Below are positions 1-48,829 of a stretch of DNA of 48,829 nucleotides, one piece after another (positions within the stretch are counted from its first letter, which is position 1; each line of letters opens with the position of its first letter). A model generated the notes under the pieces. The model was not told the DNA's origin and ran no database searches. It worked only from the letters and a program-made list of their open reading frames with translations. The stretch is taken from assembly GCA_945878865.1 (NCBI GenBank), contig CAMCUD010000029.1:1-48829 (forward strand). The letters are read 5' to 3'. The DNA comes from Bifidobacterium breve (GTDB lineage Bacteria; Actinomycetota; Thermoleophilia; Solirubrobacterales; Solirubrobacteraceae). Made by a program: the position numbers and the translations under genes.

Positions 1-2370
1 GGCCGGGCCGTCGCCGAGCTCCTCGTGCTCGTCCCAGTACGCGCCAAGCGCCTCCTCCCACGCGTCGCGCGTCATCACCGGGCGCACCGGCGGGTCGGTG
101 AGCGCGCCGGTGGCGGCGTCCATCCGCGCCAGCGCCTCGAAGTCATCGCGCGCGGCGAGCTGCACCCGCGCGAACATCGCGTTGCGCACCATGACGAAGA
201 ACGCGCGCTCGTTCCCGGTGATCGGCCGAGCCGGCGGGGGCGGTGCGCCCTCGGCGGCCGCTGCCGCAGCGGCGGCGACCTTCTCCGGGTCGGTGAGCGC
301 CTCCCACTCGTCGAGCAGCGACGAATCGACCTGGCGGACGGTCTCGCCCAGCCAGTCCTCGAGGTCGTCGAGCTCCTCGGTCTTGACCTCGTCGGGCACC
401 GTCTGGCGCAGCGCGCGGTAGACGTCGGAGAGGTAGCGCAGCACCAGCCCCTCGGAGCGCGCCACGCCGTAGAACGCGACGAGCTCGGTGAAGCTCAGCC
501 CGCGCTCCCACATGTCGCGCACGACCGACTTCGGTGAGAGGTCGGACTCGCGCACCCACGGATGCGTCTCGCGGTAGACGCGCAGCGCGTCGGTCAGCTC
601 CGGGCCCAGCGGCTGCGGGTACGTGACCTCCTCGAGCAGCTCCATCCGCTCCTCGTACTCGATGCCCTCGGCCTTCATCGTGGCGACCGCCTCGCCGCGC
701 GCCTGCTTGGCCTGAGCGGCGAGCAGCGGCCACGGGTCATCGAGGATCGCCTCGACCACGCTGAGCACGTCGAGCGTGAACGTCTCGGACTCGGGGTCGA
801 GCAGGTCGAACGCGACGAGGGCGAACGACGCGAGCGGCTGGTTGAGCGCGAAGTCCGCCTGCAGGTCGGGCGCGAGGCGCAGCGTGCGGCCGTCGGCGTC
901 GGGCTCGGGCAGCCACTGCAGGACGCCCGCCTCGATGAGCTCGTCGCCCAGCGTCTGCGCGGCGTCGACCAGTCGGGTGCGGCCACGGTCGTCCTCGTGG
1001 TTGTCCTCCATGAGCGCGCGCATCGTGGTGACCGCGTCGCCGGGCTGCTGGACGACGTTGAGGATCATCGAGTGGTCCACGCGCATGCGCGAGACCAGCG
1101 GCTCGGGCGTGGCGGTCCGCAGCTTCTCGAAGGTCTCCTCGTTCCAGGAGACCTCGCCCTCGGGCGCCTTGCGCTTCTGCACCTTGCGCTGCTTCTTCGG
1201 GTCGTCCCCGGCCTTGGCGATCAGCCGCGCGTTCTCGATCGCGTGCTCGGGCGCCTGCACGACGACGTACCCGGCGGTGTCGAACCCGGCGCGGCCCGCC
1301 CGGCCGGCGATCTGGTGGAACTCGCGCGCTTTGAGCAGCCGCTGCTTCGTCCCGTCGAACTTCGCCAGGCCGGTGAAGACGACGGTGCGGATCGGGACGT
1401 TGATGCCGACGCCCAGCGTGTCCGTCCCGCAGATGACCTTGAGCAGACCGCGCTGCGCGAGCTGCTCGACGAGCCGGCGGTAGCGCGGGAGCATCCCCGC
1501 GTGGTGGACGCCGATGCCGCTGCGCACGAGCTTGCCGAGCGTCTTGCCGAACCCCGCGGCGAAGCGGAAGCCGCCGATGACCTCGGCGATCGCGTCGCGC
1601 TCCTCGCGGGTGCAGAGCTTGGCCGAGAGCAGCGACTGCGCGCGCTCCATCGCCGAGGTCTGCGTGAAGTGCACGACGTAGATGGGCGCCTGGTCGGTCG
1701 CGGTGAGCTCCTCGAGCAGCTCGTGGAGCGGGTCGAGCGACCAGCGGAAGGTCAGCGGCACGGGGCGGGCGGCGTCGTCGACGATCGCCGTCTCGCGGCC
1801 GGTGCGCCTGACGAGGTCCTCGCTGATCGTCGTCATGTCGCCGAGCGTCGCGCTCATGAGCAGGAACTGCGCCTGCGGCAGCGCGAGCAGCGGCACCTGC
1901 CACGCCCAGCCGCGCTGCGGGTCGGCGTAGAAGTGGAACTCGTCCATGATCACGAGGCCGGCCTGCGCGGCGGCGCCCTCGCGCAGGGCGATGTTCGCCA
2001 GGACCTCGGCCGTGCAGCAGATGATCGGGGCGTCGGCGTTGACCGCCGCGTCGCCGGTGAGCATCCCGACGTTGTCGGCGCCGAACGTCGCGCACAGCGA
2101 GAAGAACTTCTCGGACACGAGGGCCTTGATCGGGGCCGTGTAGTACGAGACCCGGCCCTGCGCCATCGCGGCGAAGTGGCCGGCGACGGCGACCAGCGAC
2201 TTCCCCGAGCCCGTCGGCGTGGCGAGCACGACGTGATCGCCGCCGAACAGCTCGATCGCCGCCTCCTCCTGGTGCGGGTACAGCTCGATGCCCTCCTCGA
2301 CCGCCCAGGAGGTGAACGCGTCGTACAGCGCGTCGGCGGTGGGGTCGGCGGGTAGGACGTCGGTGAGCAT
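1..2370 (-). CDS. DEAD/DEAH-box RNA helicase with DUF3516 (C-terminus off window)
   Basis: A superfamily 2 helicase, expected to use ATP to remodel RNA in the cytoplasm. Read from ATG at 2370, the frame stays open to base 1, giving 790 residues without a stop, so the C-terminus lies outside the window. Motif I is ATPTGSGKS (residues 50-58), preceded by a Q-motif-like YPHQEEA. Motif II is DEFH (143-146) and motif III is SAT (173-175). The DEFH form and the long C-terminal half (residues ~450 on) match the actinobacterial DUF3516 helicases, which are usually a little over 800 aa, so little is missing. A TACCGT hexamer lies 13 nt before the ATG. Large open frames on the plus strand here are shadows of this gene. 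Confidence 0.9.
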   Translation of the reverse strand, partial: MLTDVLPADPTADALYDAFTSWAVEEGIELYPHQEEAAIELFGGDHVVLATPTGSGKSLVAVAGHFAAMAQGRVSYYTAPIKALVSEKFFSLCATFGADNVGMLTGDAAVNADAPIICCTAEVLANIALREGAAAQAGLVIMDEFHFYADPQRGWAWQVPLLALPQAQFLLMSATLGDMTTISEDLVRRTGRETAIVDDAARPVPLTFRWSLDPLHELLEELTATDQAPIYVVHFTQTSAMERAQSLLSAKLCTREERDAIAEVIGGFRFAAGFGKTLGKLVRSGIGVHHAGMLPRYRRLVEQLAQRGLLKVICGTDTLGVGINVPIRTVVFTGLAKFDGTKQRLLKAREFHQIAGRAGRAGFDTAGYVVVQAPEHAIENARLIAKAGDDPKKQRKVQKRKAPEGEVSWNEETFEKLRTATPEPLVSRMRVDHSMILNVVQQPGDAVTTMRALMEDNHEDDRGRTRLVDAAQTLGDELIEAGVLQWLPEPDADGRTLRLAPDLQADFALNQPLASFALVAFDLLDPESETFTLDVLSVVEAILDDPWPLLAAQAKQARGEAVATMKAEGIEYEERMELLEEVTYPQPLGPELTDALRVYRETHPWVRESDLSPKSVVRDMWERGLSFTELVAFYGVARSEGLVLRYLSDVYRALRQTVPDEVKTEELDDLEDWLGETVRQVDSSLLDEWEALTDPEKVAAAAAAAAEGAPPPPARPITGNERAFFVMVRNAMFARVQLAARDDFEALARMDAATGALTDPPVRPVMTRDAWEEALGAYWDEHEELGDGPA

Positions 2371-2415
2371 CGTGGCCGCCCTGACGGTAGTGGGCGGCCG
2401 CGATGACGGGCGCGC

Positions 2416-2700
2416 TCAGACGGTCATCGCGACCTTCTGCACGCACCTGTCCACCGAGGCGCGCGTGCCCGGCGTCTCCCCCGGATCCATTGCCGCGAAG
2501 ATCCGCTCGCCGACCGCCATGTCCTCGGCGGAGTCGAAGAACTGCAGGACGATCGCCGTGCGCTGGTCCTCGTCGTAGAGCAGCTGCACGCCGCTCGACG
2601 GCGCACCCGGGGGCGGCCCGCCGGCGTCCTCGATGCGGTCGGCGATCGCGGCGGCCCGGTCCGGGGCCACGTCGGTGAAGCGGACGACGCGGACGTGCAT
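2416..2700 (-). CDS. small ABM/dimeric alpha-beta barrel-like protein
   Basis: A 94-residue protein from ATG at 2700, with a GGGAG ribosome-binding site just upstream. The alternation of short beta strands and helices (VRVVRFTDV..., RTAIVLQFFDSAEDM...) resembles small stress-responsive or antibiotic-biosynthesis-monooxygenase-like barrels that track a substrate or act as a scaffold. No catalytic residue can be assigned. It lies 45 nt upstream of the helicase on the same strand and may be co-transcribed. It is divergent to the exporter, and the two 5' regions nearly touch. The function remains unknown. Confidence 0.7.
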   Translation of the reverse strand: MHVRVVRFTDVAPDRAAAIADRIEDAGGPPPGAPSSGVQLLYDEDQRTAIVLQFFDSAEDMAVGERIFAAMDPGETPGTRASVDRCVQKVAMTV

Positions 2701-2721
2701 GGCAACTCCCGTCAGTCGAGG

Positions 2722-4320
2722 GTGAGTGACCCGCCGACCCTACATCAACCGAGACGTTGTGTCTCCACCAATGGGTGGACTTCCCGCCCCCTCGCCCTAG
2801 CCTCTCTCTCCATCGCAACATCTGCCGCTCCGCTCACCCAGCGCCAGATCCTCGCCGCCTTCGTCGCGATCATGCTGACGATCCTCCTGGCGGCGCTCGA
2901 CCAGACGATCGTCGCGACGGCGCTGCCGTCGATCGTCGGCGACCTGCGCGGGTTCAACAACCTCTCGTGGGTCGTCAGCGCGTACCTCATCGCCACGACC
3001 GTGACGATCCCGCTGTACGGCAAGCTCAGCGACGTCCACGGGCGGCGCCGGATGATGCTCATCGCGATCGCGCTGTTCCTCGCCGGGTCGGCGCTGTGCG
3101 GCGCCGCGCAGTCGATGGGCCAGCTCATCGCGTTCCGGGTGGTGCAGGGCATCGGCGCCGGCGGGCTCATCCCGCTCGCGCAGGCCGCGATCGCCGATCT
3201 CGTCCCGCCGCGTGACCGCGGCCGCTACCAGGGGTTCGTCGGCGCGGTCTGGGCGACCGCCGCGATCGCCGGGCCGCTGCTCGGCGGCACGCTCACCGAC
3301 GCAGCGACGTGGCGGCTGATCTTCCTCATCAACATCCCGGTCGGGCTCATCGCGATGGCCGTCATCGCGCGAACGCTCCCCGCGCCGGCCGAGCGCCGTG
3401 AGCACACGCTTGACCTGCTCGGCGCCGCGGTCCTCAGCGTCGCGACGACGCTGCTGCTCCTCGCATCCGTGTGGGGCGGGACGACGTACGCGTGGGGTTC
3501 ACCGCAGGTCATCGGCGTGGCGGTCGCCGGTTTCGTCCTCGCGGGCGTGTTCCTGGTGGTCGAGCAGCGCGCCCCCGAGCCGCTGCTGCCGCTGCGCCTC
3601 TTCCGCGACCGCATCTTCAGCGTCAGCAGCGCCGCATCGTTCGTGCTCGGGGCGCTGCTGTTCGGCGTGACGATCTACGTGCCGATCTTCGTCGTCGGCG
3701 TGCAGGACGGCAGCGCGACGAACGCGGGCGTCGTGCTCATCCCGCTCGCGTTCGCCTGGGTCATCATCAGCACGATCTCGGGGCAGCTCATCTCGCGGCT
3801 CGGGCGCTACCGGCCGTTTCCGATCATCGGCAGCTTCCTTGCCCTCGGCGGGGTCGTCCTGCTCGCCACGCTGAACGCCGACGACGGGCAGGGCCGCGTC
3901 GCCGCCGCGCTCGTCGTCCTCGGGCTCGGCATGGGGATGATGTGGCAGCCGTACATCGTGGCGGCGCAGAACGCGGTCGCGATGCGGGAGGTGGGCGTCG
4001 CGACCGCGGGCCTCGTCTTCTTCCGCTCGATGGGCGGCAGCTTCGTCGTGGCGATCCTCGGGTCGATTCTCGCCAACCGACTGGCGAGCGACCTCGTCGC
4101 CGAGCTGGGTGAGGCCAGCCGCTCCGTCGACCCCGACCAGCTCTTCAACGGCACGGCCCGCCTGGCGCCCAACCTGCTCGAGGGCGCGCAGGACGCGCTG
4201 GCCAGCTCGCTGCACACCGTCTTCCTCATGCTCGTCCCGCTGGCGATCGCGGCGATCGTGCTCGCGTTCGCGCTGCAGGAGCGGCCGCTTGCGCGGACGC
4301 ACGAAGAGCGCGACGACTAG
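2722..4320 (+). CDS. DHA2-family (EmrB/QacA-type) MFS multidrug exporter
   Basis: A proton-driven multidrug exporter with about 14 membrane segments. The first begins near LAAFVAIMLTILLAALDQTIVA, including the DQTIVATALPSI motif of DHA2 transporters, followed by the loop motif GKLSDVHGRRRMM and motif C (GPLLGG). The start is a problem. The conserved N-terminus begins around base 2812, yet no ATG/GTG/TTG exists in frame between 2722 and there. GTG codons at 2722 and 2695 are the only standard options, and they lie in AT-richer, non-coding-looking DNA opposite the 5' end of the neighbouring gene. A TAGCCT hexamer (2798-2803) sits 8 nt before an in-frame ATC at 2812. The stop codon overlaps the stop of the convergent TetR gene. 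Confidence 0.88.
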   Translation: MSDPPTLHQPRRCVSTNGWTSRPLALASLSIATSAAPLTQRQILAAFVAIMLTILLAALDQTIVATALPSIVGDLRGFNNLSWVVSAYLIATTVTIPLYGKLSDVHGRRRMMLIAIALFLAGSALCGAAQSMGQLIAFRVVQGIGAGGLIPLAQAAIADLVPPRDRGRYQGFVGAVWATAAIAGPLLGGTLTDAATWRLIFLINIPVGLIAMAVIARTLPAPAERREHTLDLLGAAVLSVATTLLLLASVWGGTTYAWGSPQVIGVAVAGFVLAGVFLVVEQRAPEPLLPLRLFRDRIFSVSSAASFVLGALLFGVTIYVPIFVVGVQDGSATNAGVVLIPLAFAWVIISTISGQLISRLGRYRPFPIIGSFLALGGVVLLATLNADDGQGRVAAALVVLGLGMGMMWQPYIVAAQNAVAMREVGVATAGLVFFRSMGGSFVVAILGSILANRLASDLVAELGEASRSVDPDQLFNGTARLAPNLLEGAQDALASSLHTVFLMLVPLAIAAIVLAFALQERPLARTHEERDD

Positions 4321-4946
4321 CCGCGCGCGGCGAGGACGACGAGCCGCGCCGCGGTCTCGACGACGTCGTCGACCCGCGCGTCCCAGTCCTCCGTCACCGT
4401 CCACGTGTTCACCAGGCCGTTGATTGCCCCGACGAGCGCGACGACGGTGAGCTCGCGATCACGGTGCGTGATCGCCCCCGCGTCCGCGAGCCGAACCAGC
4501 TCGCCGGAGAGCAGGGCGGCGAAGCCGTCGATGGCGGCGCGGCGGTGGGCCTCAGCCTCGGCGCTGATGCCGACCGATTCGACGAGCGCGATCCGCGCCC
4601 ACCTTCGATCCGAGGTCATGACGTCGAAGTACGCCCGCACCCCCGCGCGGGCGCGGGCCTCGAGGTCGGCCGGGTTCAGGCCGGCGAGCGCCGCCCCGAC
4701 CGCGGCCAGCGCCCGCGCGTTGACGTCGTCGTGCAAGGCGATGAGCAGCGCCTCGCGCGTCCGGAACTCCTCGTAGAAGTTGCGCGTCGAGATCCCGGCG
4801 GCCGCGCACAGCTGCTCGATCGACGCGGCGCCGTACCCGTCGGTCCCGAACGCGTCCAGTGCGGCGGCCATGAGCCGCGCGCGACGCTCGGCGCGGCGCT
4901 CCTCGGCGGTCTTCGAGCCGTAGCGGCGTCCGGTCGTCGGGGGCAC
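4317..4946 (-). CDS. TetR/AcrR-family transcriptional regulator
   Basis: A 209-residue repressor from GTG 4946; an alternative GTG lies at 4955, three codons upstream. The N-terminal helix-turn-helix is clear (AALDAFGTDGYGAASIEQLCAAAGISTRNFYEEFRTREALL), followed by an all-helical ligand domain. The open frame extends far upstream without a stop but loses family similarity there. The gene is divergent to the secreted esterase at 5068, and the gap between them holds two palindromes that look like its operators, so it probably represses that esterase and itself. Its stop overlaps the exporter stop by two bases. Confidence 0.88.
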   Translation of the reverse strand: MPPTTGRRYGSKTAEERRAERRARLMAAALDAFGTDGYGAASIEQLCAAAGISTRNFYEEFRTREALLIALHDDVNARALAAVGAALAGLNPADLEARARAGVRAYFDVMTSDRRWARIALVESVGISAEAEAHRRAAIDGFAALLSGELVRLADAGAITHRDRELTVVALVGAINGLVNTWTVTEDWDARVDDVVETAARLVVLAARG

Positions 4947-4976
4947 GCGGTGCACGCTACCAGCGCAGCACGCGTA

Positions 4977-4998
4977 TCTGGTCAGTCGACTTGCCAGA
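4977..4998. promoter_or_regulatory. TetR-type operator palindrome O1
   Basis: A 22-bp imperfect palindrome with half sites TCTGGTCAGTC and GACTTGCCAGA (9 of 11 positions symmetrical). It overlaps the -35 element of the esterase promoter and lies 31 bp upstream of the TetR start, which is where a repressor would block both divergent promoters. Confidence 0.6.
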
Positions 4999-5019
4999 TG
5001 CGTGCGCGACCTGTAGGTT
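4991..5019 (+). promoter_or_regulatory. esterase promoter
   Basis: TTGCCA (4991-4996), a 17-nt spacer and TAGGTT (5014-5019) give a plausible housekeeping sigma promoter. It is followed by a leader with AGGAGG at 5056-5061, six bases before the ATG at 5068. The -35 element lies inside operator O1. Confidence 0.5.
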
Positions 5020-5032
5020 CGCCGCGGCCGTC

Positions 5033-5050
5033 TGGTCAGACGGCTGACCA
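5033..5050. promoter_or_regulatory. TetR-type operator palindrome O2
   Basis: TGGTCAG-ACGG-CTGACCA is a perfect 7-bp inverted repeat around four bases. It shares the CTGGTCAG half site with O1 and lies in the esterase leader between the -10 element and the ribosome-binding site. It could be a second repressor site. Confidence 0.55.
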
Positions 5051-5067
5051 CAAGTAGGAGGAGCCCC

Positions 5068-5901
5068 ATGCGACGCATCTCCGCGCTCGCCGCCGTCGCG
5101 TTCGCGCTGACGATCGGCGCGACGCCCGCCCAGGCGGCGGACCCGCCGTCCGGCTGCACGTTGAACCCGACGGGCGGAACGATCACCCGGACTCTCGGCG
5201 GCCGCACGTACCTGCTGCGCGTCCCCGCCGGCATCACGGCGACCCGCGCGCCGCTGCTCGTCGTCTTCCACGGCGCGCTGAGCAACGGCCAGACCGTCGA
5301 GTTCTTCAGCGGATGGAGCGGCTTCGCCGACGCGAAGAAGTTCATCGTCGCCTACCCGCAAGCACGCCCGCTCGGCTGGGCCGGCGTCTGGGACCCGTAC
5401 ACGAACGGCAGCGACGACGTGCAGTTCGCCGAGGATGTCGTCGCCGACATCTCCGCGACGTGGTGCGTGGATCCACGGCGCGTGCACGCCGACGGCTGGT
5501 CCAACGGCGCGGTCATGAGCCAGCGGATGGCTTGCGAGTCCGCGGGTACCTTCGCGTCGGTGAGTTCGTACGGGGGCGGCGACCCGATGCTCCTCGGCAT
5601 CGCCGACGGCTGCCACCCCGCCCGGCCGATCTCGGTCGCGATGTTCACCGGTCAGCTGGACTTCACGTACGCCGGCCTGGGCGAGAACACCGCGCAGTGG
5701 CGCGATGTCGACGACTGCGGCTCGAACGCGACACGGACGTACGACCTGTACGGCACGACGCGGACCTTCAGCTGCTCCGCCGGCGCGAAGGTCGTCGCGC
5801 GGGTGGTGTACCTGACGTCGCACAACTGGCCGCTCGGGGCCCAGGCCGAGGATCAGCGCGAGCGCCTCTGGGCGTTCTTCCAAGCCAACCCGCGGCCCTA
5901 G
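5068..5901 (+). CDS. secreted PHB-depolymerase/feruloyl-esterase-type hydrolase
   Basis: A 277-residue exported serine hydrolase of the LpqC/PHB depolymerase family (esterase family 1), expected to cleave polyester or aromatic-ester substrates outside the cell. A signal peptide covers residues 1-23 (cleavage after AQA). The oxyanion motif is HGA (68-70), the nucleophile is Ser145 in GWSNG, and Asp198 (GQLD) and His252 (SHNWP) complete the triad. Paired cysteines suggest disulfides, as expected outside the cell. The ribosome-binding site AGGAGG is strong. The divergent TetR gene and two palindromes argue for substrate-induced expression. The exact substrate cannot be told. Confidence 0.85.
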   Translation: MRRISALAAVAFALTIGATPAQAADPPSGCTLNPTGGTITRTLGGRTYLLRVPAGITATRAPLLVVFHGALSNGQTVEFFSGWSGFADAKKFIVAYPQARPLGWAGVWDPYTNGSDDVQFAEDVVADISATWCVDPRRVHADGWSNGAVMSQRMACESAGTFASVSSYGGGDPMLLGIADGCHPARPISVAMFTGQLDFTYAGLGENTAQWRDVDDCGSNATRTYDLYGTTRTFSCSAGAKVVARVVYLTSHNWPLGAQAEDQRERLWAFFQANPRP

Positions 5902-5911
5902 CGGCCTGCGA

Positions 5912-5943
5912 CCGCCGCCTCCGCCCAGCGGCGGGGGCGGCGG
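5912..5943 (+). terminator. stem-loop after esterase gene
   Basis: A 14-bp GC-rich stem (arms 5912-5925 and 5930-5943, one G-U pair) with a 4-base loop, 10 nt after the esterase stop. No T tract follows, so termination is inferred from position and stability. Confidence 0.55.
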
Positions 5944-6005
5944 CTAATCACCCCCATCAGCACTTCCGCTGGAGAAGGCCGGACGGTCGCGGGACGCTTG
6001 GCGGC

Positions 6006-6332
6006 ATGGTCACCACCCTCTCCGCCGACACCTTCACCGCGAGCGTCCTGGAATCCGACGTCCCCGTCGTCGTCGACTTCACGGCCGCCTGGTGCCCGCC
6101 CTGCCGGGCGATGAAGCCGATCCTGCGCGAGCTCGCCGAGGAGCGCTCAGATGTGCGGTTCGTCGAGGTCGACGTCGACGCGCACCCGAGCGTCGCCGCC
6201 CGATACGACGTGCTCTCGATGCCGACGTTCATCGTCTTCCGCGACGGCGCGCCGGTCGGCAAGCTCGTCGGCGCGCGGCCCAAGCGGCGGTTCGTCTCAG
6301 ACGTCGAGCAGGCGCTCGCGCACCAGGGCTGA
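6006..6332 (+). CDS. thioredoxin family protein
   Basis: A 108-residue single-domain thioredoxin, a cytoplasmic dithiol reductant. It carries the active site WCPPC (Trp29, Cys30, Cys33) and the cis-proline loop SMPT (Pro73). The usual thioredoxin active site is WCGPC, so the proline in place of glycine may shift the redox potential. The ATG at 6006 was chosen because the fold begins there; the open frame upstream is a shadow of the esterase gene. The 3' end overlaps the convergent LysR gene by 36 bases. Confidence 0.9.
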   Translation: MVTTLSADTFTASVLESDVPVVVDFTAAWCPPCRAMKPILRELAEERSDVRFVEVDVDAHPSVAARYDVLSMPTFIVFRDGAPVGKLVGARPKRRFVSDVEQALAHQG

Positions 6333-7124
6333 CGCGGGCGACCCGGCGGCCTGGGCGCTGAGCACCTGGAGCGCGTGGGCGAGGCCGGGCAGCGGCTCCC
6401 CGCCGTCGCGCCACGAGGCGGGGACGATGGCGCAGCCCAGGCCGCGATCCACGAGCGCCAGCACCGTGGTCGGGTCGGACGCTTCGAGCAGCGCGAGCGG
6501 GCCGAAGCCGTGGGCTTCGCAGGCGGCGAGGATCGCGTCGCGCAGGCCGGTGCCCTGCTCGGGCAGCACCACCGGCGTCGCGCGCAGCGCGTCGACGCCG
6601 CCGGTGGCGCCGATGAGGACCAGCGGCTCGGCGGGCCGCTCCTCGGCGATGACGCCGCTGGCCGCGTCGACGTCCTCCGCGCGCGGGTCGCCCACGGCGA
6701 GGTCCACCGTCCCGCGCGCCACGAGCCCCGGCAGCTCGGCCGACGCGGCCTGGCGCACCACGAGACGCACGTCAGGACGGTCGCGGTGCACGCCGGCCAG
6801 CGCCGTCGCGACGATCGGCGCGGCCGCCGCGGTCGCGGCCACGCGCACGAGCCCCCGCACGACCGAGCGGTGCGCGAGCACCTCCGCCTCCGCCGCCTCG
6901 ACCTCGCCGAGAATGACCTCAGCGCGGGCCACGAGATCGGCGCCGGCCGGCGTCAGCGAGACCCCGGTCGCCGAGCGGTGCAGCAGCTCGATCCCCAGCT
7001 CGGCCTCGAGCCGGCGGATCTGCTGGCTGAGCGCCGACTGCGTGACGTGCACGTCGTCGGCGGCGCGCGTCATGTGCCCGTGACGGGCCACCGCGACGAG
7101 GTACCGCAGCTGGCGGAGCTCCAT
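6297..7124 (-). CDS. LysR-family transcriptional regulator
   Basis: A 275-residue LTTR. The N-terminal winged helix-turn-helix (residues 1-60: MELRQLRYLVAVARHGHMTR..., QSALSQQIRRLEAELG) is followed by a periplasmic-binding-like effector domain. The ATG at 7124 lies 7 nt after a TAGCGT hexamer on the same strand, which suggests a leaderless mRNA. The flavodoxin gene lies upstream on the same strand. Its target and inducer cannot be told. Confidence 0.9.
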   Translation of the reverse strand: MELRQLRYLVAVARHGHMTRAADDVHVTQSALSQQIRRLEAELGIELLHRSATGVSLTPAGADLVARAEVILGEVEAAEAEVLAHRSVVRGLVRVAATAAAAPIVATALAGVHRDRPDVRLVVRQAASAELPGLVARGTVDLAVGDPRAEDVDAASGVIAEERPAEPLVLIGATGGVDALRATPVVLPEQGTGLRDAILAACEAHGFGPLALLEASDPTTVLALVDRGLGCAIVPASWRDGGEPLPGLAHALQVLSAQAAGSPASALVRERLLDV

Positions 7125-7131
7125 CGCGCCA

Positions 7132-7137
7132 ACGCTA
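7132..7137 (-). promoter_or_regulatory. -10 element TAGCGT of LysR gene
   Basis: TAGCGT ends 7 nt before the ATG at 7124, the spacing expected if transcription begins at the start codon. Confidence 0.45.
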
Positions 7138-7145
7138 GTGCGAAC

Positions 7146-7595
7146 TCAAGGCGTGGCGATCGCCTCCAGGTCGTGGGCGATCCCCTGGGCCCACGTCCGG
7201 ATCTGCTCCGCGTGCTCGGCGGTGCTGCCGGCGAACACGGCGTGGTCGCGGGCGTCGAGCCGCACCGCCTCGGCGATCGTGTGCTGCGATTCGACCCACC
7301 GGTCGCCGAGCGTCTCGCCGGCGGCCGGTTCGGCGAGCGGGCCGCAGCTGAACACCCAGAACGGCATCGCGCCGAGTGCGTCGCCGAAGTCGTGGAGCAC
7401 CGGTTGCGCTTCGCGACGCCACCGGCCGGACCGCACTGCGCTGCCGAGGATCACCGCGTCGCAGTCGAGCTCGTGGACGGCCTCGGCGCCGACCGCGTCG
7501 GCCTCCAGACCCTGCGCGCGCAACTCGCCGGCGATCGCGTCGGCGATCTCCTGCGTCTCGCCGTGCGTGGAGGCGTAGATCACCAGGACGCGCAT
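7146..7595 (-). CDS. flavodoxin-domain protein
   Basis: A 149-residue FMN-binding flavodoxin-like protein. The phosphate-binding loop is near the N-terminus (VIYASTHGETQEIADAIA, residues 4-21) and a central strand reads DAVILGSAVRSG. It resembles the flavodoxin domain of HemG-type protoporphyrinogen oxidase and related small electron carriers, but the redox partner is unknown. The ATG at 7595 has a strong purine-rich ribosome-binding site (GGAAGGGGG). It lies 21 nt upstream of the LysR start on the same strand. Confidence 0.8.
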   Translation of the reverse strand: MRVLVIYASTHGETQEIADAIAGELRAQGLEADAVGAEAVHELDCDAVILGSAVRSGRWRREAQPVLHDFGDALGAMPFWVFSCGPLAEPAAGETLGDRWVESQHTIAEAVRLDARDHAVFAGSTAEHAEQIRTWAQGIAHDLEAIATP

Positions 7596-7697
7596 GGCGC
7601 CCCCTTCCGTCGTACTCAGAGCCGACAGGCCGCCGGCCTTCCCTGAGTATCCCCCGGCGCGGGGTGTGCGAAAACCGGGGAAACCCCGGGTTTGGGG

Positions 7698-9092
7698 TCA
7701 GCCGAGCTTCACGCGCTTCGTGGTCGTCGTCGTGCCCACGACGACCTTCACCGACGCCGTGACGCCCTTGAGCCGGCGCAGCTTCGCCCGGGCCTTGCGG
7801 GTCGCGCGGAGCTTGACCCGGACGGTGCCGGCGGTCTTCGCCGTCGTCTTGCCGCGCGCGATGACGGTCGTCTTCGCTGCGCGGAGCTTCGACGAGGGGA
7901 CGAGGACCTGCACGTCAACGGGGCCCGGCTGCGACACGGCGACCGAGACGGTGACCCCGCCGCGCAGGCCGCGCGCCGTGAACTTTGCCGGGAGGAGGAG
8001 CTTGGGCGAGGCCGGCGGCGTGCTCTGCGGGGTCGGGCCTCCCGACCCGCTGCCGCTTCCGCTCGGCGACGGAGGCGCGCCGGCGCCGCTGCCGCCACCC
8101 ACTGGGCCGCTCGGGACGTCCCCACCACCGATCGACGGGTAGCTGGCCGTCGGCGAGATGACCACCGGCGGCGAGGTGAACGCGCAATCGTTGACGCCGG
8201 AGAAGTTCGGGATGCCGGCGACCTTCACGCCGCCGTCGTCCTTCCACGCGATCGCCGTGCCGTCCGGCGAGATCGAGACGTCCGAGGCTTTGCCCTGCGC
8301 GGGGATCGTGCACCCGGCCGCCTCGTCGGGGCCGGCGGCGAAGCCGGAGCGCAGCGGCGCGACGTCGATCTTGGCGTCGGACACGCCACCCGAATCGTAG
8401 GTCCGCTCCCACGCCGCGGACGACGCGTTCGCGGCGACGTCGGTGCGGTGCAGGTCGTACCCGGCGGGCATCGTCGGGCTGAACCACGGGTCGTGGTCGT
8501 TGGCGTACGGGACGCCGTCGCCGGCGCGCTGCAGCAGGACGGAGCCGCCCGATTGCGTCACGAGGCGCCGGCCCACGAAGGTCGGCCACCGCCTCCCCTC
8601 CTGCTTCTGCGGCGCGAAGACCGTCTGCTGGAAGCTCGCGACGTTGGTGGACGCCACGAGCATCGCGCCGCTGCCGAACACGTACGGCGCCGGGAAGCGC
8701 GACGCGTCGTAGTAGGAGTTGCTGTACCCGTACGTGATCGAGCCGCCGTCGGCCGTGATGTCGAGACTCAGCGGATACGCGCGAGCCGTCCACAGGCCGA
8801 CCTCGTAGAGCAGCGGCCCGGAGTGCGACACCGCGCCGGACGGATCCCAGACCGTGAACGTGCTGAGCTCGGACCGTCCGTCGCGCCGGATGCCGACGGT
8901 GTGCCCGGCGTCAGATCGCGCGACTTCCTTGAACGGTCCGCCACTGCTGAGCTGCGCCTTGCTGCTGCCGTCCAGCGTCGAGACCCAGACCTCGCCGCCG
9001 TCGATGTAGCTCACCGATGCGGCATCCGCAGTCGCCGGCAACCCTGCCAGCGCCGCGAGCCCTCCGAGCATCAACGTCCGTGTCGCGCGCAC
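7698..9092 (-). CDS. secreted TolB-like propeller protein with basic C-terminal domain
   Basis: A 464-residue exported protein. A signal peptide covers residues 1-24 (ends PATADA). A region of WD40-like/TolB-like blades follows (VSYIDGGEVWVSTLDG, AIAWKDDGGVKVAGI), then a Gly/Pro/Ser linker around residues 325-360. The last ~100 residues form an Ig-like domain with a very basic end (RKARAKLRRLKGVTASVKVV). I associate that end with secreted proteins of Solirubrobacterales. The GTG at 9092 was chosen because the signal peptide starts there and GATAAT ends 6 nt upstream. The open frame upstream is noise. The function is unknown; it is probably a cell-surface protein. Confidence 0.75.
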   Translation of the reverse strand: MRATRTLMLGGLAALAGLPATADAASVSYIDGGEVWVSTLDGSSKAQLSSGGPFKEVARSDAGHTVGIRRDGRSELSTFTVWDPSGAVSHSGPLLYEVGLWTARAYPLSLDITADGGSITYGYSNSYYDASRFPAPYVFGSGAMLVASTNVASFQQTVFAPQKQEGRRWPTFVGRRLVTQSGGSVLLQRAGDGVPYANDHDPWFSPTMPAGYDLHRTDVAANASSAAWERTYDSGGVSDAKIDVAPLRSGFAAGPDEAAGCTIPAQGKASDVSISPDGTAIAWKDDGGVKVAGIPNFSGVNDCAFTSPPVVISPTASYPSIGGGDVPSGPVGGGSGAGAPPSPSGSGSGSGGPTPQSTPPASPKLLLPAKFTARGLRGGVTVSVAVSQPGPVDVQVLVPSSKLRAAKTTVIARGKTTAKTAGTVRVKLRATRKARAKLRRLKGVTASVKVVVGTTTTTKRVKLG

Positions 9093-9098
9093 TGCGCG

Positions 9099-9104
9099 AT
9101 TATC
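9099..9104 (-). promoter_or_regulatory. -10 element GATAAT, leaderless start
   Basis: GATAAT (5 of 6 matches to consensus) ends 6 nt before the GTG at 9092. This also decides the start of the propeller gene. Confidence 0.5.
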
Positions 9105-9126
9105 CACGTTCGCGCGTGTCGGCGCG

Positions 9127-10659
9127 TCAATGCGAGACAGGCACCGTCGCCGGGCGGTCCGCGGTCTCGTAGCGGTAGTCGTCGAGCGGGAACGTCCGCG
9201 CCGCGCGGAACGCGCGCCGCGAGCTCGTCGGGCGCAGGAACGCCGTGTTGCCGTGCCGGTCGAAGTAGTAGCTGTTCGCCGTCGCGCAGTTGCCCTGGCG
9301 CCACAGCGAGTGGCTGAGCTTGCGCTCGGCCATCGCGGTCCACGCGTCCGCGGCCTCAGCGCGGACCTCGACGGCCGTCGCGCCACGCCGGCCGGCCTCG
9401 CGGACGACCCGGACGATGTGCGCAGACGCCGACTCGACGAGCTGGTGCCACGTCCCGCCCGTCCAGCCGTAGGGCCCGAAGATCATGAAGTGGTTGGGCA
9501 GCCCGGGCAGGCTCACGCTCTCGTACGAGCCCGGCGTGCGTTCCCGATACAGCGCAGCGAGATCGAACCCGTCGCGGCCGTGGACGGGCCGGTCCTCGAA
9601 CGGCTCGGGATCGAACGCCAGGTGGAACCCCGTGGCGAGCACGATCGCGTCGACGTCGCGGTCGACCCCGTCGGCCGTCCGGACACCGGTCGCGGTGATC
9701 TGCTCGATCGGGTCGGTGATGAGCTCGACGTTCTCGCGCGTGAAGCTGCGCAGATAGGTATTCGAGACGGCGGGGCGCTTGCACCCGATGTCGTAGTCGG
9801 GGGTCAGCCGCGCACGCAGCTCGGCATCGGGGACCTGCTGGCGGTAGAAGACCTCGCGCCCGACGAACTTCACGGCGCGGCTGGGCAGCTTCAGCCGCTG
9901 ATAGTCGACGACGGCGCCGACGAGCCCCATCTCGACGAGGTCCGCGGCGACCCGATGCACCGCGCGCTGCACGCCCGGCACCCTGCGGTAGAGCGCCTTG
10001 ACGACGCCGGGCGTCGGCGGATCGACCTTCGGCGCCACCCAGATCGGCGTGCGCTGATAGACGTCCAGCCGCGCGGCGTGCCGCGCGAGGATGGGCACGA
10101 TCTGCACCGCGCTCGCGCCGGTGCCGATGACCGCGATGCGCTGCCCGCGCGCGTCGAACGACCGGTCCCAGCCGGCTGACCGCAGCACGGTCCCGCCGAA
10201 GCCCTCGACGCCGGGGATGCCCGGATCCTTCGGCGCGACGAACGGCCCAATTGCGCTGACGACGAAGCGCGCGGTGACCTCGTCGCCGTTGACGTCCAGC
10301 CGCCAGAGGTGCGCATCCTCGTCCCACGTCCGCGCCCGCACGTCGTGCCCGAGCCTGATGTGCGGGCGGATGTCGTACGCGTCGGCGCAATGATCGACGT
10401 AGGCCTTCACTTCGGCGCCGCGCGCGAAGACCCGCGACCAGTCCGGGTTCAGCTCGAAGGAGAACTGGTACGCCTGCGCGGGCACGTCGACGCCGATGCC
10501 CGGGTAGACGTTGTCCCGCCACGTCCCGCCGATGTCGTCCGCCCGCTCGAAGAGAACGAAGTCCTCGATACCGGCCCGGCGCAGCGCGATGCCCATCCCG
10601 ATGCCGGAGATCCCGGCGCCGATGATCGCGACGTGGAGGTCGGGGGCGGTGCCGGCCAT
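9127..10659 (-). CDS. FAD-dependent monooxygenase, BVMO/FMO-like
   Basis: A 510-residue class B flavoprotein monooxygenase. It has an FAD-binding GAGISG (residues 14-19), a typical GGTWRDNVYPG segment (44-54) and an NADPH-binding GTGASA (179-184). The fingerprint FxGxxxHxxxW is present except that the histidine is Arg160 (F154, G156, W164). This departs from both BVMOs and FMOs and may alter activity. The likely reaction is NADPH- and O2-dependent oxygenation of a ketone or heteroatom. The ATG at 10659 follows TAGTGT by 7 nt, suggesting a leaderless mRNA. The second FMO at 37406 is a distant paralogue with an intact fingerprint. Confidence 0.88.
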   Translation of the reverse strand: MAGTAPDLHVAIIGAGISGIGMGIALRRAGIEDFVLFERADDIGGTWRDNVYPGIGVDVPAQAYQFSFELNPDWSRVFARGAEVKAYVDHCADAYDIRPHIRLGHDVRARTWDEDAHLWRLDVNGDEVTARFVVSAIGPFVAPKDPGIPGVEGFGGTVLRSAGWDRSFDARGQRIAVIGTGASAVQIVPILARHAARLDVYQRTPIWVAPKVDPPTPGVVKALYRRVPGVQRAVHRVAADLVEMGLVGAVVDYQRLKLPSRAVKFVGREVFYRQQVPDAELRARLTPDYDIGCKRPAVSNTYLRSFTRENVELITDPIEQITATGVRTADGVDRDVDAIVLATGFHLAFDPEPFEDRPVHGRDGFDLAALYRERTPGSYESVSLPGLPNHFMIFGPYGWTGGTWHQLVESASAHIVRVVREAGRRGATAVEVRAEAADAWTAMAERKLSHSLWRQGNCATANSYYFDRHGNTAFLRPTSSRRAFRAARTFPLDDYRYETADRPATVPVSH

Positions 10660-10666
10660 CGGGGGC

Positions 10667-10672
10667 ACACTA
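10667..10672 (-). promoter_or_regulatory. -10 element TAGTGT of monooxygenase gene
   Basis: TAGTGT ends 7 nt before the ATG at 10659. Confidence 0.45.
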
Positions 10673-10735
10673 CGAAATTGATAGTGCGCCGTCCACCGGC
10701 ATGCGCGAGGGCATCGCGAGACGCCGCGCCGCACA

Positions 10736-10808
10736 AGCCGCCACCCGGACTCGAACCGGGGACCCCTTCATTACGAGTGAAGTGCTCTACCAGCTGAGCT
10801 ATGGCGGC
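10736..10808 (-). tRNA. tRNA-Thr (anticodon CGU)
   Basis: A complete 73-nt cloverleaf on the minus strand. The acceptor stem is GCCGCCA/TGGCGGC and the D arm is GCTCAGCTGGTAGAGC. The anticodon stem is CTTCA/TGAAG around the loop CTCGTAA, so the anticodon is CGU. The T arm is CCCGG-TTCGAGT-CCGGG and the discriminator is U. No CCA is encoded; the next bases are TGT. Confidence 0.95.
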
Positions 10809-10819
10809 GCGGACGGGAA

Positions 10820-10825
10820 ACTCTA
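10820..10825 (-). promoter_or_regulatory. -10 element TAGAGT of tRNA-Thr
   Basis: TAGAGT lies 11 nt upstream of the tRNA 5' end on the same strand. No clear -35 element is visible. Confidence 0.4.
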
Positions 10826-10927
10826 GCGTGCGATTCCCGGCGATGCGGGCGCCGCGCGGGGAACCGCATCGTTCGGTGGCGACGCGCTGTTAACGTCGCG
10901 CCAGCTGTCCCACGCCGAAAGGCCACC

Positions 10928-11989
10928 GTGTCCCGTTCCGCCCGCATCACCGCCGTCGCCGTCGCCGCGACGGCCCTGGCGCTCCCGGCCTCCGCCGGCG
11001 CCGCGACGTCGAGCTCGAGCGACGCCCAGCTCACCGTCATGTCGCGCAACCTCTACCTCGGCGCCGACCTCATCCCGCTCGCCTCGGCGACCGATCTCCC
11101 GTCGTTCGAGACGACCGCCGCGAACGTGTGGCGCAACGTCCAGGCGACGGACTTCCCCAAGCGCGCGACCGCGCTGGCGAAGGAGATCAAGCGCACGAAG
11201 CCCGACCTCATCGGCCTGCAGGAGGCCGCCGTCTGGCGCAAGTCGCCGGACGGCGTCAAGGACGGCACGGCCACCCCGGCCAACGTCGTCGTCTACGACT
11301 ACATCAAGACGCTGCGCGCCGAGCTGAAGAAGCAGGGGGTCGAGTACCGCGTCGTCATCGCGCAGGACGAGTTCGACTTCGAGGCGCCCACCGCGCTGGG
11401 GTACGACATCCGCCTGACGCAGCGCGACGCGATCCTCGCCCGCGTCGGCTCGAAGGTGAAGACCGGCAAGACGTCCAAGGGTCAGTACGCCAAGACGTTC
11501 GTCGTGCCGACGCAGGCGGGCACCGCCGACTCCAAGCGCGGTTGGGTCGCCGTGGATGCGAAGGTCGGCGGCAAGCGGTTCCGCTTCGTCGACACGCACC
11601 TCGAGGCCTACGGCGGCGACATCCGCGAGGCGCAGGCCAAGCAGCTGATCGGCCCCAGTGGCCCGCTGACGTCGAGGAAGACGAACACCATCCTCGTCGG
11701 CGATCTGAACTCCGACCCCAAGGACGCCGCGGCGGACGCCGCCGCGTACAAGGCGATCGTCGGCGCGGGGTTCGTCAACGTCTTCAACCCGCTGCCCAAG
11801 ACCTCCGGGCAGAACGAGCTGGTCAACAACCCGACGTCGACGCTGAAGAGCTCGATCGACCACATCCTCGTCCGCCCGAAGCAGACCGTGGTCAAGACGC
11901 AGGTCGTCGGCAACAAGGCGTCCGACCGGGTCGGCGGCCTGTGGCCGAGCGACCACGCCGGCGTCGTCGCGACGCTGCGCCTGCGCTGA
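10928..11989 (+). CDS. secreted endonuclease/exonuclease/phosphatase-fold hydrolase
   Basis: A 353-residue exported metal-dependent phosphoesterase of the EEP superfamily (DNase I/sphingomyelinase fold). A signal peptide covers about 26 residues. The core motifs are in order: SRNLYLGAD, LIGLQE (metal-binding Glu), VDTHLEA, VGDLNSDP (catalytic Asp-Asn), SIDHI and the catalytic WPSDHAGV. The start is GTG 10928, with GAAAGG upstream. Whether the substrate is nucleic acid, phospholipid or inositol phosphate cannot be told. A stem-loop follows the gene. Confidence 0.87.
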   Translation: MSRSARITAVAVAATALALPASAGAATSSSSDAQLTVMSRNLYLGADLIPLASATDLPSFETTAANVWRNVQATDFPKRATALAKEIKRTKPDLIGLQEAAVWRKSPDGVKDGTATPANVVVYDYIKTLRAELKKQGVEYRVVIAQDEFDFEAPTALGYDIRLTQRDAILARVGSKVKTGKTSKGQYAKTFVVPTQAGTADSKRGWVAVDAKVGGKRFRFVDTHLEAYGGDIREAQAKQLIGPSGPLTSRKTNTILVGDLNSDPKDAAADAAAYKAIVGAGFVNVFNPLPKTSGQNELVNNPTSTLKSSIDHILVRPKQTVVKTQVVGNKASDRVGGLWPSDHAGVVATLRLR

Positions 11990-12005
11990 ATCCAGGTCCC
12001 TGCGA

Positions 12006-12033
12006 CGCCGCGGGCGGGTGACCGTCCGCGGCG
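12006..12033. terminator. bidirectional stem-loop between convergent genes
   Basis: A 12-bp stem (12006-12017 with 12022-12033, one G-U pair) closed by the GNRA tetraloop GTGA, midway between the convergent EEP and DUF2252 genes. No T tract is visible. Confidence 0.6.
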
Positions 12034-12039
12034 CGCCGG

Positions 12040-13545
12040 CTACGCCTCGGTCTCGAACTCCGCCTTCACGCGGCCGGTGTCGACGGCGTCCTTGAGCGCC
12101 GCGTAGTCGCGCTCGTTCTGATCGGCGTACGCCGCGGCGAACTTCGCCAGCGCCTTCTCGAACGTGTCGCCGCCGCCGAGGTACGAGGCGATCGCGACGG
12201 CGTCCCCCGCGCGGGCGTGGGCGCGCGCGAGCGTCCAGCCGCAGAGGTTGCCGTACGCCGCCATCGCGTTGGGCTCCATGACCTCGACGAGCGCGGAGCC
12301 CTTCTGGTCCCAGAGCTGGCGAACGTAGTAGTGGCGCGGGATGCCCTCGGGGTCGGTCGTCTTCAGCCAGCCGAGCATGATGTCGCTGGCCGCCTGCATG
12401 AGCCGCTGGCCCTCGACGACACGCTGGCCGTGCTGGGCGAAGCGGCTCTTCTTGACGAACGGCTCGAGGACCGACGCCTCGGCCTCCTTGATCTGCAGGA
12501 ACAGCGGGTCGCGGTCGTCGCGGCCCAGCAGGAGCGCGATCCACGCCCGCGTGCCGACGCTGCCCACGCCGACGACCTTGCGCCCGGCGTCCACGAGGCG
12601 GAAGCGCTCGAGCAGCTGCCTGCGGTCGTCGTTGAGCGTCACGCGGTAGGAGCGGACGATCTCGTGCAGGCGCTCGGAGATCTGCTCGGCCGTCGCGCCC
12701 GCGGGCGCGAGCTCGCGCAGCGGGACGATCTTCGGCGGGTCGTGGCGGATCCGCAGCTCGCCGTCGACGCGCTCGGTCAGCTTGTCCAGCGCGCGCAGGT
12801 TCGTCTTGGCGCGCGCCTTGGCGAGGTTCTTCTCCGCGCGCTTGAGCTCGGCGTCCGTGGCCAGCGGGCCGACCCGCTCCAGGATGTCCTGGGTGCTGAT
12901 GCGCAGGTACCAGAGGTCGAGCGTGTCCATCGTCGAGAACTCGCGGATCGCCTCGCGGTACGAGCGCGCGGTCGCCTGCGTGATCCGCTTGCGCTCGCCG
13001 GGGCCGAAGCCGCGATCGCGCGCAGCGACCTCGAAGCTCGTGACGAGTCGCTTGACGTCCCACTCGAACGGGCCGGGAAGCGTCTCGTCGAAGTCGTTGA
13101 GGTCGAAGACGAGCTGACGGTCGGGTGCGGCGTACACCCCGAAGTTCGAGAGGTGCGCGTCCCCGCACAGCTGGGTGTGCAGCGCCGTGGTCGGCGTCCG
13201 CGCGAGGTCGGCGGCCATGAGGTAGGCCGCCCCGCGGTAGAAGGTGAACGGGGACGCGAGCATCCGGCCGTAGCGCAGCGGGACGAGCTCGGGGACGCGG
13301 GTCGCGGCCTGCTGCTCGAGGAGCGCGATGGGATCGGTCCGGTCACCCGGCGCCGTCCATTCGCCGTGGCCGCCGCGCGGCACCTCAGCGCGCGCGGCCT
13401 TCCCCTTGGCGCGCCGCTCGGCGACGGTCAGATGCGGGACCACCGGCGCCTTGCGCGCCGTGGGCTTGCGGGCAGCGGGCTTGCGGGCGGCAGGCTTCCG
13501 GGCCGCGGGCTTGCGCGCGTTCGTCGTCCTACGAGGCGTCGGCAT
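12040..13545 (-). CDS. DUF2252 domain-containing protein
   Basis: A 501-residue protein. Residues ~60-495 match the DUF2252 family, which is distantly kinase/aminoglycoside-phosphotransferase-like. Supporting motifs are TQLCGDAHLSNFG, FDLNDFDET and GVGSVGTRAWIALL. The N-terminus is unusual, with five ARKPA-type repeats that give a lysine/arginine/alanine-rich tail like those of mycobacterial and actinobacterial DNA-binding proteins. The ATG at 13545 follows TAGGGT by 6 nt (leaderless). The biochemical function of the family is not established to my knowledge. Confidence 0.88.
   Translation of the reverse strand: MPTPRRTTNARKPAARKPAARKPAARKPTARKAPVVPHLTVAERRAKGKAARAEVPRGGHGEWTAPGDRTDPIALLEQQAATRVPELVPLRYGRMLASPFTFYRGAAYLMAADLARTPTTALHTQLCGDAHLSNFGVYAAPDRQLVFDLNDFDETLPGPFEWDVKRLVTSFEVAARDRGFGPGERKRITQATARSYREAIREFSTMDTLDLWYLRISTQDILERVGPLATDAELKRAEKNLAKARAKTNLRALDKLTERVDGELRIRHDPPKIVPLRELAPAGATAEQISERLHEIVRSYRVTLNDDRRQLLERFRLVDAGRKVVGVGSVGTRAWIALLLGRDDRDPLFLQIKEAEASVLEPFVKKSRFAQHGQRVVEGQRLMQAASDIMLGWLKTTDPEGIPRHYYVRQLWDQKGSALVEVMEPNAMAAYGNLCGWTLARAHARAGDAVAIASYLGGGDTFEKALAKFAAAYADQNERDYAALKDAVDTGRVKAEFETEA
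13444..13518 (-). repeat. tandem 15-bp coding repeat (ARKPA)n
   Basis: Five consecutive 15-bp units encode ARKPA-like pentapeptides (residues 10-34 of the DUF2252 protein); the fourth carries Thr and the fifth is degenerate. Such runs vary in copy number by slippage. Confidence 0.8.
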
Positions 13546-13551
13546 GCCTCG

Positions 13552-13557
13552 ACCCTA
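13552..13557 (-). promoter_or_regulatory. -10 element TAGGGT of DUF2252 gene
   Basis: TAGGGT ends 6 nt before the ATG at 13545. Confidence 0.45.
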
Positions 13558-13595
13558 CGCCAGCCGTTCGCGGCGTCGCCACCCGAACCGGGTGA

Positions 13596-13601
13596 CATAG
13601 T
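13596..13601 (+). promoter_or_regulatory. -10 element CATAGT of M20 peptidase gene
   Basis: CATAGT ends 6 nt before the ATG at 13608, consistent with a leaderless transcript. Confidence 0.4.
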
Positions 13602-13607
13602 CCGGGC

Positions 13608-14957
13608 ATGGCCGGGACCGACATCGCCGCAAAGATCGCCGAGCTCATGCCGGGGCTGCGACACGACCTCCAGACGCTCGTCCGCATCCCCTCGATCTCC
13701 GGGCCCGGCCGTCCGTCCGAGCCGCTGCTCGAAGCGCACGAGGAGGTCGCGCGGCTCTTCCGAGAGGCCGGCGCGGACGTCGACGTGCTCGAGCTGCCGG
13801 ACACCGCGCCGGTCGTCATCGGCGGCATCCCGGCGCCGCCCGGCGCGCCGACCGTCCTGCTCTACAGCCACTACGACGTGGTGCCGCCCGGCGACGTGGC
13901 GCTGTGGTCGACACCGCCGTTCGAGCCGGTGGAGCGCGACGGGGCGATCTACGGCCGCGGCACCGCGGACACCAAGTCGAACATCCTCGTCCACGTCGGC
14001 GCACTGCGCGCGTGGGACGGCCGCCCGCCCGTCGGGATCAAGCTCGCGATCGAGGGCAACGAGGAGATCGGCGGCGCGGCGTTCACCGGGTACCCGGCCG
14101 AGCATCCCGAGCCGTTCGCCGCCGACGCGATGATCATCGGCGACGCGGGCAGCGTGCGCCCCGGGATCCCGACGCTGACGGTCGCGCTGCGCGGCATGGC
14201 GAACGTCGATGTCGAGGTCCGCACGCTCGCCTCGGCGAAGCATTCGGGGATGTTCGGCGGCGCGGCGCCCGACGCACTGGTCGCCCTCATCCACGCCCTC
14301 TCGACGCTGCACGACGAGCACGGCGACGTGGCCGTCGAGGGGCTCCTGCGCACGCCGTGGACCGGTCTCGGCCCGGACGCCGAAGAGCTGCGCGAGCTCG
14401 CCGAGATCCGCGACGGGCTCCCGCTCGTCGGCACCGGCGACCTGGGCTCCCGGCTGTGGTCGGGGCCGGCGATCACCGTCATCGGGCTCGACGCGACCCC
14501 GGTCGACCATGCGATCAACGCCGTCATCCCGTTCGCGCGGGCGCGGCTGAACGTGCGGGTCCATCCCGCGCAGGACCCGCTCGAGGCGCAGGCCGCGGTG
14601 ATCGCGCACCTCCGGGCGCTGCGGCCGTTCGGTGTCGACCTCACGGTGACGGCGGGCGAGACGGGCCCGGGGTTCAGCGCCAAGACCGACAGCCTCACCT
14701 ACGACGCCGCCCGCGCCTCGTGGGCGGACGCGTGGGGCGCGGACACCGTGGAGATCGGAGTCGGCGGCTCGATCCCCGTGGTCAGCGCGCTGCAGCAGGC
14801 GGCGCCCGACGCCGACGTGCTGCTCGTCGGCTCGGCGGACGGCTACGCGAACATCCACGGGCCCAACGAACGGGTGCTGCTCGACGAGTTCGAGAAGGCC
14901 ACGGTGGCCGAGGCCGAGTTCTTCGGGCGGTACGCCGCCGCGTGGGCCGCGCGGTAG
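13608..14957 (+). CDS. M20-family metallopeptidase (dipeptidase-like)
   Basis: A 449-residue di-zinc peptidase of the M20/ArgE/DapE/carnosinase group, cytoplasmic. Metal and catalytic motifs are SHYDVVPPGD (His and catalytic Asp), GRGTADTKSN (bridging Asp), EGNEEIGG (catalytic and metal Glu), IGDAG (Asp) and the C-terminal NIHGPNE (His). The dimerisation lid lies between about residues 195 and 310. It is followed directly by a glutaminase-like gene whose GTG overlaps this stop (TAGTG), so the pair probably acts together on small peptides or amides. Confidence 0.9.
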   Translation: MAGTDIAAKIAELMPGLRHDLQTLVRIPSISGPGRPSEPLLEAHEEVARLFREAGADVDVLELPDTAPVVIGGIPAPPGAPTVLLYSHYDVVPPGDVALWSTPPFEPVERDGAIYGRGTADTKSNILVHVGALRAWDGRPPVGIKLAIEGNEEIGGAAFTGYPAEHPEPFAADAMIIGDAGSVRPGIPTLTVALRGMANVDVEVRTLASAKHSGMFGGAAPDALVALIHALSTLHDEHGDVAVEGLLRTPWTGLGPDAEELRELAEIRDGLPLVGTGDLGSRLWSGPAITVIGLDATPVDHAINAVIPFARARLNVRVHPAQDPLEAQAAVIAHLRALRPFGVDLTVTAGETGPGFSAKTDSLTYDAARASWADAWGADTVEIGVGGSIPVVSALQQAAPDADVLLVGSADGYANIHGPNERVLLDEFEKATVAEAEFFGRYAAAWAAR

Positions 14958-15856
14958 TGCAGGCGGCGGTCGACGCCGCGCTCGCCCACGCCCGGCGCGT
15001 CGAGGGCGGCGCGGTCTCGTCGGTCTACCCGGCGCTTGCGGGCGCCGACCCGGAGCTGGTCGCGGTCGCGGCGGCGCCGATCGCAGGCGCGCCCATCGTC
15101 GCCGGGGACGCGGCGCACCCGTTCGCGCTCATGAGCCTGTCGAAGGTGTTCGTCCTGGCGTTCGTCGCCGAGACGATCGGCGTGGCGCGGGCATCCGACG
15201 AGCTCGGCGTCGAAGCGACCGGCCTGCGGTTCGACGACCCGGAGGCGATCGATCGAGGCGACGGTGTGACGAACCCGATGGTCACCCCGGGGGCGATCGC
15301 GACGACGAGCCGCCTGCCCGGCGACGGACTGGATGCACGCTGGGCGCTGCTGCGCGAACGGCTCAGCGCGCTGGCGGGTACCGAGCTCGTCCTCGACCCC
15401 GTCCTGCACGGCCAGGCGGGCGGCGCGAACCCGCGGCTCGAGGCGCTCGTCGCCCGCCTCGCCGCGCACGGCGCGATCGCCGGAGACCCCGTCGAGGCGC
15501 TCGAGCTCTACGTGCGCCAGTGCTGCCTGCAGGCGACGGTGACGCAGGTCGCCGCGATGGGCGCGGCGCTCGCGGCCGCCGGCACGCCGGCCTCCCGGCA
15601 CGCGATCGCGCTCATGGCGATCGCGGGGATGTACGAGACGTCGGGCCGCTGGCTCGCCGAGGTCGGGATCCCTGCGAAGAACGGCTTGGCGGGAGGGGTG
15701 CTGGCGGTCGTCCCGGGGTGGGGCGCGCTGGCGGCGTTCTCGCCCCGGGTCGACGCGGCGGGGACGAGCGTGCCGGGCCGCGTCGCGATCCGCGAGCTCT
15801 CGACGCGGCTGGGGCTCGATCTGCTGACCGGCGCCCCAGCCGCGCCTTTGGGATGA
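14957..15856 (+). CDS. divergent glutaminase (GlsA family)
   Basis: A 299-residue serine-dependent glutaminase-fold protein, expected to hydrolyse glutamine or a related amide to the acid and ammonia. Family landmarks are the SxxK pair in ALMSLSKVFVL, NPMVTPGAI (usual form NPMINAGAI), LYVRQCCLQATVTQVAAM, GMYETSG (Tyr), PAKNGLAGG and AVVPGWGALAAFSP. The usual VGxEPSG reads LGVEATG. The Glu-containing segment before the second Asn is replaced (VLDPV...GGANPR), so substrate or activity may differ. GTG 14957 is preferred because it overlaps the peptidase stop; GTG 14942 is an alternative. It converges on the aldehyde dehydrogenase gene. Confidence 0.82.
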   Translation: MQAAVDAALAHARRVEGGAVSSVYPALAGADPELVAVAAAPIAGAPIVAGDAAHPFALMSLSKVFVLAFVAETIGVARASDELGVEATGLRFDDPEAIDRGDGVTNPMVTPGAIATTSRLPGDGLDARWALLRERLSALAGTELVLDPVLHGQAGGANPRLEALVARLAAHGAIAGDPVEALELYVRQCCLQATVTQVAAMGAALAAAGTPASRHAIALMAIAGMYETSGRWLAEVGIPAKNGLAGGVLAVVPGWGALAAFSPRVDAAGTSVPGRVAIRELSTRLGLDLLTGAPAAPLG

Positions 15857-15871
15857 GAGGAGCTCAGACGG

Positions 15872-17368
15872 TCACAGCTGGGTGACCACGCACTTCGTCT
15901 CGAGGTAGTTGTTCAGCGCCTCGCCGCCCATCTCCCGGCCCCAGCCGGACTCCTTGTAGCCGCCGAACGGCAGCGCCGCGTCGAAGACGTTGTAACAGTT
16001 GACCCACACCGTCCCGGCCCGGATCGCGCGGGCGGTCTCGTGGGCCTTGCTGATGTCGCGCGTCCACACGCCCGCGGCCAGGCCGTAGTTCGTGTTGTTG
16101 GCGACCGGCGGGATGTCGTTGACGTCCTTGAACGGCTTGGCGACGACGACCGGCCCGAAGATCTCCTCGGCCTCGACCTTCATCTCCGGGGTCGTGTCCG
16201 TGAGCACCGTGGGCGCCACGAAGTAGCCCTGCTGGCCGACGCGCTTGCCGCCCGCGACCGCGCACGCGCCCTCGGCGGCGCCCGCGTCGAGGAAGCCCGT
16301 CACCCGGTCGAGCTGCTCCTGGCTGACGAGCGGGCCCATCTCCGTCTCGGGGTCGAAGCCCGAGCCGACCTTCATCTGCTTGGCGATGTCGCTGATGCCC
16401 TGCAGCACGTCGTCGTAGACCTTGCTCTCGACGAACAGCCGCGAGCCCGCCGCGCAGCACTGGCCGTGGTTGAAGAAGATCGCCATCGCCGCGCCGGGGA
16501 TCGCGGTCTCGAGATCCGTGTCGGCGTAGACGACGTTCGGCGACTTGCCGCCCAGCTCGAGCGTGAGCTTCTTGAGGTTCGTCTCACCCGCCGCCTTGAC
16601 GATGAGCTTGCCGACCTCGGTCGAGCCGGTGAACGCGACCTTGTCGACGTCGGGGTGCGCGGCCAGCGCGGCGCCCGCATCTCCGAAGCCCGTGACGATG
16701 TTGACGACACCGGGCGGGATGCCCGCCTCGAGGACGAGCTCGCCCAGGCGCAGCGCGCTCAGCGGCGTCTGCTCGGCGGGCTTGAGGACGATCGTGCAGC
16801 CGGACGCCAGCGCCGGGCCGAGCTTCCACGCCGCCATGAGCAGCGGGAAGTTCCACGGGATGATCTGGCCGACGACGCCGATGGGATCGCGCGTCGTGTA
16901 CGCGTGCCACTGCGCGTCGGGCATGTACGGCACGTTGGGCTGGATCGTCTGCCCGTTGAGCTTCGTGCACCAGCCCGACATGTAGTGGAAGAGGTCGGCG
17001 GCGAGCGGCACGTCGGCGGCGCGTGCGACGGCGTAGGGCTTGCCGTTGTCGAGCGTCTCCAGGGCGGCGAGCTCGTCGCCGTGCTCGAGGATGAGGTCGC
17101 CCAGCTTGTGGATGAGCCGGCCGCGCTCGGACGGCTTCATCGTGTGCCACGGCCCGCTCTCGAACGCGGCGCGAGCGGTCTTCACCGCGCGGTCGACGTC
17201 CTCGGACGACCCCTCCGCCACGTGGCAGAGCAGCTCACCCGTCGCGGGGTTCAGCACGTCGAAGCGCTTGCCCGACGCCGCATCGACCCAGTCGGACCCG
17301 ATGAGCATGGGGTGGTCATGACCGACGAACTCGCGTGCGTGCGCGTCGACCTGAATCTCGGTGGCCAT
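15872..17368 (-). CDS. NAD-dependent aldehyde dehydrogenase
   Basis: A 498-residue class I aldehyde dehydrogenase, cytoplasmic, oxidising an aldehyde to the acid. It has the signatures [12 protein letters not shown], the catalytic general base in LELGGKSPN (Glu near residue 269), the catalytic cysteine in [13 protein letters not shown] (near 302), and EEIFGPVV. The ATG at 17368 has a GAGAGGAGA ribosome-binding site. It is divergent from a GAF-domain regulator, and the 179-bp gap holds TGCAAC-type repeats. This layout is like acetaldehyde-responsive AcoR-type systems, so an acetaldehyde or alcohol-derived substrate is a reasonable but unproven guess. Confidence 0.92.
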
Positions 17369-17433
17369 CACGTCTCCTCTCGTGCGGCTCCCCAGCCGCA
17401 GTCGTCTGTGAACGTCACCGTCCCACCGGGCGG

Positions 17434-17450
17434 GTTGCACGCCCGTTGCG
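17434..17450. promoter_or_regulatory. GTTGC direct-repeat pair in regulator/ALDH gap
   Basis: GTTGCA (17434-17439) and GTTGCG (17445-17450) have the same half site as the palindrome at 17482, repeated with an 11-bp period. This is a possible second activator site near the aldehyde dehydrogenase promoter. Confidence 0.4.
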
Positions 17451-17481
17451 ACGGTGCACGGAACCGGCCAGGCCATCCGGC

Positions 17482-17496
17482 TGCAACTGCGTTGCA
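17482..17496. promoter_or_regulatory. operator palindrome TGCAAC-N3-GTTGCA
   Basis: A perfect 6-bp inverted repeat with a 3-bp spacer between the divergent regulator and aldehyde dehydrogenase genes. It is the likely binding site of the GAF regulator. Confidence 0.5.
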
Positions 17497-17547
17497 ACCC
17501 GCCTTCTGGTCTCTACCCTGGGGGGACGAGCGCTGGAGGAGCGTGCT

Positions 17548-19101
17548 GTGCAGCAGAACCCGTGGGTGGCGTTGGACGCGACGACGGATCGCCGTCGACT
17601 CGCTCGCGCGCTGGCGCGGGCCCGCGACGCCGCGCTGGGCGGCGGCGGTGCGGCCGACCAGCCGGTGCGCGAGGTCATCGCCGAGTCGTGGGCGCGCAGC
17701 GGCGAGGCTGGGGTCGCCCCGGCCGGCGAGCTCGCGCCGCGGGTGCTCTCGGCCGCCGAGGCCGGCGAGCGGTGGCGCACCCACCCGCTGGCGGGCGGGA
17801 TGCCGATGCTGCGCGCGCTCCTCGAAGACGTGCACGACGACAGCAAGCAGGTCGTCCTCGTGTGCGACGCCGACGGGACGATCCTGTGGATCGACGGCCA
17901 GCCCGCGGTGGTCGACGAGGCACAGGAGATCAACCTGGCGATCGGCGCCGGGTGGGCCGAGGGCCGCGCGGGGACCAACGCCATGGGCACCGCGCTGGCC
18001 GTCGACCACCCCGTCCAGGTGTTCAGCGCCGAGCACTACGCGCAGGCCGTCGAGGGCTGGACGTGCAGCGCCGCGCCGGTCCACGACCCGGAGACCGGAG
18101 AGCCCGTCGGGGTCGTCGACCTCTCCGGGGAGTTCGCCACCGCGCACCCGCACTCGCTCGCCCTGGTGAGCGCGGCCGCGCAGATGCTCGAAGCCGGGCT
18201 GGCCCGCGAGGCCGCCGAGCGCAACGAGCGGCTGCGTGAGCGCTACGGCGGCGCGGTCGGCGCAGGCGGCGGACAGGCAGGCGCGCTCGTCTCCCCCTCC
18301 GGGCGCGTGCTGCTCTCCGCAGAACCGGTGTGGGGCCGCCTCGCGCGTCTGGACCTCCCGCCGGACGGCGGCGAGGTGGCCCTGCCCGGCGGGCCGGCCC
18401 GGGTGGAGCCCGTCGAGGATGGCGACGCGTACCTGCTGTGGCGGACCGGCGCGCGGGCCGCTTCGGCGTCAGCGTCGGCGGTGGCGGCACCGGCGCGGCT
18501 GACGGTCAGCGCGCTCGGGCGCGACCGCGCGCGGCTCTCGCTCGGCGGCGAGCCGATCGACCTCACGCCGCGCCGCTCGGAGATCCTCATGCTCCTGCTG
18601 CTCGAGCCGGCGGGCATGTCGGCTGAGCGCCTGGCGGTCGAGCTCTACGGCGACTTCGGCAAGCCGGTGAGCGTGCGGGCCGAGTTGTCGCGGCTGCGGC
18701 GGTTGTTGGGCGATCGGCTGGAGGCCAACCCGTACCGCCTGCGCGGCGCAGTGACGTCTGATGTGGAAGAGCTCGAGCGGCTGCTGGCCGACGGGGATCT
18801 CGCCGCCGCGCTGGAGCGGTACACCGGCCCGTTGTTGCCGTCGTCGGAGGTGCCGGAGATCGTCGAGGTGCGTGAGCGCCTGGACTGGGAGCTGCGCGAG
18901 GCGGTGCTGCGCAGCGCGGACCCGGCGCTACTCGTGGCGTGGTTGCGGACCCCGTCGGGGCGCGACGACATCGTGGCGACCCGCGCGCTCGTGGAACTGC
19001 TCGACCCGGCCGACGAGCGCCGTGCCGGCGCGCTGTCCCGGCTGCGCCGGCTCAGCCAGCCGCCGGGCGACCGGCGGCGGTCCGCGCGCCGCCCAGGCTG
19101 A
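17548..19101 (+). CDS. AcoR-like GAF regulator with OmpR/BTAD-type C-terminus
   Basis: A 517-residue transcription factor. The N-terminal ~240 residues resemble the sensory part of AcoR (IAESWARSG, then a GAF domain: VVLVCDADGTILWIDGQ, GWAEGRAGTNAMGTALAVDHPVQVFSAEHY, GVVDLSGEF). AcoR proteins normally continue into a sigma-54 AAA+ domain, but none is present here. Instead a winged helix (residues ~318-400: IDLTPRRSEILMLLLLEPAGMSAERLAVELYG...RAELSRLRRLLGD) is followed by a BTAD-like helical segment (~404-485). GTG 17548 has GGAGGAG six bases upstream. It probably activates the divergent aldehyde dehydrogenase when its aldehyde or alcohol signal is present. Confidence 0.82.
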   Translation: MQQNPWVALDATTDRRRLARALARARDAALGGGGAADQPVREVIAESWARSGEAGVAPAGELAPRVLSAAEAGERWRTHPLAGGMPMLRALLEDVHDDSKQVVLVCDADGTILWIDGQPAVVDEAQEINLAIGAGWAEGRAGTNAMGTALAVDHPVQVFSAEHYAQAVEGWTCSAAPVHDPETGEPVGVVDLSGEFATAHPHSLALVSAAAQMLEAGLAREAAERNERLRERYGGAVGAGGGQAGALVSPSGRVLLSAEPVWGRLARLDLPPDGGEVALPGGPARVEPVEDGDAYLLWRTGARAASASASAVAAPARLTVSALGRDRARLSLGGEPIDLTPRRSEILMLLLLEPAGMSAERLAVELYGDFGKPVSVRAELSRLRRLLGDRLEANPYRLRGAVTSDVEELERLLADGDLAAALERYTGPLLPSSEVPEIVEVRERLDWELREAVLRSADPALLVAWLRTPSGRDDIVATRALVELLDPADERRAGALSRLRRLSQPPGDRRRSARRPG

Positions 19102-19117
19102 GGCGGCCCGTCGCGCC

Positions 19118-19171
19118 CGGTGAGCGTCCTTCCTGCGGGGTCAGGGGCCCGCACGACGTACGTTCGGCCCG
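19118..19171. repeat. hairpin repeat unit A (GCCGAACGT family)
   Basis: The inner stem is TGCGGG/CCCGCA (19134-19139, 19148-19153), flanked by outer arms GAGCGTC and ACGTACGTTCGGCCC. It shares its right arm and the GGGTCAG loop start with units B and C. On the minus strand it encodes the last residues (PNVRRAGP) and the stop of the 60-aa protein. Confidence 0.65.
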
Positions 19172-19323
19172 TCCCGCTCGGCCTCCAGCACCGCGGCGAT
19201 GTCGGGCGGGGGCTGGCGGCATCCGCACTCCCGCGCGTGGTCGCGGTGCCAGGCCACGCGCTCCTCGAACGTCGCCTTGGGCGGCATGGGGTGGGCTCGG
19301 TGCCACTCGGCGTTCAGGGCCAC
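19141..19323 (-). CDS. small conserved protein of unknown function (60 aa)
   Basis: A His/Trp/Cys-rich small protein starting VALNAEWHRAHPMPPKAT, then FEERVAWHRDHARECGCR. I recall similar short proteins in many bacteria; no function is known to me. The GTG at 19323 is chosen over GTG 19329 because TAGGGT ends exactly 6 nt before it and because family members begin with ALNAEW. The final PNVRRAGP is encoded by hairpin repeat unit A, which also supplies the stop, so the repeat seems to have inserted into, and rewritten, the C-terminus. Confidence 0.65.
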   Translation of the reverse strand: MALNAEWHRAHPMPPKATFEERVAWHRDHARECGCRQPPPDIAAVLEAERDGPNVRRAGP

Positions 19324-19329
19324 GCCCAC

Positions 19330-19335
19330 ACCCTA
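19330..19335 (-). promoter_or_regulatory. -10 element TAGGGT, leaderless start
   Basis: TAGGGT ends 6 nt before the GTG at 19323. The spacing favours that codon over the upstream GTG. Confidence 0.45.
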
Positions 19336-19339
19336 CGCC

Positions 19340-19390
19340 CGCCGAACGTCTGTCGCGCGGGGTCAGAGCCCCGCCAAACGTACGCTCGGC
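19340..19390. repeat. hairpin repeat unit B (GCCGAACGT family)
   Basis: Outer arms GCCGAACGT (19341-19349) and ACGCTCGGC (ending 19390), with inner stem GCGGGG/CCCCGC (19357-19362, 19369-19374) around TCAGAG. Confidence 0.7.
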
Positions 19391-19399
19391 CCGCCGCGC

Positions 19400-19451
19400 C
19401 GGGGGAGCGTCTGACGGGCGGGCCCAGCGGCCCGCACAACGTACGTTCGGC
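19400..19451. repeat. hairpin repeat unit C (GCCGAACGT family)
   Basis: Inner stem GCGGGCC/GGCCCGC (19418-19424, 19429-19435) around CAGC, with right arm ACGTACGTTCGG as in unit A. It lies between unit B and the SRPBCC gene stop at 19472. Between the regulator stop at 19101 and 19472 I see only the three hairpins and the 60-aa gene. Confidence 0.7.
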
Positions 19452-19471
19452 CCCCAAGGGGGGGTGCGCGG

Positions 19472-19912
19472 TCAGGCCAACTGCTCGGCCAGCCGGTCCA
19501 TCGCCTTCTGGTTCATCTTCCGCAGCACCGGGCGGATCATCGGGCCGGCCAGGCGGTCGCCGACCGGGGTCTTCTCCCAAGCGATCTCGAACGTGACCTT
19601 CGTGGCGTCCTCGCCGACGGGCTCGAGCCGGTACGTCCCGCGGGTCACCCGCTTGCCGCCCGCGGCGACCGTCCGCTCGACGATCGTCGTCGGCGCGGCC
19701 GCCTCGTAGACCTCCAGGTCGATCGGCTGCTTGCGCCCCATCGCCACCACGTTGGCGTGCAGCCGCGCGCCCACCCCCTTCGGCGGGCCCGATAGCTCCC
19801 AGTCGACCATGAAGTGATCGGTGAACGCTTCATGGTTGCCGAGGACGTCGAGGTGGTCGTAGACCTCGCCGATCGGACGGGAAACCGTGGTGCTGACGCT
19901 GACGGGCTGCAT
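19472..19912 (-). CDS. SRPBCC-family (START-like) protein
   Basis: A 146-residue helix-grip protein of the SRPBCC/polyketide-cyclase-like superfamily: VSVSTTVSRPIGEVYDHLDV at the N-terminus, strands GARLHANVVAMG, TTIVERTVAAGG and TKVTFEIAWE, and a long C-terminal helix (IRPVLRKMNQKAMDRLAEQLA). Such proteins bind hydrophobic ligands. ATG 19912 has AAGGA eight bases upstream; an in-frame ATG lies at 19954. It is divergent from a TetR gene and is its likely target. Confidence 0.8.
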   Translation of the reverse strand: MQPVSVSTTVSRPIGEVYDHLDVLGNHEAFTDHFMVDWELSGPPKGVGARLHANVVAMGRKQPIDLEVYEAAAPTTIVERTVAAGGKRVTRGTYRLEPVGEDATKVTFEIAWEKTPVGDRLAGPMIRPVLRKMNQKAMDRLAEQLA

Positions 19913-19922
19913 GGAGAGGTCC

Positions 19923-19974
19923 TTTGTGACGTAGTGTCGCAAATACTGTGCCATGCTTTGTGACGTCGTGTCAA
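19923..19974. promoter_or_regulatory. paired operators between SRPBCC and TetR genes
   Basis: The 16-bp sequence TTTGTGACGTAGTGTC (19923-19938) recurs at 19957-19972 with one change (A to C). The first copy is part of an inverted repeat, TTTGTGAC-N5-GTCGCAAA (7 of 8 symmetrical). The second lies in the first codons of the TetR gene, typical of autorepression. Confidence 0.55.
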
Positions 19975-20549
19975 CACGCGCCCCCAGAGTTCCCGCCGAC
20001 GAAGCGAAGCGTCGCATCGTCGAGGCCACCGGCACGCTGCTCGCCACCCGCCCGCTGCGCGAGCTGACGGTCGAGGACGTGATGGACGAGGCCGGCCTGA
20101 AGCGCACCGTCTTCTACCGCCACTTCACCGGCCTGCCCGACGTCGTCCTCTTCCTGCTCGACGACATCCGCGCCTCGCTGACCGAAGCAGGCGACCCGAC
20201 GCAGCCGGGGTTCCTCAGAGCCGTCATGACCCGTGTCGTGGAGCTCGCCAGCCGCAACGGCCCGGTCCTCCGGGCCGCCTACGACGCGGCAGCCACCGAC
20301 GCGACGGTCGAGCGGCGCCTGCAGCAGATGACCGACTGGAGCGTCGACGCCACCGCCGCCCTGTTCGAGGCCGGCATCGCCGCGGGCCGCACGCCGCCGC
20401 TCGACGCCTCCGCCGTCTCCCGTGCGCTGACGCTCATGAACTTCTCCATGCTCGTCGACGCCTTCGGCCGCGGCAGCATCAGCGATCCCGACCGGGTGCT
20501 CGAAGCGCTCATCACCGTGTGGGAGCGCGTGATCGTCGAAGAGCCCTAG
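19953..20549 (+). CDS. TetR/AcrR-family transcriptional regulator
   Basis: A 198-residue regulator with an N-terminal helix-turn-helix (AKRRIVEATGTLLATRPLRELTVEDVMDEAGLKRTVFYRHFTGLPD) and a helical ligand domain. The start is ATG 19953 or GTG 19968; if the former, an operator half lies inside codons 2-8. It probably represses itself and the divergent SRPBCC gene. The 3' end overlaps the convergent aminotransferase by 4 bases. Confidence 0.87.
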   Translation: MLCDVVSTRAPRVPADEAKRRIVEATGTLLATRPLRELTVEDVMDEAGLKRTVFYRHFTGLPDVVLFLLDDIRASLTEAGDPTQPGFLRAVMTRVVELASRNGPVLRAAYDAAATDATVERRLQQMTDWSVDATAALFEAGIAAGRTPPLDASAVSRALTLMNFSMLVDAFGRGSISDPDRVLEALITVWERVIVEEP

Positions 20550-21796
20550 ACCGCCGCGGCGGCCAGCGCCTCGAGCCCGGCCCCCAGCGCCCCGGCCAGC
20601 AGGTCGATCTCCTCCTGGCCGCACACCAGCGGCGGCGACACCGCGACACCCCGCCCGAGCGGCCGCACGAGGACGCCCTCCGCCCGCACCGCCATCTGCA
20701 GCGCACCGACCCGCGCCGGATCCACCAGCTCCACCGCCGCGAGGAACCCGAGCCCGGACCGGACCTCCGCCACGAGCGGATGGTCGGCGAGCGGCGCGAG
20801 CGCGTCGGCGAGCGGCCGCTCGAGCAGCCGGCCCCGGGCGATGACGTCCTCGCGCTCGTAGAGGTCGAGCGCCGCGTGCGCGGCCGCGCAGCACGCCGGG
20901 TGCCCCGCGTACGTCGGGCCGTGGCGCAGCACCGGCGCACCGGGCGCGCCTGGGAAGAACGGCGCCGCGACCGCTTCCGCGACGATGACCGCGCCAAGCG
21001 GCAGCGTCCCACTCGTCACACCCTTGGCGATCGTGACCATGTCCGGGGCGACGTCCCACCGGTCGATGCCCAGCCACGTGCCGAGCCGGCCGAACGCGCA
21101 GATCACGCAGTCGGCGACGAACAGCACGCCGTGGCGGCGGCAGATCTCGGCGACCGCCTCGATGTAGCCGTCGGGCGGCAGGTGCACGCCGCCGGCGCCG
21201 ATCACCGGCTCGCAGAAGAATGCCGCCACCCGGTCAGGGCCGACCCGCTGGATCTCGTCCTCGAGCGCCTGCGCATCGTCGTGCGGCACCGTCGACGTGT
21301 CGGGCAGCAGTGGCCCGAACCCCTCGAGGTTGGGCGGGATCCCCCCGATGCTCGTGCCCACGCCGTGCGTGCCGTGGTAGCCGTGCCCGCGGCTGATGAG
21401 GTGCACGCGCTGCGGTTGCCCGGTCTCAGCGAAGTGCCGGCGTGCGATCTTCGCCGCCGTGTCGATCGCGTCGCCGCCGCCCGAGCCGAAGAAGACCTTC
21501 GCGCCCGGTCCGGCAGCCAGCCCCGCCAGCCGGTCGGCGAGCTCAATGGCCGGCTCGTTGGCGAAGTCCCCGAAGATCGAGTACGCGTCAAGCTCACGCA
21601 TCTGGCGCTCGACGGCCTCGCGGATCTCCTCCCGGCCGTGCCCGAGGTTCGCGTACCAGAGCGCCGCGGTGCCGTCGAGATAGCGGCGGCCGGCGTCATC
21701 GAAGACCCACGGCCCGTCGCCGCGCGTGATCACGAAGCGCGCACCGTCGACGGCGCCCATGTCGGCGAAGGGGTGCCACAGCGCGTGCGTGCTCAT
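20546..21796 (-). CDS. class III PLP-dependent aminotransferase
   Basis: A 416-residue fold-type I transaminase of the omega-amino acid/adenosylmethionine-8-amino-7-oxononanoate type. The PLP phosphate-binding loop is GSGGGDAIDTAAKIAR, the ring is contacted through GYHGTHG, the PLP-nitrogen Asp is in ADCVICAFGRLG, and the Schiff-base lysine is in TIAKGVTSGTLPLGA. AGGAGG precedes ATG 21796. The amino donor and the pathway cannot be told from the neighbours. Confidence 0.9.
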   Translation of the reverse strand: MSTHALWHPFADMGAVDGARFVITRGDGPWVFDDAGRRYLDGTAALWYANLGHGREEIREAVERQMRELDAYSIFGDFANEPAIELADRLAGLAAGPGAKVFFGSGGGDAIDTAAKIARRHFAETGQPQRVHLISRGHGYHGTHGVGTSIGGIPPNLEGFGPLLPDTSTVPHDDAQALEDEIQRVGPDRVAAFFCEPVIGAGGVHLPPDGYIEAVAEICRRHGVLFVADCVICAFGRLGTWLGIDRWDVAPDMVTIAKGVTSGTLPLGAVIVAEAVAAPFFPGAPGAPVLRHGPTYAGHPACCAAAHAALDLYEREDVIARGRLLERPLADALAPLADHPLVAEVRSGLGFLAAVELVDPARVGALQMAVRAEGVLVRPLGRGVAVSPPLVCGQEEIDLLAGALGAGLEALAAAAV

Positions 21797-21842
21797 GTCG
21801 TCCTCCTGGCGAAGCGGTCGGTCGGTTCCTACAGGGTGACGC

Positions 21843-22295
21843 TCAGCTCTGATCGGCGCAGCGGTTCAGCCCGAGGTCGCGCGCGAGCGTGTCACTGCGC
21901 TGGTCGAGGTTCGCGGCGGCGGCCAGCGCCTTCGTCATCTGCGTCTTGCTCTGGCTGTCACCGGCCTCGGCGAGGTCGCCGAGCGCGTCCTCACTCTGAC
22001 GACCCAGCGCGATGAGCTGATCGTGACGGTCCTGCAGATCCTGGGGCGGATCGAGCGCCTCGAGCTGGTCGACCAGCGAGGCCAGCTCCTCGCGCGCGTC
22101 GTCCGCGTAGGCCGAGACGTCCTGCAGCGACGAGGGCTGCGCGAGCTTCTTGACGGCCTGCTCGTAGCGCTGGCAGGCGGCGTTGCCCTGGCTGCGGTAC
22201 TCGTCCGCGGTCAAGCGCCCCGAGTCACCGCCTCCACCACACGCGGCGAGCACGGCGGCGCAGATCACGGTCAGGGCGGCGGAGCGCAGGGGCAT
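21843..22295 (-). CDS. putative lipoprotein of unknown function
   Basis: A 150-residue exported lipoprotein. A signal peptide with lipobox LAAC (Cys19) is followed by a GGGG linker and a helical, Gln-rich domain (residues 30-140) likely to form a coiled-coil bundle, with one further Cys pair. A role in the cell envelope is inferred; no family is recognised. Confidence 0.72.
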   Translation of the reverse strand: MPLRSAALTVICAAVLAACGGGGDSGRLTADEYRSQGNAACQRYEQAVKKLAQPSSLQDVSAYADDAREELASLVDQLEALDPPQDLQDRHDQLIALGRQSEDALGDLAEAGDSQSKTQMTKALAAAANLDQRSDTLARDLGLNRCADQS

Positions 22296-22337
22296 GCACG
22301 ACCATTGTGGCGAACCGGCGTCGCCGGGCGGCAGGCC

Positions 22338-23225
22338 TCATGCCCCGGCCGCCTCCGGCGCAGGACGACGGACCCACCGCACCGCACGCCGACCACCCAG
22401 CACCGCGCCGACGGCGACCCCGTACGCGGCGACCGCGCCGATCGAGCTCGCGCTGATCAGCAGTCCGGCGGCCATGGCGCTGCCGACCCCTTCGGCCGCG
22501 AGGGTGGCGAGCGTGGCGCCCGGGCTCGCCGCCGGGCCGAGCGGGAGCAGGCCGAGGACCCCGAGCGCGCCGACGAGCACCGCGACGTCGCCCGGCCCGT
22601 GCGGCAGGTCGCAGGCGAGCAGCACGACCCACACCCGCGCCGCGGTCGCGACCGTGATGACCGCCGCGAGCGCGAGGAGCGCGGCCCGGCGCCGCCGGTC
22701 GACGAGCACGCCCAGCCCACGCGCGCCAGGCCACCTCGCGCAGGCCACGCGCGCCGCGGGGCCGAGGAGCAGCAGCGCGGCGATCGCGGGCAGCGCCAGC
22801 CACGGCTGCCACCACGCGAGCAGCGCGACGAGGCAGCACGCTTCGGCGAGCGCGATCGGCAGGTCCGCCAGCGCGAGGTGCACGACCCGCGGCGCGTGCT
22901 CGGACCTCCAGCGCCGCAGCAGCGCGATGCGCACCGGCAGCGTGAAGTGGCTCTGGATCGCGCCCGCGCCGAACGCGCCCGCGTTCGCGCCGTGCACCGC
23001 GTCGCGGTCGAGCACCCGCCCGTCGATTCCCGCGATGGCCACGCGCCAGCCCTCCGACCGCAGGCCGAGCGTGAGCGCGTGCAGCGCGACCGCGGCGAGC
23101 ACGGCACCGAGCGGGACGACCTCCAGCGCCCGCCCCACCTCGGGCGCGCGCCACACGACGACCGCCGCGAGGACGGCCACCGCCGCCACCGTGAACGCCG
23201 CCGGACCCAGGCGATCCCTGCGCAC
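22338..23225 (-). CDS. flippase-like multi-pass membrane protein
   Basis: A 295-residue integral membrane protein with about 7 segments. It resembles the lysylphosphatidylglycerol synthetase transmembrane/YbhN (UPF0104) family, with the usual early LGLRSEGWRVAIAG and GAGAIQSHFTLPVRIALL segments. These proteins are linked to lipid or polyprenyl-sugar flipping. The start is GTG 23225. It lies downstream of holB on the same strand but is separated from it by two hairpins. Confidence 0.7.
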   Translation of the reverse strand: MRRDRLGPAAFTVAAVAVLAAVVVWRAPEVGRALEVVPLGAVLAAVALHALTLGLRSEGWRVAIAGIDGRVLDRDAVHGANAGAFGAGAIQSHFTLPVRIALLRRWRSEHAPRVVHLALADLPIALAEACCLVALLAWWQPWLALPAIAALLLLGPAARVACARWPGARGLGVLVDRRRRAALLALAAVITVATAARVWVVLLACDLPHGPGDVAVLVGALGVLGLLPLGPAASPGATLATLAAEGVGSAMAAGLLISASSIGAVAAYGVAVGAVLGGRRAVRWVRRPAPEAAGA

Positions 23226-23231
23226 ACCCAG

Positions 23232-23258
23232 AGATTCCCCTGCTCAGAGGGAGAATCT
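23232..23258 (-). terminator. stem-loop downstream of holB
   Basis: Arms AGATTCCCCT (23232-23241) and AGGGAGAATCT (23248-23258) pair with a one-base bulge around six bases. A second small palindrome (AGCGGT-GA-ACCGCT, 23266-23279) overlaps the holB stop. This is a probable terminator or mRNA-stabilising element. Confidence 0.45.
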
Positions 23259-23277
23259 GTGACGAAGCGGTGAACCG

Positions 23278-24399
23278 CTACGCGAATTCGCGCGCGATCC
23301 GCAGCGTCATCGCCTCGAGCGCGAGCTCCTCGTTCGGATTGAGCTGGAGCGAGCGCCGCGTGTCGTCGACGTGCACGAGCGCGGCCCGCAGCCGGTGCGG
23401 CGACCGGCCGTCGGCGTCCTCGCGCAGCGCCGCCAGGCGATCGGTGTGATGCACGAGGTCTTCGGCGCCGTCGGCGACACAGGCGACGTCGCGGTACCAG
23501 AGACCGACAAGCTCCAGCCCCCGCGACAGCGCGGTGGTCCGGGCCCGCCGCTGCGCGCGGGTGGCCGCTTCCTCGCGCTCGCGCTTGACGCGCTTCTGGT
23601 CCTTCTTCGGCACGAGCTCGAGCTCCTCGTCGAGCCCCTCGAGCGCGGCGGCGCCCGCCTCCTCGCCCGTCGCCTTCGCCGGCTCGAGCAGGCCGAGCCA
23701 CGGCGCCCCGGCGAGCTCGTCGCGCAGCGCCGCGCGGGCGAGCCCCTCCGACGCGGCGCGCATCGCCGGGCCGGAGCCGAGCGCCAGCGCCAGCGCGCGC
23801 TCGCCGTCGCCGAGGGCGAGCCGCGCGCACGCATCGGCCGTCTCGGGCGGCACGCCGCGTGTCCCGACGAACCGCGCGAGCTCCTCGACCGGCGGCGCGT
23901 CGAACCGCACGTCCTGGCAGCGCGAGCGGATCGTCGGCAGGACCTCGCCGGGGCGGCTGGTCAGCAGCAGGAGATGCGCAAACGAGGGCGGCTCCTCCAG
24001 CGTCTTCAGCATCCGGTTGGCGGCCTGGTCGTTGAGCTCGTCGGCCGCTTCGATGACGAAGACACGGCGGCGCGCCTCGAACGGCGTGCGCGTGGCCGCC
24101 GCGACGACCGGCTCGTCGATGTCGGCGACGAGGATGCCCGCCGCGCTGCGCGGCTTGACCCATGTCAGATCGGGATGCGCGCCATGCTCCACGCGCGCGG
24201 CGACCGCCTGCGCGTCAGTGGCGTCGAGGCCGTCGCTCAAGAGCGCCGCGGCGAACGCCCGGGCCACGGCGCGCTTGCCGCTGCCCGCCGGCCCATGGAA
24301 GAGGTAGGCGTGCGACGGCGACCGTGCGTGATCCGCATCCGGGAGCGCCGCCCCGAGCACCGCGGCGGCGTGGGGATGGCGTTCGGTCCCGGAGAGCAT
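23278..24399 (-). CDS. holB: DNA polymerase III delta' subunit
   Basis: A 373-residue clamp-loader subunit of the replicative polymerase. AAA+ motifs are Walker A HGPAGSGKRAVA (residues ~35-45), the Walker B region RRVFVIEAADELNDQAANRMLKTLEEPP and the SRC motif (IRSRCQDV). There is no zinc-binding four-Cys module. A charged insertion at residues ~245-285 (EELELVPKKDQKRVKREREEA) separates domains II and III. ATG 24399; TAGGAT lies 8 nt upstream. tmk, often a neighbour of holB, lies 1.7 kb away on the other strand. Confidence 0.88.
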   Translation of the reverse strand: MLSGTERHPHAAAVLGAALPDADHARSPSHAYLFHGPAGSGKRAVARAFAAALLSDGLDATDAQAVAARVEHGAHPDLTWVKPRSAAGILVADIDEPVVAAATRTPFEARRRVFVIEAADELNDQAANRMLKTLEEPPSFAHLLLLTSRPGEVLPTIRSRCQDVRFDAPPVEELARFVGTRGVPPETADACARLALGDGERALALALGSGPAMRAASEGLARAALRDELAGAPWLGLLEPAKATGEEAGAAALEGLDEELELVPKKDQKRVKREREEAATRAQRRARTTALSRGLELVGLWYRDVACVADGAEDLVHHTDRLAALREDADGRSPHRLRAALVHVDDTRRSLQLNPNEELALEAMTLRIAREFA

Positions 24400-24643
24400 G
24401 CCCGCGCATCCTAGGCCCGGCGGTCCCCGGCTTGGCGCGACCGCCCCGGCATCCGGCGTGGCGGAGCTCCGGCGTGTCGGCCAGGACGAGGCAGGCCAGT
24501 CCGGCCGTCGGGATCGCCGCGAGGACGATGCCCGCCAGCACCCGCGCGACGTTGAGCGAGCCCGTCAGATGCGCGATCCACGCGGCGGACAGCGTCGCGA
24601 AGATCACGAAGACGGAAGCGAGGAAGACGCGGCGGAGGGACAC
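24215..24643 (-). CDS. possible small membrane protein overlapping holB start
   Basis: An open frame of 142 codons from GTG 24643. Residues 1-60 look real: a basic start (MSLRRVF), then two hydrophobic segments (VFLASVFVIFATLSAAWIA and VLAGIVLAAIPTAGLACLVLA). The rest is Arg/Gly-rich and lies out of frame over the first 185 bases of holB. There is no obvious ribosome-binding site or -10 element. It has the same layout as the gene at 24716, which suggests a pair of related small membrane proteins, but it may be spurious. Confidence 0.4.
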   Translation of the reverse strand: MSLRRVFLASVFVIFATLSAAWIAHLTGSLNVARVLAGIVLAAIPTAGLACLVLADTPELRHAGCRGGRAKPGTAGPRMRGHALRDRTPSPRRRGARGGAPGCGSRTVAVARLPLPWAGGQRQARRGPGVRRGALERRPRRH

Positions 24644-24715
24644 GGTCGGTCGGCAGGGATGGGTTGACCCACTTCCCTTGATCGGCTCCCGGACGCCGAT
24701 CCATGAGCCCGAACG

Positions 24716-25030
24716 TCAGAGGCGATGCGCGGGCCGACGCGCCCCGGGACCCGGCGACGGCGGTGCGGGCCGTCGCGGGGTCCCGGGACGCCGCCCGGCC
24801 TGCCGTCGCGCCGGCGGCCGACCCCGTGACGGCCGGACGGCGCGGCGGCGTCCGCGCAGCGACTGCGCGGCGCCGGTCATGAGGCACATGGCCACCGGGA
24901 CGCCGAGCAGCAGCGCGGATGCCGTTCCCGCCGGGGTGAGTCCTCCGCGCTCGGACGCCTGCCAGATCGCGAGGACGACCACGGCAGGGACGTAGAGCAC
25001 CATGAAGAGGGTGAGCGGGCGGAGCGGCAC
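24716..25030 (-). CDS. possible small two-segment membrane protein
   Basis: 104 codons from GTG 25030, preceded by GGAAGGA. It has two hydrophobic segments (LTLFMVLYVPAVVVLAIW and ALLLGVPVAMCLMTGAA), then an Arg/Pro-rich tail. With the 24643 frame it is the only plausible content of the 748-bp stretch between holB and the DsbA-like gene; the remaining bases show nothing recognisable. The function is unknown. Confidence 0.45.
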   Translation of the reverse strand: MPLRPLTLFMVLYVPAVVVLAIWQASERGGLTPAGTASALLLGVPVAMCLMTGAAQSLRGRRRAVRPSRGRPPARRQAGRRPGTPRRPAPPSPGPGARRPAHRL

Positions 25031-25147
25031 GAGGAGGTCCTTCCCGGAGACAGGTGAAGTGAAGCCTGGCTTCTCGTTCGTCTACGCGCCAGAACGTGGT
25101 TCACCCGTGGGCGCGCCGGCGCTCGCCTCGCTGCGACAGTGGGGGAC

Positions 25148-26029
25148 ATGGCCGCGCTCTCCGTCACGCACTTCAGCGACCCGGGCTGCCCGTGGGCGTA
25201 CTCAGCCGCTCCGGCCCACGCCGTGCTGCAGTGGCGCTTCGGCGCCCAGCTGGCGTGGCGGCTCGTGCTCATCGGCCTGGCTGAGACGCCGGACCGCTAC
25301 GTGCGCGGCGGCTACCACCCCGCGCGCCAGGCGGCCGGGTACCTGACGTTCGAGCGGCGCTTCGGCATGCCGTTCGGCCGCGCGCCGCGCGAGCGCATCG
25401 CGGCGACCGGCCCGGCGTGCCGCGCGGTGGTCGCCACGCGGCTGCACGCTCCCGAGCGTGAGGTCGCGGTGTTCCGCGCGCTGCAGTTCGCGCACTTCAC
25501 GACGCCGGCCGTCTTCGATCGCCCCGAGGACATCCGGGAGGCGCTCGCGGACGTCCCGGGGATCGACGCCGACGCGATCGTCGAGGCCATCGACGCGCCG
25601 GAAACCGTTGCCGCGTACGAGGCCGACCGTGCGCAGGCGCGCACCGCGGCGGGCTCGCCGACCGAGGCGCAGGGCCGCTCGGCCGACACGGACGGCGCCG
25701 TCCGCTTCACCGCGCCGTCGCTGCAGTTCGCCGCAGCGGACGGCCGGACCCTCGAGGTCGGCGGGTTCCAGCCGGTCGAGGCTTACGACGTCGCGATCGC
25801 GAACCTCGACCCGGCGCTGGAGCGCCGCGACCCGACGGACGACGTCGTCGCCGTCCTCGCGGAGTTCCCCGACGGGCTGACGACCGCCGAGCTCACAGCC
25901 ATCGCCACGCCGCACCTCGGCGAGCCCGACCGTGACGCCGTCGAGCGGGCGCTCATCGCCGCGGCGGCCGAGGGCGCCGTCACGCCCATCGCGCTGGGCG
26001 CGGGCACCCTGTGGCGCAGCGCGGGCTGA
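25148..26029 (+). CDS. DsbA-family thioredoxin-fold protein
   Basis: A 293-residue protein. The N-terminal two-thirds match the DsbA/2-hydroxychromene-2-carboxylate isomerase-like thioredoxin fold. The active-site position reads SDPGCPWAYSAAP, with a single Cys (CPWA) rather than CxxC, so a classical disulfide exchange is unlikely. The C-terminal ~80 residues (DDVVAVLAEFPDGLTTAELTAI...) form a small helical/winged domain. ATG 25148 is favoured; GTG 25139 is an alternative. No signal peptide is seen, so it is cytoplasmic. Confidence 0.8.
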   Translation: MAALSVTHFSDPGCPWAYSAAPAHAVLQWRFGAQLAWRLVLIGLAETPDRYVRGGYHPARQAAGYLTFERRFGMPFGRAPRERIAATGPACRAVVATRLHAPEREVAVFRALQFAHFTTPAVFDRPEDIREALADVPGIDADAIVEAIDAPETVAAYEADRAQARTAAGSPTEAQGRSADTDGAVRFTAPSLQFAAADGRTLEVGGFQPVEAYDVAIANLDPALERRDPTDDVVAVLAEFPDGLTTAELTAIATPHLGEPDRDAVERALIAAAAEGAVTPIALGAGTLWRSAG

Positions 26030-26067
26030 CCGCGCGGGCGCGCCGCCGCGGGTAGGGTCCCGCGTTC

Positions 26068-26688
26068 ATGCCCGGCCGCCTGATCACCGTCGAGGGCCTC
26101 GACGGCGCCGGCAAGTCCACGCTGGCCGCCGCCCTCGTCGATGCGCTGCAAGCGCGCGGCATCGACGTCGAGCTGCTGCGCGAGCCCGGAGGCGTGCTCC
26201 TCGCCGAGCGGATCCGCGCGCTCGTCAAGGACCCGGAGCTCACGTGCGGCCCGCGCGCCGAGGCGCTGCTCTACGCGGCCGCGCGCGCCCAGCTCGTCGA
26301 GGAGACCCTCCTGCCGCTGCTGAGGTCCGGCCGGACCGTGCTGCTCGATCGGTTCGTCGACTCGTCGCTGGCCTACCAGGGCGCCGGCCGCGGGCTGGGC
26401 GTCGAGGAGATCGCGACGCTCAACGCGTTCGGGACGGGCGGGCTGACCCCGGACCGCACGCTGCTGCTGCGCATCGCCCCGCAGGACGGCCGGGCCCGGC
26501 TCGACGGCCGCGGCGAGGCCCCCGATCGGCTAGAGCTCGCCGGGGCGGAGTTCTTCGCCCGGGTCGCCGACGCGTACGATGAGCTGGCCGCCGCCGACCC
26601 CGAGCGTTTCCGGGTCCTCGATGCGGGCAGGACACCCGCGGAGGTCCTGGCCGATGCGCTGGCGGCCTTGCACGACCTGCTGCCCTGA
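26068..26688 (+). CDS. tmk: thymidylate kinase
   Basis: A 206-residue dTMP kinase, making dTDP from dTMP in DNA precursor synthesis. The P-loop is GLDGAGKST (residues 10-18), followed by the substrate-binding LLREPGG (36-42), the DR motif LLDRFVDSSLAYQGAGRGLG and a short lid. TAGGGT at 26053-26058 is probably its -10 element. The next gene begins 19 bases after its stop. Confidence 0.93.
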   Translation: MPGRLITVEGLDGAGKSTLAAALVDALQARGIDVELLREPGGVLLAERIRALVKDPELTCGPRAEALLYAAARAQLVEETLLPLLRSGRTVLLDRFVDSSLAYQGAGRGLGVEEIATLNAFGTGGLTPDRTLLLRIAPQDGRARLDGRGEAPDRLELAGAEFFARVADAYDELAAADPERFRVLDAGRTPAEVLADALAALHDLLP

Positions 26689-26707
26689 CGCGAAGCTACG
26701 AACCCGC

Positions 26708-27298
26708 ATGGCCATCTTCGAACTCCACGGCTTCACCCGCGCCCCCGCCGCCCCGGGCTGGGAGGTCCTGCGCATCGAGGGCGTGTGGCGCGCCGGCGCG
26801 ACGAAGCGCCTGCCGTACGCCTGGCTCGTCGTCGACGACGGACGCCGGGCGCTGCGCGTCATGCCGGCGCCGGCGGTCGCCCATCCCGTCGCCGATCCCG
26901 CGGGCAGCCAGTGGTCGGCGGTCTTCCCCCTGCCCAGCGACCTGCTGTCCACCGGCCGGCTGGCCTACGCCCTGCGCTGCGGCGATGTCGTGACGATCGA
27001 CCTTCCCCGGCCCGTCCCGGCCGCGCCCGACCCGCAGGGCGCGGACGCGGCGGCCGCCGCTGCCGCCCCGCCGGCTGCCGCAGCCGCGCAGCACAACGCC
27101 GCGGAGGCCGCGCGGCAGCTGACCGAGCTCGAGGGCCGCGTGCGCAACGCCGAGGCCCGCGCGCGAGCGGCCGAGCGCGCGCTCGAGGCGTCGCGCGCGG
27201 CGCTCACGCTCGCGGAGGAAGCCCGGCTGGAGCGCGAGCAGCGCGACGCGGCAGCCTCGGCGAACGGCGGCTCGCCCGCCTCGCACCCTGTGGCATAG
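26708..27298 (+). CDS. coiled-coil protein of unknown function
   Basis: 196 residues from ATG 26708. The first ~105 residues look like a small beta domain (MAIFELHGFTRAPAAPGWEVLRIEGVW...RLPYAWLVVDDGRRALRVMPAP). A proline/alanine linker and a strong Ala/Glu/Arg coiled coil (QLTELEGRVRNAEARARAAERALEASRAAL..., residues ~135-185) follow. It is likely co-transcribed with tmk. I do not recognise the family. Confidence 0.7.
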   Translation: MAIFELHGFTRAPAAPGWEVLRIEGVWRAGATKRLPYAWLVVDDGRRALRVMPAPAVAHPVADPAGSQWSAVFPLPSDLLSTGRLAYALRCGDVVTIDLPRPVPAAPDPQGADAAAAAAAPPAAAAAQHNAAEAARQLTELEGRVRNAEARARAAERALEASRAALTLAEEARLEREQRDAAASANGGSPASHPVA

Positions 27299-27301
27299 CC
27301 G

Positions 27302-29554
27302 TTAGGGCTGGATCGGCGTGATCGGCGCGATCGGGGACGTGTCCTCGCCCCCGGTGTCCGGCGTGGGCGCCGTCGGCTGATCGGCGCCCGGTGTGGTGTT
27401 GTCCGGCGTCGACGGCGTCGGCGTCGGGATCGACTGGCCGCCCTCGACGACGGCGTCCTGCTCGGGTGTCAGCGGTGTCCCGGTCGCCGTGGGTGAGCCC
27501 GCGGGCGGCGCTTCGAACGCGGCCGCGTCGGTCGCCAGGCGCTTGGCCTCCTCGCCGAGCGGGTTGAGCGTGAGCGCACGCTCGGCGGCGGTGGTGAACC
27601 CGGCGCGATCGGCCTGAGCGCGCGCGACCTCGGCGAGGACGGTCCAGGCGGCGGGGTTGTCGGGCTCGCGATCGACGGCCTGCAGCGCGAACTCCCGAGC
27701 CTGCGCGAGCCGCGCGCGACGGATGGCGACCGTCGCCTCGGCGATCGGCCCCTCCGCCGACAGCGGGTCGAGCTTCGACGCGACCGCGGCGTTCAGCGCT
27801 GCGGTGTCCTTCGCCGGCTCGCTCGCGGTGGCGGGGACGGCGAGCGCGGCGCGGGCCTTCAGTTCGGCGCGCGCGGGCAACACGATCGACAGCGCGAGCG
27901 CCGCCAGGGCAAGCACGCCGGCGAGAAGCGCGAGGACCCGCGCGGGCTCGCCCGGGTCGGTGAGGCCGAGCGCCCGGCGGCGACGCAGGAGGTCCGCGTC
28001 CGGCGCGATGGCGGCGGCGGTGGCGAGCATGAGCAGTGCCGGGACGGTGACGCCGGGCTGCAGCAGCGTCGTCTGCCACGCGCCGGCGAGCACCCACGCG
28101 CTGCCGCCGCCGACCAACGCTGCGGCCAGGGTCCGTTCGCGCCCGTCGACGAGCGCGCGGACGCGCATGATCGCCGCGATCAGCAGCGCGAGGATCGCGC
28201 CCGTACCGAGCGCGGTGCCGATCGCGCCGCCCTCGGCGAGCAGCGTCATCGGCTGGCTCTTGGCGTCCGCGGCCGGGAACGGCGCGGACCGGTAGCGCAG
28301 GTGCTCGCTGGGGAACGACCCCATGCCGAAGCCCTCGACGGGCTTGTCGGAGAGCATGCCCGCGGCCTCCTGCCAGAGGTCCCAGCGACGGTCGGCGTTC
28401 GGCGTGCCGAAGCGGTCGGGCTGGGTGAGCTCGACGGGCGGGTCGTCGATGACGTCGTCCTGCAGGCGCTCCAGTGCGCCCCGGACCCCGCCGTCGGACG
28501 CCGCCGCCAGGCCGATGACGACGAGCGCCGCGATCGTCGCGAGCACCATCGCCACGCGGCGCGCAGTGGGGCTCGGGACCCGCCGGGGCTCGGGGTCGCG
28601 GCGTTCGAGCAGCAGCAGCGCCCACCCGATGGCGAGCAGGGCGATGAGCCCGGCGACGAGTACGGCGAGCAGGACGAGTCCGTCGTCGACCCGGATGTCC
28701 TCGGGTGTGCCGTTCACGCCGAGGCCGTCGCGGGTCAGGGCGAGGCCGAACGCCGGTGCCGCCGCGAGCACGGCTGCGGCGAACCAGGTCACGAGGGCGG
28801 CGCCGCTGAGCCGCAGCCACGCCAGCACCGCGATGCCGAGGAGCAGCGCGACGACGGCGCCGCGCGAGGCGGCGAGGAGCAGCACGACGAGCTGGAGCCA
28901 CGCGGCGCTCAGCGCACCCAGGCGCCACGCGGTCGCACGGGTGATGTCCGTCGCGACGGACAGCGCGAGCGGGATGCCCATCGCGCACAGCAGGCCGAGG
29001 GCCGCCGGGTCACCCAGCGGCCCCGCGAGCCGCGCGACGTTCTCCCCCTGGTCGAACACCGCGGGCAGCACGCGGCCGGCGATGGCGCAGAACGCGGTGA
29101 AGGTCGTGGCGCCGGCGAGGCCGATCCCGAGGCGCTCGGCCGGCCGTGCCGAGGAGGCGCCGCAGGTGAAGGCGAGCAGGACGACGAGCGCATAGGAGAG
29201 CGCCCGGTTGACCCACAGCCACGACGCGGCCGGGGTCGTCGTCCACAGCAGCGAGAGCCCCGCCCAGACGGCGAGCCCGACGAGCAGCGCCAGGCCGATC
29301 CAGGCGACCTTCGGCGCGTGCGGCGCGATCGTCTCAGCCAGCAGCCACGCGATCGCCACGCCGAGCGCGACCGTGACGACGGCGAGCTCGGTGGTCCGCG
29401 CGACGTCGAGGCCGAACAGGTCGATCCCGAGCATCGGGATGGCCGCGAGCACCACGAGCGCGACCACGAGCGGCATGCCGGGCTGGCGCCGCGGGCCGGC
29501 GGGCAGCGCGGACGACGTGATCGTCGGCGAGGACGAGGTGGTGGAGACGGCCAT
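27302..29554 (-). CDS. O-antigen-ligase-like (Wzy/WaaL) membrane protein with TPRs
   Basis: A 750-residue protein. About 12-14 membrane segments occupy residues ~25-560, with the Wzy_C-type segment (LVVLLLAASRGAVVALLLGIAVLAWL) and the large loop containing RWDLWQEAAGMLSDKPVEGFGMGSF, typical of O-antigen ligases and polymerases. One or two TPR units follow (REFALQAVDREPDNPAAWTVLAEVARAQADRAGFTTAAERALTLNP), then a Pro/Thr-rich tail. It probably ligates or polymerises surface glycans. ATG 29554 was chosen because the hydrophobic region begins soon after; the open frame upstream is a shadow. Confidence 0.83.
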   Translation of the reverse strand: MAVSTTSSSPTITSSALPAGPRRQPGMPLVVALVVLAAIPMLGIDLFGLDVARTTELAVVTVALGVAIAWLLAETIAPHAPKVAWIGLALLVGLAVWAGLSLLWTTTPAASWLWVNRALSYALVVLLAFTCGASSARPAERLGIGLAGATTFTAFCAIAGRVLPAVFDQGENVARLAGPLGDPAALGLLCAMGIPLALSVATDITRATAWRLGALSAAWLQLVVLLLAASRGAVVALLLGIAVLAWLRLSGAALVTWFAAAVLAAAPAFGLALTRDGLGVNGTPEDIRVDDGLVLLAVLVAGLIALLAIGWALLLLERRDPEPRRVPSPTARRVAMVLATIAALVVIGLAAASDGGVRGALERLQDDVIDDPPVELTQPDRFGTPNADRRWDLWQEAAGMLSDKPVEGFGMGSFPSEHLRYRSAPFPAADAKSQPMTLLAEGGAIGTALGTGAILALLIAAIMRVRALVDGRERTLAAALVGGGSAWVLAGAWQTTLLQPGVTVPALLMLATAAAIAPDADLLRRRRALGLTDPGEPARVLALLAGVLALAALALSIVLPARAELKARAALAVPATASEPAKDTAALNAAVASKLDPLSAEGPIAEATVAIRRARLAQAREFALQAVDREPDNPAAWTVLAEVARAQADRAGFTTAAERALTLNPLGEEAKRLATDAAAFEAPPAGSPTATGTPLTPEQDAVVEGGQSIPTPTPSTPDNTTPGADQPTAPTPDTGGEDTSPIAPITPIQP

Positions 29555-29634
29555 CGGAAAAGAGCGACGCGGCGCGGCGGCGAGAGTTGCGGCCGGCCGG
29601 GCCGGGACCCCGGCGATGCTACCGTCCGCCTCCC

Positions 29635-30189
29635 ATGGGGACGCGATTCGCACGCGCGTGCGTGACCACCACGCTCGCCTTCGCCGCCCTGTCGGCGCCC
29701 GCGGGGGCGCAGGGCGTCTCCGACGTGCTGAGCAGGCTGCAGGACGCCCAGCAGGCGGTCTCGACGACGGCGACCACGCCGACGCAGACGACCGCGCCCA
29801 CGGAGACCGCGCCGACGGCGACCGCGCCCGCCGCCGCCACACCGCCTGCGGACGCGACCACCCCGGTCGACCCGGCCGCCGCCGCGCCCGCCGCGGGCGC
29901 GACGCCCGGCCCGCCCGCCGCCGAGCAGCCGGCCGCCGGGGTCACCGACCAGCCGATCGACGCCGCGGCCGACGAGGACCGCGGCTCGACCACCGTGCCC
30001 GCGGTGCTCATCGCCCTCGGCGTCGTCGCCGCGCTGCTGCTTCTCGGCGCGCTCGCGTGGGCTGTCGCCCGCTGGTTCTCGTGGGACCCGCGCTGGATGC
30101 AGCGCTGGCGCCACGCCGGCCGTGAGGCCGCCTACCGCTCCGCCGGCGTGTGGGCGGACTTCACGGACTGGGTCAGGTTGGGCAGGTGA
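29635..30189 (+). CDS. secreted, membrane-anchored Thr/Pro-rich protein
   Basis: 184 residues. A signal peptide (residues 1-25, PAGAQG), a low-complexity Thr/Ala/Pro stretch (~45-115), one membrane helix (VPAVLIALGVVAALLLLGALAWAVARWF) and a basic cytoplasmic end (RWMQRWRHAGREAAYRSAGVWADFTDW). It is divergent from the O-antigen-ligase gene and may belong to the same envelope function. TACCGT (29620-29625) lies nine bases before ATG 29635. I do not recognise the family. Confidence 0.72.
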   Translation: MGTRFARACVTTTLAFAALSAPAGAQGVSDVLSRLQDAQQAVSTTATTPTQTTAPTETAPTATAPAAATPPADATTPVDPAAAAPAAGATPGPPAAEQPAAGVTDQPIDAAADEDRGSTTVPAVLIALGVVAALLLLGALAWAVARWFSWDPRWMQRWRHAGREAAYRSAGVWADFTDWVRLGR

Positions 30190-30435
30190 CGTCGCCCGAG
30201 GTCCGAGCTTGCGAGGACGGAGGGCGAAACAGGTTCTCCCCGCAACGTGCGGGGAACTCTCTCCGAGACCCCGATCTGGCGCGTTCGGCAGCCTAGACTG
30301 GAGAGTGCCTGCAAGAGGCGGATTTTCGGCGAGTCACGGCCCTGCAAGGCCACATCCGTTCCGTCTGACAGCAGCGCCAGCATGACCACCCCGCTTAAGC
30401 CGCGGAGGCTGACCGAACCGCTGGAGAGGAAGCAG
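30190..30435 (+). promoter_or_regulatory. nrdJ upstream region and leader
   Basis: This 246-bp gap holds the hairpin CCCCGC-AACGT-GCGGGG (30238-30254), probably terminating the previous gene. A -10-like TAGACT follows at 30294-30299, then a leader of about 130 nt with a small stem GGCC-CTGCAA-GGCC and two CCTGCAAG copies. GGAGAGGA lies before ATG 30436. I find no clear NrdR box and cannot build a cobalamin riboswitch by eye. Confidence 0.45.
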
Positions 30436-33414
<2,979 letters not shown>

Positions 33415-33440
33415 TCTCCGGCTGACAGACCACGCAGGAC

Positions 33441-33466
33441 CGGAGGGCGCCCGCGGGCGCCCTCCG
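33441..33466 (+). terminator. nrdJ terminator hairpin
   Basis: A perfect 26-bp palindrome starting CGGAGGGCGCCCG, 26 nt after the nrdJ stop and followed by GTCGTTC. A strong stem-loop, and a likely intrinsic terminator. Confidence 0.7.
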
Positions 33467-33485
33467 TCGTTCCCGACCGGCCCGC

Positions 33486-33535
33486 GCCGAACGTCTGGTC
33501 ACCGTTGCTATAGCGACGGTGATCAGACGTTCGGC
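33486..33535. repeat. 50-bp palindromic repeat (GCCGAACGT family)
   Basis: Arms of 25 bp (33486-33510 and 33511-33535) match at 23 positions, and both exceptions give G-U pairs in RNA, so the stem would be unbroken. The outer arms are GCCGAACGTCTG and CAGACGTTCGGC. It lies between the nrdJ terminator and the HtaA-like gene and is independent of the terminator. Confidence 0.8.
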
Positions 33536-33607
33536 TCACACCGGATGTCCGCAAAGTACGGAGATCGTGCTCGGCCCGCCCCTGATGTGGACACGACCCG
33601 CCGGGCG

Positions 33608-33613
33608 TACCGT
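33608..33613 (+). promoter_or_regulatory. -10 element TACCGT, leaderless start
   Basis: TACCGT ends 6 nt before the ATG at 33620, supporting that start for the secreted protein. Confidence 0.45.
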
Positions 33614-33619
33614 CGAGTC

Positions 33620-34246
33620 ATGTCCCGTGCTCGCAGCTTCATCGCCATCACCGCAGCGATGTGCCTCGTCGCTCCCGCGAGCGCGGGCGCCAAGCAGCGC
33701 ACCTACGACATCGTCGGCGGCACCACGACGGTGACCCTGAACGACGCCTGGCTCTCGGCGCTCTGGGAGGAGGGCGGCCAGATCGGCGCCTCCGGGGGCG
33801 CGAAGGTCGTGGTGATCCAGCCGAAGGGCGCAAGCCCGATCTACAAGATCACGCTTCCGGTTCGCCGCACCCGGTCGGCGGGCATCTCGTACGGAACGTC
33901 GCAGGGCACACTCGGTTCCGTCGATCACCGCGGGACGCTCACGATCAGCTCCGCGCAGGCGGGCGTCGCGCTGAACTTCGAACGCCCGGGGGCGCAGCTC
34001 ACGAGTACCACGAGCTATGTCGGGGCCATGCTGCGCCTTCCGTCCGGATCGGGCCGGACGCCGTTCCTCCGCCTCGGCGCGCCGCAGATCCCCAACCCGC
34101 GCAAGGGTCACGTCGCGATCGTCGTGCGCGACGCGATCTACGACTACACGGGCGCGGGCGCCGAGTGGTACCTCGACGGCGACGACGCGATGATCAAGGT
34201 CCCGATCGGGACCGTGACGATGGACCTCAAGGTCAAGCGGCGCTGA
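33620..34246 (+). CDS. secreted protein with HtaA-like domain
   Basis: A 208-residue exported protein with a signal peptide (residues 1-25, PASAGAK). The rest shows the pattern of one HtaA domain (haem-binding family of actinobacteria): GGTTTVTLNDAWLSALWEEGGQIGASGGAKV, a central YKITLPVRR...GSVDHRGTLTISSAQAGVALNFERP, and a later AEWYLDGDDAMIKVPIGTVTMDLKV. The domain call is from remembered pattern only. It could hold haem or another ligand at the cell surface, or be purely structural. The leaderless -10 fixes the start. Confidence 0.65.
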   Translation: MSRARSFIAITAAMCLVAPASAGAKQRTYDIVGGTTTVTLNDAWLSALWEEGGQIGASGGAKVVVIQPKGASPIYKITLPVRRTRSAGISYGTSQGTLGSVDHRGTLTISSAQAGVALNFERPGAQLTSTTSYVGAMLRLPSGSGRTPFLRLGAPQIPNPRKGHVAIVVRDAIYDYTGAGAEWYLDGDDAMIKVPIGTVTMDLKVKRR

Positions 34247-34255
34247 GCCGGCGGC

Positions 34256-34909
34256 TCAGCCCACCAGTCCCTGCAGCGGACCGGGCAGCTTGTCCTTGAT
34301 CCGCTCCCGGACGTCGTCGATCGCCCCCTGCACGAGCGCGTCGCGGAGGATCTGCTGCAGCGCGTCGGGGTCGTCGAGGTTCGTGAGCACCGCGTCGACG
34401 TCGATCTGATCAACCGCCCAGCGCAGCGCATCCGCCGTGGGGACGACGTCGTCGACGACACCATCGGGAACGAGGTTCACGAGGTTCTGCGGGATGCCGA
34501 GCTCGTCGCCGATCTCGGGCAGCAGCGCGGAGACCGGCGGAAGCTGGTCGTTGCGCTCCAGCCGGTCGACACCGCTGCGCAGACCGTCCTGGATCGTCCG
34601 CGCGAGGCCCGCCTCGTCGGTGCCTGCCTCCCGGGCGAGCTGCGCGCGCTCGGCGGGGTACGGCAGCGCGAGCAGGAGCCGCTCCCGCGTGACGCCGAGG
34701 TCGCACGCCGCCGCGTCGAGCCCGCTGAGGACCACGGCTTCCGCCACGCTCTCCAGGTCGGGCTTGACGGCGGTACGCGCGCGGTCCTGGCACGGATCCG
34801 CCGAGCGCGCCGGGACGAAGTCCGCGCCGCCCCGCGAGAGCTGGAAGGCCAGGAGCCCGCCGCTCAGCACGAGCGCGATGGCGATGAGAAGCAGCCCGCG
34901 CGCACTCAT
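34256..34909 (-). CDS. membrane-anchored protein of unknown function
   Basis: 217 residues with one N-terminal membrane helix (GLLLIAIALVLSGGLLAF) and a mostly helical exterior domain with two Cys (in DPCQDR and AACDLG). Its ATG overlaps the stop of the upstream MFS gene (ATGA), so the two are translated together and may form one export unit. I do not recognise the family. Confidence 0.72.
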   Translation of the reverse strand: MSARGLLLIAIALVLSGGLLAFQLSRGGADFVPARSADPCQDRARTAVKPDLESVAEAVVLSGLDAAACDLGVTRERLLLALPYPAERAQLAREAGTDEAGLARTIQDGLRSGVDRLERNDQLPPVSALLPEIGDELGIPQNLVNLVPDGVVDDVVPTADALRWAVDQIDVDAVLTNLDDPDALQQILRDALVQGAIDDVRERIKDKLPGPLQGLVG

Positions 34910-36267
34910 ACCTGGCCGCCCTTCTCCCGCAGGAACACGGCGGGGATGATCGCGAGGAGCGCCAGGAGCGCGCCCGCCAGGAACGCGTCACGGAACGCGC
35001 GGGTCGCGGCGCGTTCGAGCTGGTCGTCGAGGCGGACCTCCAGCGCCGCCGCCTGTGCGGCCTGCGCCGCGGGCAGGCGAGCCGTCTCAAATGCGCGGCT
35101 GAGGTCCGGCACCTGCCCCTGCTCGGCGTCGAGCTGGTCGCCCAGGCCCTCGGCCAGCTTGAGCTTGCTCGACGCGGGAAGGCCCGAGTCGATCACCTGC
35201 GCGGCGATCGCCTCCTGCGCGGGCACCCGCGCATCACGCAGATCCGCGGTGAAGATCGGCGTGAGGATCAGCAGGCCGACGACGATCCCGCCGTGGCGTG
35301 CGGCGATCGTCCACCCGCCATGCAGGGCGCGCGGGACACGGTCGCGCAGCGCGGATTGGGTCAGCGCGTCGACGGTCAGCCCGAGTCCGAAGCCGATGAG
35401 GATCTGCGCGGGGACCGTCCACGCCGGGTTGGCGTCGGGCAGGAAGCCCAAACACGCGAGTCCCCCGCCGACGAGGATCGCGCCGGCGATCGCCTCCGCG
35501 CGCGTGCCGGCGCGCAGGCGCATGGCGAGCGGGCCCGCGATCACCGCGGCGACGGGCATCGCCGTGACGGTGACCGCCGCGAGCGCGGGTGAGCGGCGCC
35601 ACCCCTCGACCAGCAGGAGCACGAGGAGGAACAGCGCGGCAGTCAGCGCGGCGGAGAGCAGCGCCAACGCGAGGTTCGACGGGATGTCCGGGCGATCGGA
35701 CGGGCCGTCCTGACGCTCCACCCGCGAGCGCAGCGACAGGGAGACGGGGAACGCCAGCAGGACGAGTGGGACCTGGACGAAGAAGATCGACTGCCAGCTG
35801 ATGGCCTCGGTCATGAGGCCGCCGATCACCGGGCCGACCGCGGCGCCCGCGACCCCCGCCGCCGCCCACCGTGCGACGCCTTGGCGCTCGTCGCGCGAGA
35901 CGGCCACGAGCAGCTCCAGGCAGGAGGCGATCACGAGTGCCCCGCCGATCGCCTGCGCGACGCGTGAGGCGATGAGGATCTCGAGGCTGCCCGCCAGGGC
36001 ACAGCCGGCCGACGCCGCAGCGAACGCGACGAGCCCCACCGCCCCCGCCGACCCGGCGGCGCCCCGGGTGCAGATCTTCGCGGCCGGGACCGCGGCCACG
36101 GCCAGCACCAGGTTGAAGCCCGTCAGGACCCACGCGACCTGGGACACCTCGGCATCGAACTCGCGCAGGATGCTCGGCAGCGCGAGCGTGACGATCGCGG
36201 AGTCGGCGAGGACGATCCCCACCGCCAGGGACAGCAGGGCGACGGCGGCGCGCGGCGCGCGGGTCAC
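34906..36267 (-). CDS. MFS drug exporter, truncated DHA2-like
   Basis: A 453-residue transporter with 12-14 membrane segments. It has ADSAIVTLALPSILREF in segment 1 (the D1 motif of DHA2) and GPVIGGLMTEAISWQSIFFVQVP (motif C). It also has an extracellular loop near residues 355-430, rich in Leu/Ala/Gln (AIAAQVIDSGLPASSKLKLAEGLGDQLD), before the last helix. GTG 36267 was chosen because the transporter fold begins there; the frame upstream is noise. It is translationally coupled to the membrane-anchored protein at 34909. Confidence 0.85.
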   Translation of the reverse strand: MTRAPRAAVALLSLAVGIVLADSAIVTLALPSILREFDAEVSQVAWVLTGFNLVLAVAAVPAAKICTRGAAGSAGAVGLVAFAAASAGCALAGSLEILIASRVAQAIGGALVIASCLELLVAVSRDERQGVARWAAAGVAGAAVGPVIGGLMTEAISWQSIFFVQVPLVLLAFPVSLSLRSRVERQDGPSDRPDIPSNLALALLSAALTAALFLLVLLLVEGWRRSPALAAVTVTAMPVAAVIAGPLAMRLRAGTRAEAIAGAILVGGGLACLGFLPDANPAWTVPAQILIGFGLGLTVDALTQSALRDRVPRALHGGWTIAARHGGIVVGLLILTPIFTADLRDARVPAQEAIAAQVIDSGLPASSKLKLAEGLGDQLDAEQGQVPDLSRAFETARLPAAQAAQAAALEVRLDDQLERAATRAFRDAFLAGALLALLAIIPAVFLREKGGQV

Positions 36268-36394
36268 GCTGTGGAAGCTCCGATCATGCGGGGAGCTTCG
36301 CGGGTCGCGCGGCGTCGTGTCACGCCAGACACCATGCCTCGGTCTGTGACGAAGCGCACTCCCGCGGGCCGGCGACGCGCGTAGCTTCCGCTGT

Positions 36395-36499
36395 ATGACA
36401 GTCATCATAGTCGGCGCGATCGTGCTGCTGGCGGTGTGCCTCGCCGCCTCCACGCACGCGCTGCCGTCCCGCACCCATCGCGAACCGCTCCAGGACTGA
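36395..36499 (+). CDS. putative 34-aa single-pass membrane protein
   Basis: ATG 36395 to TGA 36499 encodes MTVIIVGAIVLLAVCLAAS, one hydrophobic helix, then THALPSRTHREPLQD, a hydrophilic tail. TAGCTT (36382-36387) ends 7 nt before the ATG, the same leaderless spacing as several neighbouring genes. It is divergent from the MFS gene and just precedes a hairpin repeat. Short, but composition and promoter placement support it. The function is unknown. Confidence 0.45.
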   Translation: MTVIIVGAIVLLAVCLAASTHALPSRTHREPLQD

Positions 36500-36517
36500 C
36501 ACGCCCCCGAACGGGCG

Positions 36518-36563
36518 CGAACGTCACATCGGCGTCGCTATGACCGCACCGATGTGACGTTCG
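36518..36563. repeat. palindromic repeat (GCCGAACGT family) at SDR 3' end
   Basis: Perfect 15-bp arms CGAACGTCACATCGG (36518-36532) and CCGATGTGACGTTCG (36549-36563) around 16 bases. The outer CGAACGT/ACGTTCG matches the other copies, but the inner arm differs. The SDR stop codon (36538-36540) lies in its loop, and its right arm encodes the SDR end (APNVTSVRS). Confidence 0.8.
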
Positions 36564-37419
36564 GCGCCGCGGGCGCGGCTTCCGCGTCGGATCGGCGGAC
36601 CAGGTCCGCCATGGCGTCGTCGCGCGCGACCACGTCGTCGAGCAGCCACGGCAGCACGCCCCGGAGGATCGCCACGGCCCACCACGGCTTCGGCGCGAGC
36701 GTCCGCGGCGCGCGGCGCTCCACCCCGTCGGCGATCACCCGGCCGGCATCGTCGGGCGTGATTCGGCGCCGCAGCGGCGGCGGCATCCGGTCGCGCAGCA
36801 TCGCCGCGATCGGGTCGCCGTCCATCGTCACGTGGGTCATCTCCGTGTCGACCACGCCGAAGTAGGCCACGCCCGCACTCGCACCACGCGGCCCGAGCTC
36901 CAGCCGCAGCGACCGCCCCAGCTGCTCCACCCCGGCCTTGCTGATCATGTACGGCGAGCCCATCGGGCCGGGCATCATCGCCGCCACCGACGCGACCACC
37001 ACCATGTGCCCGCCCGACGCGATCACGTGCGGCACGGCCGGATGCACCGTGTTGAAGACGCCCGTGAGGTTGATGGCGATGACGCGGTCGAACTCGTCCG
37101 GGTCGAGCAGGCCGAGCGTGGCGCGAGACGGCGTGACGCCGGCGTTCGCGACGACGACGTCCAGCCCGCCGAACTCCGAAACGACCCGCTCGACCGCGCC
37201 GGCCATCGCGTCGCGGTCGCGCCCGTCCGCACCGATCCCGACCGCCTCCCCGGGAAGCGAAGCCGCGGCGGCCGCCGCCCGCTCCCCGTCGACGTCGACG
37301 ATCGCGACCCGGCCACCCCGCGCCGCGAGATGGCGCGCGGTGGCCAGGCCGATCCCCTGCCCCGCACCTGTGACGAGGCACGCCGCGCCGTCGAGGCGCA
37401 GCGCGCTACGCGACGGCAT
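36538..37419 (-). CDS. short-chain dehydrogenase/reductase
   Basis: A 293-residue NAD(P)-dependent SDR. The cofactor loop is TGAGQGIG (17-24), NAG is at 92-94, the catalytic Ser is at 144 and YMISK (Tyr157, Lys161) is the active site. The C-terminal extension (residues ~230-293) is longer than in minimal SDRs. It is the last gene of the operon, and its start lies 14 bases inside the upstream monooxygenase gene, so it likely oxidises or reduces a substrate or product of that enzyme. The last residues come from a palindromic repeat. Confidence 0.92.
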   Translation of the reverse strand: MPSRSALRLDGAACLVTGAGQGIGLATARHLAARGGRVAIVDVDGERAAAAAASLPGEAVGIGADGRDRDAMAGAVERVVSEFGGLDVVVANAGVTPSRATLGLLDPDEFDRVIAINLTGVFNTVHPAVPHVIASGGHMVVVASVAAMMPGPMGSPYMISKAGVEQLGRSLRLELGPRGASAGVAYFGVVDTEMTHVTMDGDPIAAMLRDRMPPPLRRRITPDDAGRVIADGVERRAPRTLAPKPWWAVAILRGVLPWLLDDVVARDDAMADLVRRSDAEAAPAAPNVTSVRS

Positions 37420-38890
37420 GCGCCGACTCCCGCACCGGGGTCAGTTGGTACGCGTCGGGGTCGAACTCCCGCGTCCGCGCGCGGTACTCCCAGCTCCAGT
37501 TCGGCCAGAGCCCGGCGTTGCGGCCCTGCGCGTCGGTGTAGTACGAGGAGCAGCCCCCGGTCTCCCACACCGAGCCCTCGGAACGCGCGTACATCTCACG
37601 CATGAACTCGGCCTCGACCTCGCGCTTGACCTCGATCGCACCGATGCCGCCCGCCCGCATGGTCCGTACGGCGTCGACGATGTAGCGGACCTGGTTCTCG
37701 ATCATGAAGAGCGCGGACTGATTGCCGCCGGCCGAGAACGGGCCGAGGATCGTGAAGAGGTTGGGGAAGCCGCTGAGCGTCGTGCCGAGGTAGCACCGCG
37801 TGTCGGTCGCCCACACGTCGGCGAGCGTCTCCCCCGTCGTGCCGACGACCACCCGCTGGCGCTTGGGCGGCACGTCGAAGCCTGTGCCCCAGATGATCGT
37901 GTCGACCTCGTGCAGCACACCGTCGCGCGTGCGCACGCCCTCCGGCGTGATCTCCTCGATGCCCTCGGTCACCACGGCGACGTTCTCCTCGCCCAGCGCC
38001 GGGTAGTAGCGGTCGGCGAGCACGGTCCGTGCGCAGCCGAGCATGTAGTCAGGGGTCAGCTTGCGGCGCAGCTCAGGGTCGCGCACCTGCCTGCGCAGCT
38101 GGAACCGGCCCGCCGCCTCGTACGGCGCACGGAAGCGCGTGTCGACGAAGCCGACGAGGCCCAGGCCCTCGATGAGCGTGTAGATCGCGCCGCGGACCGC
38201 GCGCTGGACGGCCGGCACCCGGCGGAAGACCTTGCGCTGTATCGCCGACGCCTGCAGGTCCATCCGCGGCAGCACCCACGCCGGGGTGCGCTGGAAGACG
38301 GTCACCTGGGAGGCGATCGGCTGGATCTCGGGCACGAACTGAATCGCCGACGCGCCCGTCCCGATGACCGCGACGCGCTCGCCGCGCAGGTCGTGGTCGT
38401 GGTTCCAGCGCGCCGAGTGGAAGGTCGTCCCGGCGAACGTGTCGCGGCCGGCGATCTCCGGGAGCTTCGGATCGCCGAACGGCCCCATCGCCGTGACGAG
38501 CACGTCCGAGGTCAGCTCACCCGACGTCGTCGTGACGTGCCAGCGGTGCGCGTCGGCGTCCCAGCGCGCGTCGGTGACCTCGCTCTGGAAGCGGATGAGC
38601 TTCTCGAGGTCGTGCTCGCGCGCGACACGCCGGGCGTAGTCGAGGATCTCCGGCTGCGTCGCGTAGGTGCGGCTCCAGTCGGGGTTCGGCGCGAAGCTCA
38701 GCGAGTACAGCGACGACGGCACGTCGCACGCGCACCCGGGGTACGTGTTCTCGCGCCAGACGCCGCCGACGTCGTCGCCGCGCTCGAGAATGACGACATC
38801 GTCGATCCCGGCCTCGGTAAAGCCGTGGCCGAGCGCCAGACCGGCGAAGCCGGCGCCGATGACGGCGGCGGTGTGGTGGGGGACGGACAT
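37406..38890 (-). CDS. Baeyer-Villiger/FMO-type flavin monooxygenase
   Basis: A 494-residue class B monooxygenase. It has FAD loop GAGFAG (12-17), GGVWRENTYPGCACDVPSSLYS, the full fingerprint FAGTTFHSARW (152-162, with His158) and NADPH loop GTGAS (177-181). It inserts O2-derived oxygen next to a ketone or onto a heteroatom using NADPH. It is third in a four-gene operon, after a diiron-like protein and a 2Fe-2S reductase and before an SDR; an alcohol-to-ketone-to-ester route is a reasonable guess. ATG 38890; the open frame upstream is a shadow of the reductase. Confidence 0.92.
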   Translation of the reverse strand: MSVPHHTAAVIGAGFAGLALGHGFTEAGIDDVVILERGDDVGGVWRENTYPGCACDVPSSLYSLSFAPNPDWSRTYATQPEILDYARRVAREHDLEKLIRFQSEVTDARWDADAHRWHVTTTSGELTSDVLVTAMGPFGDPKLPEIAGRDTFAGTTFHSARWNHDHDLRGERVAVIGTGASAIQFVPEIQPIASQVTVFQRTPAWVLPRMDLQASAIQRKVFRRVPAVQRAVRGAIYTLIEGLGLVGFVDTRFRAPYEAAGRFQLRRQVRDPELRRKLTPDYMLGCARTVLADRYYPALGEENVAVVTEGIEEITPEGVRTRDGVLHEVDTIIWGTGFDVPPKRQRVVVGTTGETLADVWATDTRCYLGTTLSGFPNLFTILGPFSAGGNQSALFMIENQVRYIVDAVRTMRAGGIGAIEVKREVEAEFMREMYARSEGSVWETGGCSSYYTDAQGRNAGLWPNWSWEYRARTREFDPDAYQLTPVRESAHAVA

Positions 38891-38912
38891 GGGATGGGCC
38901 CTCCGGAATGGA

Positions 38913-39992
38913 TCAGAGATCGAGCACCAGCCGCTCGCCCTGCGGGGCGCGCGACACGCAGATGAGCATCGAGTCGTCGCGCTCGCGGTCGACGAGGACG
39001 TGCCGGTCGCGGTGCTCGACCTGCCCGTCGAGCACGCGGCACTTGCACGTGCGGCAGAAGCCCTGCTGGCACGAGTAGCGCACGTCGGGCAGCACGCGGC
39101 GGATCGCGGCCAGCGCGGTCTCGTCGGCGGCGACCTCGACCGTCGCGCCGCTCTGCGCCAGCTCGATGGTGAACGGCTCACCGCCGACGACCGGCAGGGC
39201 GCTGAAGCGCTCGCTGAACACGGGCGCCATCGGGTCGATCGCCCGCAGCAGCTGCCGCGCGGTGTCCATGAGCGCGGGCGGGCCGCAGACGTACAGGTCG
39301 GGGACCGGCGGCAGCGCGTTGAGCTCACCGAGGATCGCCGCGACGTCCGCGAAGCCGTCGCCGTCGTCGTGGTGTAGCAGCACGTCCCCGCCCTCGCAGC
39401 GCGCGAGCTCGTCGAGGAACGGCATCGACGCCGCTGAACGACCGAGGTAGACCAGGCGCCACGGCTTCCCGGCGGCGGCGACGCTGCGCACCATCGGCAG
39501 GATCGGCGTGATGCCGATGCCGCCGGCGACGAAGAGGTACGACGGCGCATCCACGAGCCGGAACGCGTTGCGCGGCCCGCGCACGCGGATGATCGCGCCG
39601 GCCTCGAGCTCGTCGTGGATCTCGACCGACCCGCCGTTGCCCTCGGCGATCCGCCGGACGGCGACGCGGTACTGCGACCGGTCCGCCGGATCCCCGCACA
39701 GGGAGTACTGGCGCAGGCGGCCCGACGGCAGGAACACGTCGAGGTGGGCGCCCGGCGTCCACGAGGGCAGCAGTCGGCCGGCCCGGTCGACGAGCGTCAG
39801 CGCGACGACGTCCTCGGCGACCACCTCGCGTCCGGCGAGCCGCAGCTGCAGGTCGAAGCCCGCGCGGCGCACGGGCCGCGACCGCGACAGTGACCGCCCG
39901 GCGCGCCCAGCCGCGAAGACCCGCTCGTACGCATCGAAGAGGCGCGCGATCGCGCGGACGGTGCCGTCCAGCTCAACGTCCGTGGTCGGCAT
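38913..39992 (-). CDS. flavin/2Fe-2S oxygenase reductase (PDR/VanB-like)
   Basis: A 359-residue electron-transfer protein. It has a flavin-binding barrel with RQYSLCG (94-100), an NAD(P) domain with GGIGITP (157-163) and CGPPALM (236-242), and a C-terminal plant-type 2Fe-2S ferredoxin with Cys308, 313, 316 and 345. This domain order is that of phthalate-dioxygenase-reductase-like proteins, which feed electrons to an oxygenase. Its ATG shares one base with the stop of the diiron-like gene (TGATG), so the two are made together, and that protein is the obvious partner. Confidence 0.92.
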   Translation of the reverse strand: MPTTDVELDGTVRAIARLFDAYERVFAAGRAGRSLSRSRPVRRAGFDLQLRLAGREVVAEDVVALTLVDRAGRLLPSWTPGAHLDVFLPSGRLRQYSLCGDPADRSQYRVAVRRIAEGNGGSVEIHDELEAGAIIRVRGPRNAFRLVDAPSYLFVAGGIGITPILPMVRSVAAAGKPWRLVYLGRSAASMPFLDELARCEGGDVLLHHDDGDGFADVAAILGELNALPPVPDLYVCGPPALMDTARQLLRAIDPMAPVFSERFSALPVVGGEPFTIELAQSGATVEVAADETALAAIRRVLPDVRYSCQQGFCRTCKCRVLDGQVEHRDRHVLVDRERDDSMLICVSRAPQGERLVLDL

Positions 39993-40864
39993 CAGTGCGC
40001 CGTCGCCGCCTGCGCCGCCGGCGACTGCGCGAGGTAGCGCAGCGCCTTGTCCAGCGAGCCCATCTGCGACGGGTGGAAGTCCTTGCGCAGGTAGACGGGC
40101 ACCTCGGTGACGAAGTGGGCGCCGCTGGGGACCAGGCCCTTGCGGACGGCGCTGATGAGCTGGCGGCCCCAGAACTTCTGCCTCTTGCGGGTGGGGTCGT
40201 TGCGATACAGGTGCGCGGTGCCCCAGGCGAAGATCACGACGAGCAGGACGCTCGCCATCACGCCGGTGCGCGCGCGGCGGAAGTACGAGCCGTCCACGTA
40301 CATGTACGCGTCGAACGCGACGTTGCGGTGCTCGACCTCCTCGGCGCCGTGCCAGCGGATGAGGTCGAGCATCATCGGATCGACGGCGTCGTCGAGCGCC
40401 TCGGCGTCGAGGACCCACTGACCCATCACCGCGGTGTAGTGCTCGAGCGCGGCCGACAGCGCCAGGCGCTCGCACAGCCACGCGTGCTTCGCGCGCCCCT
40501 TCAGGCCCGGCCGGTTGAAGACGTGATCGACGAGCCACGAGAGCCGCCCGACGATCGGCCCGACGTCGAGCCCGTGCTTGTCGAGGTACTCGTGGAGGTC
40601 CTCGTGCGAGGTGGAGTGGATCTCCTCCTGCCCGATGAAGCCGATCATCTCGTCACGGAGGCGCTCGTCCTTGACGAGCGGCAGCGCGTCGGACAGCGCC
40701 TGGACCATCGCGCGCTCGCCCTCGGGGAGCGTGACGTGCATGACGTTCGTGATGTGGGTCGCGATCGGCTCGCCCTCGATGTAGTGCAGGGGGAGGTCGT
40801 CCCACCGGAACTGCACGTCGCGCGGGGTGATGGTGATCGCTTCGCTGTCGTAGACCTGAGTCAC
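39992..40864 (-). CDS. PF10118 'metal-dependent hydrolase', ferritin-like diiron candidate
   Basis: A 290-residue helical protein of the family labelled predicted metal-dependent hydrolase. Metal-ligand candidates are Glu50, E80-E-I-H83, Glu141 and E176-V-E-H179: two helix pairs each ending in ExxH, spaced 30 and 35 residues apart, as in diiron carboxylate oxygenases. A membrane helix lies at about 201-219. GTG 40864 was chosen because it is the first start after the operator and the conserved region begins there. It is first in the operon and coupled by TGATG to a 2Fe-2S reductase, which fits an oxygenase better than a hydrolase. The family name is recalled; the diiron reading is my inference. 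Confidence 0.78.
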   Translation of the reverse strand: MTQVYDSEAITITPRDVQFRWDDLPLHYIEGEPIATHITNVMHVTLPEGERAMVQALSDALPLVKDERLRDEMIGFIGQEEIHSTSHEDLHEYLDKHGLDVGPIVGRLSWLVDHVFNRPGLKGRAKHAWLCERLALSAALEHYTAVMGQWVLDAEALDDAVDPMMLDLIRWHGAEEVEHRNVAFDAYMYVDGSYFRRARTGVMASVLLVVIFAWGTAHLYRNDPTRKRQKFWGRQLISAVRKGLVPSGAHFVTEVPVYLRKDFHPSQMGSLDKALRYLAQSPAAQAATAH

Positions 40865-40882
40865 AGTCGGGGAACAGTGACG

Positions 40883-40896
40883 TGAGCGATCACTCA
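40883..40896. promoter_or_regulatory. TetR operator TGAGCGATCACTCA
   Basis: A 14-bp palindrome, symmetrical at 12 positions, in the 101-bp gap between the diiron operon and the divergent TetR gene. TTGAAG (minus strand, 40903-40898) just upstream may be the operon -35, placing the operator over the promoter. Confidence 0.55.
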
Positions 40897-40921
40897 GCTT
40901 CAACTCGCGTTTGATCTCCTG

Positions 40922-40927
40922 TAAAAT
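40922..40927 (+). promoter_or_regulatory. -10 element TAAAAT of TetR gene
   Basis: TAAAAT matches the consensus at 5 of 6 positions, with TTCAAC 17 bp upstream as a weak -35. It is the most AT-rich site in the divergent gap. Confidence 0.5.
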
Positions 40928-40965
40928 CGGGCTTGGAAGAGGATAGACGACCAGGGATTCACGTT

Positions 40966-41598
40966 TTGGCGAGCCGCAGGACCCCACAACAGGAGCGGTC
41001 GCGCGCGATGGTCGACCGCATCCTCGACGCCGCCGCCGTCGTCCTCGCCGAGGACGGCTACCAGCGCGCCTCGACGAACCGCATCGCCCGCGAAGCGGGT
41101 GTCTCCCCCGGCTCGCTGTACCGCTACTTCGCCGACAAGGACGCGATCGTCAGCGGACTGAGCACGCGACTCGTCGAGGACTTCGCCGCCGAGCTCGGCC
41201 CCGTGCTGCGCACCGCAATCGCGCTGCCGCGCGAGGAGGCCGGCCGCACGCTCGTCTCAGCGGTACTCGACGCGCTGGATCGCCACGCCCCACTGCTGCG
41301 AGCGATCGTCGACCAGGTTCCCGCCGACGAGCAGGCCGTCACGCTGCGCGACGTCCAGCAGCGCATCACCGACGTGACCTACCACCTCGTGGTGCTGCAC
41401 GGCGGGAGTCGCGACCCCGAGCGCATCGAGCAGACCACGTGGATGATCACGCAGATGTCGCAGCACCTGGCGGTGCGCTATGTGCTCGATGCGCCGGGGT
41501 TCTCGCGCGAGCTGTTCGTCGAAGGGCTCGAGCGGATGGTCGACGGGCTCCTCGAGCCGCGGCCGTCCGAGGCCCGCGATCAGCCCGCCCCGCCGTAA
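40966..41598 (+). CDS. TetR/AcrR regulator of the diiron-FMO operon
   Basis: A 210-residue regulator: SRRTPQQERSRAMVDRILDAAAVVLAEDGYQRASTNRIAREAGVSPGSLYRYFADKDAIV is the helix-turn-helix, followed by a helical ligand domain. The start is uncertain; TTG 40966 (with AGGG 9 bases upstream) and TTG 40933 are the options, with no ATG or GTG. It is divergent to the operon, with a palindrome between them, so it likely controls both. The 3' end overlaps the convergent lipoprotein gene by 19 bases. Confidence 0.85.
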   Translation: MASRRTPQQERSRAMVDRILDAAAVVLAEDGYQRASTNRIAREAGVSPGSLYRYFADKDAIVSGLSTRLVEDFAAELGPVLRTAIALPREEAGRTLVSAVLDALDRHAPLLRAIVDQVPADEQAVTLRDVQQRITDVTYHLVVLHGGSRDPERIEQTTWMITQMSQHLAVRYVLDAPGFSRELFVEGLERMVDGLLEPRPSEARDQPAPP

Positions 41599-42203
41599 GA
41601 GGACTCGAAGCCGAGCGGATCGGCTCCGCTCTCCCGGACGGCGACGAACCCGGGCATCTGCATGGCCTTCGGGTAGAAGGCCTCGAGCGACGGGAAGTCC
41701 ATCGACCAGGCGTTGTCGATCTCGATGCCGCGCAGCCGATCGGTCATCGCGAACGTGAAGGTGCAGGAGAGCTGGAAGATGTCGTCGTCGCCCGCCTCGC
41801 CGAAGACGACCTGGCGGGTCAGGTCGATCTCGAACGTCTCCGGCCCGTCCCAGGAGTAGGTGCCGTACTGCGCCAGCAGCGCGTCGCCCTCCTCGTCGAT
41901 CGTCCCGCGTACCGGCTCCTCGGCCGCGAAGAGGTACATGGCCTCCCAGGCGCGCTGCACGTCAGCTGCGGTGGGCTGCCGCGTGTTCACCCCCGCCTCG
42001 GCGAGACGCGCCCGGAACCGCGCTTCGATCTGGCCGGGAGGCATCGGCGGGCGCCGGGGACCCGCCACGGGAATGGCGACCGGCGTCGTCGCAACCGCGG
42101 TCTGACCGGCCGTGGCGCCGCCTGCGCCGCCCTCCTCACCGCAGCCACCCAGGACCGCGGCGCCGAGAAGGACGACGAGCATTCGGGAGATGTTGCGCTT
42201 CAC
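41580..42203 (-). CDS. putative lipoprotein of unknown function
   Basis: 207 residues. A lipoprotein signal (MKRNISRMLVVLLGAAVLGGC, lipobox LGGC) is followed by a Gly/Ala/Thr-rich linker and a globular alpha/beta domain (residues ~55-200) of unknown family. The start is GTG 42203, 7 nt after TACCCT, another leaderless case. Probably anchored on the outside of the membrane. Confidence 0.75.
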   Translation of the reverse strand: MKRNISRMLVVLLGAAVLGGCGEEGGAGGATAGQTAVATTPVAIPVAGPRRPPMPPGQIEARFRARLAEAGVNTRQPTAADVQRAWEAMYLFAAEEPVRGTIDEEGDALLAQYGTYSWDGPETFEIDLTRQVVFGEAGDDDIFQLSCTFTFAMTDRLRGIEIDNAWSMDFPSLEAFYPKAMQMPGFVAVRESGADPLGFESSYGGAG

Positions 42204-42210
42204 CCGCGCA

Positions 42211-42216
42211 AGGGTA
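42211..42216 (-). promoter_or_regulatory. -10 element TACCCT of lipoprotein gene
   Basis: TACCCT ends 7 nt before the GTG at 42203. Confidence 0.45.
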
Positions 42217-42222
42217 CGCGGC

Positions 42223-42450
42223 TCAGCCCTGCAGCGGCCCGTCCAGCTCCGCGCGCAGCGACGCGATCTCGGTCACCGCCGCGCCGACGTAGGCGATGCG
42301 GGTGCAGAGGATCTCGTCGTCGAGGTCGGCCTCGTACGCTGGGTTCGCGTCGAGGCCCTCCAGTCGTGCGAAGGCGCGTTCAGCCAGGAGGACGTCGAGT
42401 TCCTCGCGGAGTTCAGCGGCGGGGGTGGGAGTGGCGAACGGTGTGGACAT
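42223..42450 (-). CDS. small protein of unknown function (75 aa)
   Basis: From ATG 42450 with AGGAG six bases upstream: MSTPFATPTPAAELREELDVLLAERAFARLEGLDANPAYEADLDDEILCTRIAYVGAAVTEIASLRAELDGPLQG. The acidic, helix-forming composition suggests a small two-helix cytoplasmic protein. The good ribosome-binding site supports it. No family is recognised. Confidence 0.65.
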   Translation of the reverse strand: MSTPFATPTPAAELREELDVLLAERAFARLEGLDANPAYEADLDDEILCTRIAYVGAAVTEIASLRAELDGPLQG

Positions 42451-42566
42451 GACGGGCTCCTGACGGGGTGGTGCGGTCGGTGTGACCACTCTTCCGTCTC
42501 CGCAAGGCGGCGGCTGTTGCAGTCCTGACGCGCGATGTGTCGCGTTCGTGACATACCCTCGGCGCC

Positions 42567-42911
42567 ATGGAGGCGATCGAGCAGATCGGCAAGGCGTTCG
42601 AGTGGGTCGGCGTGGCGGTCATCGTCGTCGCCGCGCTCATCACGCTGTGGGTCGGGCTGACGACCTGGCGGCGGGAGAGCGGCGACGCCGCGTACGTCGC
42701 CGCGCGCCGCGCGTTCGGCCGGGGCCTGCTGCTGAGCCTCGAGATCTTCGTCGCCGCCGACCTCCTGCGGACCATCTCCGTCGACCTCACGCTCGAGGGC
42801 ATCGGCGCACTCGGCCTGCTCGTCGTCATCCGGACGATCCTGAGCTGGTCGCTGGAGATCGAGCTCACCGGCACGCTGCCCTGGCGCGCCGGCGGCTCGG
42901 AGACCGGCTAG
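42567..42911 (+). CDS. DUF1622 family membrane protein
   Basis: A 114-residue protein with three hydrophobic segments (FEWVGVAVIVVAALITLWVGLTTW, RGLLLSLEIFVAADLLRTISVD, LGLLVVIRTILSWSLEIEL). The pattern LLLSLEIFVAADL...VVIRTILSW matches DUF1622 proteins. TACCCT (42554-42559) ends 7 nt before ATG 42567, so it is probably leaderless. The function is unknown. The end overlaps the convergent kinase gene by 4 bases. Confidence 0.85.
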   Translation: MEAIEQIGKAFEWVGVAVIVVAALITLWVGLTTWRRESGDAAYVAARRAFGRGLLLSLEIFVAADLLRTISVDLTLEGIGALGLLVVIRTILSWSLEIELTGTLPWRAGGSETG

Positions 42912-44371
42912 GCGGCTGCGGCCTGGAGCACCTCCGGGTGCCGGGCCCACAGGTCGCCGAGGATCGCCTCGACGTGGCGGAAGATGTCCGCGTCGGGCGC
43001 GAAGCCGGCGGTGAAGCCCGACAGGTACAGCAAGTTCTTGAAGAAGAGCACGAGCTCCTTGGGCATCCGGAACCCCTCGAGCGCCAGCACGCGCAGGGTG
43101 CGGCCGAGGGTGTCGCCGAGGCGGTCGAACGTCACGGCGCCGTCCACCCGGTCGCCGAGGCGGTCGGCCTCGTCCTGCAGCGCCGCGCTCAGGGCGGCCA
43201 GGTCGGCGCCTTCGGGGATCGCGCCGAAGCGGGCCATCGCGGCGATCTGGCCGGCGGCGTCGTTCGTCGCGAAGGCGGCGAGGAATGCGACGAGCCCGGC
43301 GCGCTGGGTGTCGTCGAGCCGGCCGCAGATGCCGAAGTCCACGAGCGCGAACGTCCCGTCGGGGCGGACGAAGACGTTGCCCGCGTGCAGGTCGCCGTGG
43401 AACAGGCCGTGGACGAGGGTGCTCTCCAACACGCCGCGGATCGCGAGTTCGACAAGCCGATCGCCGTCGACCCCCGCGCCGTAGACGGCGGGCGCATGGG
43501 CGTAGGAGACGCCGTCCATCCGCTCCATGACGAGCACGCGCTCGGTCACGAGGCCGGGGATCGGGCGCGGCACGGCGACGAAGTCCAGGCCCTGGCGCTC
43601 GAGCGCGAGGCCACAGTCGACAAGGTTCTGCGCCTCCAGGCGGAAGTCCAGCTCCTCGAGGGTCAGCTCGGCGAACAGCTCGACGAAGCCGGCGAGGTTC
43701 GCGGTGCGCGCGGCTGGATGCAGACGTTCGCCCAGTGCCGCGGCGAGCGCCATCGTCTCGATGTCCGCGCACAGACGGCGCCGCAGCTTCGGACGCCGGA
43801 CCTTCACGACCACGTCCGTCCCGTCACGAAGCACCGCGCGGTGGGCCTGCCCGATGGATCCGGCGGCGATCGGCTCGGGATCGAACGACGCGAGCGTGTC
43901 GTCGCCGAGCTCTGCCGCGACGATCCGCTCGGCCACGCCGGCCCGGAGCGGCGGCGCCTGGTCGCGACACCAGGAGAACGCGTCGACCCAGGCGTCGGGC
44001 AGCAAGCCGCGGCCGCTGGCGATGAACTGACCGAGCTTGATGTACGCGGGGCCGCCGGCCCGGACGAGCCGCTCTGCGCGCGCGAGCGCTCCGCTACTTG
44101 CGTCGGGTGGAGCGACGGGCAAGCCGGTGGCGCTGGCCGCCGCGCTGAGCAGCACCAGGGGCGCGTCGGGCGCCGCGGCGCCGGCGATGCGCCAGCTCGT
44201 CGAGGCGAACGAGGCGATGGTGTCGGTCCACAGTCGCGGCGTGGCGAGCGCGGCGGCGTCGCGCGCGGCGCGGCGTCGGACGGCGGGGAGCGTCGACTGC
44301 CAGACCCGGGCCTCTTCGGCCAGTCCAGGGCGGCCGTCGAGCCAAGGCGAGGCGCCAGCTGTATGTGACAT
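42908..44371 (-). CDS. ABC1/AarF/UbiB-family atypical kinase
   Basis: A 487-residue kinase-like protein. It has the KxGQ motif (YIKLGQFIASGRGLLPD), the Ala-rich nucleotide loop EPIAAGSIGQAHRA, the invariant lysine VVVKVRRPKL, the catalytic FHGDLHAGNVF and the metal-binding LVDFGICGRL. The family supports isoprenoid-quinone or lipid metabolism by an ATPase-like activity. The start is ATG 44371 (or 44386). It is divergent from the DUF4396 gene. Confidence 0.9.
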   Translation of the reverse strand: MSHTAGASPWLDGRPGLAEEARVWQSTLPAVRRRAARDAAALATPRLWTDTIASFASTSWRIAGAAAPDAPLVLLSAAASATGLPVAPPDASSGALARAERLVRAGGPAYIKLGQFIASGRGLLPDAWVDAFSWCRDQAPPLRAGVAERIVAAELGDDTLASFDPEPIAAGSIGQAHRAVLRDGTDVVVKVRRPKLRRRLCADIETMALAAALGERLHPAARTANLAGFVELFAELTLEELDFRLEAQNLVDCGLALERQGLDFVAVPRPIPGLVTERVLVMERMDGVSYAHAPAVYGAGVDGDRLVELAIRGVLESTLVHGLFHGDLHAGNVFVRPDGTFALVDFGICGRLDDTQRAGLVAFLAAFATNDAAGQIAAMARFGAIPEGADLAALSAALQDEADRLGDRVDGAVTFDRLGDTLGRTLRVLALEGFRMPKELVLFFKNLLYLSGFTAGFAPDADIFRHVEAILGDLWARHPEVLQAAAA

Positions 44372-44435
44372 GGATCGATGGTACATAGGCCAGCGACACC
44401 CCGGGAGTGGACATCGGTCACACGAAACGCCCCGT

Positions 44436-44452
44436 ATACCCCCTGGGGGTAT
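44436..44452. promoter_or_regulatory. CsoR-like operator ATACCCCC-T-GGGGGTAT
   Basis: A perfect 17-bp palindrome of the A/T-GC-rich type bound by CsoR/RcnR-family copper or nickel repressors (established for that family). It overlaps the -35/spacer region of the DUF4396 promoter. Confidence 0.65.
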
Positions 44453-44456
44453 CTGC

Positions 44457-44462
44457 TAGGGT
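44457..44462 (+). promoter_or_regulatory. -10 element TAGGGT, leaderless DUF4396 start
   Basis: TAGGGT ends 6 nt before the ATG at 44469 and follows the CsoR-like palindrome by four bases. Confidence 0.5.
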
Positions 44463-44468
44463 TCCCCC

Positions 44469-45041
44469 ATGTCCTCGCACGCGCACCATCACCACCACGC
44501 GCTGCCCACGGACGGTCGCGCGCTCACCGCCACCGCCCTCAGCGCGACGCTGCACTGCCTCACCGGCTGCGCCATCGGCGAGATCGCCGGCATGGCGATC
44601 GGCACAGCGCTCGGCCTCTCCAACGAGGCGACGCTCGCGCTCGCCGTCGGCCTCGCCTTCCTCTTCGGCTACGGACTGACCAGCCTGCCGCTGCTGCGCG
44701 CCGGCATGGCCCTCGGGGTCGTCGTGCCCATCGCGCTCGCGTCCGACACGCTGAGCATCGCCGTCATGGAGGTCGTCGACAACACGATCATCATGACCAT
44801 CCCCGGCGCCATGGAGGCCGGCCTGGGTTCCCTGCTGTTCTGGGGAAGCCTCGCCTTCGCACTGCCGGTCGCCGGCGCCGTGGCGCTGCCCGTCAACCGC
44901 TGGCTCATCGCCCGCGGCAAGGGCCATGCGGTCGTCCACGAGACCGGGGTGCACGGCGGGCCGTCGCCCAGGACCGTCGGCGCGGCCGCGGCCGGCGCGT
45001 TCCTCTTCGGCGCCGCGGTGCTGCTCGCCGAGGTGATCTGA
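44469..45041 (+). CDS. DUF4396 His-rich membrane protein
   Basis: A 190-residue membrane protein with about five segments. The N-terminus is MSSHAHHHHHAL (six His of ten residues). The first segment carries HCLTGCAIGEIAGM (His29, Cys30, Cys34, Glu38), and further segments include MEVVDNTIIMTIPGAMEAG. This is the DUF4396 pattern. Metal-binding residues plus the CsoR-like palindrome over its promoter suggest a role in copper handling, perhaps export or delivery. No CsoR gene lies in the window. Confidence 0.85.
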   Translation: MSSHAHHHHHALPTDGRALTATALSATLHCLTGCAIGEIAGMAIGTALGLSNEATLALAVGLAFLFGYGLTSLPLLRAGMALGVVVPIALASDTLSIAVMEVVDNTIIMTIPGAMEAGLGSLLFWGSLAFALPVAGAVALPVNRWLIARGKGHAVVHETGVHGGPSPRTVGAAAAGAFLFGAAVLLAEVI

Positions 45042-45047
45042 CCACCC

Positions 45048-45086
45048 GTGGTCTTTTTTCGTCGTATGCCGACGGAAAAAGACCAC
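45048..45086. terminator. bidirectional terminator palindrome
   Basis: Arms of 17 bp (45048-45064 and 45070-45086, 16 matching) carry a T6 tract in one arm and an A5 tract in the other. On the plus strand the small stem GACCAC-CC-GTGGTC is followed by T6, an intrinsic terminator for DUF4396. The reverse strand reads into T5 for the convergent gene. The runs are striking in this GC-rich DNA. Confidence 0.7.
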
Positions 45087-45091
45087 ACGGC

Positions 45092-45796
45092 TCAGGCTGG
45101 CCGGCGCCGGCGCCACCCCCACGCCAGCAGGAACCCGCCGGCCACCGCCGCCGTGATCCCGCCCACGGCCATCGCGATCCCGAGGCCCATCGCCAATGGC
45201 GTGCCCGGGGTCACGACGTACTCGGCCCGCTCGGGCCGGATCCGCCGTGACGATCGCGTGCCGGTGGTGTAGGCGCAGACCACCGCGACGCGACCCGGCT
45301 GCGAGGAGAAGTGCCCGACCGACGTCGCGTCGCCGATCGTCGTCGACGCGTCCTGGCGCGCGCCGCGGAACCGCGTCTCCACGCCGTCGGGCATCCGCGC
45401 GACGCAGGCCGTGTCGCGCACGGTCAGGTCGCGGCGGTTCTCGTCACCGTCGCGGCCACGGAGCAGCAGGTAGACCGAGTAATCACGGCGATCACCAGCG
45501 GGGACGGTGAACGCCACCGCCCGTTGCTCGCGGTCCTCGCGGACCTCGCCGCGCGCGACCGCATCCTCCTCGATCCCCGCACCTGACTCCAACGACCGTG
45601 CCGCCCCGACGACCGCGACCGCGACGCCGCCGGAGATCAGCAGCGCGCCGGCGATCACCCGGATCCAGCCGGGCCGGCGGCGCGTCGGTCGCGAGCCGAA
45701 CGGGTCGCCACCGGGCGGAGCAGGACTGGGCGCCTCGACGGCCCGACCGCCAGGACGACCGCCGACCGGCGTGACGTCGGGATCGGTCCAGCTCAC
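45092..45796 (-). CDS. two-pass membrane protein of unknown function
   Basis: 234 residues from GTG 45796. A Pro-rich cytoplasmic start, one membrane helix (WIRVIAGALLISGGVAVAVVGAARSL), an external domain with two Cys (TACVARMPDG, VAVVCAYTTG) and a second helix (LAMGLGIAMAVGGITAAVAGGFLLAWGW) with a basic end. The external domain looks like a beta sandwich. The GTG overlaps the stop of the upstream gene (GTGA), so the pair is co-translated. No family is recognised. Confidence 0.72.
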   Translation of the reverse strand: MSWTDPDVTPVGGRPGGRAVEAPSPAPPGGDPFGSRPTRRRPGWIRVIAGALLISGGVAVAVVGAARSLESGAGIEEDAVARGEVREDREQRAVAFTVPAGDRRDYSVYLLLRGRDGDENRRDLTVRDTACVARMPDGVETRFRGARQDASTTIGDATSVGHFSSQPGRVAVVCAYTTGTRSSRRIRPERAEYVVTPGTPLAMGLGIAMAVGGITAAVAGGFLLAWGWRRRRPA

Positions 45797-47400
45797 GCCG
45801 CGTCGACCGGCGGCCAGCAGTACCGGAACGGCGGGACCGTCTCCGTGCCCCACTCGTCGAGCCGATCCAGGAACTCGGCGACCCGCAGCGCCGCCCGCAG
45901 CGGTGAGGGCAGGCCGTCGAGGTCCGGCGGGAGGTCGAGCGCCGGCCGCACCCGGATCCCGTTGCGCAGCCGGGCCTGGAGGACGTCGGTCATGTACGCG
46001 TCCCAGCGCGCGCGGCCCTCCGCGTATGCCGGGGTGTCCCGGTAGACGAGCACGACGACCTGGCAGCCGTGCGTGCGCATGCGGTCCTTGCCGTCCGCGC
46101 ACGGCTGCTTCGGGCCGATGTTCGTCTGGAAGAAGCCGCCCTGGATCTGCGGGTCAGGCGTGTCGACCGTGGCCTGCACGCTGTAGCAGTCGGCGGCGCG
46201 CACCCCGACGACCTCGAGGTACGCGCGGAGAAGCTCCTGCGGGGTCGACGGCAGGTACGGGAACGGCGACGGCACCGGCGGCGGATGCATGATCTTCAGG
46301 TGCACCGCGCGGCCGATGGCCTCCCAGTTGAGGACCTCGACGTGGACGCCCGTCATGGCCGCGCCGTCGGCCGGGAGATCGAGCGGCGCCGCGGCGCGCA
46401 TCTCCTCGAACGCCGCGTGCGGAACCTCCGGGTGGATCGCGACCACGCCCCGGACGAGCGAGCGGATGTGGCCGCTGCTGTCGTCGTCACCCTCGCCGCG
46501 CACGGAGCGGAACTCCGAGACGCGGGCGAAGCCGAGGCACTGCTCCGGCCCGATTCCCGCGCGCAGGCAGTAGGCCAGCGCGAGATCCTCATCGAGCACG
46601 GAGGGCTCGCCTACACGCCGGGCGACCCACAGCTCGTCGCCGCGAAACGACGTCGCGACCGGCGGCGCGGCGGGACCGCTCTCGCCCGCGGCCGGCTCGT
46701 GGACGATGTCCCACTCGACGACGCGCCCCTCCTCGGAATGCGGTGTCAGCGTCTGGCTGATCCGGTCGGGGACGCGATAGACGCCGAAGACGCGGGCGGG
46801 CTGACCGCTCAGCCCGGTCTCGCGCAGGTGCGCGAGCACCTCCTGCAGCTGCGTCCGCCCGCGGGTGGCCAGCCGGCTGATGCGCACGTCGGCGGGCTGC
46901 CCCGCGCGGTACGGCGCGCGCGCCGCGTCCCGGGCGGCCCGCTGCTCGGCGGCGACCCGCGCGCGCTCCGCGGGGTCCTTGATCTCCTTGACCTCGCGGA
47001 TGCCGAAGCTCTGGCGCAGCCCTTCCTTGAACTCGCCCTTGCGCGCCTGGCGCGTCTCGCGGACGAACGCCATGACGCCGTCCTGCTGGATCTTCGCCTC
47101 GATCGCGTCGGGGTCGCCCATGAGGTCGATCGGCGAGCCGTGCACGTAGCGGCCGGCCGGTCCCTCGAGCACGCGCGCACCCTCGGAGATCGTCTTGGCC
47201 TCCTCGTACGCCGCGCGCGATTCCGCCCGGCCGCGCTCGACCTCGGCCATGTTCGCCTCGTACGCCGCGCGCTGCTCGGGACTCAGGTACTGCAGGCTGG
47301 CCTCGATCTCCTCCGCGCTCGGCGGGTTGCGCGCCGCCTCGAGCCCCTTGGCGAGGTTCGATGGCTTGAAGGCGACGAGGACGTCCTTGAACATGCCCAT
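45793..47400 (-). CDS. large cytoplasmic protein of unknown function
   Basis: 535 residues from ATG 47400 (MGMFKDVLVAFKPSNLAKGLEAARN). Residues ~25-75 form a charged coiled coil (EEIEASLQYLSPEQRAAYEANMAEVERGRAESRAAYEEAK). Two large alpha/beta regions follow (YVHGSPIDLMGDPDAIEAKIQQDG..., FPYLPSTPQELLRAYLEVVGVRAADCYSVQATVDTPDP). No signal peptide or membrane helix. It is co-translated with the membrane protein at 45796, which suggests they form one complex. I do not recognise the family; it could be an enzyme or scaffold. Confidence 0.72.
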   Translation of the reverse strand: MGMFKDVLVAFKPSNLAKGLEAARNPPSAEEIEASLQYLSPEQRAAYEANMAEVERGRAESRAAYEEAKTISEGARVLEGPAGRYVHGSPIDLMGDPDAIEAKIQQDGVMAFVRETRQARKGEFKEGLRQSFGIREVKEIKDPAERARVAAEQRAARDAARAPYRAGQPADVRISRLATRGRTQLQEVLAHLRETGLSGQPARVFGVYRVPDRISQTLTPHSEEGRVVEWDIVHEPAAGESGPAAPPVATSFRGDELWVARRVGEPSVLDEDLALAYCLRAGIGPEQCLGFARVSEFRSVRGEGDDDSSGHIRSLVRGVVAIHPEVPHAAFEEMRAAAPLDLPADGAAMTGVHVEVLNWEAIGRAVHLKIMHPPPVPSPFPYLPSTPQELLRAYLEVVGVRAADCYSVQATVDTPDPQIQGGFFQTNIGPKQPCADGKDRMRTHGCQVVVLVYRDTPAYAEGRARWDAYMTDVLQARLRNGIRVRPALDLPPDLDGLPSPLRAALRVAEFLDRLDEWGTETVPPFRYCWPPVDAA

Positions 47401-47464
47401 CGGCCGGACGCTAGGCGCGGCGGCGCGCCCGGTCGAGTCCCGGATCGGTCCCGGGCCCGTCACC

Positions 47465-48829
47465 ATGTGCACGATGTCCTCGCTGCGTGAGCTCACCGCC
47501 GCACGCGATGCCGCCCGGTTCGCCGGGCGCGACCGCGAACTCGCGCTGCTCGAGCGGGTCCTCAGCGAGGACCCGCCGGCCTCCGTCGTCCTCATCCACG
47601 GGCCCGGCGGTGTCGGCAAGAGCACGCTCGTGCGCGAGACCGTCCGGCGCGCGGCCGCGCGCGGATGGACCGTCGCGACGGTCGACGGACGCGATCCCGC
47701 CGCACGCCTGGATCCCGCCCTCGAAAGGCTCGCGGGCACCGAACGCCCGCTGCTCGTGATCGATACCTACGAGCGCGTCGCGGCGCTGGGCGGCCAGCTT
47801 CGCGGCGACGCGCTCGCGCGGATGCCCGCCGCGACCCGCGTCCTCATCGCCGGGAGAGCCGCGCCCGACGCCGGCTGGTCGCAGGACGGCTGGGACGCAG
47901 TGACGCTCGAGCTCCCCCTCGGCGCCCTCGGGGACGCGGACGCCCACGCGCTGCTCGCGCGCCGCGGCATCGACGACCCGGCCGTCGCCGCCGAGCTCGT
48001 CGGGTGGGCGGGTGGGCTGCCCCTGGCGCTCGCCGTGGGCGCCGACGCCGCGGTCACCGGCGCCACCCCAGTTCCCGGGCAGGACGCCGACGCGCAGCTG
48101 GCCTCCACGCTCCTGCGGCGCCTGGCCGGCGACGAGCTTGAGGGCGGCGACCGCGACGTGCTCGCCGTCGCGGCGATCGCGGTGGCGGTGGACCCGCGGC
48201 TGCTGGGCGCGGTCCTCCCCGGCGTCGACGGCGATCACGCCGACGCGTGGCTGCGCAGCCTGTCGTTCGCCGAGCCGCACGGCGCCAGGGTCGCGCTGCA
48301 CGAGAGAGTCCGCGCCGCCCTGCGCCGTGACCTGCGCACCCGCGAGCCCGAGCACGAGCGCGCGTTGCGCCGGGCCGTCGCCGACCACCTGCACGACCGG
48401 GCCCAGCTGGGTGAGCACTGGCTCATCGCCGAGATCGCGGCGCTCATCGACGACCCGGACGTGCGGTGGGGATTCACCGCCGCCACGGACCGCTACCGGA
48501 TCGACGACGTGCGCCCGGGCGACGGCGAGGAGGCCGCCGCCGCGCTCGGCGCCCAGGACACCGCCTGGTGGGCCGGGGTCCAGCGCTTCATCGACGAGGC
48601 CCCGGATCGCGTCGCCGTCGTCCGCGAGGCCACCGGCGCGCTCGCCGGGATCTGCGTTGCGGTCACGCCGCAGAACGCGCCGCCATGGGCCGGTGAGGAC
48701 GCGCTGCTCGGCCCGTGGCTCTCCCACGCGCGGACGGCCGGCCATGACGGCACGGTCCTGCTCTGGCGCGACGCGATCGACCTCACCGCCGCCGGGCACC
48801 CGGAGGGCGCGTCACCGGTCGCGGCGCTG
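47465..48829 (+). CDS. STAND-type P-loop ATPase regulator (3' end off window)
   Basis: 455 codons to the right edge, still open. The N-terminus RFAGRDRELALLERVL is typical of LuxR/STAND regulators, followed by Walker A HGPGGVGKST (residues 45-54) and Walker B LLVIDTYE (~95-102). A helical region (GWAGGLPLALAVGADAAV) matches the winged-helix-adjacent GLPL motif. From residue ~340 the chain looks like a GNAT-type acetyltransferase domain (IDDVRPGDGEEAAAAL...FIDEAPDRVAVVREATGALAGICVAV). A C-terminal LuxR helix-turn-helix is possible beyond the window. ATG 47465 or 47474. It is divergent from the unknown operon at 47400. Confidence 0.75.
   Translation, partial: MCTMSSLRELTAARDAARFAGRDRELALLERVLSEDPPASVVLIHGPGGVGKSTLVRETVRRAAARGWTVATVDGRDPAARLDPALERLAGTERPLLVIDTYERVAALGGQLRGDALARMPAATRVLIAGRAAPDAGWSQDGWDAVTLELPLGALGDADAHALLARRGIDDPAVAAELVGWAGGLPLALAVGADAAVTGATPVPGQDADAQLASTLLRRLAGDELEGGDRDVLAVAAIAVAVDPRLLGAVLPGVDGDHADAWLRSLSFAEPHGARVALHERVRAALRRDLRTREPEHERALRRAVADHLHDRAQLGEHWLIAEIAALIDDPDVRWGFTAATDRYRIDDVRPGDGEEAAAALGAQDTAWWAGVQRFIDEAPDRVAVVREATGALAGICVAVTPQNAPPWAGEDALLGPWLSHARTAGHDGTVLLWRDAIDLTAAGHPEGASPVAAL

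Follow-up and report, generated by a model that had tools for sequence, protein, structure and literature searches.

A PF10118 'metal-dependent hydrolase' as the probable oxygenase component of an AurF-like diiron system with its own PDR-type reductase

The N-oxygenases AurF and CmlI (PF11583) combine a four-helix ferritin-like fold with the ligand pattern E, ExxH, E, HxxxExxH. In both enzymes the third His provided by the last motif ligates iron; R2 and MMO lack this residue. MMO, the toluene/phenol hydroxylases and the PaaA/PaaC–PaaE system have the pattern E-ExxH-E-ExxH and use a flavin/2Fe-2S reductase, and PaaE is a precedent for the domain order flavin, NAD, C-terminal 2Fe-2S in a reductase serving a diiron enzyme. 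Among operons for lipid-like substrates, the mymA operon of Mycobacterium tuberculosis presumably brings together a BVMO of ~495 aa, an SDR, an acyl-CoA ligase and also a lipase; to our knowledge it has neither a PF10118 gene nor a PDR-type reductase gene. Subterminal alkane oxidation by a monooxygenase, an alcohol dehydrogenase, a BVMO and an esterase has been proposed for Thalassolituus oleivorans, where proteomics of cells grown on long-chain alkanes did not identify the specific subterminal monooxygenase (PMC6304351).

The locus described here shares features with each of these systems. Its PF10118 protein has the AurF/CmlI ligand pattern and a predicted fold of the same kind, but unlike AurF and CmlI it carries an additional invariant His87 and a WHxxEExEH sequence around the last motif, and its gene stands in an operon with a PDR-type reductase and carbon-oxidising neighbours. 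The cassette reductase has the domain order of PaaE; however, its closest matches are phthalate dioxygenase reductase and P450–PDR fusions, in contrast to the reductases of the PaaA/PaaC–PaaE and MMO systems. Unlike the soluble diiron monooxygenases, the PF10118 protein is a single small subunit with a third His, and the cassette genes include no beta or gamma subunit and no coupling protein of the multicomponent enzymes. An oxygenase followed by a dehydrogenase and a type I BVMO recalls the subterminal alkane pathway, whereas the first enzyme would here be a PF10118 protein instead of AlkB, P450 or soluble MMO.

Layout of the locus

The window, that is, the whole 48,829-nucleotide stretch of DNA analysed, contains the following features of interest.

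39992–40864, minus strand: PF10118 'Metal_hydrol' protein, predicted AurF-like diiron oxygenase component (GTG start at 40864, stop at 39992, 290 aa; Pfam E 5e-73)
39990–39994, minus strand: TGATG stop/start overlap from the PF10118 gene to the reductase gene, read directly from the sequence
38913–39992, minus strand: PDR/VanB-type reductase (ATG at 39992, stop at 38913, 359 aa; Pfam domains and motifs)
37406–38890, minus strand: type I Baeyer–Villiger monooxygenase (BVMO; 494 aa; fingerprint FAGTTFHSARWN at 152)
36538–37419, minus strand: short-chain dehydrogenase/reductase (SDR; 293 aa; TGAGQGIG, YMISK)
40933–41598, plus strand: divergent TetR-family regulator (TetR_N E 7.5e-17; the true start possibly lies further in)
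40865–40932, no strand: intergenic region between the divergent regulator and cassette genes, a probable control region from its position

The product of 39992–40864 scores 246.3 bits against the PF10118 profile (Pfam gathering score 33.2). The gene order given in the initial annotation was borne out by the sequence: the stop TGA of the PF10118 gene (39994–39992) and the ATG of the reductase gene (39992) have one base in common, and the BVMO and SDR genes follow in the same operon, the SDR gene overlapping the end of the BVMO gene by 14 nt. The divergent TetR gene is kept in three related loci. Scanning for promoters, terminators and operators was uninformative, and no clear operator or promoter was recognised in 40865–40932.

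Several other genes in the window were recognised by eye. An MFS-type transporter gene (34906–36474, minus strand) lies 63 bp downstream of the SDR gene on the same strand; it was considered as a sixth member of the cassette and dropped, being absent after the SDR gene in a related locus (L030). An ABC1/UbiB-type atypical kinase gene lies near the cassette (42908–44386, minus strand), and an ABC1-domain gene is also found upstream of the cassette in L030 (6048–7625). A 1055-aa frame (30247–33414, plus strand) reads as a B12-dependent ribonucleotide reductase. The window also holds a second BVMO-like gene (9169–10641, minus strand), 42% identical to that of the cassette.

Predicted iron site and fold of the PF10118 protein

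The predicted ligands are encoded at the following positions, all invariant in 120 of 120 aligned relatives.

40715–40717, minus strand: Glu50 codon, predicted iron ligand, helix 1
40616–40627, minus strand: E80xxH83, predicted iron ligands, helix 2, aligning with the ExxH of the AurF family
40442–40444, minus strand: Glu141 codon, predicted iron ligand, helix 3
40328–40351, minus strand: H172xxEE176xxH179, predicted extra His ligand and ExxH, helix 4, with HxxxExxH as in the AurF family

The four Glu and two His first proposed as a diiron site are thus all present, with pair spacings of exactly 30 and 35 residues. The 120 relatives span 21–83% identity and include Proteobacteria; they comprise a phylum-wide sample (28 PF10118 proteins, 21–56% identical to the window protein), 80 named relatives, plasmid relatives from Proteobacteria and Actinobacteria, and a distant member from a viral contig. 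The motif used to retrieve the 80 named loci and the viral-contig member includes WHxxEExE, so that in these sequences the columns concerned are partly conserved by construction, while the sets found by HMM and by tblastn are free of this bias. Within the phylum sample, E50, E80, H83, H87, E141, W171, H172, E175, E176, E178 and H179 are invariant (28/28). Because the proposed ligands are unchanged both in these 28 and in all 120, the alignments indicate that they are not there by chance.

Two further His residues that were missing from the initial list, H87 and H172, are invariant as well (120/120). H172 lies four residues before E176, at the position shared with H192 in the AurF alignment, and AurF chain 3chh carries the same HxxxExxH (HLRDETAH). 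This third His makes the PF10118 protein AurF-like rather than MMO-like, and leaves N-oxygenation as a rival to be weighed below. H87 (40604–40606, minus strand) lies one helix turn past H83; nothing equivalent to it was noted in the alignment of the AurF family.

An AlphaFold (AF2) model of the protein (43-sequence input; pLDDT 90.9, pTM 0.88) predicts a four-helix ferritin-like bundle, with matches to solved members by Foldseek and VIA. The modelled helices 33–63/67–96 and 123–153/163–178 form two hairpins, in which E50 would be level with E80 and E141 with E176. Among the Foldseek matches listed from the PDB, CmlI comes first, followed by R2lox, AurF and ribonucleotide reductase R2; all 50 of the 50 listed are ferritin-like proteins (probability up to 1.0), at weak to modest significance (best E 9e-3, TM ~0.45). 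VIA gave Z ~12–13 against R2, CmlI, AurF, R2lox and MMO hydroxylase, a level that calls for caution with helical bundles; for modelled helical proteins such Z scores alone are undecisive, yet the matches listed all come from one superfamily. An assignment to the HDO (heme-oxygenase-like) proteins was set aside, the structural matches being R2/AurF-like.

Sequence comparisons lead in the same direction. Pfam AurF (PF11583) is matched by 9 of the 28 PF10118 members at E ≤ 1 (best 5.4e-6) and is their commonest second Pfam match; weaker cross-matches are to Ferritin_2 (1.4e-4), rubrerythrin, COQ7 and R2. The window protein itself has no match to PF11583 at E ≤ 1. A PDB sequence search with a single PF10118 protein as query returned no matches, and one with the PF10118 profile only insignificant matches (BesC-like, E 0.25). 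Alignment of PF10118 to the AurF family by hhalign is weak (P ~0.005), with all seven ligand positions in register and a score of 28.3; the highest-scoring of 150 column shuffles reached 26.2 and the highest of 11 decoy families 23.2. Judged from these alignments, the relation between PF10118 and AurF is weak but real.

The protein is almost certainly a ferritin-like dimetal protein, and its diiron assignment is strong. The earlier reading as a ferritin-like diiron-carboxylate protein therefore stands, except that its nearest kin are of the AurF/CmlI type, with a third His ligand, and not the classical two-His enzymes. A membrane helix had also been proposed at ~201–219. Residues 201–219 are indeed hydrophobic (Kyte–Doolittle 1.92), but membrane insertion is unproven: a 19-residue window of ≥1.6 on the same scale is found in only 14 of 28 PF10118 relatives, and since the R2-type structural alignments cover this part of the model, the stretch may form a helix of the bundle in a soluble protein.

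The reductase and its pairing with PF10118

The reductase contains a flavin domain (RQYS at 94), an NAD domain (GGIG at 157) and a C-terminal 2Fe-2S domain (CX4CX2CX29C from 308), and matches the PDR structure 2pia at E 2.9e-60. It had been recognised correctly as a flavin/2Fe-2S reductase; its precise class is PDR/VanB, the name borne by the records of its relatives and a class familiar mainly from Rieske oxygenase systems and P450 fusions. It is the sole PDR-type reductase gene in the genome (E ≤ 1e-10), and the PF10118 gene is likewise single.

In 77 of the 80 nearest relatives the reductase gene lies directly downstream of PF10118 and in the same orientation; of the other three, one is at a contig end. 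The 1.34 Mb of flank around these 80 loci contains one further reductase copy outside such pairs. The association predicted for PF10118 therefore holds for near relatives but is not family-wide: about half of the phylum sample has the reductase within 1.5 kb of PF10118, and the most divergent members are without it. On a tree of PF10118 the reductase-adjacency label changes three times, compared to 18 in shuffles, which places the origin of the coupling in a single actinobacterial clade; members outside that clade must use other electron donors. The case for an oxygenase–reductase pairing is good, and we consider it highly likely that the window PF10118 protein is an oxygenase served by the adjoining PDR-type reductase. 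The reassignment of the whole family that had been put forward is upheld as regards a diiron protein (ligands in 120/120), but the description as a reductase-coupled oxygenase extends to one actinobacterial clade and not to all of PF10118.

Proposed function, alternatives and distribution

Taken together, these proteins are likely to form a two-component AurF-like diiron oxygenase, with PF10118 as the oxygenase component and its own PDR-type NAD(P)H reductase. We infer that the reductase would take electrons from NAD(P)H and deliver them, by way of its flavin and 2Fe-2S centres, to an Fe–Fe site in the PF10118 protein, and that the reduced site would bind O2 and insert one oxygen atom into a C–H or C=C bond. 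The substrate would be hydrophobic, putatively a hydrocarbon, a fatty or isoprenoid chain, or a terpenoid. The cassette SDR would then yield a ketone, which the BVMO would convert to an ester or lactone. The cluster probably serves to oxidise an oily compound; we give C-oxygenation of a lipid-like substrate an even chance, and the step order hydroxylase–SDR–BVMO slightly less than that.

The two downstream enzymes are an optional part of the arrangement. The BVMO fingerprint FAGTTFHSARWN compares with FxGxxxHxxxW(P/D), its last position being N and not P/D; GxGxx Rossmann motifs at 12 and 177 flank it, the PDB matches are CHMO-type, and the type I fingerprint is kept in 42 of 42 high-scoring BVMO matches. 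The BVMO/SDR cassette of the initial annotation is thus confirmed as one operon with a type I BVMO, but only some 30 of the 80 relatives carry it: BVMO and SDR genes lie downstream in 30–32 of them, mostly Nocardia, Rhodococcus and relatives, and the Streptomyces relatives have PF10118, reductase and TetR only. The genome contains 15 BVMO-like genes, so a BVMO next door carries less weight than the reductase does. Among the additional neighbours scanned, AMP-binding CoA ligases occur most often, with aldehyde dehydrogenases and lipase-like hydrolases found sometimes. An aldehyde dehydrogenase and a CoA ligase gene stand upstream of PF10118 on a Rhodococcus plasmid, and in Dietzia an SDR gene precedes the PF10118–reductase pair.

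On a Rhodococcus fascians plasmid the pair is directly followed by a limonene-1,2-epoxide hydrolase gene, and diiron enzymes of the same fold include the acyl-ACP desaturases. Both would suit a diiron desaturase or epoxidase acting on a lipid or isoprenoid, whose product would be a C=C bond or an epoxide and not an alcohol. We regard this as the less probable course, since the SDR and BVMO of the cassette follow more naturally from an alcohol, and the window cassette showed no epoxide hydrolase gene. An AurF/CmlI-like N-oxygenase, oxidising an amine instead of a C–H bond, would account for the spacing H172xxxE176xxH179, identical to that of AurF, and for the places of CmlI and AurF at the head of the structural and second Pfam matches. 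It is nevertheless improbable for this locus, because the SDR, BVMO, aldehyde dehydrogenase, acyl-CoA ligase and epoxide hydrolase partners fit carbon oxidation, and neither amine nor aromatic amino-acid genes were noticed among those of the cassette. The rank of R2lox and R2 among the best structural matches would also agree with a dimetal protein that is no oxygenase (an R2lox-like oxidase, ferroxidase or peroxidase), recycled by the reductase without substrate oxygenation; this is very unlikely, as the cassette partners are substrate-oxidising enzymes and we know of no dedicated PDR-type reductase for R2lox or ferritins. A true metal-dependent hydrolase, for which only the database name speaks, is scarcely credible given that no hydrolase fold or motif was found, that the informative cross-matches are all ferritin-like diiron proteins and that the PF10118 gene is paired with one for an NAD(P)H reductase.

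The two-component diiron oxygenase thus remains our preferred reading, and the 'metal-dependent hydrolase' label is very probably wrong because of the iron-binding signature, the predicted fold and the dedicated electron-supply partner. The label is attached to records of Acinetobacter, Pseudomonas, Rhodococcus, Dietzia, Tsukamurella and Pseudoalteromonas; PF10118 is found in Streptomyces, Nocardia and mycobacterial relatives as well. The family is not modelled in NCBIfam, and no functional study or reassignment of PF10118/COG3687 was found in the open-licence literature, including under PIRSF/InterPro names, nor were experimental data on any member found in the literature. The wrong name would hide a likely O2-activating oxygenase. 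More tentatively, PF10118 may represent an unrecognised family of AurF-like three-His diiron C–H oxygenases, which with a PDR-type reductase, SDR and BVMO would make a self-contained cassette for subterminal oxidation of alkanes or isoprenoid lipids, possibly with the missing first enzyme of BVMO-based alkane pathways. If so, gene searches directed at the oxidation of hydrocarbons, plastic waxes, sterols and terpenoids have missed a first-step enzyme.

From its place beside oruR and the locus numbering, we take PA0830 of P. aeruginosa PAO1 to be a PF10118 gene; this member is distant (~31% identity to the window protein) and no reductase gene adjoins it. In independent work that hints at the proposed function, PA0830 was up 16.9-fold at a hexadecane–water interface, along with PA1538 (an FMO-like flavin monooxygenase), PA3427 (an SDR) and alkB2 (PMC5736630).

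PF10118 was found in 3 of the 201 genomes sampled from the order, all of one genus, and the three loci share the regulator and the cassette within the flanking sequence retrieved. As the nearest relatives outside are from Saccharomonospora, Amycolatopsis and Nocardia, this distribution suggests horizontal acquisition. Viral contigs hold two distant PF10118 members only. PF10118 matches also occur on plasmids of many Acinetobacter, clinical isolates included; on two mobilizable plasmids (L111 and L172), PF10118 is accompanied by TetR and two PaaI thioesterase genes, near a P450–ferredoxin–reductase set.

Follow-up and report, generated by a model that had tools for sequence, protein, structure and literature searches.

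The closest described counterpart of the locus studied here is the CsoR regulon of Streptomyces lividans, for which csoR, copZA1, and copZA2 are named as members and the operator rule is given as ATATACCCCTNAGGGGTATAT, or TAC-X9-GTA; DUF4396 is not among the members named in the accessible part of that source (PMC3902906). The accessible part of PMC4938975, which concerns the CsoR regulon of gut Firmicutes, lists no DUF4396 either. As for the DUF4396 family (PF14342) itself, it has no assigned function. The portion of PMC7760498 at hand mentions it in passing as the flank of a metal-resistance gene cluster; a full-text literature search found DUF4396 in no other paper, PF14342 in no paper at all, and no published function, and with subscription papers mostly outside its scope an earlier report is possible.

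The window, i.e., the whole 48,829-nt stretch of DNA analyzed, corresponds to contig C29 in a genome of 4.96 Mb and 79 contigs. As in S. lividans, csoR and copZ/copA of this genome stand under one operator type that follows TAC-X9-GTA, and the CsoR protein carries the ligands Cys, His, and Cys (C-H-C). In contrast to the members named for S. lividans, a DUF4396 gene is found here, alone under an operator of its own. The features of this gene are as follows.

44436..44452, no strand assigned: predicted CsoR-type operator, the perfect 17-bp palindrome ATACCCCCTGGGGGTAT (shuffles; fit to TAC-X9-GTA of PMC3902906)
44457..44462, plus strand: putative −10 element TAGGGT, 6 nt 5′ of the ATG (same layout with TAGGCT at csoR)
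44469..45041, plus strand: DUF4396 (PF14342) membrane protein of 190 aa with five predicted helices (profile match and structure model)
44478..44498, plus strand: N-terminal His run H4-H10 with six His (translation; His-rich N-termini in relatives)
44553..44582, plus strand: motif HCLTGCAIGE (H29, C30, C34, E38) of helix 1, a candidate for the Cu(I) site (invariance in 65 sequences)
44766..44780, plus strand: MEVVD (M100, E101, D104) of helix 3, which may supply the second part of the Cu(I) site (invariance in 65 sequences)
44925..44939, plus strand: motif HAVVH 3′ of helix 4 (H-x-x-x-H in 137/142 relatives)

The operator and the copper regulon of the genome

The preliminary description reported a perfect 17-bp palindrome over the promoter and took it for a CsoR-type operator; the first point is confirmed and the second is supported. 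The palindrome, ATACCCCC-T-GGGGGTAT, ends 16 nt 5′ of the DUF4396 ATG, has an expectation of 0 (no match when the window was dinucleotide-shuffled 100 times), and is the sole exact occurrence of ATACCCC-N1-5-GGGGTAT in the genome. It also has the form of a type 2 CsoR operator, in which TAC and GTA make an inverted repeat that spans 9 bp and contains G-tracts, here TAC-CCCCTGGGG-GTA. The leaderless start proposed together with it is plausible for this gene, as the spacing of TAGGGT and the lack of a visible Shine-Dalgarno sequence 5′ of the ATG both fit and csoR has the same layout. A leaderless start was rejected as a family trait, since leaderless-type geometry is seen in 20 of the 87 site-bearing relatives, a total that includes the window, vs 39 with a Shine-Dalgarno-like stretch instead. 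Directly 3′ of the DUF4396 stop lies an inverted repeat, GTGGTCTTTTT...AAAAAGACCAC (45048..45087, no strand assigned), with a T-run and an A-run, possibly a two-way terminator common to DUF4396 and the convergent gene.

No csoR had been seen nearby, so regulation had been expected to act in trans, and a profile search of the genome confirms the first point: its one CsoR-family gene is located on contig C11 (L001:1459-1755). The preliminary description would have been refuted by a genome with no CsoR/RcnR homologue, and it passes this check. The encoded protein matches PF02583 with 105.6 bits (cut-off 22.8), and its closest solved relative is S. lividans CsoR (4adz, E 3.1e-22), with which the Cys, His, and Cys ligands align, so that it has both marks of a Cu(I)-sensing CsoR, the PF02583 match and C-H-C. 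With the curated copper repressor model RicR (NCBIfam NF052430) it scores 114.6 bits vs a cut-off of 175, and on these profile scores the regulator is classed as CsoR-like and not filed as RicR. The csoR gene has a matching operator in its own promoter, ATACCCCGCAGGGGTAATGAGCTAGGCTGGGTCCATG, where the elements follow in the same order as at DUF4396 with nearly equal spacing.

According to a search of the whole genome, TACCC-N3-7-GGGTA occurs at 9 sites, vs 2 for the reversed pattern. Five of the 9 have the N5 spacing that corresponds to TAC-X9-GTA, the other four being N3 or N4, and these five belong to csoR, copZ/copA, the locus of a second heavy-metal P-type ATPase (two sites), and DUF4396, with none elsewhere. 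At copZ/copA the site precedes a CopZ-like HMA gene, and the next gene encodes an HMA-domain P-type ATPase; at the second ATPase locus (L013) the two sites lie 5′ of the ATPase gene and of its divergent neighbor. The second ATPase (L013:6794-9169) has CPD (ITCPDALGL) vs the CPC of CopA and an N-terminal His/Met-rich stretch.

The upstream site and the neighbors of DUF4396 in other genomes

PF14342 is present in 82/299 genomes of the host class and 50/396 genomes of the phylum. Relatives were taken at >100 bits only: 77 class rows, 75 of them fetched with flanks up to 5 kb and the window added as one more, and 35 further phylum rows, 25 of them fetched. Eleven rows were left out of the fetch; seven of these have shorter flanks, with the site in 5, and the other four stand outside the counts. 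The preliminary description named absence of the palindrome from other DUF4396 promoters as a second refutation, and the site proved to be widespread, occurring in 47 of the 101 upstream regions, of which 100 were fetched and one is that of the window. Dinucleotide shuffles of the same regions give a mean of 0.08 and a maximum of 1, the reversed pattern 0/101, eight permuted half-sites 0 or 1/101 each, and other windows of the same loci 13/1876. A leave-one-out matrix places 49/86 subtype I regions above the 99th percentile of 1419 control windows. By subtype, the site is found in 46/86 regions of subtype I (HC..GC..GE), 0/10 of subtype II (HCGAGC), 1/4 of subtype III, and 0/1 unclassified. 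Within the family, the copper operators of this sample thus accompany subtype I. As for the 80 named loci, the site is present in 47/64 from Actinomycetota and 1/16 others.

For larger counts the 12 named loci that duplicate unnamed ones were removed, and five Actinomycetota rows (L142 and four plasmid loci) were set aside, as the subtype motif does not show in the translated stretch; matches occurred in 22 plasmid records, from which six regions were opened and five entered the counts. The resulting 138 non-redundant subtype I Actinomycetota loci (window included) have the site directly upstream in 86 cases, and homologues of CsoR, CopA, and HMA at the same locus in 31, 27, and 27, respectively. 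Altogether, the fetched DNA of 112/138 contains the site, a homologue of csoR, HMA, or a copper ATPase, or more than one of these; that of the remaining 26, several of them on short contigs, contains none. The chance of a csoR falling in a 10-kb locus is estimated at well under 1%, at about one csoR per 2-5 Mb genome. In 12 loci csoR is directly upstream on the same strand. C-H-C is conserved in 33/39 CsoR matches near DUF4396, and two of the other six are fragments of one gene. Two loci, L076 and L077, have opposite-strand CsoR-family genes beside DUF4396 that lack the second Cys of C-H-C. Plasmid pKRAD01 of Kineococcus shows the order metal-sensitive regulator, HMA, P-type ATPase, and DUF4396.

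Presence of csoR genome-wide does not track DUF4396 (67/82 vs 163/217, p 0.28), and this co-occurrence was dropped as evidence because it does not discriminate. A CsoR hit is absent in 2/27 site-bearing class genomes (G221, 82% complete, and G041, 96% complete). At L092 a subtype II (HCGAGC) gene adjoins homologues of csoR and copA, and a link to copper may therefore extend to part of the other DUF4396 subtypes. On actinobacterial plasmids (L258 and L260) DUF4396 lies beside an F510_1955 glycosylhydrolase and near DUF305 genes. In Svornostia abyssi, the other genome of the host genus in the sample, DUF4396 is found in the same region (72.7% identity for a flanking gene) directly behind copA; no operator is recognizable near this pair, the best match having 5 mismatches in 14. 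There (L096, the same as L175) the copA reading frame is broken into two, and the ATG of DUF4396 does not share the frame of its domain, which suggests assembly indels or decay.

Outside Actinomycetota, the comparison is with the CueR/HmrR copper regulons of Proteobacteria, which are run by an unrelated MerR-type regulator; the operator signal follows the available part of PMC1526738, and the link of DUF4396 to CueR is drawn from operator sequences. The CueR-type dyad ACCTTCC-N7-GGAAGGT (at most 3/14 mismatches) lies within 700 nt upstream of either DUF4396 itself or an HMA-DUF4396 pair in 12/17 non-actinobacterial loci, 9 of the 12 with at most one mismatch, although many of the 17 come from Microvirga and are not independent. 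Shuffles give 37 dyads in 992 kb, i.e., about 0.4 expected. Of the 17, 11 contain an HMA homologue, in many cases as the gene immediately preceding DUF4396, and 4 contain a homologue of CopA. Two loci have CsoR-type sites instead, one in Caulobacteraceae (L203, exact) and one in Chromatiales (L193, ATACCATACGGGGGTAT, recognized by eye); csoR is directly downstream in both, and among the 15 genomes searched the two top CsoR matches come from these organisms. Neither operator type was seen at three Nitrospirae loci. CueR-type operators 5′ of most proteobacterial members go beyond what the preliminary description expected, and they provide the strongest evidence for copper control, because two unrelated regulators, CsoR and CueR, have operators at DUF4396. 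From the operator set of the genome itself, the CsoR sites of relatives, and the CueR dyads, it is therefore very likely that the HC..GC..GE subtype is regulated by copper.

The DUF4396 protein and its proposed part in copper handling

The product of the only DUF4396 gene in the genome is a clear member of PF14342 (E 1.5e-36, 126.3 bits vs a gathering cut-off of 27, residues 22-152). An NCBIfam search returned chance matches to MtnA models only, and a defence library gave no match. The six His among the first ten residues and the membrane helix bearing HC...C...E, both noted earlier, are confirmed as H4 plus H6-H10 and as H29-C30-x3-C34-x3-E38 in TM1. Across 65 sequences H29, C30, C34, E38, M100, E101, and D104 are invariant. 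At least three N-terminal His occur in 89/142 relatives, with His at 17.7% in the N-terminus vs 0.9% in the domain (start codons guessed). The predicted structure has five helices (pLDDT 86.3, pTM 0.79). Many relatives stop soon after helix 4; both His-rich tails would be on one side because they flank a four-helix core in those relatives, and Arg/Lys beside the C-terminal motif suggest that this side is cytoplasmic.

Comparison with solved structures revealed no convincing relative. A profile of the 65 sequences found nothing meaningful (best E 0.26), Foldseek of the model gave nothing at E ≤ 0.001 (best E 1.5), and the best VIA-align result (Z 7.0, 122 residues aligned, rmsd 3.8) is of a size usual for common helical arrangements. 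The highest Z values, with Mtr subunits and TRIC channels, fall in the range that the tool terms common.

The explanation that we consider probable is that HC..GC..GE DUF4396 is a membrane protein of copper stress that would be repressed by CsoR and may export copper or pass it to CopA. The trans-acting Cu(I) sensor CsoR would bind the promoter-overlapping palindrome and repress DUF4396; when Cu(I) fills its C-H-C site, it would release the DNA, and the probably leaderless mRNA would be made along with those of csoR, copZ/copA, and the second heavy-metal P-type ATPase. DUF4396 is predicted to sit in the cytoplasmic membrane, where the His-rich N-terminus and the HAVVH motif may catch cytosolic Cu(I), and H29, C30, C34, and E38 of helix 1 with M100, E101, and D104 of helix 3 may form a membrane Cu(I) site. 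Copper binding and transport are inferred from these residues and the His-rich tails. Direct handling of copper by the protein is likely; transport is a guess, because no known transporter fold was recognized.

For the same reason, and with no sequence relative among solved structures, one may ask whether the gene is induced by copper via CsoR while its product neither moves nor stores the metal, but protects the membrane or assists in maturing a copper enzyme or another metal-damaged target. The invariant H, C, C, E, M, E, and D inside helices, the His-rich tails, and the HMA-DUF4396 and copA-DUF4396 gene orders speak against such a role, which we regard as unlikely. Much less probable is that the operator is read by a CsoR-family sensor of persulfide, formaldehyde, or nickel and serves another stress response. 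Operators of the CsoR family resemble each other, as in the case of CstR, and the two CsoR relatives at L076 and L077 lack the second Cys; however, the only family member of this genome carries C-H-C and has Cu(I)-CsoR as its nearest relative, heavy-metal ATPases are under the same operator, and Proteobacteria have copper operators of the CueR type. Finally, the notion that the palindrome serves the divergent UbiB/ABC1-kinase gene (42908-44386, minus strand), whose ATG is 50 nt away, with DUF4396 as a bystander, was rejected as scarcely credible, since the other DUF4396 loci searched have no close ABC1 neighbor (one weak match lies 3.7 kb downstream) while the site stays with DUF4396 across loci.

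Returning to copper, the switches at the genes of relatives indicate that the DUF4396 family very probably helps cells cope with an excess of the metal. Possibly, though we offer this as a tentative idea, HC..GC..GE DUF4396 represents a new class of small membrane protein that acts as a Cu(I) transporter or a copper chaperone, with a fold unrelated to known copper transporters, and would have been recruited into the copper regulons of CsoR and CueR across Actinomycetota and Proteobacteria. A family found in more than a quarter of the genomes of the host class (82/299) thus acquires a testable function, copper homeostasis, with candidate copper ligands named for mutagenesis, and the results suggest that known copper regulons are missing a membrane component.
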